From positions 477,501 through 541,500 of the forward strand of contig JAFCIZ010000001.1 of the NCBI GenBank assembly GCA_017871115.1: a stretch of 64,000 nt of DNA, given 5' to 3'. Below, in pieces: positions 1 to 64,000 of the stretch. The position numbers and the translations under genes are program-made. Under the pieces are notes generated by a model. That model ran no database searches and was not told where the DNA came from. It worked only from the letters and a program-made list of their open reading frames with translations. The stretch's first letter is position 1, and each line of letters starts with the position of its first letter. The DNA is from Cunninghamella blakesleeana. Lineage: Eukaryota; Mucoromycota; Mucoromycetes; Mucorales; Cunninghamellaceae.

Positions 1-31
1 ATATTTGCTTATGATTTTTATTATTATATAG

Positions 32-120
32 ATTATACGCCAACACCTAATCCTGAGACTGTAACTGTTCATAGTCAAAACATTGTATCTAATAAAGATC
101 CATGGTGTATTGGCTGGTAA
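32..120 (+). CDS. Last exon of a gene truncated by the left edge
   Basis: A TATATAG acceptor ends at 31 and is followed by an open frame ending at TAA 118-120. The frame encodes about 28 residues rich in Thr and Pro, ending in PWCIGW. The rest of the gene lies outside the window, so no family can be assigned. The composition shift at the acceptor (AT-rich before, mixed after) and the clean stop support a real terminal exon. The product is not recognised. Confidence 0.5.
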
Positions 121-2398
121 AAAAAGAAAAAAGAAAACGAAATAAAATATACACTTCAATAAATAATGAAATGGTGAAATAATTTTTTTTTTTTTCTTAG
201 TCTTTTTGCTTGTTTTTTATGTTGTGCCGTAAAAAATGAATCATAAAATAAAGTTACTTGTCGTAACCACAAGTGACCCCTTTTGATACCATCCATCCTA
301 AAACGTTTCATTGTTATTTTTTTTTCCTTCTTTTTTTCGCATTATCGTGAAACATAATTCAAAAAAATATAAATTACGTTTATTTTAATTCTATTTTTTT
401 TTGATCCTAAAGAGATAATCAAAATTAAAATACAGCAACTTTATTTTAATAATTTATCCAGTAAATACATATCCATTTTTAGAAAATTTGAATATAATTC
501 AAAGGTTTATGTATTAAAATTTTTCTTTAAAAATATATATTCAATACAAAAATTAAATAAATTCATAATAAAGATAAAAAAAATAAAAATGAAATAAGAC
601 CCCTTTATTCCTTTTTTAATTCAAGTGGTTTTCTTACTTATTTCTCTAATATGGAATTTTATCTTTGAATTATATAATTCAAAAACTAGAACTAATATAC
701 TAAATATTGCAAACTTTACCTTTTATTTTAATATATGTAAATGGTTGAACAAGTGGTATAATTATGAGATTATATAGTTTATATTCTTAGTGTAGAGTCA
801 GTATTTTTTCCCTTACATGTTATTTATTATTTTTTATAAAAAGATGCCAAAATTTTAGCATTTTCTTACTATAGGAGGGGTTGTTGAGTTAAACCCTACA
901 TAAATTTGCTCCAGAAATGTATGCTCCTTTACAGCAAATTATATAATAATAATTACAATCCCTATTTCATAAAAGTAACTGAGCCATGCAATACTAGTAT
1001 AATCATTAGTCAGATATTTAAATATTCATACGCGTAAATATTTGCTATTCTTTTTATATTCAAACGATAGGTATATGATCGTTGTAGAAGAGGAACATCA
1101 TTTGAAAGAGCATTATTCAATAACTTACAGATAGGATCATACATTTTATTTTAGAATAGCTTATATTGAATACTTAACAATATAAAAAATTGTATTATAA
1201 CAGAAGGCGTCATGGTGTTTGACTGCCATATATATAATTTTCCAGTACGATGGAGTAATAAAAAGTGATAAAATACCATTAAAAAATTGAATGACTATAA
1301 AAAGTGAAGGAGAAGGAAAGAAAAGGACAAAAAAAAAAAAAAATTAAAATAAAAATGTAGTCATTTCATATTTTTTTTAATTCTCATCTTCTTTTATATT
1401 TTCACTTTTAATTAATAATAATAAAAGAGCTTTTCAAATCATAATATAGTTTTATTCATCACTACAAAAGATACTACAACATAGCCACTAAAGAAAGTAT
1501 ACTGAATAAAGTTACTAGAATTTTATTAAAATCCTAAACATATTGAATTATATAAATGATATAAAAATAGTATTATAGCTTTTATTTTTCTGATACTATA
1601 TATTATTTTATATATTTAAATAATAAACATTTAGATTGATATTATTTATAATAGACTCGGCCTGATATCTTTAAGTTTATATAAAATTTTAGTATAACAT
1701 TTTAACAGATTTAAATTTTATGATTAACCTTTTTATATTTCTATTTCTCTCTCTAATCTTATACAGGACACCAATAGAAAAGCTGTCAAGTAAATAGCAA
1801 AAATAACATTTCAGTTTTAAAGCGACATCTAAAGCGCTTCAATAAAGAACACTCACGAAAGAAAAATCAAAAAAAATCTATTTGAATATATCCTTGGAAC
1901 ATTATTAATAACAGCAGTAAATATATATAACGTATATTTGAAATAATTCATATTACTTGTACAAAAAGAAAAACAACCTAGTTATGTTTTATAGCAATGA
2001 TTAAAATAAAAACAAATTTAATTACAGAATTTAATTCTATAAAATATTCAATACTTTTATACAGTCAATAACTAGCCATTTATAATTCATTTGGACTATT
2101 TATTGCTTTATAAATTTCATCCATCGTTAATAATCACCTATTGGTATTTCTTAATAGCTATAAAGAATAATAAAAGGCAGTAATCAACTACTTTAATACC
2201 AAAAATTACACACAAATATTTAACTACATGTACTAAACTTCATATTTTGGTTATTTAATCAGCTTAATGAATTGATATAAATTGCGAACAAGTTTTAAAT
2301 ATTATAAATTAATATTTATTTTTTTATTAGTATTTAAAGAGCATAAAAATTAGTACAAAATATGATTTCAATTTCCAAATACTATTTAAGAGAAAATT
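121..2398. other. Gene-poor AT-rich stretch
   Basis: About 2.3 kb with no open frame of useful length on either strand and no tRNA-like or repeat-element structure that I can see. It holds the 3' flank of the left-edge gene and the 3' flank of the minus-strand Gag-like gene. Short homopolymers (A or T runs of 8-13) are scattered through it. It could hide decayed transposon sequence, but I see no terminal repeats. Confidence 0.5.
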
Positions 2399-3505
2399 CT
2401 AAACAATGACAACTTCAGCCAATGAAGTTGATTTGCCATATTCATATCTTTCTTTCAATGAATTCAATTTATGTTCGGGTTTTTTGTAAATAATTAATCC
2501 AAGAATGAACACAAATATCCACGTAACATAGAAAACACGAGCAGCATCCAAAAGGTTCATTTTTTCAGCTTTTGATATAGAGTGAATTAGAATTATGATA
2601 GTTGATGCTGAAAGGCCACCAGTTATCCATTGAACTTTTTTCTCGATACGCAACCACTTGTCAGTAATTTTCAAATTAACAGCGGGTTTTAAAAAAGGTA
2701 GCATTCTTGCTTGTAACCCTTTGAGGTCACCATCAATCACTTCGTTTGCCTCTTTGATTTTAATGCTACGGTCTAATACCTTATCTTTTAGTTCATTTGC
2801 TTTAATTACAAATTCATCATATGATCCATGCAATTCTTGTGCACCAGAAGGCACCTTAAAAACGCTAGTTCCTTTAATATATACATAGTAATATATGAAA
2901 GCATGAATAGTAGTGATTGCTATTATGCAAACTGTCAAAACAAAAATAAGAGTAGTATCCTCTGATATTGTGCATGAAAGAACTGCCGGGATAAAACCAA
3001 TTGCATTACTCGCAATGAATTTTGAGCTGTAGCCACCCAACTTCTTCTTAAAAACTGTATGATGTTTTCTTTCCAGGTCGTATATTTGATTCATTTGAAT
3101 GCTGGCATCTTTGATGGCTTGATCAATAGTTTTTACATCATACATAGCCCGAAAAGCATGTCTAAATTTGATTACGAAATCTTTCCAAGTTTTGATATCG
3201 CTGCCAATCAACCATAAAGCAGCTCGATCACCTAAAAAGTCCTTCACGTTGCTTAATTTATCTTCCTCATTTATCCAGCCACTTCGCATTGCTCTTTCTT
3301 CATACATCAATAACCAACCAATAGGTTCCATGCCATACTGGAAAGTTTTAATAGGAGGGCGGCGATAAGATGGTACTCTCTCTAGTGCACGACCAATTTT
3401 GGATATCAAATAAGGAAGTACTTTATCTTCAATGGAATTAGGGTCCATTTCAATTTTACCTTCCTTGGTATCAAAATTAATAACTAATGAACTAGTACCA
3501 ACCAT
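2399..3505 (-). CDS. Gag-like capsid domain fused to a four-helix membrane region
   Basis: A single-exon frame of 368 codons. I start it at ATG 3505-3503; a TTG two codons upstream extends the frame but is not a likely start. Residues about 52-119 carry the pattern of a Ty3-type retrotransposon Gag capsid domain: a Trp near residue 64, Tyr-Glu-Glu, an alternating hydrophobic stretch with FLGDRAALWL, then TWKDF and a terminal Phe. No CCHC zinc knuckle follows. Instead there are hydrophobic segments at about 163-178, 185-210, 293-311 and 322-340, around a charged central region (211-290) likely to be helical. The tail is hydrophilic. No protease, reverse transcriptase or integrase frame lies nearby. 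Either a domesticated Gag domain was captured by a membrane protein, or this is an unusual element-encoded protein. The Gag resemblance is pattern-based; the membrane segments are seen directly. The intact frame in a decayed region suggests constraint or recent arrival. Confidence 0.7.
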   Translation of the reverse strand: MVGTSSLVINFDTKEGKIEMDPNSIEDKVLPYLISKIGRALERVPSYRRPPIKTFQYGMEPIGWLLMYEERAMRSGWINEEDKLSNVKDFLGDRAALWLIGSDIKTWKDFVIKFRHAFRAMYDVKTIDQAIKDASIQMNQIYDLERKHHTVFKKKLGGYSSKFIASNAIGFIPAVLSCTISEDTTLIFVLTVCIIAITTIHAFIYYYVYIKGTSVFKVPSGAQELHGSYDEFVIKANELKDKVLDRSIKIKEANEVIDGDLKGLQARMLPFLKPAVNLKITDKWLRIEKKVQWITGGLSASTIIILIHSISKAEKMNLLDAARVFYVTWIFVFILGLIIYKKPEHKLNSLKERYEYGKSTSLAEVVIV

Positions 3506-4089
3506 TACCAATGTTTAACTTTCTATTACAGATTTGTTCCCAAAAAAAAAAGAAAAGAAAAATACAGATAATAATAATATTTTGCGATGTTATGAAATAT
3601 ATTTTAAAATAAAATGTAAAAGAGAAAGAAAAGGGTGAAAAGGGTTATAATTGGGGTTTAATTTATAAAAAAAAATACAGTAAAAATTAATCCAATAGAA
3701 TGAGATGTATTGATTTAAAATATAAAAATAGTTGTCAAAGATCACATTCGCATAGAAAATCTAGAATATAAAAAAAATTTAAAGATAAATAAAAACAACG
3801 TAGTGTAGTGTAACGTGATGTTATTAACATGGAAATACTAACTTGTAATATATACAATCAAGTATACTTTTTTTTAATGGCTCAAGATTAAGATCCATTT
3901 AATTTTCATGAATATAAATAAAGTTTTATGGTATTATTAAGAAAAAATTGCGTTAATAATGCATAATAAAAAAAGAGAAGGAGCGGTTTAAATAATGCAT
4001 CTTTACACGAAAATCTAGTAAATTAAAAACCGCAATATGTTATACACAAAGCACAAAAAAATTCGTTATGCTTAGATTCTGTTTAAAAA
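3506..4089. other. AT-rich upstream region of the Gag-like gene
   Basis: Non-coding, about 580 bp, with A-rich runs just upstream of the minus-strand start (3540-3560). No convincing TATA element or other site stands out. Confidence 0.4.
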
Positions 4090-4230
4090 ATGAATAATGA
4101 CTCAGCATTTGAAACCACTAATAGCGGTGAGGAATATTGCATTGTAGTCAAGGCGATCGCCCAAAAATATATGTATTTCATACCCAAGAGCTCCATTATT
4201 TTCATTATGGAACTCTTTTTTTTTTCTTGA
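4090..4230 (+). pseudogene. Coding-like 46-codon fragment
   Basis: ATG 4090 opens a 46-residue frame with mixed composition (start MNNDSAFETTNSGEEY, then an Ile/Phe-rich half) ending at TGA 4228-4230. The balanced codons stand out from the flanking AT-rich DNA. None of the GT donors I tested joins it in phase to the exon-like segment at 4354-4464. It may be a decayed exon. Family not recognised. Confidence 0.25.
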
Positions 4231-4353
4231 ATAAAACATTTACTTAGGCAGTAAAAAAAATTAGACGCGAATATTTTTTGTGTGTATGTGATAATCATTA
4301 TTTTAAAAAAAATCAAACAAACTATATGTTTTATCTTCCTTTTTCATTTTCAG

Positions 4354-4464
4354 TTAGTAGAGGATAATGAGCTTTACTATGAACACACAAATAAAAATTT
4401 TGACTACGTAAAAGAAAATTTGCATTGTATAAAAGATTTATGCGTAGTAGTAGCTGAGTTTTAA
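4354..4464 (+). pseudogene. Exon-like 36-codon fragment after a good acceptor
   Basis: A pyrimidine-rich tract ending in TTTTCAG (to 4353) precedes a frame that begins LVEDNELYYEHTNKNF and ends at TAA 4462-4464. The acceptor and protein-like composition suggest a terminal exon, but no matching upstream exon is found. It is probably a remnant of a lost gene or element. Function unknown. Confidence 0.3.
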
Positions 4465-5054
4465 TACTTTGCTCTGCTCCACTTTCCTTTTCTTCTCTTT
4501 TTATAAAAAATACATTTACCTAATCTTACCTTGAAATTGCTATTATTCAAAAACGAAATCTTTTGTGGTAATTTTTATCTTAGTTAATTAAATCTTTTAT
4601 TTTTATTATTTATTAGATTGTATATAAAGTTCCTGAATTAATAAAAGTGCTATTAAATAAATGCTTGAAGAGCGATATAAATATATGCATATATAGTATG
4701 TCTATATACATATTTATTGGAAAATTCTAATTAATATTATAATCCTATTTTTATGCAAGACCTATTTTCTATAAAGAACACTCAGTAAATTATAACTATA
4801 TTATATTATATATATACACTTATATATATGTCAAATTATAAACAGAAAAGTAGCGAATAGAAAGTTATAATAGTTTTCATTGTAGCAGATTATTCTCATT
4901 CTTTTGATGTTTATAATAGTTTTTTTTAAGGTAGTTTTTATTTTTATTTTAAAAAATATAAATAAATACAAACATATTATACCTTTTTTTTCTCAACTAT
5001 ATATATATATATATATATATATATTAACTATCAGATACTATTGGTACTCAACAC

Positions 5055-5428
5055 ATGCTCAACGACAAGAATGAAAAAGAAAAAATAGATGTTATTGGTG
5101 TATACCAAAATGCTAGTTTCCCCGGATATTATGATGAAGATGTTGATAGTTTCCTTGATAACTGGATACCCGGGTCCACTCTCTCTTCTGGTAATAACAA
5201 TGGTCTTGCTCGTTGTAAGGTCTGAAAAATTTCCAACAATATACACCTCGCTCTCTTTCCGTTACAGATGATTATAGTTTGGCTGTTCTCAATCCTAATG
5301 ATATAACTAGTAATTATTAAAAATGTATTTTAATTAGGAATAATCTTCCCTACGATAATCTTCCTGGTGTTTGTTCTATGAGCGATATCTTCATTTACTC
5401 GAGTGGTCTGGGTTCCGAATTATTTTAA
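5055..5428 (+). pseudogene. Broken small gene with one intron and an internal stop
   Basis: ATG 5055 opens a frame rich in Asp, Asn, Gly and Ser. A GTAAGG donor (5215) and TTACAG acceptor (to 5267) splice in phase (5055-5214 + 5268 onward), giving ...GLARYDYSLAVLNPND. The same frame then meets TAA at 5318-5320, yet continues protein-like for 35 more codons to TAA 5426-5428. The only GT...AG path over that stop is 28 nt and shifts frame. The frame is also open upstream of the ATG to a possible TATCAG acceptor at 5034. I read it as a decayed gene. Family not recognised. Confidence 0.35.
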
Positions 5429-6222
5429 AAAAACTTTTAAAAGTTGAGAGATATCTTTCAAAATTGTCAACACTAAGAATTAAAAGTGATTAACTCCATA
5501 ACATATCAGATATACGTATATATATGCAATTATTTGTATATTAATAATATGGAATTACTTTAATAAATTGATAAAATTACATATATTTTGTTAAATTTAC
5601 TAAAAGGTGGATAAAATAACCAATAGTAATATACAATAATATATAATGTGGTCATGTAAAAAAAGAAAAAAAAGATATTATGTAGGAGTATTTTTTATTT
5701 GACGTTTTATTTTTTTAAAAAAATAAAAAAAAAATGCAACGAAAGCTTAATATTTGCTCGTTACTGATAAGCTTTGCAAAAATAATATGGGCTCTAGTAC
5801 TAATTTTTTATGTAATCCAAACGAAATTAAACTCCTACGCAACTATAGTTACTATTTTTATAGTCTTCTCAACAGAATGTTTGACTTAATTCCATTTATC
5901 CTTCACTTGCTTTTATTTATTTATTTTGTTATTATTATAATTGTCTTTTTATTAATAATATATATAAAATAATAAAAATCCATTTTCACTAGACAGTGTC
6001 AGTTCTAGGTATTTTTTCCCTGAAAAAAAATAAAGAAATCGACACGTTCTATCAAGTAATTTATTTTCTAGATCAGGGTTTATAGGTTACACTTGAATAT
6101 TTTATAATATAACCAATTTAATTATTATTATTATTATTATTATTATTAATTTTTCACTCTTTCTTTCTCTATTTATTCAATTATTTTTACTTTTTTTATA
6201 AATATAATCGTCCATTATAATC
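5429..6222. other. Intergenic, with an ATT microsatellite
   Basis: AT-rich, no supported gene. An ATT repeat of about nine units sits at 6121-6148, and a pyrimidine-rich tract (6150-6200) leads into the next start codon. A hydrophobic 72-codon frame at 5754-5972 looks like chance. Confidence 0.45.
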
Positions 6223-7017
6223 ATGTCAGAGAATTTATCTTTTATATTTCGAATAATTAATATAGTAACTGCTGCGTTTATGATCATTGGTTCTGTTAGT
6301 TTAATTCTTCAAGGATGTAATGCTTATATATACATATATTCATATATTCATATATAAATGTATCTATATATTAAAACGTCATTTATCCCTTTCTTTTTCT
6401 TTTTTAAAAAATAAGATTTTCCAAGAATTATACTAGCCATTATTTGTATGTAAGTAAAGGGTCATTAACTAGGAATATTTTTAATTTTTATTTCATTTTT
6501 TAAAATCTAATGAATCACCAATGTATTTCCTTTCTTTTATTTTAGAATTTTTGGAGCCATTACTATAGTTTTTGAATTTCAATTACCTGGACAAATTACT
6601 CAATTTGCATCTATTATGTTTTCATTTTTAGGACGAGGACTGTTTTATCTTTTTATAGGGTGTATATTATTAAATAATGCTCCCTTATCTATTGCTTGTG
6701 GTGTCATTATTATTGTTGTTGCTATTATATATATTGTATTACATTTTATTCCATCCATTGAACCACCAAAAAACATGCAAATGTCCGCTTTTGAAGAGTC
6801 TATTGGTTTATTAAGACATCACCACCAGCATCAATATAATCCATCAACCTCTACTCCTCCTTTTACCACTCCTTCTACTCCAATGAATAACTATCATCCA
6901 TCAGCTTCACCTATGTATTCGTCTACTCCTTCTTCTCCTCATCCACCACCTATTCCACAAGAAACAACGCCTTATCCACAAAAAACCTATATTCCAAACG
7001 AAGCACATATTGTATAA
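6223..7017 (+). CDS. Tvp15-like / COPI-associated Golgi membrane protein
   Basis: Three exons, 6223-6316, 6416-6449 and 6546-7017, close in phase to give 199 residues. The N-terminal 130 residues form four hydrophobic segments, with the pattern SFLGRGLFYLFIGCI, diagnostic of the COPI-associated/Tvp15 family (PF08507). Members are small Golgi and late-secretory membrane proteins linked to COPI vesicles; their exact activity is not known. After the last helix a Pro/Ser/Thr/His-rich cytosolic tail of about 65 residues follows, longer than usual. The gene converges on PAM17 with 194 bp between stops. A paralogue lies at 41406-42255. Family call is strong; the Golgi role is by homology. Confidence 0.85.
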
Positions 7018-7064
7018 TCATCTTTTTTTTATAATTATTTTTTAAATTATTCAACTTTTATTAC

Positions 7065-7105
<41 letters not shown>

Positions 7106-7211
7106 ATTGCTTTATTTATATAAATATATATATAAATATATATATATATCTTTTATATACTTTTTTTTTTCAAGTCTAAACCATAATAAACATTAAATAA
7201 TAGAGTTGTAT
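7018..7211. repeat. Short convergent spacer with ATT and AT repeats
   Basis: Between two converging genes. It has an ATT run (about 7071-7101) and AT-rich repeats (7120-7155) followed by a poly-T tract. Likely holds both polyadenylation regions. Confidence 0.5.
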
Positions 7212-7875
7212 TTATTCTTCCAAAGCAGCAGCATCACCACCAAATACTCTTTTACGATAAAACTCACGTTGTTTTCTTAACCAAGATCTATAATCAGATA
7301 CGGATTTTATATTTTCACCATAATAATCAGGAACAGGGTTTTGTACAGAATTAAAACGGGCATCCACTCTATTTTTTTTAATACGTTCATAAAAGGCCTT
7401 ATCACGAGCGTCCATTTCAGGTACATATTTACGGTTTAAGGCTTTGAAAATAACATCGCCAAATAAAGGTCCTGTTAAAAATCCACAAAAACCCTATATT
7501 TATATTATTATAAAGAATAAAAATGTCATTTTTATTAGTATTCCCTAATATATACATTTATAATATTATATACTTTACCGCTCCTAAAGTACTTAATGCA
7601 GCAGCCATTAAAGGATCCATGCCGAAAATAGTTGTTGTAGGGTCGATTTGCATTTGCATAAAATAAGCACCAGTGTAGGTAGCTGGTAATATAGTACAAG
7701 GAGCATAACTAGCCCGTTCAAATAATAAACGTTTGGATCGAAGTTTAAAATAATCATTCCAAGTAGGAATTAATAATTGTCTAGTATTTTCAGCTTGAGA
7801 AGCATAAGCTCTAAGTATATGTTTGGGTTGTGAATGTAAGGTATGTTGAAGTTGTGTTCTAATAATGAATGACAT
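7212..7875 (-). CDS. PAM17: Pam17, presequence translocase motor subunit
   Basis: Two exons, 7579-7875 and 7212-7493, joined in phase by a GTAAAG...ATATAG intron, encode 192 residues, close to the usual size of about 200. Pam17 sits in the mitochondrial inner membrane and helps assemble the TIM23 import motor (Pam16-Pam18 module). The first 35 residues are rich in Arg, Gln and Ser and lack acidic residues, as in a mitochondrial presequence. The family signature TWNDYFKLRSKR is followed by the TTIFGMDPL segment and two hydrophobic segments that span the splice site. The C-terminal 70 residues are charged and matrix-facing by homology. A CGGAATTTAAA element lies 126 bp upstream of the start. 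Confidence 0.9.
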
Positions 7876-8379
7876 TTTTTTTAAGAGTTTTTTTTTTTAA
7901 AGAAAAATAGAATGGAAAGAGAAAGAAAAAAATAAAAAGGGCTGGGTAAAAAAAAATATATAAATATGTGACAGGCTATACAATTTTCCAAATTTGTCGT
8001 CGGAATTTAAATGTTTTTTAGTATATTATTTAAAAAAAATAATAATTGCATGTATATGGAAAAATACAATCCATTATTTAACGTATAAAAATATTTAAAA
8101 GTATTATAATTGTTATTATCATTATATTGTATAATTCATTATATATATACTACTTTATTTTAAAAGAAAATTTAATAAGAGATTTTATTATGCATAAAAA
8201 AATTTGGCTGTGCTTGAATGGCGTAATTTTTTTAAAGGAGGCAAAAATTCAAAAAAAAAAAAAAAAATACTACTTATTTTTTTTTTTTCTTACTTTTCTT
8301 TCTTTATATTTTTTTTTTTTTTTTTAAAAAAAAAAGGGAAAAGGGAAAAAAGAAAATAATCAGTATAAAAATACATATA
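7876..8379. other. Divergent intergenic region with T(n)A(n) palindrome
   Basis: Separates PAM17 (minus) and the O-fucosyltransferase-like gene (plus). It holds TTTTCCAAATTT and CGGAATTTAAA within 30 bp (7984-8011), and a run of 17 T followed by 10 A at 8309-8335. Such tracts usually exclude nucleosomes. Confidence 0.45.
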
Positions 8380-10262
8380 ATGATTAAAAGAAGATTTATT
8401 TATTTTACAATCTTACTATCATCATCTTTATTAACGGTACTACACTTGAAAAGATTACAGGGTCAAACAAAGGAACAACATCTTGAAACCTTTACTGAAG
8501 ACATCATACAAGACCAAGAGCGTTTTATATCATATTTTCCTCATGGGTAAGTTATTTTCTTTAAAAAATAATAATGGTATAGATAGTGATCTTTAATAAA
8601 AATAAGGATATGTAAAGAAAATATAATTTAAGCTGTTCCTCTTTTTAATAATGATATCTTCACTTTATTATACTATTATATAGTGACTTTTTTGAACAGC
8701 TTGAAGCTTTAAAAGTTGGATTACGAATAGCACAAAGCACAAATAGAACTCTAATAGCACCACAATTAATATTGGGTAAAAATGATGGATGGGCACCATT
8801 TCAAAAATTATCAAAACGATATGAACAACAAGATAAATCAATACTCAACATAATATGCAATAATGAATATAACGACACCTTACTATCATCATCAATACCT
8901 TTAGAAAATAGGATAGATATAGAACTTTGCGATGAAATGAACAATTGGACAGAAATCCCATGGAGTAGTTTATTTAATATGGCGTTTTTAGAGAGACATC
9001 AAGTAAAAATGATAGATAGAATGGATCATCAGTGGAAACCAAAAGAAGTATCTGAAATGACTATTTTAGATCCACTCACCTTTTTGGAAAACGGTACAAC
9101 AACCATTACAGCAACAACAACAAACAAGAGAAAACAACAGCAGCAACAAAAACAACTTTCTTTTAAAGACTTTAGTAAAGATTGGAAAAAATGGTTCAAT
9201 GAAAAATTATACCCAGTATCTTCAGATCAGTTAAAAAAACCTTTATCACACATAAAAGTATTTGAATCCCATTTAAGATCCATCACAACTAAATATATTC
9301 AACTTGGATCCCTTTCAAGGGGGTCAGCTTATCCATCTATACAAACTGAAAAACAAATGGATTTAATGCAGCAGTTTTCAGATGAAATGGTGCCTAATCA
9401 TTTGGACTCACTTCAACAATTGACAAATAAGGTTGTCTCCGCGTTAGGTGGAGAAAAGGAATATATCTCGTACCATTTACATATGAATACAGTGGCCAAA
9501 ACAGAGATAGACATTAGGAAAGCCAATGCTTTACTTTTTCAAAATCACCAATGGTTAGATAATGTGAAGTTATTAGAAGAAATGGAAAAGGAGAAGGAAG
9601 AAAATGAAAATAATGACAACGAAAAAGGAATAGTAACAAAGGATGATCCTATGTCAGTATTGGATAATGGAACATTATTGGATCTAGTCAATGCCATCGT
9701 TTTTGAAATATTAGGTGATATGCCTATAAATCAAGCAGTCTCAGCCTCTTTCCCTATTCAGCCATCTTCATTATTAGATCAATTAAATAACAAAAATAAT
9801 AATAACGGTGGTGGTAGTGATATGGAATTATTACAAGCTTGTGTAGATTATAGAATTAATATTGATCCCCTCTATCCGATTGTATACCTTGTGACAGATA
9901 TTCCTTGGGATAGTAATATTTTAAAACCATTAAATGATTTTTTTCCTTGTTTATTCACCAAAAATGATTTTAAAAAATGGAATATCATTCAAACTGGTTG
10001 GGCTTTAAATAACAAAATGGGCTTATATGATGTCGTGGATTATGATGAAATTCTTTCACCGTTTTTGGATATGCTGATTGCCATAAATGGTATGTATTAC
10101 ATGATAAAACATAAACAAAAGAAAATATAATTAGATTTTTTTTTATATATTCTTACATATAAATATATATATTCTTTTTTTTTATTATTAGCTTATTCAT
10201 TTTTAGAAACTCCAATAACACCAACCACTAAATTTGTATCTAGGCAACATCACAAGTTATAA
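8380..10262 (+). CDS. O-fucosyltransferase-like type II membrane protein
   Basis: Exons 8380-8546, 8684-10089 and 10192-10262 give 547 residues. A short cytosolic start (MIKRR) and a hydrophobic stretch at about 6-22 suggest a Golgi type II anchor. Right after it comes SYFPHGDFFEQLEALKVGL and NRTLIAP, matching the N-terminal motif of fungal GDP-fucose O-fucosyltransferase-type proteins (PF10250 group), where a Gly/Asn-Gln segment binds the sugar nucleotide. Near the C-terminus, YLVTDIPWD and the terminal AYSFLETP pattern resemble the family's closing motifs. The expected Asn of the N-terminal motif is replaced (DFFEQ), so activity is uncertain. An Asn/Glu-rich insertion lies mid-protein. Substrate unknown. 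The link to the family is by motif order, not by a search. Confidence 0.65.
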
Positions 10263-10263
10263 G

Positions 10264-10308
<45 letters not shown>

Positions 10309-10707
10309 AGTTGTTATTTATTTATTTTTTTACTATTTAATAAAAATAAAAAATTATAATGCGGCTGAGTTGTAAAATTCATATCTCCTTTTTCTATATA
10401 TTTTTTTTAAATTTTTGTTTGTCATTTTTTCATTCCTCTTTCCCCTCTCTTTCACTTTTTACATATATTACTATCATTATTTATTTGTCTTTACTATTAT
10501 TATAAAAATATTTTATATATTACTTTTTTTTTTTTTACTGTATTTTATAATCTTTAAATATAAAAAGGAATCACATATATATATATTATATATATAAAAG
10601 CTCAAACACGTTGAAAAAATAGAATAAAAAAAAACTTCTCAAAAGCATAGTCAGGTTAATATTCAACAAACTTTAAAAACAACATCCTTTCAAAATAAAT
10701 AAATAAA
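10263..10707. repeat. Intergenic with AT microsatellite
   Basis: Holds a TA repeat of about 15 units (10276-10305), T-rich tracts and a pyrimidine-rich stretch at 10425-10460. No gene seen. It is presumably the promoter of the TBC gene. Confidence 0.45.
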
Positions 10708-13700
10708 ATGGAGTTAAATAAAGTACAACTATTAAATAAAGAATCAATACTTCAACCTAACTCAATAATAAAAAAAGAACAAGATATTCTTTCTACAACA
10801 AAAACAGAACTATGTAATCAACAAATTATAAATAAAGAAGATAATTATATCAACACATTAGTGGAGCGACGAAAGGGAACCCAGCTTTATTTAAAAAATA
10901 ATAATAATAATAATAATAGTAATCACAACCATAACGATAATCCAACTTCTACGCCACAAAGTACCAACAACTATTCAACCAATTCCATTTTAGCTCAAAT
11001 TGAGCGCCAAAATGCTTTATTAGAAAAAGACCCAAAAAGTATATCTATAGCTTCTAATGCATTAAAATGTCATTTTTCGACCGCACAAAAATTAGTATCC
11101 GATTGTCATTCTCCACCTCCTTCTGCGCCTCCTTTTTTTAATTCTCATAGTGATAGTAATAAAGATAACAATATTCACCACCATCATCTTAATAATTATC
11201 AACGTAATAATAATAATAATAATGATTGGGATTTTTGGCAATCCTTATTACAGGATCCTGTTCACATGACTCAAAAAACACCTCATTTATTATCAATGAA
11301 ACTCAGATCTGGTATTCCTTCTCACGTTCGAGGTCATATCTGGCAAACTATCTGTCAATCCGATTCTCTTCATTTAGAAACCGTCTATGGACAATTATGT
11401 AATGAACATTCTCCACATGAACGAATTATTCAAAGAGACTTGACAAGAACATTTCCTACTATTGATATGTTTCAACAAGAAAATGGAGATGGGCAATTGG
11501 CTATGCGTAGAATCTTGATTGCCTATAGTTTATATGATGGGGATGTTGGTTATTGTCAAGGATTAGCTTTTTTAGTGGGCCCGCTTTTAATGAATGTAAT
11601 TTTTAATAATAATAATAATAATAGTAATAATAATAAAGATAAGAAAAACTAATGTAATATATATATATTTGATAATTATTAGATGCCTGAAACTTCAGCT
11701 TTTTGTGTCTTTGTTAGGTACATAGATATATATAGATAAATAAAAATAAATAAATAAATAAAACAAAAAATAAATAGATTGACGATCATTTCTAGACTCA
11801 CTGGCTGACTTTTTATTATTAATAATGATTTCAATATAGATTAATGGAAACTTATGAAATGCGTACTATGTTTACACTAAATATGGAAGGTCTTCAATTA
11901 AGATTATATCAATTTTCATGCTTATTAAAAGAATTTTTACCTAAACTCTCAGCACACTTTGAACACCATTCTATCCATGCTGCCATGTATGCTTCTCAAT
12001 GGTTTCTTACCTTATTTGCTTACGCTTTCCCTATGGATTTAGTAACAAGAATTTATGACATTATCTTTTTAGAAGGAGCGGCAGAAACCATCATGCGTGT
12101 TGCTATAGCCATGTTACAACGATCAGAACATATTATATTACAAGAACAAGAATTTGAGCATCTCTTGGATTGTGTAACCACAAGAAAATTATGCGCTCCT
12201 TATAACGAAAATTGGTCCTTGGTCATTCAAGAAACTATGTCTCTTTCTAACGTTATTACCAAAGAAAAGTTGGATAGTTTAACCGATCAATATAACCAAC
12301 AAGGTCAGCAAGAAAAGAAAAAAACTGAACAAGTCCTTGCCAGCAGACTGGGTAACTTTTGGAGACGTAATCGTTCAACAAGAAGGAATAATAGCAACAG
12401 CAGCAATAATAAAAAAGGTGCCAATCATCCTGATCGATCTTCTATTGCTGGTCCCATCCATTCTATAAAGAAGAAAAAATCAAACGATCATAATGATGAA
12501 AAAGAAAAAGAAGAAAAAGGTTTGACTACTAATGAACTTAAAACTAAAAAATCAAGATATAGTTTACCAATAGACCCATCTCAATTGCCTGCTGAATTTG
12601 ATCTACCGCCTATACCTATAACATCAAATCATCAATCTACAACTACTGAAATTACTACAACACATAAAGAATTTGATTCTGAAGCAGTGATTCATGAGTT
12701 ATTACAAGCTTTAGAAGAATTACGGAAAGAACATAGTAAAACCATTGATGAATTGTTTGAAATTAAAATGGATAAACAAGATATCGAGAGCGAAAGGGAT
12801 GCTCTTAAACTAACTATTGTAGAATTAGAACGTAGATATTATACTCAGCAGCGATCTATTTATAATAATAACAATGATGATGATGATGATGTTCAAAATA
12901 ATACGGCATGCAGTCAACAGAAAATAACAACAACTAAAAAGTCACCATCATTAGATCTATCACCTTCTCCTTGTTCACCTTTACCACAATCTGATATTAA
13001 CCAGGATTGCCTTCCCTTAACATATATAAGTGATATGATTCACCCCAATAATAATAATAATCACAGTAATGATGAAAATGAAGACGATGATGATCAAGAA
13101 AATGCATCTACTTCTACCTTATCTTTATCTACCAATAGAACAGCTGCTACAACTATAAATGATGACGACGACGACGATGATAATGGAGAAGACATGAAAG
13201 CAGAAAATGAATTTTTAAGATCAGAACTTGTTAAAATTAAAGTAGATAATTTTGAAAAACAACAATATTGCGAAAAGTTAGAACAAGAAGTAGATAATTT
13301 ACAATCAAGATTAGACATGATGAATGAGGGGCAATTAAACTTGGCCGATAAATTAGTGGCCATGAAATCAGATATGGATGAACTATTACATAAAATGAAA
13401 CAACGAGAACTAAGTTGGAATGACTTAAAAAAGGAAAACGAGGACTTGACTCAAAAAATTATAAAACTAAACCAACATCAATCGTCCACCACTAATTACA
13501 CACTTGAAAAACAACAACAATGTCATAGTACATCTGAGTTATTATTATTAGATGACGGTGATGATAAAGATCAACCAGATAACCTAATTTTATCAACAAC
13601 AAAAGAAGAACAAGATAAAATTCATGATCATTCATTTGTAACTAATAATAATAATAATAATATCAGTAGCAATAATAATGCGCTTGGTAAATCAGGTTCA

Positions 13701-13763
13701 TTATATGGTAGGATGTGGCATGCACTTTCTCCAAAATCTCATAGTCTTAAAATATCCCAATAA
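10708..13763 (+). CDS. TBC-domain Rab GTPase-activating protein, Gyp5/EVI5 type
   Basis: Exons 10708-11595, 11683-11717 and 11840-13763 join in phase to 948 residues. The TBC domain starts near residue 200 (SGIPSHVRGHIWQ). It carries the arginine-finger motif IQRDLTRTFP with Arg247 and the glutamine finger in GYCQG at Gln284, so both catalytic residues for Rab GTP hydrolysis are present. The 35-nt middle exon encodes MPETSAFCVFV, a conserved part of the fold, so it cannot be skipped without breaking the frame. Downstream are Asn/Asp-rich low-complexity segments and two long coiled coils (about residues 565-620 and 730-825). The architecture of TBC then C-terminal coiled coil fits Gyp5/EVI5-like GAPs of Rabs in Golgi export; the Rab partner is inferred only. 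Confidence 0.85.
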
Positions 13764-14803
13764 TAATTATATTCCCCATGTATAACCTATCTTATATATT
13801 ATATCCCTTATTCTTTCTTTCTTATATATATATATGTATATATATATGTATATATCATGTATATATTTATTTCTATTTATTTTTTATTTAGTTTATTTTA
13901 TTATTGTTATTATTATTACATATCCTAAAAAACCAATACTTAAAATAAACGTTTTTCATTAAAAAAAGTCAATTATATATGTACACAAACTAGCTTATTT
14001 ATTTTAATTTATTATAAATGGAAATATAATTTCATATACCTATCAATTTTTATTTTATTTTGTATTATTAAAAATGATAAATATCTTATTAAATAGATCA
14101 CCAAATAAAGTAGATTAATAAAAAAGATTATAAACGTGTTGCACTGTATCTTCCATTTTAAAGGTAGAAAAGAGAAAATCGCATTATTCTATTCACCTAA
14201 AAAAGAATTCGACTGACTAGTATTTAAACCCCGGATCCCATTTTTAGATTGATCAACATAAATTATAGGCTATTAGAGCCTAATGATTTGTCACAAAATT
14301 TTACTATCTCACGCAATTTGGTTTCTTTTTTTTTTTTTCATTATAATTATTATTCAAACTTTTCTTTAATGGGAAAATATTACAAAACTTACTAATTTTT
14401 TTTTTATTTTTTTTAAAAAAATACTTGATTACTTTTACACATAAAAACCTTTTATAACTACAATATGTTTATTTACGAGTATGTATAAATATGCACTTTT
14501 TTTTATTTATTCATTAATATCTTCGCTATTAATAATATTAATAAATAAATAAATAAATAAAATAAAAAGAATTGCATCTTTATTATAATCATAAAGCACA
14601 TACAAGTTTTATTTTATTTTTATTTTTTCTAACATTTACTGATAGAGAAAAACAAGGTTTTAGTCAATGGGCGGAATTCAAACCTATCTATCCATTTTTG
14701 AAAATTTATAAAAAGGTTTAAACAAGGATCTTTTTTTCTTTCTTTCCATTTTTTTTCTTTCTCTTCTATATTATTATTAATTGTATATATTAAACAAAAT
14801 ATA
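13764..14803. other. Intergenic, promoter of the aldehyde dehydrogenase
   Basis: One kilobase between tandem genes. The left part is AT-repeat rich 3' flank. The right part has a CCCCGGATCCC island (14229-14239), a CGGAATTCAAA element (14672-14682), a TATA-like site and a T/C-rich leader (14731-14770). No additional gene seen. Confidence 0.5.
14704..14714 (+). promoter_or_regulatory. TATA-like element of ALDH gene
   Basis: TTTATAAAAA lies about 100 bp upstream of ATG 14804 and is followed by a pyrimidine-rich stretch, the usual layout for a strongly expressed fungal gene. Confidence 0.5.
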
Positions 14804-16846
14804 ATGGCTCAAGCTGATTTCCAAACTGCTACTTTACCAAGTGGTAAAACTCTTAAAGGTAAATTCTATCTTATTTATATAGTTATAATTAAACAAAAAA
14901 AAAAAGAAATATGGTGAAAAAAAGGAAAGAGAGGTTTGTTATTTGACATAGGCATAGTATAGAAATATAGTGTAAATTAACTTTTTTTTTCTTTTTTCCT
15001 TTCTTTATAATAGTTCATACTCATCTTTTCATTAACAATGAATTTGTACCAGGTAAAGGTCCTTTAATTGAAACTATTAATCCTACTACTGAAGAAGTCA
15101 TTGTTAAAGTTCACTCCGCTTCTGAAGAAGATGTCGATGCTGCTGTAGCTGCTGCTAACAAGGCTTTCAAGGATGTATGGAGAAAGGTCCCAGCTGCTGA
15201 CCGTGGTCTTTTATTAAACAAACTTGCTGATTTAATGGAACGTGATAAGGATGAATTGGCTACCTTAGAAGCTCTTGATAATGGTAAAGCTTTCCATATT
15301 GCTCGCGATGAAGATATTGCTGGTTCTATTGGTTGTTTCCGTTACTTTGCTGGCTGGGCCGATAAGATTCACGGTAATACTATTGAAACTACTTTTGATA
15401 AAGTCTGTTATACTAGACTTGAACCTATTGGTACTGTTGGTGCCATTACTCCGTAAGTATTATAATTTTAAAAAAAAGTTCTTTTTTTTACTATGATATC
15501 CTACCATTATTATTTTTAATTCTAACTTTTTAATTTTATTTATTCATTTTAGTTGGAATTATTCTATCATGATGCCTGTAAGTATGATGATATAATTATA
15601 ATTATTATTATTATTATTTTTTAAAAAAAAAAAACATTTTACTTATAATTATTTATGTACGTAGGCATGGAAATTGGCTCCTGCTTTAGCTGCTGGTAAC
15701 ACAAGTAAGTATACCTAACAACAAACATAAAAAACTATTTAAAGTTTTCTCACGTACTAATTATGGTATTCTTATTTTTTTTTTTTTTAATCACTATAGT
15801 TGTCCTTAAGACTTCCGAAATCACACCTTTAGGTATGCTTAAGGTTGCTGAACTTATTGCTGAAGCTGGTTTCCCTCCCGTAAGTAATTAGCTATTTTAA
15901 AAATAAATAAAAAATAAATAGGAAAGGAAAAAAAAAAAAAAAAAAGATGGATGATCATAAATATTTACATAATATTGTCTTTTTCATTTAGGGTGTTGTA
16001 AATATTATTACCGGTTATGGTCATATTACTGGTAATAGACTTACCACTCATCCTGGTATTCACAAGATGGCCTTCACTGGTTCTACTGCTACTGGTCGCC
16101 GTGTCATGGATGGATCCGTTAAGAGTAATCTTAAGAAAGTACAATTAGAATTAGGTGGTAAATCTGCTCAAATTGTATGTGCTGATGCTGATCTCCAAAA
16201 TGCTGCTGTTCAATCCTGTGCTGGTATTTTCAATAATCACGGACAAAGTTGTAACGCTGGTACTCGTATCTTAGTCCAAGAATCTGTCTTTGACAAATTC
16301 ATTGAATTATTTATTGCCCAAGCTAAGAAAATCAAAGTTGGTGATCCTTTCGATCCCGAAGTCAGCCAAGGTCCTCAAATCAACAAAGCTCAATTTGATA
16401 AGATTTTAGATTATATTGAAATTGGTAAGAAGGAAGGTGCCAAATTAGCTCTTGGTGGTAAACGTATTGGTAATAAAGGTTACTTTGTAGAACCTACCGT
16501 CTTTGTTGGTTGTAACAATAACATGCGTGTCATGCGTGAAGAAATCTTCGGTCCAGTTGTTTGTATCTCAACCTTTAAAACCGTTGAAGAAGCCATTGAA
16601 ATTGCTAACGATTCTGATTATGGTTTAGCTGGTGGTGTCTACACAACAAACATTGAAACTGGTCTTATTGTTTCCAATGAATTAGAAGCTGGTACCATTT
16701 GGGTTAACTGTTATGATGTCTTTGATCAATCTACTCCCTTCGGTGGTTATAAACAATCTGGTTTTGGAAAGGAATTAGGTTTAGATTCTTTGAAAGAATA
16801 TTCTAACGTCAAGAGTGTTAAGATTCAATTGACCTCTCGCCTGTAA
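14804..16846 (+). CDS. NAD(P)-dependent aldehyde dehydrogenase
   Basis: Six exons (14804-14858, 15014-15452, 15553-15577, 15665-15704, 15800-15879, 15992-16846) give 497 residues, the normal family length. It oxidises aldehydes such as acetaldehyde to acids with NAD(P)+. Key residues are in place: Asn167 of PWN, Lys190 in VLKTSE, the FTGST nucleotide loop (241-245), general base Glu266 in ELGGK, and nucleophile Cys300 in GQSCNAGTR. No presequence is evident, so it is probably cytosolic. The PWN motif and the next segment are split by tiny exons of 25 and 40 nt. Codon use is less AT-biased than its neighbours (many GCT, GGT and GTC), a sign of high expression. The gene converges with the next gene on the minus strand. 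Confidence 0.93.
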
Positions 16847-16904
16847 ATCATAAATATATAGTAAAAAATAACAATAGTAATAATATTAAGCAAATATATC
16901 AATA

Positions 16905-16942
<38 letters not shown>

Positions 16943-17465
16943 TCAAATATATCAATAAAAAAAATCAGAAAAACGTAAAGCAATGCAAAAAAAAAGTAAA
17001 AAAAAAAAAGAATAGGAAAACGAAGTGAATAATAACAATAATAATCTTTTTCTATTATTTGTTTTATTAGTCCTTAGTTCTATGTAGTTTAGTTCCCTAT
17101 GTTTTGTTTCAAGCCTTTCTATATGTATATGTTCATATTTTTTAATAAATTTTTTCATTATTATCATGTTTCAAAAAAAAAATCACAATTTATTATTATT
17201 CATGATGGAAAGAAAAAAATAATCAAACTTGTTATATTTTAAAAAATAAAAATAAAAGAGTGGTAATTTATTATGCATACGTACTAGAAAGAAAAAAAAA
17301 AGCATCAATAAATAAAAAATTGTAATAACAAAATATGTAAGAAAAAAAATATAATGATTGGAAAAAAAATGTATATAGTAAAAATGAGCTTGGTATGGAA
17401 TGATAATAATTGCAAAAGAGGTTTCGGTTTATAGTATCATTATTTTTATATGTAAAAAAAAAAGA
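16847..17465. repeat. Convergent 3' region with AT repeat
   Basis: Between the stops of the ALDH gene and the minus-strand coiled-coil gene. It holds a TA/GTATA repeat (16902-16943) and A-rich DNA. No supported gene; a minus-strand 71-codon frame here is low-complexity. Confidence 0.45.
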
Positions 17466-19250
17466 TTAAACATCTTCAACTAAAACTTTAGCAGGTAACA
17501 AAACATTATCATCTTCATCAATAAAGAGAGGGCTTGAAACAAAAGTAACTTTTCGATCATAAGAAATATTATTATCCGTATTATTGCTATTTTTTATTTC
17601 TTGACCAATAATTTCCATGATATCTTGATCATAAAGAGACCCTTCCACAATTGGCTGCACTACAATATCAGCTTCTCCGCCATGTAATTCTAAAGAAAGA
17701 TATCTACTCCAATGCAAGACATTATTCCATAATATATCATCTACAATAGGAGGTGCATCTGATTTTGTCATAGAATGTTTTTCCAAGATAGTACATAGCT
17801 GGTCAGTTAACACTGTTTTCATATGTTCAAAATATTCTTTAGTAGCTGGGTTTAATGATAATGATTGAACTGTTTGACGACGATACCACTTAGCAAAGCT
17901 AGCGCCCAAAGTAGATTGAAATCGACGTAATTGATCGCGATAGGCTGTATTCAAAAGATCTTGTTTATCTGTCCCAAAAGGTAAGGTAATTAAATATTTT
18001 TCTGTGATTGCACTAAATAATTCCTTTTCTAATAATAATTGCCACTGTTCATCCACAGTTTCTTTTATAAATTGATTAATATTGTCCACAAGGCTATTTA
18101 GCACGTCTTTGATACCATGTGCGTAAGTTCCTAAAGAAATAGTAGTAGTAGTAGTGGTAGTGATAGTAGTAGCTGTAGTATTCATTAAAGATTCATGCTC
18201 ATTAAGTGAAAGTTGTTGTTGTTGTTGCGGCGATTTAGTCATTACTATTTTATTATTATCATCTTCATTCTGATTATTATTACTATTATTACCGTTATCC
18301 CGGTCATCCATAATCCCAGTTGTAAGGTTGATTGCCTTATCAAAATCTTCTTTACTGCATTCTGTTAAACTTCTTAATTCATCTATAATTTGAGCTTGGT
18401 GTTTTTGTTGCATACGAAGAGTTTGTATTTGAGAGTGTAAAATATCGTTTTCTTCTAATAGTTCCATATATGATTTGATGATAGGTGTAAAGGAAGGTTG
18501 GGGTTGAGGAGGCGCACTAATAGAATCGTTTACAACACTGTGGTGTTGGCGTTGACGATAACGACGTTGATAATGCTTATCTAATGATGAATGGTCATGT
18601 GAATGATGATGATGGCGGTGGTGGTGGTGGTGATGATCGTGATTATTATTATTATTATCCTTGTCGTCTTTATTTTTAATATCCTGTTTCTTTTTGTTTC
18701 GATTACCATCTCTATCACTTTCAATATCAGTTTCCGTATTAGCGTCGTCATCATCATCTTCTTCATCTTCTTCGTCTTCTTCCTCGCTATCATCGAAATC
18801 AATAGCCGAACGTGTACCGTCATCACCAAATTCAGCAGCAATAGATCTTGAATGTTTATCATCCTCATCACCAGTTACTGTACTAATATGGTCGTCTAAA
18901 TCAAGTACGGTTTCCATAGGCGGTAATCCAAGTTGCTGTTCTTCATCATCGTTATTTCTACTACCACCATTGCTATTATTATGAAGAGAAAGTCCTACTA
19001 ATCCACCACTAATACCTTGTGAACTAATGATAGATTCTTGATCATCAATAGTTGCTGCTACGCTCCAAGTGTCTGTATCTCGTTGACGTGTTGTAGACAT
19101 ATCTAGTACATCTAGCAAATCCGTTTTTCGTAATGAAGTATAACGCGGATTAGTACCTTCTGATAAAGTATTACTATTTCTTTGTTGTCGAATAGAAGAC
19201 GAAGCTGAAGAATCTTTTTCACTACCATCAAATGAAGATATTGAACTCAT
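17466..19250 (-). CDS. Large disordered coiled-coil protein, unknown function
   Basis: A single exon of 594 residues, starting at ATG 19250. Layout: a Ser/Thr-rich disordered start (1-110), an acidic block (about 150-182), a His-rich patch alternating with Asp and Arg (204-222), a predicted coiled coil with ELLEENDILHSQIQTLRMQQ (258-297), an Asn/Gln/Thr-rich linker, and an ordered alpha-helical domain (about 374-545) with many aromatic and Leu residues (SFAKWYRRQTVQSL, VLHWSRYLSLELHGG). The C-terminus is again acidic and ends KVLVEDV. I do not recognise the ordered domain. The neighbour downstream is the converging ALDH gene, which says nothing about role. Confidence 0.8.
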   Translation of the reverse strand: MSSISSFDGSEKDSSASSSIRQQRNSNTLSEGTNPRYTSLRKTDLLDVLDMSTTRQRDTDTWSVAATIDDQESIISSQGISGGLVGLSLHNNSNGGSRNNDDEEQQLGLPPMETVLDLDDHISTVTGDEDDKHSRSIAAEFGDDGTRSAIDFDDSEEEDEEDEEDDDDDANTETDIESDRDGNRNKKKQDIKNKDDKDNNNNNHDHHHHHHRHHHHSHDHSSLDKHYQRRYRQRQHHSVVNDSISAPPQPQPSFTPIIKSYMELLEENDILHSQIQTLRMQQKHQAQIIDELRSLTECSKEDFDKAINLTTGIMDDRDNGNNSNNNQNEDDNNKIVMTKSPQQQQQLSLNEHESLMNTTATTITTTTTTTISLGTYAHGIKDVLNSLVDNINQFIKETVDEQWQLLLEKELFSAITEKYLITLPFGTDKQDLLNTAYRDQLRRFQSTLGASFAKWYRRQTVQSLSLNPATKEYFEHMKTVLTDQLCTILEKHSMTKSDAPPIVDDILWNNVLHWSRYLSLELHGGEADIVVQPIVEGSLYDQDIMEIIGQEIKNSNNTDNNISYDRKVTFVSSPLFIDEDDNVLLPAKVLVEDV

Positions 19251-19287
19251 TATTTAGAAATAAATAATCTAGTGGTGTAAATATACG

Positions 19288-19323
<36 letters not shown>

Positions 19324-19874
19324 TATAAAAGAAAAAGATAAAAATAAAAAAGATAAAAATCAGAAACTTTTTATGTCCAAAAAAAAAAAAGAAAATCAAA
19401 GTCAGACTATTTTCAATCTTATTTCTTTTTTTTTAAAAATAGCAATCAAATACATTTTTTTCTTTCTTTCTTTTTTTTTTTTACTTTACTTCTTTGGTTT
19501 TTGTACGTCATTTAACTTTTAAAAAAACGACAAAAAAAGATAGCTATTTTACAGCCAATTTAACTACTATATTAAAAAAATATAACTGTCGTCCCACATT
19601 TTTAGGCGGATCTATATGCACATAAATAACCTTGTTATTTAAATCCAGATCTTTTTTTTTTTTTTTGCTTTATACTACCATTGATATTTTAAATCACCAC
19701 AATAGCAAAAATTGAACATCAAATAATCTTCTTTTTTTAATTTAAAAAAAAGGGCAAATACCACTTTATAAAACGAAAAAATATATAAATATTGATTGGT
19801 CATTTATAAATTATGGTTTTACAGAAACCACAGCATTTTTATAGATATATGAATTTGTATTCACTCATCTCTTT

Positions 19875-19909
<35 letters not shown>

Positions 19910-20788
19910 TTAATAATAATAATAATCTTTATATCTCTTTCTATTTCTTTTTTCCATTATTTTATTTAGTAAACATTTGAGATATATATACGTAGTATAT
20001 CGTTACTTTTTATCCTAATATTTTTTAAAAAAAAAAGAATATAAATGCTTTTACTGAGATTTAAATATTTCCATATTTATATGAGAAACTTTTTATAAAT
20101 AAATATTTATATATATACATTCTGCATAAAGCTATTTATTTCACACAATAAAATCGTAATTTTTTTATATTCGCTAATTGGATACTTGGACATAAGGATA
20201 CAAATAAGAAATATGATCAATCATATTTCTTATTTTACATTCGATTGTCTCAACTAATTCTGTTAGAATTTATTTCTGTACACGATATCAAGTTATTACA
20301 CTACAATATATAAATACAAATAGGTAATAGTAATAAAGTAATATTTATCATAAAAAATAACCCTTAATATAATATGTAATTCATTTTATTTAAACACTAG
20401 TTGATTAATAAAACATTAAAGAAGAAAGAAGCAAACTCTACCTATAAAAAAAATTATTATGTATGCAGGATTCCCTTTTATAGACTCCAAAACATCACAT
20501 TCTTGTGTTGAAAGGAATTCTAAATCTCATAGAGTGGGTGTCTGTAGTAATACCAAAAAAAGAAAAATTTGAAAAAAAAAAAAAAAAAAAAATGGGTCAA
20601 GTAGTTTTTTTTAATCTGGTTTAACCAGTTTTTTTTATTGTTTTATAATTTTATAATTTTTTTTAAATTGTTTTTGTTTTAAAACTTGGTAAAAGATAAA
20701 AATATATATACTAAAAGTAAAAATAAAATATTAAGTATATGTTGGTTCAATAATAATATATATATATATATATATTTCAATATATAGT
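19251..20788. other. Long intergenic region with a perfect palindrome
   Basis: About 1.5 kb upstream of the coiled-coil gene and downstream of the PB1-like gene (both minus strand). It contains TA repeats (19293-19318), a 27-nt poly-T (about 19880-19906), a perfect 16-bp inverted repeat (20202-20235) and an A-tract (20573-20591). No coding frame is supported. Confidence 0.5.
20202..20235. repeat. Perfect 16-bp inverted repeat, 2-nt loop
   Basis: The left arm AAATAAGAAATATGAT and right arm ATCATATTTCTTATTT are exact reverse complements separated by CA. It lies about 560 bp beyond the stop of the PB1-like gene. It could fold as a cruciform or RNA hairpin; its role is unknown. Confidence 0.8.
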
Positions 20789-22231
20789 TTAGCATTTTTT
20801 TGAATCACCAAGGTTCATTTGGCTAAAAGATGCTTCCATATAACCGGGAGGAGGAGGTGGTGGTGGCATGTGTTGATGATGTTGGTGACGGTGATGATGA
20901 TGATCAAATTCAAAACCAGGAAAAGGTGGGTGGGGATGGTGACCAAAACCAAAAGGAAAAGATGGTGCTTGATGTGGAGGAGCTGGATGATGAGAGTGAC
21001 GATGATGGCGACGGCCATGTCGTTTTTTATGATGTTTTATATGCTCATATCCATCAAAAGCATGTTCACGTCTATACTGTTTTGCAAAAGATTTCCAAAA
21101 TTTTGCTTGCATTCTTGGACTAAATTCTTTATTGTTCTTATTTTTATCACGAAACGATTGTTTTTCATTTTCATCATCACTTGAATCGCTACTGCTACTA
21201 CTGCTACTAGAATGGCTATCGCTGGTGGATTCATGTTCATTATAATTACTAGTTGTATAGCAAGAAAGTGATTTTCGATGTTGTTGTTGTTGTTGCAATT
21301 GCTGCAAATAATAATCTTTCATTCTCATTTTCATAGCTTTTTTACAATGCTTAGACATACCAAGCCATCCACCAAAAGGATGTTCACCAGTAAAAGGACC
21401 AGAACAAGGATTTTCACGATTTTTTCCTTTTTCATTAGAACAGCTTTTTTCTTGAGAAGATGAAGATGGTGAACCAAAATTATTAAATATGTTGGACCAA
21501 AATTCAAAGGGGCCACCAGATGAGGGAGAAGGAGGATAAGGACCACGCTGGTGGTGGTGATGATGGTGATGGTGGTGATGGCGACCACGTCCAGGATGAG
21601 GAGATGCCATTAAATAATCACCAATATCTTGAGGAAGTGAAGCAATAAAATCACGGCGTTGTTTTCTACCATGAGAAGAAGGTGGTGCAGAATGATTACG
21701 TTCAGCATAATGAGTTAACCATTGGTCCAAAGATGATATGATGGCTACATTAGGTTGAAGAGTAAGTGCATGTGAAAACCTACCAGTTAGCATACTGATG
21801 TAAGGGTCGCTTTGAACTAATTCGTGATGTTTGTCCATTAATTTTCCCCATTCATGAAAAGTAGTTGCGTAATCCGATGGTTTATCATTACTGGTATTAT
21901 CTGAAGGTATATTAGTTTTATTTAATTCAGGAGTAAATACCCATCCATTAACTAAATTATCGTTATCTTGACCGTAATAAATTGTTACTTGGGTTTGTTT
22001 CATATCATCCAAACTAATGAGTAGATTTTCAAAATCTTGAGCTTCCACCAAGTATTTTCTATTTTTTTCTTTGTCAAAGTAGTGAATAGAGTAGTTGGTA
22101 TTATTGTTATCTATTGAAAGTCTTTCATTTAAAATTCCAATAAAATTAGTCCAATTACAGAGTTGTTTAGCCAACGTAAGAGTTTGATCTTCACCATTTT
22201 TGTTTATAGTGAAAGTATAGGATGTTGCCAT
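20789..22231 (-). CDS. PB1-like domain protein with His-rich tracts
   Basis: A single exon of 480 residues from ATG 22231. Residues about 3-88 have the spacing of a PB1/ubiquitin-like fold: two short beta strands (YTFTINKNGEDQTLTL), a helix (NWTNFIGILNERL), then IHYFDKEKNRKYLVEAQDFENLL, close to the acidic DxD-type OPCA motif of PB1 domains, which mediate head-to-tail pairing. Downstream are one small helical region (118-215), then His tracts (about 216-227, 395-415 and 446-460), Ser-rich and Gln-rich runs, and a Pro/Gly/His tail. Long His runs could bind Zn or Ni or drive condensation. A basic region with KHCKKAMKMRMK precedes the Ser tract. No catalytic domain is seen. The PB1 call rests on pattern only. 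Confidence 0.7.
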   Translation of the reverse strand: MATSYTFTINKNGEDQTLTLAKQLCNWTNFIGILNERLSIDNNNTNYSIHYFDKEKNRKYLVEAQDFENLLISLDDMKQTQVTIYYGQDNDNLVNGWVFTPELNKTNIPSDNTSNDKPSDYATTFHEWGKLMDKHHELVQSDPYISMLTGRFSHALTLQPNVAIISSLDQWLTHYAERNHSAPPSSHGRKQRRDFIASLPQDIGDYLMASPHPGRGRHHHHHHHHHHQRGPYPPSPSSGGPFEFWSNIFNNFGSPSSSSQEKSCSNEKGKNRENPCSGPFTGEHPFGGWLGMSKHCKKAMKMRMKDYYLQQLQQQQQHRKSLSCYTTSNYNEHESTSDSHSSSSSSSSDSSDDENEKQSFRDKNKNNKEFSPRMQAKFWKSFAKQYRREHAFDGYEHIKHHKKRHGRRHHRHSHHPAPPHQAPSFPFGFGHHPHPPFPGFEFDHHHHRHQHHQHMPPPPPPPGYMEASFSQMNLGDSKKC

Positions 22232-22623
22232 TTTTAAAATAAAATTGTGTATTAAAATAAAATAAAATAAAAAATAATAAAAAAAAAGGATTAAAAAAGC
22301 AAAAATTAAACCTCTTTTATACCTTCTTTTATTTTTAATTTCTTAGCATGAATTGACAAGATATCTCTTCAAATCTTGGCATCTTTTTTTTTTCTTTCCT
22401 ATTTTTTTTTTTTTTTTTGATCTGTATAAATTAATGCCGTAGTCCCGTTTGCCCGCGCTTTAATTATTGCCGATACTCCGCACCATTTTTATAGCGATTT
22501 TCCCCACCTAACTAATTTTTCTTTTTTTTGATTATTTTTCTCTGAAGTTATATACAATTTATTAATTTTTTTTAAAAAAGTTACTATAATATACTATTGC
22601 TGTAAATGATGTATTGAAATAAT
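22232..22623. other. Upstream region of PB1-like gene with GC-rich island
   Basis: Contains a small GC-rich island (22436-22506: CCCGTTTGCCCGCGC and CTCCGCACC), unusual in this AT-rich window and so a likely regulatory site, plus poly-T tracts. It also includes the 3' flank of TFB2. Confidence 0.45.
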
Positions 22624-23078
22624 TTATCTATTAGATTGTAATCTTCTTTTAACAAATCCTTTAACGCCTTCATGACCACTAAATATAATAATTATAATAA
22701 TAATGAAAAAATACATGTATTAATACTCTTTCAATTGTAAATTTATATATATACTAAAAAATAAAAGTAACCTACGCTTGAGATATAACCATAGATCTTT
22801 TCTTAGGATTTGACCATAATAAAACACCAAGATCCTTGGCATGTTTTTCAGCAGCTTCAAAGTCAACTTGTACATTGAATTCGTGGTATAAATAAGCTAA
22901 ACAATATATATATATATATATTAGTACATAAATCTTTAGATAAAGTTTTTCAATATACTTTCTTTTATTACTATCCTTATTAATATTACCTGGATATGTT
23001 TTAAGTCTATTTCTTTCCATTTCCCATAATCTTATTTGATCAATTACTGTTAAGGGAAGCATTGGGGTCTAAATAAAC

Positions 23079-23109
<31 letters not shown>

Positions 23110-24136
23110 CGAAACAAGCATATTAATAGGTATATAATTACATATTATCATCTTTATTATTATATATTACTCTTTTTCTCATTTGGGGATGAGCATGGGA
23201 ATGTAAATATGATATGATCTATATATAAAAGTAAAAGAGAACGAAAAAAAAAAGTTAAAGAATATACGATAAAAAAAGATGCTTTATTTATTTTATTATT
23301 TGTATTAATTCAATACCTGGTCAGCTGTGATTCCTTTGATTAGTGCATTTCTAATACTTTCTCGACTAATGACACCTGCTACCATATTTTGAAAACGGCA
23401 TTGTAGTTGTACAAAAAGATTTAAAACGGCGATCTGTAGTGGTGAGTCTAAATAAAAAAAATAAAATAAAGCAGAATAAAAACCAAGTTAATATAAATAT
23501 CTTTAAATTTCGAATTCTATATCTATATATGTATAAGCGGTATATGTTACCTGTATATGCATAAATGCGATAATTAGTTTCCAATATTACAAATCCTTGC
23601 TCTTCTTCTTCATCATCTACTTTTCCGTTGCTTGCAGGAACACCAGAATTAAGACTGCTATTATTTGACGAGTTATGTTTTAATGCACCTGTTACACCAA
23701 CCGCGTTCCCTGATGTAAGTGTTGTTGCTAACCGCGTAGGGTAATATCGCCTAGATCCACGCTAGAAAAAATAATAAAGAGAGAGAGAGAGAATGAAGAA
23801 AAAGAAATTGATATTAATAAACTATCGCAACGCATATTATCTTTTTATATGTACATTTAATTGAACTGTATGTAAAATGGATCTACTTTACCTTTCGTTG
23901 ATAAACTATCCCATAATCACGTAAATCTTCCAACATTTGTTGTTGTGTTTGTGTCAATGGTTCTACTGAATAATTCTACCAAAAGAATAAAATTATAAAA
24001 TTGTAAAAATCATATTATTATATATATAGCAGGTATAAATTAACAAATTTATAAGCTTACTTCACCCAATTCCGAAGATCCAAGTTGAAATAAAAAGTTT
24101 AATACTTCTACGAGATCCATTTGCAATACCTATAAG

Positions 24137-24181
<45 letters not shown>

Positions 24182-25388
24182 CACACTCAATTTTGCCATT
24201 ATCATTATATATATATTTATTTTAGTGTATGTATTAGTTGTTTTTACCTCTGCCATATCTAAATACTGTAACAGGAAAGCCCAAACTTGTGTATTAACAT
24301 CTTGTAATAAGAATTGAAATCCTTTATTTGTAATTTGTAGTTGTGAATCTGTACCTGAGCTTATTGCATCGATAATAAAAGAAAAAAGTAAAAAAAAAAA
24401 GTAACGGATATAAGTATTTCTACACATTTTATTATAATATATGTATTTATACATGTATAATCATGCTGTATACCTAGCTTGCATAAGTTTGCTTCTTTCT
24501 AATAAATTCAATACACCGCCACTAGGTTTTTTTGTTAATGATGTTCCAACCATGTAATGTAAAATAGCTTCCCATTGTTGTGTTGCGTATTGATCTAAAA
24601 AACCTATATCCACGCCATGTTTATCAGGTGTTGAGCAAGGTAATCCAAATGACTGCTGTGTCCCACTATAATAGTATATATATATAACATTTAATTTAAT
24701 ATGTAAGTTATTTTTAAAAAAATAATATTTATTTCATATTATTATTGTTATTGTTATTATCATTGTTAATATTAAGGCGTATTCTTTATATTGAGTACAT
24801 TTATATATATATATATATATATCTTTTTTCATTTCGTACCCTCCAGTTAAAGCATTCTTAAATTCTAGTCTAAAAGTTTCATTCATAACTAAATTCGATT
24901 CTCTTTGTTCTAATATACGTAAGCGAGAGAGCTTTAATAAAGCTTCTTGTAATTTTCTATTGTTAGCGAATATAATAAATAAATAAAATAAAATAATAAT
25001 GGTATATTAATATCAACTTTAAAACTGTATATAAATAAACACGAAAATATTGAAGCTTTTCATACTTCTGTCCATCCCTATTCACCCAAGATTGCAAATC
25101 AGTTGTGGATATAGGCGTTTCTACATAAAGTAATGACATAACTATTTGACGCCCAATAGATGGTAATAATCTAATTATATATAAAAAGAAAATAAAGAGT
25201 TTAATTCACGAGAATTCATCAATAGATTTTAATGTATAAAATAGCCAGAGTTATAAAAAATCAAGAATAATATTATACCTAAAGATAGCAAGGCATGTTG
25301 CTGGTTTTTGAAAAAGTCTTAAAAACGTAAATGTCGGTAGAGTTTCTAGATATTCATATATATTAGTTTTAAAATTATCCACTGACAT
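22624..25388 (-). CDS. TFB2: TFIIH subunit Tfb2 (p52)
   Basis: Thirteen exons, from the start: 25279-25388, 25066-25170, 24840-24956, 24474-24665, 24248-24359, 24061-24129, 23892-23975, 23551-23761, 23317-23447, 23171-23218, 22990-23068, 22776-22896, 22624-22678. All phases close, giving 477 residues (human p52 has 462). Tfb2 anchors and stimulates the XPB/Ssl2 helicase in TFIIH, needed for promoter opening and nucleotide-excision repair. Landmarks in order: [22 protein letters not shown]-like [79 protein letters not shown], the [19 protein letters not shown] helix, and the C-terminal Tfb5-binding domain. An alternative upstream ATG (25520) would add an exon that I cannot join convincingly. 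It is the most intron-rich gene here. Confidence 0.95.
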
Positions 25389-26571
25389 ACTTTTTTTTTT
25401 AAAAAAAAAAAAAGGAAGAGTATGAAAGAGATATCTTTTAAAAAAAATTTCGAGACCTTTACAAGTAACTTTTATACTCCGCAGCATCAGTTAACTTCGA
25501 CCAGTCACCAGCGTTTTTCATATTCTATTTCATAAAAACTGAAAATAAAAAGTATATTAACAGGCATATATATTAAAAAATCCTATTATACCAAAAGTTT
25601 TTTTTTTTTTTCTTTTTTCTTCATTTTTCCTTTTTTTAAAAAAAAAATCTCTTTCATATTATAAAAAAGATAGATGATATACTAATATACTTGACTAACC
25701 TAAACCTATAGTTTAATAAAGAAAAAACAGATTCAAAATTCTTTTTTTATATTTAAAACCATTACTAAATATAAATAATATTGGATCAGTCTATTATTAT
25801 TATAATAGAAATATAACAATCAATCTCTTATAACTTATAGAAAAAGTTTTTTTATTGAAAAAATCAAAGGACTATTGAAAATTATTAAATATTTTAAAAT
25901 AATATTGTTGATCTAAAAAAATCCGAATATATGGATTCGTAAAAAGACAAATGTTCTATAGCTATATTATATTTTATTCGAGCCATTTATTAGATGAATA
26001 ACTTCTATTGACAAATTTAATTATCGACAATATTTATATGTAAAAAAGATGAGCTATTTACCTCGATTTTTCTTTAGTAACATATAATCGCAGGACATGA
26101 AAAAATTTCCATCGCAGGTAATTTCTAGTTATGGCTAATACAGTTTTATATCCATTTTGCCATATACCTACTCTACTATACTTGACATAGGCTTTCCTGG
26201 TAAATGAAATTATATGAAAAAATAATATACATATAATAGCACATCTGAACATAGAATTGTCTCCATAATTGAAAACCAATTACAGAGAACACTTTTTCTT
26301 TGCCTTTTCTCCATAACTTTATTTCTTTGCTTTTCCTTTTTTATTTATTTATTTTATTATTATTTATTTTTTTTTACATTTTAACATATGCGTTTATATA
26401 AATTTTTCAATATTTTTATCTCATAATTTTTTTTAATTAAATATATTTACACATTCTTATAAGGCTTATAATTGGTAATATAAAAAAATAAATGGAATGG
26501 TAACAAAAACAAAGTTTCTTTTTACGTTATTTTTATTATTTTGTTATATATATGTGTGTATATATTAAAAA
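25389..26571. other. Upstream region of TFB2
   Basis: A 10-T/13-A palindromic tract abuts the TFB2 start codon (25391-25413). The rest is AT-rich. A 73-codon minus-strand frame (26058-26279) with one hydrophobic segment ends near a possible donor, but no partner exon is found. No gene is claimed. Confidence 0.4.
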
Positions 26572-28329
26572 CTAATACCTTCCTTTTGGTGATCTTGAAT
26601 CAAAACTCCCTTTTCTTGCTCTTTCATGGTCATCTTGGAAAGAAGAAGGACTTGTTCCAGTGATATAAAAATGAGATGTAACAGAATTGGATGAATTTAA
26701 AATCGGAATAGCAGAAGATGGCATCACAACAGATGATGAAGAGGTGGATGCTCTTGGTGTAGGTGATTCGACCGTACCATGCGAAGCTCCACGTGAAATC
26801 ATTGATGTGCTTAAAGGTGGGTAGGCACCATTACTAGATATGGATGAGGGGTATGTTCTAGTATTTAAAAATGATTGTTTATAAGATGACGATATGGATG
26901 CTGCTGAATCTGTATTATACACTCTTTCTGATAAATCTATTTTTGTTCATTACAAATATATAAAATATGAAAGTAAAAAAAAAGCTGTAATATTAATATG
27001 ATAAACATAAAAATATATTTATTGTAATTATTTATATATGATAACTATTACCTTTTAGCAATTCTCTAATACCAAAACTATATGCAAAATCGCCAGCAGT
27101 AAAATGATCATAATTCTCTAAATCAACGTTGCAACCTTCTGACTATATATTAATATAGTTATAATTCAATATATAAATTGGTTTATAAGCTGTTGTATAC
27201 TATAATTTTCTATTTTAAATTACCACTAATAATTCCATGACTGTAGGATGGCCGTAAGCCGTTGCATAATGTAATGCTGAATTTCCATTATTATCAATAT
27301 GGTCAATATCTGCAGAAATAGATAAAAGACTCTATAAGAATATATGAATATATAAATAAATAAATAAATAAATATAAATAAATGTATTTGTCGTTGTTAT
27401 TATATTAATAAGTAAATTGTATATATTAATAAAAAAGATAAACTTACACCAACAAGATTCGCGTTTCCATTTTGCGCTGCCACTAATAAAGCACTACATC
27501 CATTTTTACTGATTGCATGAATACATTCTGGGTATTTAGAAACATAACTGTAAAATATCTACAATAATAATGATAATAATAGAAGATCAGCAATAATAAC
27601 CACTTCAGAATTTAAATTTTATTATAGATACATAAATATATAATCATATGCAATTATTATTTTTACTTCTTCTTGGTTGTACATAATGGCAATCATCAAT
27701 ACTGTAATACCTTCATTATCCTAATAAATTAAATGAAAAATAATCAAAAGAATACCTGAGCACTAACCCTTTTATTTCCTATTCTTTCCTTTTCTTAATA
27801 AAATTATATAAGGTATATTACCACAGAAATAACTTCGTCTTCATGCCCTAATTCTAATAGTAAATTCACAAGACTAGTATGACCATGTTTTGCTGCATAC
27901 ATTAACGTAGTACTAATAATAAAAATAATAAGGATCAATGCAAATATATGTATATTTTTATATTGATTAATATAAAACCATTTTAAAACATCAATTTTTA
28001 TTATCTTTTTTACATTATATTATATATTTTATTTCTTTACTATCCATTCTCTGGATCGACGTTCTGTATATTGGGTACCATTTTTACTAATCGTTTTACC
28101 GCTGCAATATTCCCATCTAATAAAATGAAAGATTAAAAAAAGTATTATATTTATGAATAGAATATATTTATCGTTATACTTGTATATAAATATACGAATA
28201 TAAATATAGATATATACCTATAGCTGCTTTGCGTAATCTTAAAGATGGACTTTCTCTCACAAAAGCTGCACGTTGCAAATCAAAAAATGAAGTTTTTGGT
28301 ACAGTGTTTTCAGTTGATAATTTTATCAT
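26572..28329 (-). CDS. Ankyrin-repeat protein with Ser-rich tail
   Basis: Eight exons (28218-28329, 28041-28116, 27822-27912, 27667-27720, 27448-27558, 27224-27331, 27052-27142, 26572-26936) give 335 residues with all phases consistent. Residues about 30-210 hold five or six ankyrin units, with helix signatures such as TTLMYAAKHGHTSLVNLLLE, SALLVAAQNGNANLV and SALHYATAYGHPTVMELL. Exon borders roughly follow repeat borders. The last 115 residues are disordered and rich in Ser, Thr and Pro (SPTPRAS-type sites that could be phosphorylated). Ankyrin stacks bind proteins, so an adaptor role is likely, but no partner can be named. I start at ATG 28329 because the N-terminus then leads straight to FFDLQRAAFVRESPSLRLRKAA; an in-frame ATG nine codons upstream is possible. 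Confidence 0.85.
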
Positions 28330-29235
28330 AATAATAATGGTTGAACATAACCACAAAAAAATTATGGGAAGAGATGCCCCTAAAAAAGAAACCCGAGCAT
28401 TTTTTTTTTTTAGAAAAACGGGCTTTAAAAAAATGAAGCACTTTTTTAAATTGGGAAATCAAATTTATTCTTCCTTTTTTATTTACTGTTTTCTACTTGA
28501 CATTAAACTAAATCTGATGAGTATAGATGACCTTGAAAAAAATAATGGATGCAAAATAAAAATATTTTTGTTTTTTATCAATAAATATAAATAAAAAATA
28601 GAAATAGGATTTTTTAATTATTTTTCTTTAAATTACTTTTTTTTTTTAAAAAAAACTAATAATACTAAAAATTGCTAATCATTAAACCACGTTTATTATG
28701 GTTGTGTAAAAAGTGAATACTATTGACAAAATATGCTTTTTCTTTTGAGAAAAATTTAAAGCAAATGCTTCGCAATATTCAGTAATACTAACTATTTGAC
28801 TATTCAATTTTTCATCCTCCTACTTTTTCGTATTTTATTTTTTTTAGCGTTATGAATGTTAGATCCAAATATTCCTTGATTTAAAATTTTAATTTCGTTT
28901 AAATTTTTAATATTTCGTCTAAATCTAAAAATCAATGCTGTATTCCACTCCTAAATATGAATATATATATTACATGTATATTTTTTTATTTTGCCATTAT
29001 TAAATTCATTTGGGCTGTTTATAGAGTATAAATAGTATATATATATATATACTACATGCATTTGCTCTATAATTATTATAAAATATATAAATGTATATTC
29101 CAAACAATTTGTGCTTGATTTTTTTTAATTACAAAATGTATTAAATAAATAAAGATGTATGTAAATATAGTGTATTAAGTATAATTAGTAGTAAATGAGT
29201 AAAATTATTATTAGATTAAAAATTATTCAAATAAT
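28330..29235. other. Intergenic between ankyrin gene and mevalonate kinase
   Basis: AT-rich, no supported gene. A plus-strand 121-codon frame that starts inside the ankyrin gene is an antisense artefact. An AT repeat lies at 29035-29052. Confidence 0.45.
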
Positions 29236-31079
29236 TTATAAAAATTTGTTTTCAAGTAAATCCTTTTCAGCCGCCAACATCCATTCTAAATTTTCATTTT
29301 CATCCAATACAACGGCACGTACACCAGGCCCACCAACAGACGTTTGATAACAATCATATCCTTCAGATTTCAATGAATCCATAACAGTATTGATTTTTTC
29401 TTGACTAACATCTAAATAAATTAAAGTTATAAATATATAAAGCCTGTTAAATTCCATCGCTACTACAAACGCTATAATTATATATTTTCAAAAAAATAAA
29501 AATAAAATATTACCATCTCGAATTACAGTTACTGCACAACCACCTCCACCAGCACCTGTCAATTTAGTGGTTAATCCATGCATATTAGTAACGTTTCGAA
29601 TCTTTTCAAGACTAGGATGTGTAACACCAAGTGCATATAAAAGACAGTGATTGATATCAACAAGTTCCTAAGAAAAAAATAAGTAAATATAAAATAAATC
29701 GATTAATAAAAATAATTATACATAAATGAAAATGAATAATTTTGTATAATAAAAATAATATATATATATACATCATAACTATATAATTTTACCTCTAATT
29801 CAGTAGCAAGCTCATCGCCATTAATAAGGCCATTTTGATATTTTAAAAATGTGTCTTTACAACGTAAAGATACACCATCGATAGCATCCAAAATGGGGTT
29901 GATCACTTCAGGGTATTTTTCTTTTCTTTCAGCTACACCAGCCACTAACTTGCTTGTGGATCGAGGAACTTTGGTATTAGTCAATAATAAACGTAAAGAT
30001 TTGAAGCCTTCTAAAGTTGAGAATCCTTTTCCTTTTAAGAATGATTTAGCACCTCCTATTTTTTTTTAAAGAAAAATAAAGGGAGAAAAAAAACAAGTTA
30101 ATCATTTATACTTTTTTACTTCTAATTCTATGATTGATATATGCATATATATAAAAAAAATAGCATGCTTACCATAAGCAGAAACAGCATTATCTACACC
30201 ACTTGGGTTTCCATGAATAACTTGCTCAGCTTTAAAAGCATAAAGATTGATTTTTTCAATATAAGTATTGTATTGATCGGACGTTTCAAAATCAACGGGT
30301 ATATGATCAAATAAAATAAGAAGGGAAGTAGCCAACACAACGGAGTAACTAGCAGAGCTACCTAATCCAGCACTAACAGGTAAAAATGATCTTGCTCCAA
30401 CTTTTAAACCAGTTCTTTTCGTGTGATCCCTGGGTGCTAACGTGATTAACAAATATAAAAACGCCAATAATGCTTGTTCTTGAGCTACACTTTCTATATC
30501 CCCGGCAATTTCATATAGTTTTGATTTTAATTCTGGCATCATATCTTGAATTGGATGAGCTCCTGTTTATATGTGTTTAATAATAAATAAATATATATAT
30601 ACACTATTAATAATTTTATCTTTAATATTATAATTGTTATTGTTTACACACACACACATACACACGTTATCTCTCTTTCTCTCTCCTTTTCTTTCTCTTA
30701 CTTTATATATATGTCTAAATTACTTTACCATCTTTTTCATCTTGAACTTTATCAAATGGAATTTCAGATAATGACCATTGACGGGTAGCATTGACATCAG
30801 GTAGATTTAAATAACATACTTCATCTTGAGTTTTTTCAATATATAAGTGAGTACGTAACCCTAAAGAAGCAGCTACAGCATACTATATAATAATAAAAAA
30901 AAAACCAATTATTTTGTATGAATAAAAAAATAGACTTTTTTATATGCGTACCTTTTTTTTTTTCTTATTTTTATTTAAATATTTTATATTACTTTTTGAT
31001 GTACAACAGCATGTTCACCAAATAAAATAACCTTTCCTGGTGCAGATATAAGGGCTTTTTTAAAAAGAGTTTGAACCAT
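29236..31079 (-). CDS. ERG12: Mevalonate kinase
   Basis: Six exons (30993-31079, 30729-30882, 30173-30562, 29793-30055, 29514-29667, 29236-29411) give 407 residues. It phosphorylates mevalonate with ATP in the isoprenoid and ergosterol pathway, in cytosol or peroxisome. A GHMP kinase: N-terminal APGKVILFGEHAVVH with Lys16, the phosphate-binding loop PVSAGLGSSAS (142-152) with Ser149, Glu193 in KAEQVIHG, catalytic Asp204 in SGVDNAVSAYGG, and the C-terminal glycine loop LTGAGGGGCAVTV. Spacing of Glu193 and Asp204 equals that in the animal enzyme. The last exon ends in Phe-Leu with no peroxisomal signal. It shares a 211-bp divergent promoter with RPS20. Confidence 0.96.
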
Positions 31080-31290
31080 TAAATAAGATTATATTTCTTT
31101 TATTATTTTTTTAAAAGAAAAAGAAAGAAAATTAAACTTCAAAAAAATTGAAGGCTAAATTTGGAAAATCATTTGCGGAATTTTAAAAAATCGGACAGTC
31201 ATTTTAAATTTTTTTTTTCATTATAACAAAAAAAATATTTTGACCAGTTTTATTTTTCTTTTTCTTTTTCTTTCTCTTTCTCGAATTACC
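31080..31290. promoter_or_regulatory. Divergent promoter, mevalonate kinase / RPS20
   Basis: 211 bp separate the two start codons. It contains TAAATTTGGAAAA (31156-31168), TGCGGAATTTTAAA (31174-31187) and ATCGGACAG (31190-31198), then poly-T. The CGGAATT element recurs upstream of other genes in this window. Confidence 0.6.
31253..31282 (+). promoter_or_regulatory. Pyrimidine-rich leader of RPS20
   Basis: Thirty uninterrupted pyrimidines, mostly TTTTTC units, end 8 nt before the ATG. Such leaders are typical of highly expressed fungal ribosomal protein genes. Confidence 0.55.
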
Positions 31291-32109
31291 ATGTCTCAAG
31301 TTGTAAGTGTTACTTTACATTCTACCCTTCTTTTTTTGCTTTTATTTTTATACGTTATACTTATATATCAGCAACGTTTTATAGGAAAAGTCTGAAAAGG
31401 TTGGTGTTGAAGAACACGTTGAAGCCAAGTAAGTCCTTTTTTTTTTATAATAATAGTTAAAATAAGTTGAACCAAAATAGTTTTGATGATATACTTATAT
31501 ATTATATTTTTATTTTTATTTTTATTTTAACATAATAGGATCCATCGTATCCGTATCACTTTGACTTCTCGTAACGTCAAGAACTTAGAAAAGGGTAAAT
31601 ATATCTTATTATCTTTTTTCATATACTATTTATACATACATATAAAAAAAAGAAGACGAAAATGGGTGGCTGATGTCGGGAATCAATTTTTTTTTAATCT
31701 CTTGCTTTTTTTTTTTTTTTTTTTTTATATTATAAAATACATTTTATTTTATAACAAATAGTCAGCAATGATTTAGTACAAAGAGCTAAAGATAAGAACT
31801 TGAAGTTATCTGGACCTGTCCGTCTTCCTACCAAGGTTTTACGTATCACCACCCGTAAATCTCCTTGTGGTAACGGTTCTGAAACCTTTGATCGCTTTGA
31901 AATGAGAATCCACAAGCGTTTGATCGATTTACACTCTCCCTCTGAAATCGTCAAACAAATCACCTCCATCTCTATCGAACCCGGAGTTGAAGTAAGTTTT
32001 AAAAAAAACAAATCATCATTACTATTTTATCAATTGAAAGAACAATCTGTATTTATTGATCGCATCTTTTTTATTCTTTTTTGTATAGGTTGAAGTTACT
32101 ATTGCTTAA
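31291..32109 (+). CDS. RPS20: 40S ribosomal protein S20 (uS10)
   Basis: Five exons (31291-31302, 31385-31428, 31539-31594, 31762-31991, 32089-32109) give 120 residues, the usual length. uS10 sits in the head of the small ribosomal subunit. Signatures: [35 protein letters not shown], and [20 protein letters not shown]. The first exon carries only 12 coding bases and the last 21. GGT-, GTC- and AAG-rich codons mark high expression. The intron-rich 5' end is typical of ribosomal protein genes. Confidence 0.96.
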
Positions 32110-32402
32110 ATTTATTAAATTTTATATATATATAAATAAAAAATTAGCAACAGCATTATATTCCTCAACTTAGATTTTTGTCTTTGTAATTAATATTACT
32201 TAAATCACTCAATAATAATAAAACATTTGATAAAAATTAAATTGGAATTAATATAACTTGATAATACTATTAATACTTTTTTTTGAATATATATGCCTCA
32301 TTACATTATATTTAATATATATATATATATATATAATATATTTATTTATTTATTTCCATTTTGTTTTGTAATTAAGGGGTATAAAAAGATACTTGAATAT
32401 TA

Positions 32403-32562
32403 TCATTCTATTGACTCAAAATCAATTGGTGTCACTTTGTTTGAAAATGAAAGTGGGTCAATTAACTTGAGTTCATCTTTGATGGCGTTGCGTGCTAAAG
32501 CATCAAGCTCCTTTGTTATCATTGAGAATAGTTTCTATATAAATTTAAATATAAATGTATAA

Positions 32563-32603
<41 letters not shown>

Positions 32604-33351
32604 AATATAATTAAAATTAACAAAACAGCAATTTAATAAATACATTTATTTACATATAAAAACTTTTAATAAATTACCTTTATTTTTCCATCACATTTGA
32701 GTACCAGCTCAAAATAGGATTGAGTGCATTGATTACTTTCTATACCATTTAAAAATTTTTGGTAAACTTCCATTAAAGCGTCGCAAAGCGTAAAAAATAT
32801 TTCAAAATAATTAAGCTCATAAGGCTAAACATAACCATAACATGAAAAAATAAAAACAAAAGATAGATGAGTTAAACATTAATTAACCCTAATATAATAA
32901 TATATAATTGTAACAAAAGCTCTTTCGTAGTTATATTTTTTTTTATAATATTCTTACCACATGAGGAACCATTAAATAGACATATTCTCCACCGCTTTCA
33001 ATACTATAATCATCTCTATTTTTTGTTTTACGAAATATATTTTTCTGTTATAAATAATACAATAATATAAGTATAAATACAAATATGGTGAGTTTACTAT
33101 ATAAATATATATTTATATTCTAAAATAATATCATATTTATAATGTATATATATACCATTTTTTGTCTTGAGTTTTCCGCTGTATGTATTTCGAATTCAGA
33201 AAGTAGTTGTCCAAGAGCTTTTACAAAATCAATAGGGTTATTAATATCGAGAAGATTACCAAGCGAAATACCCAAAGTATAAAAGTTACAAGATCTATTA
33301 TATAAAAAAAAATCGGGTTGAAAAAGAGAAATAAATAGGACTATATAGAAT

Positions 33352-33395
<44 letters not shown>

Positions 33396-33644
33396 ATTAA
33401 TCCTTTATATATTTTACCTTTTCATCATTTTAGAGTTAATATACATATCATCTAAATCATCTTTTGTTAAAAGTATTGTATTAAACCAGTGGGTATTTCC
33501 ATGATGAGCTTGGGAAAGATATTGAATAGTAGATACTCTTTTTGATATTAATTCAGAAAGATATTCTAATATAGTAGATTGTTGTTGAACTTGCTGTGTA
33601 GGTTGTGAAGGAATGGGTTGATTATAAGATGTCATAATGGACAT
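32403..33644 (-). CDS. Conserved-looking protein of unknown function, five exons
   Basis: Exons 33418-33644, 33156-33294, 32958-33044, 32678-32824 and 32403-32534 close in phase to 243 residues. The first 25 residues are Gln/Pro-rich. The rest looks like a compact helical fold: ILEYLSELISKRVSTIQYL, then SCNFYTLGISLGNLL, FVKALGQLLSEFEIH, an acidic loop, then YELNYFEIFFTLCDALMEVY and a last helix pair. No membrane segment, signal or catalytic motif is visible. Regular composition and five well-formed splice sites argue for a real, conserved gene, probably a scaffold or complex subunit. I do not recognise the family. A 40-nt poly-A (sense strand) lies in intron 1. Confidence 0.8.
33354..33393. 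repeat. 40-nt poly-T (sense poly-A) in an intron
   Basis: An unbroken run of 40 T on the plus strand lies within intron 1 of the minus-strand 243-residue gene. It is the longest homopolymer in the window; its length may vary between copies or be imprecise in the assembly. Confidence 0.85.
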
Positions 33645-34197
33645 ACTCTAAGATGATAAAGATAAGAATAAAGAATAAATAAAAAGAAAAGTAAAAAGAG
33701 TGTGGAAAAAAAAATTAAAAAATTATATATGTAAAAAATAAATGATCATAGTTAGAAATTAAACTCCGGCTCATTTTTTTAAAAAAAACCTTATAATTAA
33801 ATATTACAAAGTACAATATAACCTATTTGTATTATTCTAATTAAATATATTAAAACAATAGATGAAGATATTGATAATGAACATTCGTTTTCTTGAACTA
33901 AATATACAACTTTAAAATGAATTATCTTTTTAAACACAAGATGTTTATTTTTCTGGTCATAAGAATATAATTGCATTTTATGTTTGACAAGTGTATTCGT
34001 TAAAAAAAATCTTGTTTATTTAGATGGTTTTTTTGTTTATTTTTCACATACTAAAAATTTAGTGCGTGTAAAGACAAGTACCTCATGATATTATCCAATT
34101 CATTTTATATAAAATAATGGTTCTTTTTGATTTTTTATGTATCTTTTTCTTTTAATTTTTCTGCCTCCATTTATTTACGTAGTTTTTAAAAATAATC
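33645..34197. other. Divergent intergenic region
   Basis: 553 bp between two divergently transcribed starts. It is AT-rich with A runs near the minus-strand gene and a T/C-rich leader (34130-34165) next to the plus-strand gene. No clear site is recognised. Confidence 0.4.
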
Positions 34198-34435
34198 ATG
34201 AGTAATTATTCTGAAGGTAAAATAAAAAGTAATCATCAATCATTTAATATGTTACTATTATTTTAATTTATTATTTTAATTTATAGAATCACCTAGCAAA
34301 CAAGATAATTTTAATGTTCCAGCTAATAAAAAGAGATCATCCATTGGTAAATTTTTTAGCAATATAAAAGAATTTATTGATAAAGGAAAAACTGATGCTG
34401 TTAAAACTCGACCACCTCCAATTAATAGATATTAA
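34198..34435 (+). CDS. Small 55-residue protein
   Basis: Two exons, 34198-34216 and 34287-34435, with a GTAAAA...TTATAG intron splicing in phase. The product starts MSNYSEESPSKQDNF, has a basic Ser patch (NKKRSSIG), an amphipathic helix KFFSNIKEFIDKG, and ends in RPPPINRY. It is hydrophilic, with no signal or membrane segment. The intron, ATG context and protein-like composition against the AT-rich background support a real gene. The helix plus RSS site suggests a small regulatory or membrane-surface-binding protein, but that is conjecture. Not recognised. Confidence 0.65.
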
Positions 34436-35654
34436 ATATATATCTATGTCTATGATATACTACTTATTTAACTGTTTAATGATTTACTGATTTTATAAAT
34501 TAAATAAAGCTAATTTTCTTATTTTTTAAAAAAAGATGTGGCTGTTTTATTTATTTACTTTTTCATTCTTTGGGAATTATATATTAAAAAATAAAAAATA
34601 AAAAGCGTATCAAAGGAAAATACTTTAACAGATATGAGATAAATACGGAAGTTTAAAAAATAAAGATATAAGTTGCCACAGTAATTGTTTGTTACAAAAA
34701 GTAAAACTTTATTTTTTATTTGGTTACCAATGACATCCATTGATTCATCATCTAGAGCAAGTACTATTAAACTTCTTTTTGTATATTTAAAATCGCATCA
34801 ATTTTATTGGTGGAAAGCATAGCATATTAAAAAATAAATATTTATTAGTAAATATGGGAGTTATTAAAATTATAAGTTACTATGTATTAATCAATTATAT
34901 AATTCACTATTATCATCTTTTTAATATTTTCAAATAGAATAACTATATAGATGAATCATCATTTATTTATTTAAATAAATATATTATATATATACAGCTA
35001 AGATATAGAGAAGTAGCATCAACCGTAATATTTTATTTTTTTTAGTAGTTGGGCTATTTTAGTGCTTATTGAAATTTTCAATATTATTATATTCAAATAT
35101 AAAAATATAAAAACAGCATATATAAAGAAGTGAGTTACATTTTAAAAGGCATACAAGTAATAATGAGCACCGCTATAAAAAGAACAAATTTATTATATTT
35201 TATTATATACGTACTTCGGAGACCTCGGGCTAAAGAAAAATAGGGAAAAAAAAGAAAAAAAATGCGGAATTTTAAATCAAGGTTTTTTTTTAATTCCCAG
35301 TTTCTTTTTTTTATTATTTCCCTCTTTCTTTCCTCCCTTCCTTGTTTTAACCACAAAGGGAAAAAAGAAAAGTGGCCAACTGTAATTATATCAATAAAAG
35401 ATCTCTATTCTTTATTGTATAGTTTATTTTAGTCGTTCTTTCTCTTATACACTTTATATTTTCCTTTTTCTTTTTCTTTTTTTTTTTAAAAAAATAATAT
35501 AATTCCTTGACCTTTTCTTAATATATTTTCTTTTTCTCTTTCTCTCACTTTATTTTTATTTTTTTATTTAACATCATTTATATAAATAGAATAACAAAAA
35601 TTAACCATATTTTATCAATATAAAACATATACATGTTCAGTACAAAGTTATAAT
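34436..35654. other. Intergenic, promoter of the AF4-like gene
   Basis: AT-rich left part; right part has TGCGGAATTTTAAA (35263-35276), and long pyrimidine runs (35285-35343, 35450-35490, 35525-35575). No supported gene. Confidence 0.45.
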
Positions 35655-36669
35655 ATGAATCACAGTAACAACTCTATAAAAAAGGATTTATTAAAAAGTA
35701 AATGCGACGATGTTCTTAATTCTATGAGGTCAAGAACTCCTTTGGCTTTTAAAGGATATCCTTCATATGCATCTTTTCAACCACCTTCTGATTTTGAATC
35801 TACCGACATACATACTTTTGACAGAAGAAATTGGATTCCTATTCCTTCTTCTACTAGTTTAGATCGACAAAATCTTAAAGTAAAACATCACTTTGTGCCT
35901 GAACCAGATTGGGTTCCCCCTGTACAAAGCGCCCAACAAAGAGTTCCTCGTCCTAGAAGTCGTGGTGTTAAATTACGTTCTGTAGAAGCTATTGTAAATG
36001 ATACGTAAGTTTTAATTTTATGATTTTTGATTTATTTATTAATTTTTAAAAAGAAAAAAAGAAAAATGCGAGTGGTCGAACATAATAAATATTATATATA
36101 AAAGTACTGAATCAATATTATTTTATTCTTATTTTTTTTTATTTTGTTTATTATAATTACTATTATCCTATCTAGACAACGTCAAAAATCTTTATCAGCA
36201 GAAGAACGTTCAAATCATTCATCGACAAAAACATCTCCTCGACAACAAAAACCTGTACCTCCACCTCCTAAATCAAAAGTACTTGACTTTCTTAATGAAA
36301 TTACTGCTGTAAGTAGAACGAATTCTAATCCACCAAGCAATAAAGCAACTCCTGCTGGAACTACTACTACTACTATCAACACCACTGCGATTACTACTAC
36401 TTCTGGTTCTTCACAAAATGGCATTTCTAAAAAACAACCTACTACACCAATTAAAAAACCTGCTGATACCACCCCAACAACCAATAATTCTGTTACTACA
36501 GCTACTTCACATGCACTTAAAAAAACACTATCCTCATCTTCATCGACTGTTGGTACACCTCGTTCGTCACAATCACGTCAAAATGGAACTGAAAAAATTT
36601 CTGGTTTAGAGAAAAGAACTAAATCAACTTCGGCAAAATCAAAACCAATTGATGTAGACTTTGTAAGCA

Positions 36670-36700
<31 letters not shown>

Positions 36701-39324
36701 GCATTACGATTTTTTATATGACTAATGATATTTATATTTATTGTTTAATCTTGTACTTTTCTCTTTTTTTCTCTTTGTTTTACATTTCCTTTTTTTGATA
36801 GGACATTTTACTAACCAAACAATACTTAGTCAATGACTTGGATGATCCTGCAGCTACTCGTCATTTGGAAGATTTAACAAAGTATATATTATTGTTTTAA
36901 TGAAGACTTGGAAACACACACAAACACACTTTCATATGACTTTGCTCATCGGTATTTCAATCTATTGTTTTTTAGAATAAATTTAGTAAAAAAGAGACCC
37001 ATATTACGAGTTAGAATAGTATTGAAGAAACCAAGTAATCAAAAGGAAATAAGTAACAAGAAGAACATAAAAAAGGTAAAAAAAAAAATTTACTTATTTA
37101 TTTATAACAGGAACAAATAATAATGATGATGATGATGAAGTATATACAATTACATTTTATTTATACAAACGTATTTATATTGATTTTTATTTTTATATTT
37201 ACTTTTATTTTTGTTTTTGTTTTTAACCTTAAACTTTAACTTAGAAAAATTTAAACGATACCCAGTCTCATGTCACACCAAATGATGCTCCATATAATCT
37301 TCCAACTGGCACTATCCCAACGGAATTTATTAGAAACATGAAAATTCCCAAAAAATCTAAATCAGATAAAACACCAGCACCTACAATAATTACAAAATCG
37401 ATAAAATCAAATATAATGGAACTTGAAGAAGGAGAAACAATTAGCCCTTCACCTTCACCCAGATATCAACAAAATATAGCAACAGCAACAGCACCATCGT
37501 CGTCATCATCTTCATCATCTTCATCACCCATTCGTAGTACATCAATGACCACTTCTACAGCAGCAACAATATCTTCAAAATCAAATAAACGACATCGTGA
37601 AAATCGTGAAAAAACAAGTAGTAGCATTGATGAACCACAACGACGTAGTAAAATTGCAAGAAAAGAAGTATCTTCCTCCTCTTCAAAATATGCTAATGAT
37701 AACAATGAAAAAGAAAAAGAAAAATATAATAATAATAGTAATGGAAATACAAATACAACATCATCTACAATTAAAAAAGAAAGAGATGAAGATAAATATC
37801 ATAGTAGCAATGGACCTGCAAGTACAACATCGATAGTATCATCATCATCATCTACGGTTAAAAAGGATAAACATAATAGTAGTAATAGCTATGATGAAGA
37901 TAGACGACCTAGCACTAGTAGTAAAAGATCAGATTATAATATCAGCGATGAAAGTGATAGAAGAAAATCAAAACGTGAAAGTAGTAGCAGAAGAGATGAA
38001 GAATTGGTTAGTAGCAGTAGCAGTAGTAGCAGGCATAAATCTTCACAAAAATCATCAACATCTTCCTCAAGACGTCGTAGACAATCTAGATCGAGGTCAC
38101 CTTCAAGATCACATTCTCCTCTTAGAAGATCGTCTTCATCATCATCTAATACTAGATCGAACTCTATCGAGCGTTCTTCGAGAAGACATACACCTACATC
38201 AAAAGAATTACATAAATCAACATCTGTTTCTTCACTTACCAAAGAAAAAGTTTCATCATCATCATCTAGTAATAATAATGGAATACCAAAAAGTAATACA
38301 TTGTCATCTACATCAGCACAACCAACGACAAGAGGTACTACTGCATCAACTTTAACACCTATATCAAATTCTACATTAAGTTCAAAATCACCTGTAGTTA
38401 AAAACGAATCATCTTCTACTGCAACAGCGAATGACACACCAGTACCTTCAAAGGTAAATAAAGTAAAATATCCACCAGCTACTGCGGAAAATGCTGAAAC
38501 ACCTGATCAATATCGTATATTCACAATGATGTAAGTTCATTTTTTACTTGGTTTTTTTTTAAAAAAAATAAAAGAATATTTATATATTAATTAATAATTA
38601 CTATTATTATTATTATTCCTAAAAAAATTCATTTATTTATTGTAGGTTCCAAAACTTAGCAAAGGTATACAAACGACGTGGTGATGCCCAAGAAAAAGAA
38701 ATCATGACCATCTTAGATCATTTCCAGGCTGTTTTAAATTACATCATTGCCTTCCATTTTATAGACAAACAAGGAAGCAATGGGACACATTGGGATACAC
38801 TTCATCCATTTGCTGATGCGCTAAGTAACAAAATAAGAACATGGACTGAAAAAGAAAAAAAGGATACAACATTACTTGGACTGTGTTTAAGAATGAATGC
38901 CTTAGTGCACTTTTATATTTTCCAACTAAGAGGTACAGCCATTCGAACAACTTTAACCCGATTAAATAACGGAACCAACTTGGAAGAACAAAAAAGAAAA
39001 GACTATACAAAATTTGTGGATAAAGCCTTTGCAAAACAGGAACTCGCTCAACGCGCTTTTGGGGAATCTGAAAAGTTACTTTCCTTTGAAATAATCCAAC
39101 GTAAATTTCCCGCCACATATCAAAATGTATGTCAATTTGGTGAATTGGGACCTGGGATTGTCATCGGTGGAGAAGCTGGCGTTTCGGTTGCTCCTATGTT
39201 TCCTTTAACACCTTATTCAAAATTAAATCATGCAGCTATTATGGCAAAATGTATGTTACATGAATATGTCGAACGTGAAAAATTGAATTATCAACTTATT
39301 ACTAAGACTGAAGACTTTATGTAA
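35655..39324 (+). CDS. Ser-rich protein with AF4/FMR2-like C-terminal domain
   Basis: Six exons (35655-36004, 36176-36662, 36802-36881, 36976-37075, 37245-38530, 38646-39324) give 993 residues, all in phase. The N-terminus has conserved-looking segments (HTFDRRNWIPIP, HHFVPEPDWVPP). Then come Thr/Pro-rich linkers, a basic block (LVKKRPILRVRIVLKK), and a 400-residue Ser/Arg-rich disordered region with RSRSPSRS-type repeats. The last 210 residues are ordered and TPR-like: FQNLAKVYKRRGDAQEKEI, a helix with LNYIIAFHFIDK, LGLCLRMNALVHFYIFQLR. This layout (long disordered Ser-rich protein, C-terminal helical homology domain) resembles AFF1/AFF4, scaffold of the super elongation complex of RNA polymerase II, and its fungal Ell-binding counterparts. 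The gene model is solid; the family link is inference. Confidence 0.6.
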
Positions 39325-39598
39325 TGTACTTTTTTATTTATTTATTTAAATCTATTTTTTTTTTTTTATTTTTTTTTTGAATCTATATTTTTTTTTTTTA
39401 TTTTATTTTTTTTTGAACCTACATTTTTTTTTTCTTTGAACCAAAAAAATTTTTATATTATATATAATCCGCTTATATATATATATATATATATATACAT
39501 ATATAAATATAATTTAATCTTTATATACTCTTTATAATATTATTTTTTATTATTTTATTATCATTATTACTATTATTTTGTAAATGTCTCTCTACCAC

Positions 39599-39635
<37 letters not shown>

Positions 39636-39861
39636 ATTATTACTATTGTTTTATTTATATCTTTCTTAACAAAGGAAGAATCATAATATGATGTCAAATG
39701 TAAACATCGCACAATAAATGAGGAAAGCTCGTTCATGTTTACTATTATTACTATTTTTTTTTTATAAAATTATTTTATTCTATACATGGCAAAAATAAAA
39801 TAAAACACATGAATTAAAACTATTATAAATACAATATTAACAGAAAATAATAAATGAAAAA
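39325..39861. repeat. Convergent spacer with T-rich, AT and ATT repeats
   Basis: Three imperfect T-rich units ending TTTGAATCTATA, TTTGAACCTACA and TTTGAACC lie at 39355-39441. A TA repeat sits at 39475-39496 and an ATT run at 39601-39634. It separates the 3' ends of the AF4-like and MARVEL genes. Confidence 0.55.
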
Positions 39862-41176
39862 CTAAACTACTCTATGTTGTTTTCGATAATTTTGTGGATC
39901 AGGCATGGTAGCTAAAGGAGTTGCCGATGGTGATAATAAAGTTTGATTTTGTGGTGACTCATCATAGTATTGTTGTTGCTGTTGAGAATAAGGAGGAGAC
40001 ATAGATTGTGAATGATACATCATAGGTTGAGTTGGAGTATTATTGGTAGGATAATGTTGAGGAGGAGGAGGATGAAAAGATGAAGAAGAAACATTATAAG
40101 GCGCTGCTGATTGAAAATGATGTGGTTCATAGGATGAAACATGATTTATTTGTTGTTGTTGTTGTTGTTGGTGATGATAATTTATTTGATTCATGTTATT
40201 AATAGACGAATCATGTGAATAATGTTGTTGTGGGTGCGATTGATAATTTTCTTCATGTTGATAATTTTCATGTACATGATGATCATTTTCATTTACATTA
40301 TTATGTATAGTATCATTAGCATCTATATTATCACTATTATTAGAGTGATCAATGATTTCAGTTTCTAAATCAATCGTTTGTTGTGTATTCATATTAACTT
40401 GTTTTAAATTTTTTTGTACTAAATGCTTTTGTTTCCAAAAGATAAAGGTTGCAAATAATAAAGAAATAAGCCATAATAAACAATCAAACCATACAAATCC
40501 CATGGCTACTTTAGCGATATTACACTAAGAAAAAATAAAGTCATGATTAAAAAAAATAACACTTTAATGACTTTTATTTCTATTTTATTTTACCTGAGCA
40601 TTCCATGAAGAACTATAGTTATCCGATTTTTGATTTGGATCTAGAGTGCATGAATTTGGGTTGAAAGCATAAACTGAAATAGCAATACCGGCGGTTGCCC
40701 ATAATATAAAATACGCAATAGCAAAAATAAGATTTGTTCTTGGTTTTAAAAAGAACTTTCCGCACCTTTTAAATTTATTTTTGTTTTCATAAAGCCAAGG
40801 AAATAATACTAAAAAGATAGGTATAATGAATGTAAAAATGGCTACAAATAAAGTATAGTTTGCCGCTGCTGAGCTAGCACCCTATATTTAGAAACAAATT
40901 TTTTTTAGACAGATTATTTAAGTTCAGTTTAACTTTAAATCATATTATCCCCTTTTCCTTCATTTATCCCTTTTTCTGTTCCTCTTTCTTTCATTTTCGT
41001 TTATCAAAACTTACCACAAATTGGACTTGTATGACAATTATCACCACCGTAAATATAATAATAAAAAGATTACTTATTACTTGAAGAATATGAACCCAAT
41101 TCTTGATACGGGTTGTTTGATATTTCTTTATGGAAGCCTTGGTTGGTTTTTCTATATCTTCATGAGTAGATGTCAT
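39862..41176 (-). CDS. MARVEL-like four-helix membrane protein
   Basis: Three exons (41015-41176, 40594-40881, 39862-40524) give 370 residues. Four hydrophobic segments at about 26-54, 62-85, 104-126 and 153-180 fit the MARVEL fold of fungal plasma-membrane proteins. The third and fourth helices flank an extracellular loop with Cys132 and Cys151, and the pattern SWNAQCNIAKVAMGFVWFDCLLWL is cut by an intron. The remaining 190 residues form a Gln/His/Asn/Pro-rich cytosolic tail. MARVEL proteins organise membrane domains and vesicle traffic. It lies just 229 bp downstream of another four-helix gene on the same strand. Confidence 0.75.
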
Positions 41177-41405
41177 GATGGGTTTATTTGTTTTGGTATA
41201 AATAAGAAAGAAAAAAAAGAAAAGAGAAAGAGAAAGAAAAAGTAAAAGAAGAAATGTTTTATAAGAATGAACGGGGAAATAAAATAAATATTTAATTTTT
41301 TTTTATTCTTGGCATGATAAAAAAAAAAATCTATTCCATAATTGGCCGACAGAAATAATGAGAGAGTGAATTGCTGTTATATTATTGAAGGAATAGATGA
41401 ATTAT

Positions 41406-42255
41406 TTACACTATGGCTGATACAGGCCTTGGTACATTTTGTATTGGTGGAGGATGGCTTATTAAGCAGGATGCTATTTTACTCTAAATACGTATATACA
41501 TGCATATATATATATATATTAGTAATTGTACTTTTCGAGAATAATCATAATAGTATTTAAGCAGATTTAAATAAAAGGTTACCTCTACCGTATGATGATA
41601 ATCATTTGGTCGTGTCAAATCTAAACCTTCTGCTGAATAATCTTTCCAATTTTGCCAATTAATTGACATTGCAATGGGTGGAGGAAAACTTGGTACATAT
41701 TGTAATATAATAAATAGACACCCAAATACAAAAAATATGGTTGCCGATATGATATTTAAAACACCAGAATCCAATGCAATGCATCCAAAACTATATTTAA
41801 TAGATAAATAAATAAAAATTTATACATCCATTAACAACTTTTTTTTCTTTTACATGTCTTCACGAAACATAATACTATAATGAGAATTATAATTATTTTT
41901 TACACTACAATATGAAAATTACGCCACGTCCACTGTATAAAGATAAAAATCGAAAATATTCCATAAATAAGTTGATTGGTTTTACTTCATTGATAATTAA
42001 TGCTATCGCCATGACCCTAAAATAATACAAATGAAAATAATAATAAAATAAAATGAATATTTATAATACGATTAGAAGTTATTTTTTCTTCATTTTTTTT
42101 TTCTCTTGAAAAAAATTACCCTCCATATATCGCAATAACAACTTGTGAAAAATTAGCATTAATAGATTTGTATATAACAGCTGTAATAACCAGTAAATAT
42201 AATGCAATATTGGTACAGTTTAAAGCAAGTGTAAGTATATTTTCAATCTTTGTTC
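41406..42255 (-). CDS. Second Tvp15-like / COPI-associated protein (5' exon not located)
   Basis: Exons 42120-42255, 41909-42016, 41583-41790 and 41406-41483 are in phase. The protein has four hydrophobic segments and the family core FRFLSLYSGRGVIFIFFGCI, followed by LQYVPSFPPPIAM, which parallels HFIPSIEPPKNM of the gene at 6223-7017. Exon 42120-42255 starts after TCTAG and needs one base from an upstream exon; it contains no ATG in frame. The ATG at 42264-42266 is not usable without a frameshift. So the first exon is missing from my model and could lie between 42270 and 43000. The tail after the last helix is short. Paralogue of the 6.2-kb gene; Golgi role by homology. Confidence 0.7.
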
Positions 42256-42266
42256 TAGAGACCATT

Positions 42267-43216
42267 TTTTTCTTTTATACTAATGACTTTAATATAAATT
42301 TAAATGAAAAGAAAGCGAAAATAATAATTGTAAATAAAAAACAAAAATAAAACAAGAATAAAAATAAAAATTGTAAGTGATCATTTTTTTTTATTATATA
42401 TTTTTTTTATCTTGATATAGATGGATGTTTATTGAGTGTATTTCCTTTTTTAGGTGTGATGCTCTTATACATTATTTTTTTTATAACCAAATAAAGAAAA
42501 GAAAATGAATTTACGACACCTTGCTTTTTTTTTTTTAAAAAAAAAAAGACTAATAAAAATATATGTACCATGGCCATAGGTTTATATATTACTGCTAGTA
42601 ATATGAAAGGAAAGTAATAAGCTTGAATAACCATTAATACACTTTAAATTCATTTCCAGTTTTTCAATACATGTTTTTATGAGGAAATGAATATTTCATT
42701 GTAACACGTTTTTGATACAGTATATAATAAAAAAAAAGATTTGTGGTATTTGTTTTCATTTTAATTATATTTAATAGTAAAGCTACTTATTTTATACTGA
42801 AAATTTATTTGTGTTGAAATTACATTTATGCATGGTAAATTGCACTGATAAAATAGTGTATTATTCTCTTTAAATAACATTGACGGTGTTGTTATATTAA
42901 AATATAAATTTCAAAATGAAATATATATAAATGTACATTTTTTTATTAAGAGAGAGAAAAAAAATAATAATGGTAAATGTATAAATATATACATGTACAA
43001 AATATAATATAACAAGTTTTTTTTTGACTTTGAGGGAAAAAGAGAGTGGTAAAATAAAATTACAATTTGCAAAAATGTTTAAACACCGATTTTTTTGGCA
43101 TAAGTGGCTGAGCCGAGAAAGAAAAAAAAAGAGTTAATTTTTTTTTACTTTCACTTCTCTTACTCTTTACTTTTTTTATTTTTATAAAACTTTATATTTA
43201 TATATATATATATATT
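42267..43216. other. Intergenic, possible missing 5' exon and exon remnant
   Basis: The minus strand at 42569-42634 encodes MVIQAYYFPFILLAVIYKP, similar in feel to the LYLLVITAVIYKS segment of the gene downstream; it may be an exon or a duplicate remnant, but phases do not join. A 12-T/11-A palindrome lies at 42525-42547. The right part (43080-43210) is the promoter of MAK21, with a T/C-rich leader and an AT repeat touching the start codon. Confidence 0.4.
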
Positions 43217-43693
43217 ATGTCCAAGAAAGATAATAAATCCTCTCCAAAAAAAAAATCTTTCCATTCAAAACCCAATGATAAGAAGAATAATACAAAACCT
43301 ACCCAAATAGAAACAGTAACAGTTAATACTGATCAAAATGACAAGTTACACGAACAGATCTTAGCTCTAGGTGGAACTAAAGGTGATTTGAAATTTTTAG
43401 AAAATGTTGATTTAGATGATATGGACGATGAATTAATGACAACTAATGAAGATAAGGAATTGGTACGTATAATAAAATAATATTTAATATGTTTTACAAA
43501 ATTATGTATAGTACAATATTGCATACTCACTATATTCATACTGTTATGTTGTTTTTTCATATGATAGACTAAATCTTTACAACAAGAATTACAAGGTTTT
43601 ATTAAAAATATTGGATTAACAACTCAACTTGCTGAAAAATACGAAGAAGAAGAAGAAGACGATGATGATGAAGAAAATGAAAATGATAATGAC

Positions 43694-43734
<41 letters not shown>

Positions 43735-46700
43735 AGAAAAAGGAGAAGATGAAAATGAAGATGAAAATGAAGATGAGGACGAAGATGACGATGAGGATGA
43801 AGAAGAGGATAATAATGATGAAAAAGAAGAAGCTAATGAAACTACTCCACCAAATAGAAAATCGACAAAAGAAACTACACAAAATAGAAAAGGATCAAAC
43901 TTGGTAAAAAAATATACTCTAATTTTTTCTCTTTATATGCATAATTCTTTTTGTTCCGTATAATTATAAAAACTTAATCGCTAACCTTTTAAGATTTTCA
44001 TCCTTTATGTTTTTTATAATATATCATAGTTTGTAGACCCTACACCTTATTGGTATCAAGCCGAGTTATCAACAATTCCTAATACAAAAGATCAAAAACT
44101 TAACTCTACAGCCTTAAATGAAAAAATTGATTATGCACGACAATTATTAGATACAGAAAATGAAAACGCATCCAAAAGCTCACTATTAAGTTCTTCCGAT
44201 CGTACTTTTATGTCTAACATTATGCAATCTGGTACTTTACAAGATAAAGTTTCTGCTCTTACTTTACTTGTTCAAGAATCACCTTTACATGCTTTGAAAA
44301 CCATGGATACTATGATGTCAATGACGAAAAAGAAAGGTCGTAAAGAAGCTAATTTAGCCATCATCAGTTTGAAGGATTTATTTATTGGTTCCGTTTTACC
44401 TGATCGTAAACTTGTTTATTTTGCGGATCGTCCCTTAAAACACAATGAAGTAACAGATCGCCATTTACTTTTATGGTACTTTGAAGATTTCTTAAAAAAA
44501 TATTACTTTGAATTTATTCAACAAATTGAGGTAAAATTAATAGCAATATTAATAATGGAAAATGTGTTATTAAAAAAAGGGAAAAGAGAAAGAGAAAAAG
44601 TGATGAATACTTACTTTATATATATATATATATATATAGGCACTTTCACATGATCCTTTAGTATATGTACGTTATAGTATGGTCAATTGTTTACATGGCC
44701 TTTTGGCTGGAAAACCTGAACAAGAACAAAATTTATTAAAATTACTTGTCAATAAATTAGGTGATTCTGAAAACAAAGTCGCTGCCAAAGCATCTCAATT
44801 ACTTATTGAATTGATGGTTCAACATCCTGGCATGAAAATATTTGTCGTACGTGAAGTTGAACAATTAATCCTAAGACCCAATGTATCAGAACGTGCTCAA
44901 TATTATGCCATCATTACATTAAATCAAACTATTTTAACATCAAAAGAAGGCTCTGTGGCAAATAAATTAATTGATATATATTTCATGTTCTTCCAACGTT
45001 TATTAAAAATAACAGAAGATGATGAATCAAAGGAAAAGGAAAAGGAAAAAGATGATGAAAAAGAAAATGAAAAGGATCCCAAAAAAAAGAAGAACAGAAA
45101 ACAATTGGAACGTGAAAAGAAGGACGCTCAAAAACAAGCTGAATTGGATGATTATAAATCAAAAATGATTGCTGCTATTCTTACAGGTGTGAATCGTGCA
45201 TTCCATTTTGCTACTATTCCTGATGAAAAGTAATAAGTGCTATATATCAATATATTAAAAAAAAGAAAGAAAGAAAGAAAAAAGAGAGATGAAATCTAAC
45301 TATTTATATATGTATTTGTTTATTATTATTTTTTATTTTTTAATAGAGTTGAAAAGCATATGCAAGTATTATTTAGAATTACGCATACAGGTACATTCAA
45401 CACCGCCATTCAAGCCTTATCTTTAATCTTCTCAGTATCACTTGCAAAAAATACACAATCCGATCGATTTTATAGAACTTTATATGAATCCATGTTTGAT
45501 CCTAGAATTATGACTAGTTCTAAACAGGCTATGTACCTCAATTTACTTTTTAAAGCTATCAGAGCAGATGAAGACCAACGTCGTGTAAAAGCCTTTGTTA
45601 AACGTATTGTTCAAATTGCTGGATACCATCAACCTGCTTTTATTTGTGGTCTCTTCTATATTTTAAGTCAGGTAAAATAATAAAAATAAATGATAGTAAC
45701 AATAGTCCTAAAATAAATATATATTTATACTCCAAGACTTGCTAAAATGATATATATATATATATATATATATATTGATATAAATATAGCTTATGGAAAA
45801 ACAACCTGCTTTACGGAGTATGATTACAACACCTGAAGATAATGATGATGAGGAACATTTTGAAGATGCAACTGATGATGATGATGATGATGATGAAGAA
45901 AATAAAACAAAAGAAAAATCAACTACTCAACCAACACAACAAGTAAACTTGTCAACTTATGATGGTCGAAAAAGAGATCCACAATTTAGTAATGCCGATA
46001 AAACTTGTTTATGGGAATTGGTAATTTTATATATATTAGGAAGGAAATAAAAGAAAATGGTGTGACAAAAAACATTATTCATTTTATTTGTTATTAACTT
46101 TAAAAAAAATGGTTTTCTTTTTTTTTTATTAATATTTTACATAATATAATAATAATAATAATAATATATAATATATAATATATAATATATAATATATAAT
46201 ATATAATATATAATATATAATATATAATATATAATATATAATATATAATATATAATATATAATATATAATATATAATATATAATATATAATATATAATAT
46301 ATAATATAGATTCCATTCAAAGATCATTATCATCCATCTGTTGTTAAATATGCTGAATGTTTATTTAATGGCGAACCAATAACTGAAAATCCTGATTTAC
46401 ACCATTTTACGTTAATGAACTTTTTAGATAGATTTGTGTATCGTAATCCTAAAAAACAACAAACTACAAAAGGCAGCTCACTTATGCAACCTCTTGCTAA
46501 TCGACGTGATGGAGGTGTTTTATTATCTCGTGGTGCTGCTTCTTTACAATCAAATAATATACCTTTGAACTCTGAAGAATTCTGGAGAAAGAAAGTAGAT
46601 CAAGTACCAGTTGATGAGGTAAAAAATTAAAAAAAAAAAAAAACAAAAGTGATGATTTGTTTATTAAAAAAAAATTGAAAAAGAGAAAAAAATTACCTTA

Positions 46701-47341
46701 TTTAGAATAGACTTAAGGTTTATTTTTGGATTTTTTATTGCTGCTGCATGATGTCAATATAAATTTTTTTTAAACCTTAATTATTTTTTTTTACTCTTAT
46801 ATTATTATTATGTTAGATATTTTTCCATAAATATTTCAATCAAAAAGCAAGCAATAAACCAACTGCTACTAGTAAAATATCAAAAACTGGCGACGAAGAA
46901 GAAGATGAGGAAAATGAAATTTGGCGAGCAATGATGGCGTCTGTACCTGGAGGATTAGATGATGATGAGTTAGCTTTAGAGGATGAAGATGATGAAGAAG
47001 ATGATGAAGCTATGCGTGCCTTATTAATGGAGAGTGATGATGAAGAAGAAGGAGCTGAAGAAGCTGAAGGATTAAATGAAGATGATGAAGATAGTGATGG
47101 ATTGGAAGACATGGAATCGTTTGAATCGGAGCTAAACCACGTGGATGACATTGAATTTTTGAACGCCTCCAGCATGGACGATGAGAGTGATATTGAAGTC
47201 CAGAAAAAGACAAAACGTAAGACCTCGGGAACAAGCGACCAACAACCTTCAAAGAAAAAGAAAAAGACTCAAGAATTACCTACATTTGCTTCATATGAAG
47301 ATTATGCTACGTTATTAGATAAAGAAGAAGATGGATTTTAA
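43217..47341 (+). CDS. MAK21: Mak21/Noc1 ribosome biogenesis factor
   Basis: Eight exons (43217-43462, 43568-43903, 44030-44530, 44640-45229, 45347-45671, 45790-46020, 46310-46618, 46817-47341), all in phase, give 1020 residues; the yeast protein has 1025. Noc1 pairs with Noc2 in the nucleolus and carries early 60S pre-ribosomes. Landmarks: FVDPTPYWYQAEL, DKVSALTLLVQESPLHAL, FFADRPL-like VYFADRPL, LLWYFEDFLKKYYFEF, then ARM-like helices (VRYSMVNCLHGLLAGKPEQE), and the CBF/Mak21 domain with FHKYFNQKA and FLDRFVYRNPK. Asp/Glu blocks at about 120-165, 740-760 and 870-930 flank the folded parts. Intron 6 holds a heptamer repeat. It lies 387 bp upstream of SFP1, in the same orientation. Confidence 0.95.
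46162..46307. repeat. Heptamer tandem repeat in MAK21 intron 6
   Basis: ATAATAT is repeated about 21 times without visible interruption, preceded by a short AAT run. It ends two bases before the 3' splice site, so the repeat forms most of the acceptor region of the intron (46021-46309) and may include the branch site. Confidence 0.9.
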
Positions 47342-47728
47342 TTATTTACATATTGAAAAAAAGGAAAGAAAAAGAAAATTTGGAATAGAGTTTTAAAAAA
47401 CATTTAATAATTTTTTAGTTTGACATCATTTAAATAAAATTATTTTTACGTATTATATTTTGTATTTTTTTTATTGTCTACCATTGCTGCTTTATAAATT
47501 GAATTAATTAGGTTCTATCTCCCGACATCTTGTGTTTAGCAAATGAATCACAGCCAACTGTTTTCTTTCGGGATTTTGATCGAAAAAAAAAAAAAAAAAA
47601 AAAAAATTGAAAATAAAAAGGGTCGAAAAAAAGACAATAACTTTTTTTTTTTTTCTTTCTTCTTGGTCTTACATTGTATATTTATTCTATTCGTTAAATT
47701 AATTTAAAAAAAAATTATAATATTTAAA
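47342..47728. promoter_or_regulatory. Spacer between MAK21 and SFP1
   Basis: 387 bp that must hold the MAK21 3' end and the SFP1 promoter. Features: CGGGATTTTGATCG (47569-47582), a 23-nt poly-A (47584-47606), then poly-T and a T/C-rich leader. No other gene fits. Confidence 0.45.
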
Positions 47729-49020
47729 ATGCCTGTTCCTATTGATTATTGTAATATTAGACGTATGAGTACTATTACTGTACCTAAACAAGACATTCAC
47801 CTTGAGTAAGTTTTTTTTATTATATAAATAAATATATATATATAAGGATAATATAAATCTAGGATAAATATTTTTCTTTTTTTTTTTGACACTCATTTAA
47901 TTTTTTTTTCCTTTTTCTGTTTTCTGAACGTAGTGTGTATAATTTCCAACAATGTAAACCTCAAAGTAATATAGATTCTACTTTTGAATCACGTCGCCTT
48001 GAAGCTGATTATTGTAAAAACTTTACTTGCTGTGGACAAACCTTGGATGATTTACACGATTTATTACAACATTATGAAGAATGTCATGTTCAAAGTGAAA
48101 TGGAAGATGAGAATGATGAAGAAGAAGAAAATGATGACGCTGCTTCCACTTGGGGTTATTACACACCACCTGTTTCACCCACTGATCAAGTTCCTCCCTC
48201 CTCCCCTTTTGATTTATTGAGAAAAACAAAAACTGATCTTTATAGCACCTACAATCCTAATGATACTTCTCCTCTACATATGGTGAATCCTTATGAAGAT
48301 GAAAATGAAGAATATGACTATGAAGATGATTATGAAGAAGAAAATGATCAAGAAAATGCCAAGTTTTGTGGAAAAAAGAGAAACTTTCAACAATATCAAG
48401 CTTCTTCCTCTTCTTCTTCTTCTTCTGGTATGGATTTATTAACTATCTCTGCGGCTAAAAAATTAGCTTTAGCTACCGGGGAATCTTTAAATTGTTTAAC
48501 TGACGAAGAATTTTTAGCCCATGCTGGTGTATTATTGGCTTCGGCTAATACTTCTTGTAAGTCATTTTTTTATATATAAATTGTATATAAAAAAAGAAAA
48601 AGGGTTTACCCTTTAGAAAAAAAATTTTTTTTTCCTCAACTGACTTTTATACTGACTTTTATATTTTTTTTTTTTTTTTTTTTTTTTGATTATAAAATAG
48701 ATTTATATGCTGATAAACCTTATAAATGTACAGTGCAGGGATGTGATAAGGCATATAAAAATCCCAATGGGTTAAAATATCATAAAGAACATGGTCATTG
48801 TAGTTTAATGGAAGAAAATGAAATCCCCAAACCATACCAATGCACTATTGGAGATTGTGGAAAAAGATATAAAAACTTAAATGGGTTAAAATATCATATT
48901 GAACACTCTCATATGGCAGCATTAAATCATACATTGGCTAGTTTTGGTTGTTCATTACTTCCTTCCCCTCCTTCTTCTACTTCTGCTTCACCATCCACTA
49001 TTGCTGATTCTTTTTTTTAA
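47729..49020 (+). CDS. SFP1: Sfp1-like C2H2 transcription regulator
   Basis: Exons 47729-47805, 47934-48556 and 48701-49020 give 339 residues. Two C-terminal zinc fingers have the Sfp1 signature: KPYKCTVQGCDKAYKNPNGL with Cys243, Cys248, His261 and His266, then KPYQCTIGDCGKRYKNLNGL with Cys281, Cys286, His299 and His304. An N-terminal degenerate finger, CKNFTCCGQTLDDLHDLLQHYEEC (residues 53-76), is also typical of fungal Sfp1 relatives. Acidic runs (80-92 and around 125-145) may activate transcription. In yeast Sfp1 drives ribosomal protein and ribosome biogenesis genes in response to TOR and nutrients; that role is inferred here. It follows MAK21 in tandem. The last residues are Ser/Pro-rich and end in Phe-Phe. 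Confidence 0.88.
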
Positions 49021-50063
49021 AAAAAGAATGAAGGAATGAAGAAATCATTAATTGTATATAAGTTCTATTTTTTTATCATAATTTTTTTTATTTATAATCA
49101 TTTTATTCTTTACATATTTTTACGTATGTCTTTTTCTTCTTAGATTTCCTTTTTATTTTTATTTCATTTTATGATCATTCTACGTTTTTTATTTTACATG
49201 CCATTTTTAGAAAAAAAAGTATTTCTTTTATTATATGCCTTTTTTTTTTATCATCATTATTTCATTTATTAATTTCCATCCTACTCTTTATATATATATA
49301 TACTCTTTTTTATATGAACAATAATAATACTATACACTACGTATGTATAATAAAAAAAAATAACCTATGTTTTTTCACTATTAAGTCGGCTATTCAACTT
49401 GGCTTTACACTCCTTTTTTATTTTTATTATTATTATATTATTATTATTTTTATTTATTTGATAAACATTCTTTCTTGATCTTTTTACTATGAAAATATTT
49501 AATTCATCTTTTCTATTTTTTTTATATATTGAGTTATGTTTTATTATAAAAATATGCTTAATTTGTTTCATATATAAAAAACACTAAAAAATGTAGAGTA
49601 TTTGTTTTTTTGGTTGTACAACAAATTAAAAAACATATATGTGTAACTTTTCATTTTTTTCTTTTTATTTTTTAAAAAAAAGGAAGATCACTCTAAGAAA
49701 GGAGTATAAAATCAATAAATGAAAAAAGGTTCCCCTCGAATTTTCAGAATTTTTTTATTTTTCATTCTCCTTCAATTTTTTTTTTTTAACACACACACTC
49801 TCTCTCTCTCTCACTCTTTCTTTTTTCTTTCTTTCTCATCCCAGATTATCATTCATTAAGAAAAAACTAATCCTATTTCCTTTTCCCCCCATAACACTCC
49901 TTTTCTTATATATATATATATATTATTATTATTACCATCACTATAATAATAACATATATTATTCATTCGTTTTTTAAAAAAAAATAACAATAAAAAACAG
50001 TAACTATTCATCCATCAAGCTTTATTGTATTTTTTATTTTATACCTAGTTAAATAATTTAATA
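49021..50063. other. Intergenic, promoter of SH3 membrane gene
   Basis: One kilobase without a supported gene. Near the right end are CCCCTCGAATTTTCAGAA (49734-49751), a CT microsatellite (49790-49820), a CCCCCC run (49885-49890) and T/C-rich leader sequence. A minus-strand Lys/Asn-rich frame at 49365-49571 is low-complexity. Confidence 0.45.
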
Positions 50064-51567
50064 ATGCAACCAGTATCTGCCAATACATTATTATTTACTA
50101 TTGCAACAGCTGCTACCACTATACCTCTCACATATGGACGATATATTTATCCTGAAGAATATAATCACTATCAACATTTGAATCACCCTTTTAATGGTAA
50201 AATAAAATAGTAATAATAATAATAAAATAAAATAAAAACTAAAATAAATTTATGGCTACACAAAGAAAATTTGTTTAATTTATATTAAAACCATATGCTT
50301 TTTTTTTTTTTTTACTCTTTTTGTAGGCGAACATATTGTAAACTATGCAGCAGCACCTGATATTTCTTTTTCAAATGCACCTACTCATTCTGATAAAAAA
50401 CCAGATCCTACACCAACAAAAAAAGATCCTCCTCCTGCTGAAAAGACAACTGAAAAAAAACCAGATCCCACACCAACAAAAAAAGATCCTCCTCCATCCG
50501 ATAAGACACCTGATAAACCAACAACACCTAAACCAACAAATAATGATCAACAACCTAAAAATACTACACCAACAAATAATAATAGTAGTCCATTTGTTTT
50601 ACCAACTGCATCAAATGGCTCATCTGGAGGAACAAATTTACCATCATCACCTACTTCTACACCATCTACAGGTAAAGAAAATGAAGGCGGTTCTAACGGG
50701 GGTGTAATTGCTGGTGTTGTCATTGCTGTTGTAGCTATTGTTGGTGCCATTGCTGCATTTATTATGATTCGACGTAAAAAGAGATCAAAACGTAATATCA
50801 ATAATAATTTAAAACCTGATCCTTTTACTATGGGTTTCGGAAGCCATAATCAACCTCCATCATCAATGAATCAATATAATAATCAAAGTAACAGTAATAA
50901 TTATCAATATAGTAGCGAAAATACAATGGCTCAGCCTTACCAACAACAGCAATCTATTCATATGCCACCCATTAGTCCATCTTATTCTACTCCTCCTCCT
51001 CCATTATCTCCATTATCTGACGCACCTCCTTATCAACAGCAATATTATTCTTCAACTACTACAGCACCTTTAGAAAAAACACAGTTACCTCCTTCTACAA
51101 ATCAAAATAGTATTCCAATGCAAACCATTGCTGGTGGTGGCTATGCTACCATGACACCTCAACAAGAACAAGAATATCATCAACAAGAACTCCAACAGGC
51201 TGGTCAACAACAACCTTCTGCATTAGATAATACTAATGCTGCCGCTGCTACTGCTGCTCCTGGTGTTGTTCCTCAAGGTTCTTTAGGTATATTTAATGTG
51301 GTATCCACTTATACACCTACTTTAAGTGATGAAATTGACATTCAATTAGGTGATCGAATTGAAATTTTGGTTGAATATGATGATGGATGGTGCCAAGGTG
51401 TTAATTTATCTCGTGGTAATGCTAAAGGTGTTTTCCCTCGTCATTGTGTTGATCAATTCCCTGCTGGCACAGCAACAAATCAACAACAAAAGAGTTTAGA
51501 CCAACCCCCTCAAATTGAATTGGAAAACTTTAAACGTGTTAGTTCAATGTACATGTCTTATAATTAA
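50064..51567 (+). CDS. Single-pass membrane protein with cytosolic SH3 domain
   Basis: Exons 50064-50196 and 50327-51567 give 457 residues. A signal-peptide-like start (residues 1-25, TLLFTIATAATT core) precedes an extracellular Pro/Thr/Lys/Asn-rich stalk that contains a near-perfect tandem duplication (about 68-85 and 88-105, KPDPTPTKKDPPP). A hydrophobic helix at about 168-193 (GVIAGVVIAVVAIVGAIAAF) is followed by a basic stop-transfer MIRRKKRSKR. The long cytosolic part is Gln/Pro/Ser-rich, then an SH3 domain (about 364-422) with ALYDY-like VVSTYTPTLSDEI, the DGWCQG tryptophan and GVFPRHCV. The layout resembles fungal Fus1/Sho1-class cell-surface adaptors, but here there is a single helix, as in Fus1. 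Role in polarity or wall sensing is inferred. Confidence 0.82.
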
Positions 51568-51727
51568 TCATAATAATAATGTTAATTATTCAAAAAAAAA
51601 GAAAAAAAAAACTCAAAGCAACGTACGTAATAAATTAAAAAAAAGGTCATATATACATATATATATAATAGGAAAATGGAAAAGGATAAAGAATAAAAAT
51701 ACAATAAATCCATTTTATTTTTATTTT

Positions 51728-51769
<42 letters not shown>

Positions 51770-52578
51770 CTTTTTTTTACCCCACCCCTTCCATTCTTTT
51801 CTTTTACTTAATTATTATTTTGTCCTTTTATATATTTTTTACTCTTATTATTTATTAATTATTTTTATATATCATAAACATATTCTTTTATTATTATTAT
51901 TAATAATTTTTTTTATTTCTTTTTTTACAATACTTTATTTTATTTTTTTAATGATATCATTATATTAAAAATAATACATATATATACACAAACACACACA
52001 CATTTTTATTTTTATTTCACAGCTGTTTATTTTTTTAAATAAATGAATAATTATACATAAAGTCTAAAATAATTTATAAATTTGTAAAATGTCAACTGTC
52101 GTCAAAATTACCCTTTCATTTCATTTTATATTTATTTATAATTTTCTTATCCCTTTGACTTTAATCTTTTTTTTTTTAAAAAAAAAAAAAGATTAAATAA
52201 ATAATAAACATAAAAATACATAAATGATGTATTATTTAATCACCAATAAAAAATAAAAATAAAAATAAAAAACATAATAATAAATAAGGTTTGAATTGGT
52301 ATTACAAATGGTAGTACCAAATATGATCGGAGGCTTTATTCTTATTGTAAAAAGCGTATATTTCTATTATTATTATTAATAATAATATTATAATTATGTA
52401 TTAAATATTATATAAATAGTATGATGATGTTTACTTCGAGAAGGAAAATAAACAATAATAAATAAAAAAAAAATAAGGATTAGGATGCAGGGGGGGAGAA
52501 GGGCTGTTATTGTAGTTATTGATGGGGGTACCACATAATATAAAAATGTATACATATATTTATGTAGTTTTTTTTTTT
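51568..52578. repeat. Convergent intergenic region with repeats and palindrome
   Basis: Separates the SH3 gene and the seven-helix gene. It holds a TA repeat (51729-51765), ATT and ATA runs, and a palindrome of TTTAATC, 11 T, 13 A, GATTAAA (52160-52197). A GGGGGGAG run is at 52491-52498. No gene. Confidence 0.5.
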
Positions 52579-54257
52579 TCAAGTCGAAATGACTTGAGCA
52601 GCTTTTGTTAAAGATTTTGTACTACATTGAGAATCTTGTATAGAAAGAGAGGATCTATTTTGTAAATAATAAGGAGAGTTGGACAAAATGGAATCATTAT
52701 GTTGAAGATCTTCAGCATAAGTAGCAGAAGGTAAAGGACCAAGAGTTGAATGATCTGTACCTTGGCTATGCTTTTGAATGTTAAAAGAAAAGGAATGATC
52801 GGATTGTGAAGTAGTTGTATCATTATTGAAATTATTATTATGTTGTTGTTGTTGAGGATCTCCCATAGTGGTTACAATATGGCGGGGAACTTTGGATGGG
52901 TTGGTTACCCAATGGATGGTACAAATATTTATTGTGACATCAATCGTACAACACATCATACAAAGATAACCACGTTGCTCCCCATGTAATATAGTAGCAC
53001 TAAAAGCATTAGCGAACGAGGCAACAAGGCATACGGTTGACGCGATCAATGTTTTTTTAGTTAAGCTATAAAGTCGACTATTTTTCCAATTGGCATTAGC
53101 TCCTCTTCCTACTCTTATTAATGGAATTATAAATAATATTGTCATGTATAAGTTGAAGACCTAAATATCAATAAAAATAATAAAAATAATAATCAATGAG
53201 AGAGTTTGTGGAATTTTTGGTTTTTGGTTACATAAACTAGTAAAATATAAAAAAATTGGTATTCCGCGCATCCTTATATTTAAATAAAAAAATAATAAAT
53301 AAATAAAAACTTACAGTATCGTACACCTATCAATGATAAATATAAAAACAAGAAAAGTAAATTATATTAGTATATTGGTTATTATTATTATTTATTTTAA
53401 AAAAGTATATATATATAAACATAGCTTACCAATAAAGGGATATTTGCAATAGGTTTTAAACCAATATAACATTCACCAGTAGGTACGGAAATAGCATTAT
53501 GATAGTTAATCTAAATAAAATAAAATAAAAAACAAGAAAAACATTTAATAAAAAATACACATCATATATATATATATATAATATATATTAATTTATTTTA
53601 ATTTATCACATTACCATTAATGCAAATATACCAACATAAGGTGTCATAAGAAAAATATGAAAACGATACATCCAATTTTCAACTCGACGGGTTCTACAAC
53701 CACTAACAATAAAAGATCTTTCAATCAACCTATATATTTATACATAAAAAATAAAAGTTAGAAATAATAATAATAATAATAGCACATCTATATACTACAT
53801 CATATTTATTTTACCATAAATAAATAATAAGTTTTGTACCAGCATAAAACAAATCACAAACCATAATAGAAAAAAAACAAGAAGTAGGATTACCTATCAA
53901 TAAAGGAAAAAGTGTATATACAATATAATATATTCATGATTAAAAATAAGGTTTTTTATATATCCAAAAAAAGAAGAGCTGATCGATCCATTTATCGTGT
54001 TCTCGGTTTATAAAAAACTATAGTTTACCATTATTTGTATAAGCTAAAACTGCACTAGAAGCAGTAAAAGCCCAAGAACATATATATAAAGATACAACCA
54101 AGATACGCGCATAGGTTAACGATTTATAATTTATTCTATATGTTTTAATCCCAAATAAGGTGCAAGTAAACGTCAGACCTATTAAAGTGACGATTTGTGA
54201 AGAAAATTCGCCCCATTCAGGTAAACGTTCTGGTATATATACAAAGCTGGTACTCAT
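52579..54257 (-). CDS. Seven-helix receptor-like membrane protein
   Basis: Six exons (54029-54257, 53815-53893, 53615-53729, 53430-53510, 53315-53326, 52579-53160) give 365 residues in phase. The 12-nt exon encodes VYDT, and joining it yields the natural helix context IPLLVYDTVFNLYMTILFI. Hydrophobic segments run through about residues 19-38, 48-72, 78-100, 116-134, 155-180, 205-230 and 238-258, seven in all, with a short outside N-terminus. Helix ends carry basic loops (GCRTRRVENWMY). A 105-residue cytosolic tail is Ser/Gln/Asn-rich, as in receptors regulated by phosphorylation. I see no named GPCR class signature such as Ste2 or Ste3. Best described as a fungal receptor-like 7TM protein of unknown ligand. 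Confidence 0.72.
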
Positions 54258-54910
54258 TAAAAATAGATATATACAAAACTATATATAGGTTGGTATCTTG
54301 AAAAGGTTAATAATAATAAAGTAATAAAAAGTTATATGTATATATGTAATAATGAATAAAAAATAAAAATAAAAATAAAAATAAAAAAATGAGAAAAGGG
54401 AAAAGAGAGAAAAAAAAAAAAATTGATGAAAAGAAAAAAAAAAAAATTTTAATCCGAAAAAAAAATTTAACTCATCTTTGATGCACATACACAAAAAAAA
54501 TTTTTTTTTCATTATCAGCAACTGCTTCAAACTTTAAAACATAAAGTTTTTTTTACCAATTTAATTAAATGATTTCCTTATTACGTTTTATTTATACGTT
54601 GTTAATTGAAGTTGGTATCTACTTATAATAATAATATACATATAATTATTTAATCGGTCAATGCTATTATTACTATTATTATTATTACATATATTTTATT
54701 ATTATTGGATCATTTTAAGTAAAATGGTATATTTATTGTAATTATTAGATAATCATTTTGAATCCGGAGATCAAAATTAAAATACTTTTCTTCCAATAAT
54801 ATAATTACTGATCAGTAGCTATACATAGTAATTATATATAAATATAATTACCAATATATATCTATGTAAACCCCGTTATATATAAACATGTTAATATATA
54901 TATATATGTA

Positions 54911-54942
<32 letters not shown>

Positions 54943-57900
54943 ATATAAAGGGAAAAAATAAAAAATAAAAAACTTTGATTACAAAAATATTCAAAGTCCA
55001 CTTAGATCGACTCCTTTTTTTGGCGATGAAATGACGAGAACAACTTACAGCATCCACGTGTTTTTTAGTTTTGATAAACTTCCTTTAAAATATTTATCCA
55101 GAATCATCTTCCTTTTTATTTTTTCTACCTTCGTACCTATCCAATAGGTAAAACGAATTTCATATGTAAAAAAAAATTATAATTAAAAAGCAGGGCCTTT
55201 TTTTTTCTTTTTCTACCTGTTTACGTATTGCTGATTCATTTATAAATACAACCCTTTTTTTTAACTGGATCGTCGACTGGAATATTAGTTGTTTAAAGAT
55301 AGAAATAAAATTAAACTACCGACTTTCATTTTTTTTAAAACCATGCCCGAGGTTAAGGGTTTTTTGTTCTTATTCGTTGCAGTTAGTTTTAAAAGAGTTG
55401 CTTTGAAAACCCTTTTCTTTATAATTGTTGTTTGTTATTCAATTTAGTAAAATCCTAATACACAAGTAAATGCTGGAATTTTATATTATACTGACCGATT
55501 ATATCATAAAAAAAACTACTTCTTTTTTATTATCACTGTAGCCACTGTTATCATTGAATAGAAGGATATCTAGCCTATTTTAGTAAAACAGAAAATAAAC
55601 AAAAGATAGTAGTACAATGCAGTGGTCGAAAGAAAAAGTTGTTACTAGATTCCACGCGGCTGGTAAGAAATTTATTGGCCAGAAAAAAAAATAGTCGAAG
55701 ATTATAAAAAAATCCCAATTTTCATCGTTTCTTTTTTTTTTTCTTTATTGATTACTATGTATTTTGCAAAAGAATATATACATACATCTATTTTATACTG
55801 CTCCATATTTTTTTAAACTCAAAGTAATGAAATCGAGATTTGGGCGATTATTATTTTTATGTAAAAAAATAAATTAATCACATCACATATAAAATCCAAT
55901 GGATTTAAATAATTATCCTATATAAGCTTATTCGTATATGGAAATAAAAAACTAAATAAAGAAAAATGAGCCAAGAAAAAAAAAATCCACCCACTTAATT
56001 AACTTGTTTATTGAATATGAGAATTAGACTGGATTTCATTGATTATTCCCTTTTTCACGTAGATTCTTTTTTATTTTTTAAAATAAAGAAAAGATTTGGA
56101 ACATTCCACTTGTATTCTTTTTCAAATATAAAACTTCATGTTTACTTGTTAGAAAAAAACAAAATAATCACTTGGAAAATGACCAATTTAAAAAAATCGC
56201 CACGGTCGTAGCCAAGATCCAATAATAAAATAAAACGTATTTTAAAAAGTATACATACTGGTAAAAATATTAGAAAAAAAACAACATAATAAAAATGGTA
56301 TGTATGTAACTTTTATTTATTATTATCCACAAAATAAATAGTATCATAGGTAAAAATCAATTCAGATGGAAAATAATAATAATAAAATAGATAGTAGTTA
56401 TGAAAATAGTAATGTCTGTAGATTTAATACCATATTTAATAAACTGACATATCATCACTTTATACTATATATTATTTATTATTATTCAAATAAATGGTTT
56501 TAGCCCAATTTATCTGTAAACTAAATTTGATTTGGGAATATATTACAAAACCTTATACAGGTTTCACCTGAGAGTAATATTAGTTTGCATATTATGCCCA
56601 GCTTGATAGCATGTAAAGTAAACCAATAATATTGTAGAACGCTTCAAATAAAAAAAGATCAAGCCATGAACAAAGGTCGAAGGTGGCAAAATCATAGCAA
56701 TATAATGAATAATGTGCAATGAGAATTGGGGGACCTTTCCTTAGTTTTGACTACTATTTAAATCGCCTATTATATATAGAACGCCTATTTATACTATCTT
56801 CATCTAATCTTACAAATCAGGTTGCTCTGTTACTGGTAAAGAAGGAATTTGTGATAAAATAAAATAATTTCGAGGGATATTTTTTTTTGAAGCCTGTCTA
56901 ATTTTAATTTTTATACATAGCAATTCCTAGCAGGCGGAATGATATTCAACCACTCGGGTATTATCAAATATTAAAATTGGAACAATATGCTAGATTAATC
57001 AAAAGTAATAAAACTTTTTATCTAGTATTGATCTTTTTTTTTTTTTTTGTTCATGATATTGGTCTTTCTTCCTTTTATTCAATGTATTGTTCTGCTCTTA
57101 TTCGAGCTAGTATTTTTTTATATTCTGTAGGAAATGATTTTGGCAGTTTTTTTTAAAGATTATACTCTACTATTTATAGCGATGAATAGAGTATGCCACC
57201 AAAACTTTCCACATATTCCTTATCAGATTTAGTTATAAATAATTGATTTTAACAAGGCGCAATGGATTTTAATGGTGTCGTTTTCTCTCCTGTAAATATA
57301 TCTTTATTGCCATTATTTTTTTATCCCTACAATATATATCACTTTAACGATAGTTTGATGAGGCCCAATGAGATCTCAGTAGCAGTTTATTTATTATTAA
57401 TATTATTAAGTTTTTAAGATAGACTAAATAGAATTTATTATTTATTTTGAATGTATTTATCAATGGTGTAGCTAGAGAAAAAACCATGGTTTATATAATA
57501 AAAAGAAAAAATAAAAATGACAGGAAAATGAATAAAAGATTAAAAAGCTGTATATAAAAATCATTTCGAAAAATCAAAATATCGTAAAACATATACAATG
57601 TACTTTTTTTCTTTTGCTATTCTTACACACTCTATTCAAAGTATGTAGATTTCACTTTATATATATATATATATATATTCCAATATAACCACATTCATAG
57701 TGTGGGCATATTAACGCTTTTTTATTTGGCTTTTTTATTTGCGTAAAATGATAATAATAATTAAAACCTAATATTTACCCTCTCGCCAAGGGCATCTTGA
57801 ATACATAATAAGATATATTTTTTTAATAGTATATTTATTTTATTATATTAATGATGTGATATGATGATTTTTATCTACACCATATATAGCATAGTCTATT

Positions 57901-57995
57901 TTTAAAAAAATAGCTGAGTTATTAATTTTTTAAAATTCTGAAATTTTTTAAAAATTCTACTTTTCTTCCTTTTTTTATTTTCTAAAGCAATACTA
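54258..57995. other. 3.7-kb stretch without a supported gene
   Basis: The longest gene-free interval in the window, between two divergent genes. It holds AT repeats (54893-54942, 57658-57680), poly-A and poly-T tracts, and a few short frames. The 26-codon frame at 55617 (MQWSKEKVVTRFHAAGK) looks exon-like, with a GTAAGA donor, but has no partner. Part of it (about 57850-57995) is the promoter of the MFS gene. The rest may be decayed sequence. Confidence 0.45.
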
Positions 57996-60302
57996 ATGGT
58001 TATACAATCTTCTACCTCTCAGTTTATACCTATACCTTCTGAAGATAATATTGATACTATAATATCTGTTGAAAATAACAAATATACTCATAGTAAAGAT
58101 GATTTATTAGATCGACTTTTGGAAAAAGTAGGGTACGGGAAGTTTCATAAGACTTTATTGGTAAAATAAATATATATTCATTACAAGAAATGCGATTATA
58201 AAAAACAATAATATATACATATATACGCTATTTAGGATTTATTGTAATAATCAATATATATTATTTCATTGTTTTATTTCAGATACTATGTGGTTTTGGT
58301 TGGTTAGCAGACAACGTAAGGATAGTACGAATAGCTTTATAATAAATACGTATATACATATATTTACTCCCATCTCCCCTTTTCTTTTATATTGATATAG
58401 ATGTGGTTACAGGTAGAATGATGAATATGTAGTGGCGACAATAACTTTTTTTATTTCTTTCATTTTATTCATGTATATCTTTATTTTATTTTATTTTTTG
58501 TAAAATGATAAAATAAAAAATAAAAAATAATATATTTAGACTGTGGCTATTATTCTTCCAAGAGTTCAAGGTTAGTAAAAAAAAAAAAAAAAAAAAAAGA
58601 AGCGCATATTAATATAAAACAATAACATCTTCATTTAGACTCCATTCTAAAAATAAAAAAACTATATTATATATATTTTATTAGAACATTTTAATATAGA
58701 AGATAAATGGATAGGCACATTATCAAGCTCATTATTTACTGGGATGATGTTTGGGTCCTTTTTTTGGGGAAGTTATTCAGATACAAAAGGAAGAAAATTA
58801 CCATATACCATGACTTTAGTAATCACCTCTGTGTTTGGGGTTTTATCAAGTTTTGCCTTTAGTTTTTGGAGTTTGTGCTTATTATTGTTCTTTTTGGGAT
58901 TTGGTGTAGGCGGGAACATGCCAACGGATGGAGCTCTTTATTTAGAGTTTTTACCTAAAGAATATCATTATCTTTTAACGTTTATGTCCGTGTTTTTTTC
59001 ATTCGGTGCTGTCTTGGCTTCTATCTTGGGCTATCTTATTTTACCTTATTCAAGTTGTCCTGAATCTACAATTGAATTGCCTTTCCCTGATTGTGATGTA
59101 ACGACCCAAAATAACGGTTGGCGAATCATGCTCTTCTCGGTGGGCATTGCTACGATTATCATGTTGATAGCAAGATCGTTTTGTTTAAAATTACCTGAAA
59201 CACCTAAATTTTTAATGAATCACAACAAGCATAAAGAAACCATCATTGTTCTTCAAGACATTGCTAAAATGAATGGAAATAATCACATTGATATTCAAGC
59301 TTCAGATTTAATGACTACAGCAAAAGCGGATCGAGATAATAAAAATAGTGATGAAGAAGAGGATAATACTAATGAATATGATGGTTTATTATCTGCACAT
59401 GATCATAATGATGATAATATGGATCATAATATTACATCTACACATCGTCGGTTATCAAACGAATATCAATTAAATGGATCATCATCATCACAATCGCCTA
59501 TATCAATTGTTATTGAAAAAGAAGAAGAATTAGCCAATACATTGAATGCTTATACAATTTTATGGAGCCCAAAATGGAGAAAAACAATTTTATTAATATG
59601 GGGTATTTGGATGTTTACTTCAATGGCATATACTATGTTTAATGTATTTTTACCCAAATATTTAGAAACCTTGGGTTTTGAAGGTGAATCTACTCCATCA
59701 AGAAAAGATGTTTATTGGGATTATATGATTTACTCTATGGCTGGTGTGCCTGGATCAGTGGTAATTATTTTTTAAAATAAATAAATAAATAAAATAATAA
59801 TAATAATAATAATAATAAAGGACAGGAATAGTAAAAAAAGAGGGGGAGAGGAGGGAGAGCTCTATCTGTATACTCATTTTATTTCCTTTTTCTTTTTCTA
59901 TTACTGTAGATGGCTTCCTATCTTATTGAAACGAGATTAGGTAGAAAAGGAACTATGGCAGCATCATCATTTGGATCAGCTATTGCACTCTTTTTATTTT
60001 CAATTATTAAATCACGTGTGACCATGTTAATCTCATCGTCTTCTGTCTCCTTTTTAGCTACATTGTTATATGCTGTTATTTATGGATATACACCCGAAGT
60101 ATTTGATACAGTCGTTCGTGGTACAGCAGTTGGAACAGCCTCTGGTTTAGGTCGTGTTGCCGGAATTGTTAGCCCCATTTTATCTGGTATTTTATTGACT
60201 TTTAGTACAACTCTACCTCTTTATGTTAGTGTCATTGGGTTTGCTTTGGTTGGTGTTTTTATAGTGTTATTACCTTATGAAACTAGAAATAGAAACAATT
60301 AA
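57996..60302 (+). CDS. SV2-type major facilitator transporter
   Basis: Six exons (57996-58160, 58283-58315, 58401-58412, 58540-58570, 58685-59760, 59910-60302) give 569 residues. An N-terminal acidic cytosolic segment leads to GYGKFHKTLLILCGFGWLAD, NMWLQ and TVAIILPRVQ, the first helix and loop of the SV2/synaptic-vesicle-2-related MFS group. The loop motif GSYSDTKGRK is the MFS motif A. Twelve helices are expected. The central loop (about 405-480) is long, acidic and Ser/His-rich. The substrate is likely an inorganic or organic anion, but this cannot be told from sequence. The 12-nt exon encodes MWLQ and three small exons split the first helix region. It converges with the FAM210-like gene. 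Confidence 0.85.
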
Positions 60303-60558
60303 TATATCGAAAAATATATCCAAACCTTGTTAATCAATAATATCAACTAATTAAAAAATAATAATCTCACCCTCACTCTCACATACATAGAATGTAATTA
60401 TAATTTATTTGCTTATGCACACATACAATAAAAATAAAACTTCATATATTATACCATCTGTATACATATATATGTACTTTTTTTTTTTAAAAAAAAAAAA
60501 AAGGATAATAGCAACAATAAAAAGAAATAAGGACAAAATATTACATTTATTATAGTTT

Positions 60559-61086
60559 TTATTTTATTGGGGTAATATTTTTTATCCAACCATATTTTAC
60601 AAGTTTCTTTGCAATAGTTGGAGTGATCATAGCAGTTAAAGAGATTCGAATGGGTAAAAATAAAGTTTTGTGTATACCAAAAGCTAATAAAAAAACAGAA
60701 GACCATGAAGGATGATCATCAGAGGAAGTAGTAGAAGAGGGAGAAGAGGATGGAAATTGAATACCAGTGATTGATTTTATTTCTTTTAAAATGGATTCTT
60801 CTATTTTTTTCACTTTATCAGCACCTTTAAAATAGACAAGAGCCGAAGCTAGACTGAAATCCATCAAACTAATAGTCATATAAATACCTACACTGACATA
60901 ACCATATTTTTTCATATAATGCTTTAATTTTGCATAATAAGAAGTGGGAGAAGGAATGCTGGTTGAATACTGATAATTAAAATAAATTGGCTGTTTATAT
61001 CGATGGATTGGTATTTTTGGACGAGAATGATGGTAATGAAAAGGTTGATATTTAAAGGTTTTTGTAGTCCGTATTAATCTATTCAT
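60559..61086 (-). CDS. FAM210/DUF1279 mitochondrial membrane protein
   Basis: A single exon of 175 residues from ATG 61086. The first 45 residues are rich in Arg, Lys, His and Tyr with no acidic residue, a mitochondrial presequence. The DUF1279 domain (about 50-168) has its marks: YAKLKHYMKKYGYVSVGIYM, DFSLASALVYF, then FGIHKTLFLPIRISLTAMIT and a final KYGWIK. A Ser/Thr-rich insert (112-128) separates the halves. FAM210 proteins sit in the mitochondrial inner membrane and, in animals, affect mitochondrial translation; the fungal role is inferred only. AT repeat 61087-61112 abuts the start. Confidence 0.85.
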   Translation of the reverse strand: MNRLIRTTKTFKYQPFHYHHSRPKIPIHRYKQPIYFNYQYSTSIPSPTSYYAKLKHYMKKYGYVSVGIYMTISLMDFSLASALVYFKGADKVKKIEESILKEIKSITGIQFPSSSPSSTTSSDDHPSWSSVFLLAFGIHKTLFLPIRISLTAMITPTIAKKLVKYGWIKNITPIK

Positions 61087-61578
61087 TATATATATATATA
61101 TATATATATATAAATATATAATTATTTATTTATTTTTAGCCAATAATTATAATAAAAAATTATTGACATATAAAAAAGAAAAAGGAAAGAGAAAAAAAAC
61201 TAAATTATTTTTTAAAAAAAATCTTTTTAAAAAAACTATTCATGGGTAGTAAACTTAATTTTAATATATAAAGTTGTGATTAGTTTATTTATTTATTTAT
61301 TTTATATTGTTTGAATACAGTAACTCGATGGATTTATAATTATATATTTTATATGCTATATTTTAAGTATATATAAAAGAATAATTAAAATAAATAATAT
61401 TGTTTATTAAGTAAATAGGAAAAAACATCACTGTGGTAAAGCATTAAAAAATCTGGGGTTTATTTTTAGTTTGGATAAAAAGAATTAAAAAATGGTATCA
61501 AACTATTTTTTTTTTCCTTTCTTTCACAATCTTGCTTTTATTATTAATACCTTTTATTTTTCACTCAAAACATATATA
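61087..61578. other. Divergent intergenic region
   Basis: 492 bp between the FAM210-like and the 92-residue gene, AT-rich. It has a TA repeat at the left end (61087-61112), a TTTA run (61287-61302) and a T/C-rich leader (61505-61560) next to the right start. No gene. Confidence 0.45.
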
Positions 61579-62247
61579 ATGTCTACTTCAGCTAATTTAT
61601 ACACGTATACAAAAAAATATGGACCTTTTGCATTAGCTGGAGCAGCTGGTAATTTAGTTTATAGGGATGAATATATATAATTTATATATATATATATATT
61701 TATAATTCATTTAATTTACTTATCTATTAAAAAAATAAAAAATAGCCTATTATTTATATAGTGCCAATAAACCTATTGCACCAAAAAGAGAATTTGAAAA
61801 AAATGATAAACCAAGGGAACCAAAGGTAAAATAATATTGAAGGGAAAAAAAAATATAAAAAGAGAAAAGGTAAAAGTGTTGTTTATGAATAACCATAAAA
61901 TAGTAAAAGAGAATCGCGAACGAGAACGCCAAATAATCACTCGATAAAAAACACAGTATAAACTAATAATAATAATAAATAATAACAACAAAAATCATTT
62001 GATAACACGAAAAAAATTGCCTAAATCAATATGCACTCAAACAATGAACCATGTTTATTTATAATAACTATGTCTTTATGTATTATTTGTTTTTGTTTTT
62101 TTATTTATGTTTTTTTAGAGTTCATATAATGGTAATCAACAATCGACATACAAGCCATTACACGCTGAAACTGATACTACACCCACACCTACACCAGTAG
62201 CTGATCAACCGGGTGATTTAACAAAATCCGAATTTACTTCGTCATGA
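61579..62247 (+). CDS. Small 92-residue membrane-anchored protein
   Basis: Three exons (61579-61648, 61746-61825, 62119-62247) give 92 residues in phase. The product begins MSTSANLYTYTKKYGPFALA, with one hydrophobic stretch GPFALAGAAAYYLYSA (about 15-30), then a hydrophilic Lys/Glu-rich and Thr/Pro-rich C-terminus (TPTPTPVAD). A KKYG motif precedes the helix much as in the neighbouring FAM210-like protein, and the size suggests a mitochondrial or ER tail-anchored or N-anchored subunit. Unspliced reading ends early in intron 1, so splicing is needed. Not recognised. Confidence 0.6.
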
Positions 62248-62463
62248 TTTTATTATGCAGACCAAATTTTAAGTTTAAAATCTAGTTTTCCTTTTTTGAT
62301 CACTTTATTTTTATTTTATTTTTCCAATTCTTTTATGTTACCCAATTTTATATTAAAAAATATATGAATATATAAAAAAAAAAATTGTTTATTTTTCTTC
62401 TTTTTCCTTTTTTCTTCTTTCTATTTTATTTTCTTTTATTATCTTTTTTTTTTTTTATTTTTC

Positions 62464-64000
62464 ATGTTTAATACTACTGATTTATCTCCTTCCCACTTCA
62501 AAATACCGATTATTGCCGGTGCTATTCTTCTTACTTTATATGGCCTCCGACAACATAGTCAAGCCACAAAAGATGCCAACGAAAAAAAGAAACTTATTCC
62601 AAAACCTAAAGGTCTTCCTCTCTTTGGTATGCGGCAATAAAATACATGTAATTAAATATTTATTAAACCATTTTTTTTTTAATATTGTTACTATTTTATT
62701 TTATTATATAGGTAACTTATTATCTCTAGGAAGCACCCCTTTTCTTCAACTATTTAATTTCCAAAAAGCTTTAGGTACTTTAAATATAAATATACTGGGA
62801 TCATATGATTTGAAAGATTAAAGTTGTACTCATCCAGTCTCTGATTACGTAACTGCTTATTTTTGTAGGTCCTATTATTCAACTGGATATGGGACACCAA
62901 AAATGGATTGTCATCAGTGATCCTTTTATTGCTCATGATATTTTTACAACAAATGGTGCAAATACCTCTGGAAGACCTTCAGGTACATTTGGACATGATA
63001 TCTATGGCAGGAATGGAAGGTAAATAAATAAGGAAATAAGGAAATATTATATGGCTTATACTGTATTTATTTATTTCATTATAAACAATATTTATATATA
63101 GAGGAATCGTTTTTGCAACCAATAATAAAAAATGGAAGGATACAAGGGCAGCTGGTAAATAATAATAATAAATATTCTATTTACATAAAAATAAAATCTA
63201 AAACTAAACACTTTCAAGTAGACTAATCATAAAATTCCATTTATATATATGCGCGTGTATCTATTTATATATTTATCCATTTCGTATTTAGCTTCTACCA
63301 TGCTGTCAAATAAGAGTGTGGATGAGTTATTAGATACTATTGTATACGAAATAGATATACTTATCAATAAATTACTTGATACAAAAGGACAAAATCTTGA
63401 TCCTAAAGAGCATTTTCAGTTAGTCTCCTATAATGTTATCATGACCACTTGTTTTGCAACACGAGCACCAACTACTGAAGATCCTACATTTCAACAAATT
63501 ACAGAAATGTTGCATATTCAAAATAAAAATGCGGCGGCCATGCAGTATATTGGTTCCTTTATACCTTGGTTAGGTTGGCTGGATGTCATTACCGGAAAGA
63601 AGAGAAAATTGCGATATCTTAATCAAAAATATAGAGACACTATCTTTCCTGCTTTAGTGGATGAATCACGAGCACATGGTAAAGAATGTATGGTAAATAG
63701 ACTATATAGCCTTCAAGATGAATATCATTTGGATGATGATGATATTTTGGTTACTATGAGTAAGTTGAATATATTTATATAAAATAGTTGAAAGAGAGAA
63801 TGAAAGGAAAAAAAAAGTTAAACAGCATATTTTTTTTAATAACAATAGGTGATTTAATTGTTGCTGGAAGGTAAATCATTATTGCTATTATTATTATGTT
63901 ATTTAACAATAATAATAATAAATGGATGATAATATTAATGATATATCATGTTTTTTTATTTTTACTAATATTATTCCATTATTCCATTTATTAAAATAGT
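62464..64000 (+). CDS. Cytochrome P450, 5' part (cut by right edge)
   Basis: Exons 62464-62626, 62712-62774, 62869-63019, 63102-63154, 63292-63759 and 63849-63870 are in phase, and another starts at about 64000. An N-terminal anchor (residues 13-27, IPIIAGAILLTLYG) is followed by the proline hinge IPKPKGLPLFGNLLSLG, beta sheet 1 with IQLDMGHQKWIVISDP, and helices to C (NKKWKDTRA), then E-F region and the start of helix I (DLIVAG, with AG at the oxygen-binding AGxDT motif). The heme-binding cysteine lies beyond the window. Fungal P450 of the CYP5xx/CYP6xx type with a split first domain. Substrate unknown. Confidence 0.88.

Follow-up and report, generated by a model that had tools for sequence, protein, structure and literature searches.

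We identified in Cunninghamella blakesleeana an intact reading frame that, by profile comparison, encodes the N-terminal capsid lobe (N-lobe) of a Ty3-type (Metaviridae) Gag with an undetectable C-lobe, joined to a region of two predicted membrane hairpins. We consider it very probable that, with this anatomy, the frame is a domesticated, single-copy Cunninghamella host gene and not an element. The whole stretch of DNA analysed, here called the window, spans 64,000 nucleotides (bases 477501–541500 of contig 1, in a genome of 31.9 Mb and 12 contigs). The frame occupies window positions 2399–3505 on the minus strand, with its ATG at 3505 and its stop codon at 2399–2401, and specifies 368 amino acids in a single exon. 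The original prediction had the coordinates of this intact single-exon frame right and omitted the strand. The encoded protein is named P0001, and its two relatives from Cunninghamella echinulata are P0002 and P0003.

Among the four ATG frames of at least 80 aa that overlap window positions 1–9000, the frame is the second longest; its GC content, 0.346, exceeds that of the 1-kb flanks (0.20 and 0.25), and P0002 shares its start and length. From the amino end, the protein (all coordinates on the minus strand) begins with a tail without a known domain (residues 1–48; 3362–3505), where identity among the three proteins is 0.63–0.82 (residues 1–49). It continues with the predicted Ty3-type Gag capsid N-lobe (residues 49–118; 3152–3361) and a helical linker with a basic end and no C-lobe signal (residues 119–162; 3020–3151), along which the alignment with Gag fades at residues 133–143. 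A first hydrophobic hairpin (residues 163–210; 2876–3019) is separated by a charged middle region (residues 211–292; 2630–2875), helical in a low-confidence model, from a second hydrophobic hairpin present in all three proteins (residues 293–340; 2486–2629), and the protein ends in a tail with a basic start (residues 341–368; 2402–2485).

The Pfam Retrotrans_gag model does not detect the 2399–3505 frame; a profile made of ten Gags, namely nine Ty3-type Gags of the same genome and P0004, without the P0001–P0003 family, does. With that profile, the frame ranked first among 318 window frames at 33.6 bits (E 4.6e-10), the runner-up scoring 3.8 bits. The Gag set goes back to 36 Retrotrans_gag matches in the genome, from which 25 frames were collected (20 listed loci and five fetched); nine representatives served in the shuffle controls and, together with P0004, in the profiles, and further copies of the same families as well as a truncated frame (L014) were left out. 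Outside the window, Ty3-type elements with long open frames are abundant (loci L009–L012, L015–L020 and others), and several families occur in four to seven copies whose profile scores are identical, an indication of recent activity.

A profile–profile comparison of residues 1–175 of the three proteins with the ten Gags returned a probability of 95.2% and a score of 55.6 over residues 49–133, and the N-terminal 160 aa of P0001 scored up to 17.8 bits against the nine representative Gag frames (summed score, 63.1). None of 200 column shuffles reached the former score (maximum, 25.1) and none of 300 sequence shuffles the latter (maxima, 8.2 bits and a sum of 13.3), so that the Gag pattern is not due to chance; the reversed sequence and the C-terminal half stayed at or below 1.1 bits against the nine frames. 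When residues 1–151 were compared with the six-frame translated genome, the 12 candidates scored were the frame itself and 11 other places (seven at E 0.013 and four at E 0.07), and all 11 overlap independently found Retrotrans_gag matches. Two of these, one per E group, were scanned with Pfam, and each has Gag, RT, RNase H and integrase domains; the zinc knuckle scores above the Pfam cut-off in one and below it in the other. Residues W64, L91, W98 and W107 are invariant between P0001 and the aligned genomic Gag pieces. Three profile methods place the Gag region at residues 49–133, 59–143 and 59–118, recovering the capsid pattern that had been proposed at residues 52–119. Judged by these comparisons, the homology to Ty3-type Gag capsid is real, though missed by Pfam; the expectation that a Gag model would recognise the frame thus failed for the Pfam model and held for the ten-Gag profile.

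Only half of the capsid could be found. The Gag alignment was divided where the N-lobe ends, to give separate N-lobe and C-lobe profiles. The N-lobe profile gave 28.1 bits for P0001, 30.7 for P0002 and 29.1 for P0003, with ten held-out Gags at 17.1–62.3; the C-lobe profile gave −0.8 bits for P0001 and −1.1 for P0002, with no row for P0003, and 10.2–62.3 for the ten held-out Gags. A CCHC zinc knuckle pattern occurs in none of the three proteins, in line with the knuckle having been called missing at the outset. The AlphaFold models are weak (pLDDT 43 and 59). The model of residues 41–165 (pLDDT 59) has helices at 61–74, 80–101, 107–118 and 124–155, and fold searches with the low-confidence models listed no capsid; the CA-NTD of Ty3 is described as a four-helix bundle in excerpts of PMC6525542. 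P0001 thus has the N-lobe and lacks a detectable C-lobe, as a “half-CA” does, and at −0.8 bits with the C-lobe profile it does not qualify as an Arc-type two-lobed capsid. Detection of the N-lobe only, which the original prediction had overlooked, sets the protein apart from Arc and brings it closer to the RTL8/LDOC1 kind of “half-CA”. Arc, named for comparison in the original prediction, shares the Ty3-type N-lobe and differs in overall build, having both lobes where P0001 has no detectable C-lobe.

The membrane half consists of two hydrophobic hairpins on either side of the charged middle of about 80 residues. Hydropathy in P0001 peaks at residues 163–181 (1.63) and 186–204 (2.6) in hairpin 1, and at residues 293–311 (1.42) and 321–339 (2.2) in hairpin 2. 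There are, then, the four hydrophobic segments first described; two are strong and two only moderate, so not all are “strongly” hydrophobic. P0002 shows the same four peaks, segment 1 again at 1.63, and P0003 as annotated shows three: 23 residues of hairpin 1 (P0001 184–206, between P0003 183 and 184) are missing, which could mean that an intron was annotated in error or that these residues are truly lost. A hydrophobic membrane segment such as that of Drosophila Gagr is thus present by hydropathy alone, and both hairpins are predicted to insert into a membrane. Basic residues prevail at their outer ends, with six K/R against one D/E before hairpin 1, five against two before hairpin 2, and six against four after hairpin 2. 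No K/R occurs in the turn of hairpin 1; two K/R and two D/E lie in the turn of hairpin 2. Because the latter turn is not free of basic residues, we take the positive-inside rule only to suggest that the soluble parts are all cytosolic. Reticulons have a topology of two hairpins and a cytosolic loop, which the predicted arrangement recalls.

A search among 5.8 billion proteins found relatives only in C. echinulata, where two proteins keep both halves, so that the fusion occurs in another genome. P0002 has 368 aa and is 85% identical to P0001; P0003 has 345 aa and an identity of 65% by BLASTP, or 69% over aligned columns. Between P0001 and P0003, the best kept regions are the linker (0.81) and the Gag lobe (0.77), all others ranging between 0.48 and 0.71; between P0001 and P0002, a value of 0.90 is shared by the Gag lobe and the two hairpins.

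In its own genome, the 2399–3505 sequence is single copy over 31.9 Mb, both as protein and as DNA, and the membrane half has no second match in the genome at E values up to 10. Window positions 1–8000 contain no LTR-like repeat pair, only simple A+T-rich repeats, and none of the four ATG frames of at least 80 aa in window 1–9000 matches pol in Pfam, in agreement with the earlier remark that no pol frame lies nearby; to the left of the window, two of the seven ATG frames of at least 100 aa in one 10-kb flank were scanned with Pfam. The marks of an LTR retrotransposon (LTRs, pol, more than one copy) were accordingly not found within these bounds. What was found is the combination that characterises a domesticated Ty3/Metaviridae capsid gene, that is, Gag homology in a single copy without pol and, over window 1–8000, without LTR-like repeats. 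Its nearest neighbours that can be recognised are of an ordinary kind, COPI_assoc, Pam17 and RabGAP-TBC, the first two lying on one side of the gene. Between window positions 6616 and 22231, Pfam recognises ordinary host genes, namely COPI_assoc, Pam17, RabGAP-TBC (two frames) and aldehyde dehydrogenase; of the eight window frames scanned, three (8937–10130, plus strand; 17466–19250 and 20789–22231, minus strand) are without a Pfam match at E 0.001. A short ATG-to-stop frame at 5055–5225 on the plus strand, starting MLNDKNEKEKIDVIG, lies isolated in A+T-rich DNA upstream of the 2399–3505 gene and is possibly an exon or a gene remnant. Further on, at 37338–38534 on the plus strand, a frame of 398 aa consists largely of low-complexity sequence rich in Ser, in which Arg, Lys and Asn are also frequent; it may be an exon of an SR-type protein.

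Of the two readings offered in the original prediction, the “domesticated capsid-like membrane protein” is thus supported by the single copy, the failure to find LTR-like repeats or pol nearby and the fusion in two C. echinulata proteins, and the “new element type”, with its expected copies between LTRs, is not supported. We hold domestication as such, with or without a known use, with high confidence. The gene would be a domesticated “half-capsid” gene like RTL8 and LDOC1 with a polytopic membrane region in addition.

What such a protein might do is suggested by human RTL8, a domesticated Gag with the N-lobe only. According to excerpts of PMC11684626, RTL8 binds the N-lobe of PEG10 and not the C-lobe, enters PEG10 particles and lowers the abundance of VLPs, and so antagonises a full-length capsid protein. 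By analogy, the N-lobe of P0001 would retain the homotypic lobe–lobe contact of capsid assembly and would be held at an internal membrane, the soluble parts being probably cytosolic. The tethered lobe could then bind the Gag of the genome’s Ty3 elements and, itself without a C-lobe to link capsomers, could prevent the assembly of that Gag, as RTL8 does with PEG10. Targets for restriction exist: of the 36 Gag matches, many share identical scores and lie in long open frames, and RT matches, from mixed classes of element, number at least 150 (150 of 247 candidates scored). We propose only tentatively that a membrane-tethered N-lobe traps the Gag of resident Ty3 elements in this manner. Because the restriction mechanism is held so cautiously, the statement as a whole, a host half-capsid gene that includes Gag trapping, can claim no greater confidence, and it too is a possibility on the less probable side. 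That the fungus has a membrane-anchored restriction factor in which half a Ty3 capsid on two hairpins captures Gag and blocks assembly is, in our estimate, a little more doubtful still. Against restriction, few parts change more slowly than the Gag lobe in the comparison with P0003, and an arms race would often make it change fastest.

A stable host partner would account for that slow evolution about equally well, for which reason we give the same tentative weight to a different use of the domesticated gene, as a membrane adaptor on the ER or another membrane, whose N-lobe would be a module for binding host partners, peptides or proteins, in the cytosol and would play no part against elements. 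The N-lobe of Arc is reported as just such a module for host partners. When the family was combined with four genomic Gag N-lobes into one profile, Arc or fly Arc2 made up seven of the ten PDB sequences listed, with E 0.0012–0.0068 for five of the seven and Arc N-lobe structures best; the match depends on the Gag rows, however, as the profile of the three-protein family alone showed no relation to Gag or Arc among the PDB sequences, and the host partners are hypothetical. The conservation of Gag lobe and linker in P0003 above all other regions is what an adaptor with a stable partner would lead one to expect. In style, this reading would come closest to Drosophila Gagr, the product of a domesticated gag that includes a transmembrane or GV-rich region; Gagr is reported to localise to membranes, with the ER as the supposed site (excerpts of PMC8956099).

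It is improbable that the gene is a chimera of recent origin that serves no selected function and is heading to decay. Such a gene would agree with the occurrence in Cunninghamella only, at the search depth used, and with the partial loss of hairpin 1 in P0003 as annotated. Yet conservation differs by region, and all three frames are open, those of P0002 and P0003 as annotated. In 1000 simulated runs of unconstrained substitution at each divergence, the frame stayed free of stops in a fraction of 0.026 when protein divergence was 15% and of 0.001 when it was 31%, which is supporting evidence only, because databases favour intact frames.

It is very improbable that the frame belongs to a novel kind of mobile element, one with membrane helices attached to its Gag. 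Homology to Gag in a protein of no known host role would allow it, but the single genomic copy, the absence of LTR-like repeats and pol within the stated stretches and the unique membrane half speak against it. An accidental resemblance of some helical protein to Gag, for which the Pfam result and the fold searches of weak models could be cited, is equally remote, as shuffle controls, genome-wide search, held-out controls and profile comparison are all contrary to it.

The domesticated half-capsid, our preferred reading, has several partial counterparts. RTL8 and LDOC1 are small proteins that are not known to have a polytopic membrane region. These mammalian SIRH/RTL “half-CA” genes resemble the Cunninghamella gene as host genes with only the metaviral capsid N-lobe (excerpts of PMC11011659 and PMC11684626) and differ from it by their independent mammalian origin; several SIRH/RTL genes are said to retain the N-lobe only (PMC11011659, in part). 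Gagr is likewise a membrane-localised product of a domesticated Ty3/gypsy gag with a hydrophobic stretch, but has one transmembrane or GV-rich stretch where P0001 has two hairpins; in excerpts of PMC8956099, it is known only in insects and its transmembrane region was acquired. ASPRV1/SASPase combines a Gag-like domain with a hydrophobic, putatively transmembrane stretch; unlike P0001, it resembles the C-lobe and carries a protease, and the review’s own prediction (PMC11402058) does not class the stretch as transmembrane. Among fungi, yeast Drt2 is described as a domesticated capsid fragment that inhibits Ty1′ (excerpt of PMC10951436). Saccharomyces Drt2 and Ty1 p22/p18 (PMC4599808, PMC8458377) are alike as fungal capsid fragments inhibiting a retrotransposon, but belong to the Ty1 lineage and comprise the C-terminal part of Gag/capsid, the opposite half, with no membrane anchor mentioned in the excerpts of these sources. 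If P0001 restricts elements, it would stand beside RTL8 as a fungal counterpart of independent origin and would mirror yeast Drt2/p22, being made of the opposite half and membrane-bound.

Each feature by itself has precedents, in domesticated capsid genes, in half-capsids and in a membrane-anchored gag. In the literature searched, partly in excerpts, capsid domestications were found in mammals and flies, with yeast Ty1 as the fungal cases, and no description was found of a Mucoromycota fungus in which an N-lobe alone is joined to two membrane hairpins. Since the genome has many Ty3 elements with long open frames, the restriction idea is directly testable. An N-lobe that gained a polytopic membrane region in Mucoromycota would be a further independent origin of a “half-capsid”, and, if it restricts elements, capture by one lobe would look like a repeatable form of retroelement control, with a membrane-tethered version in this fungus.
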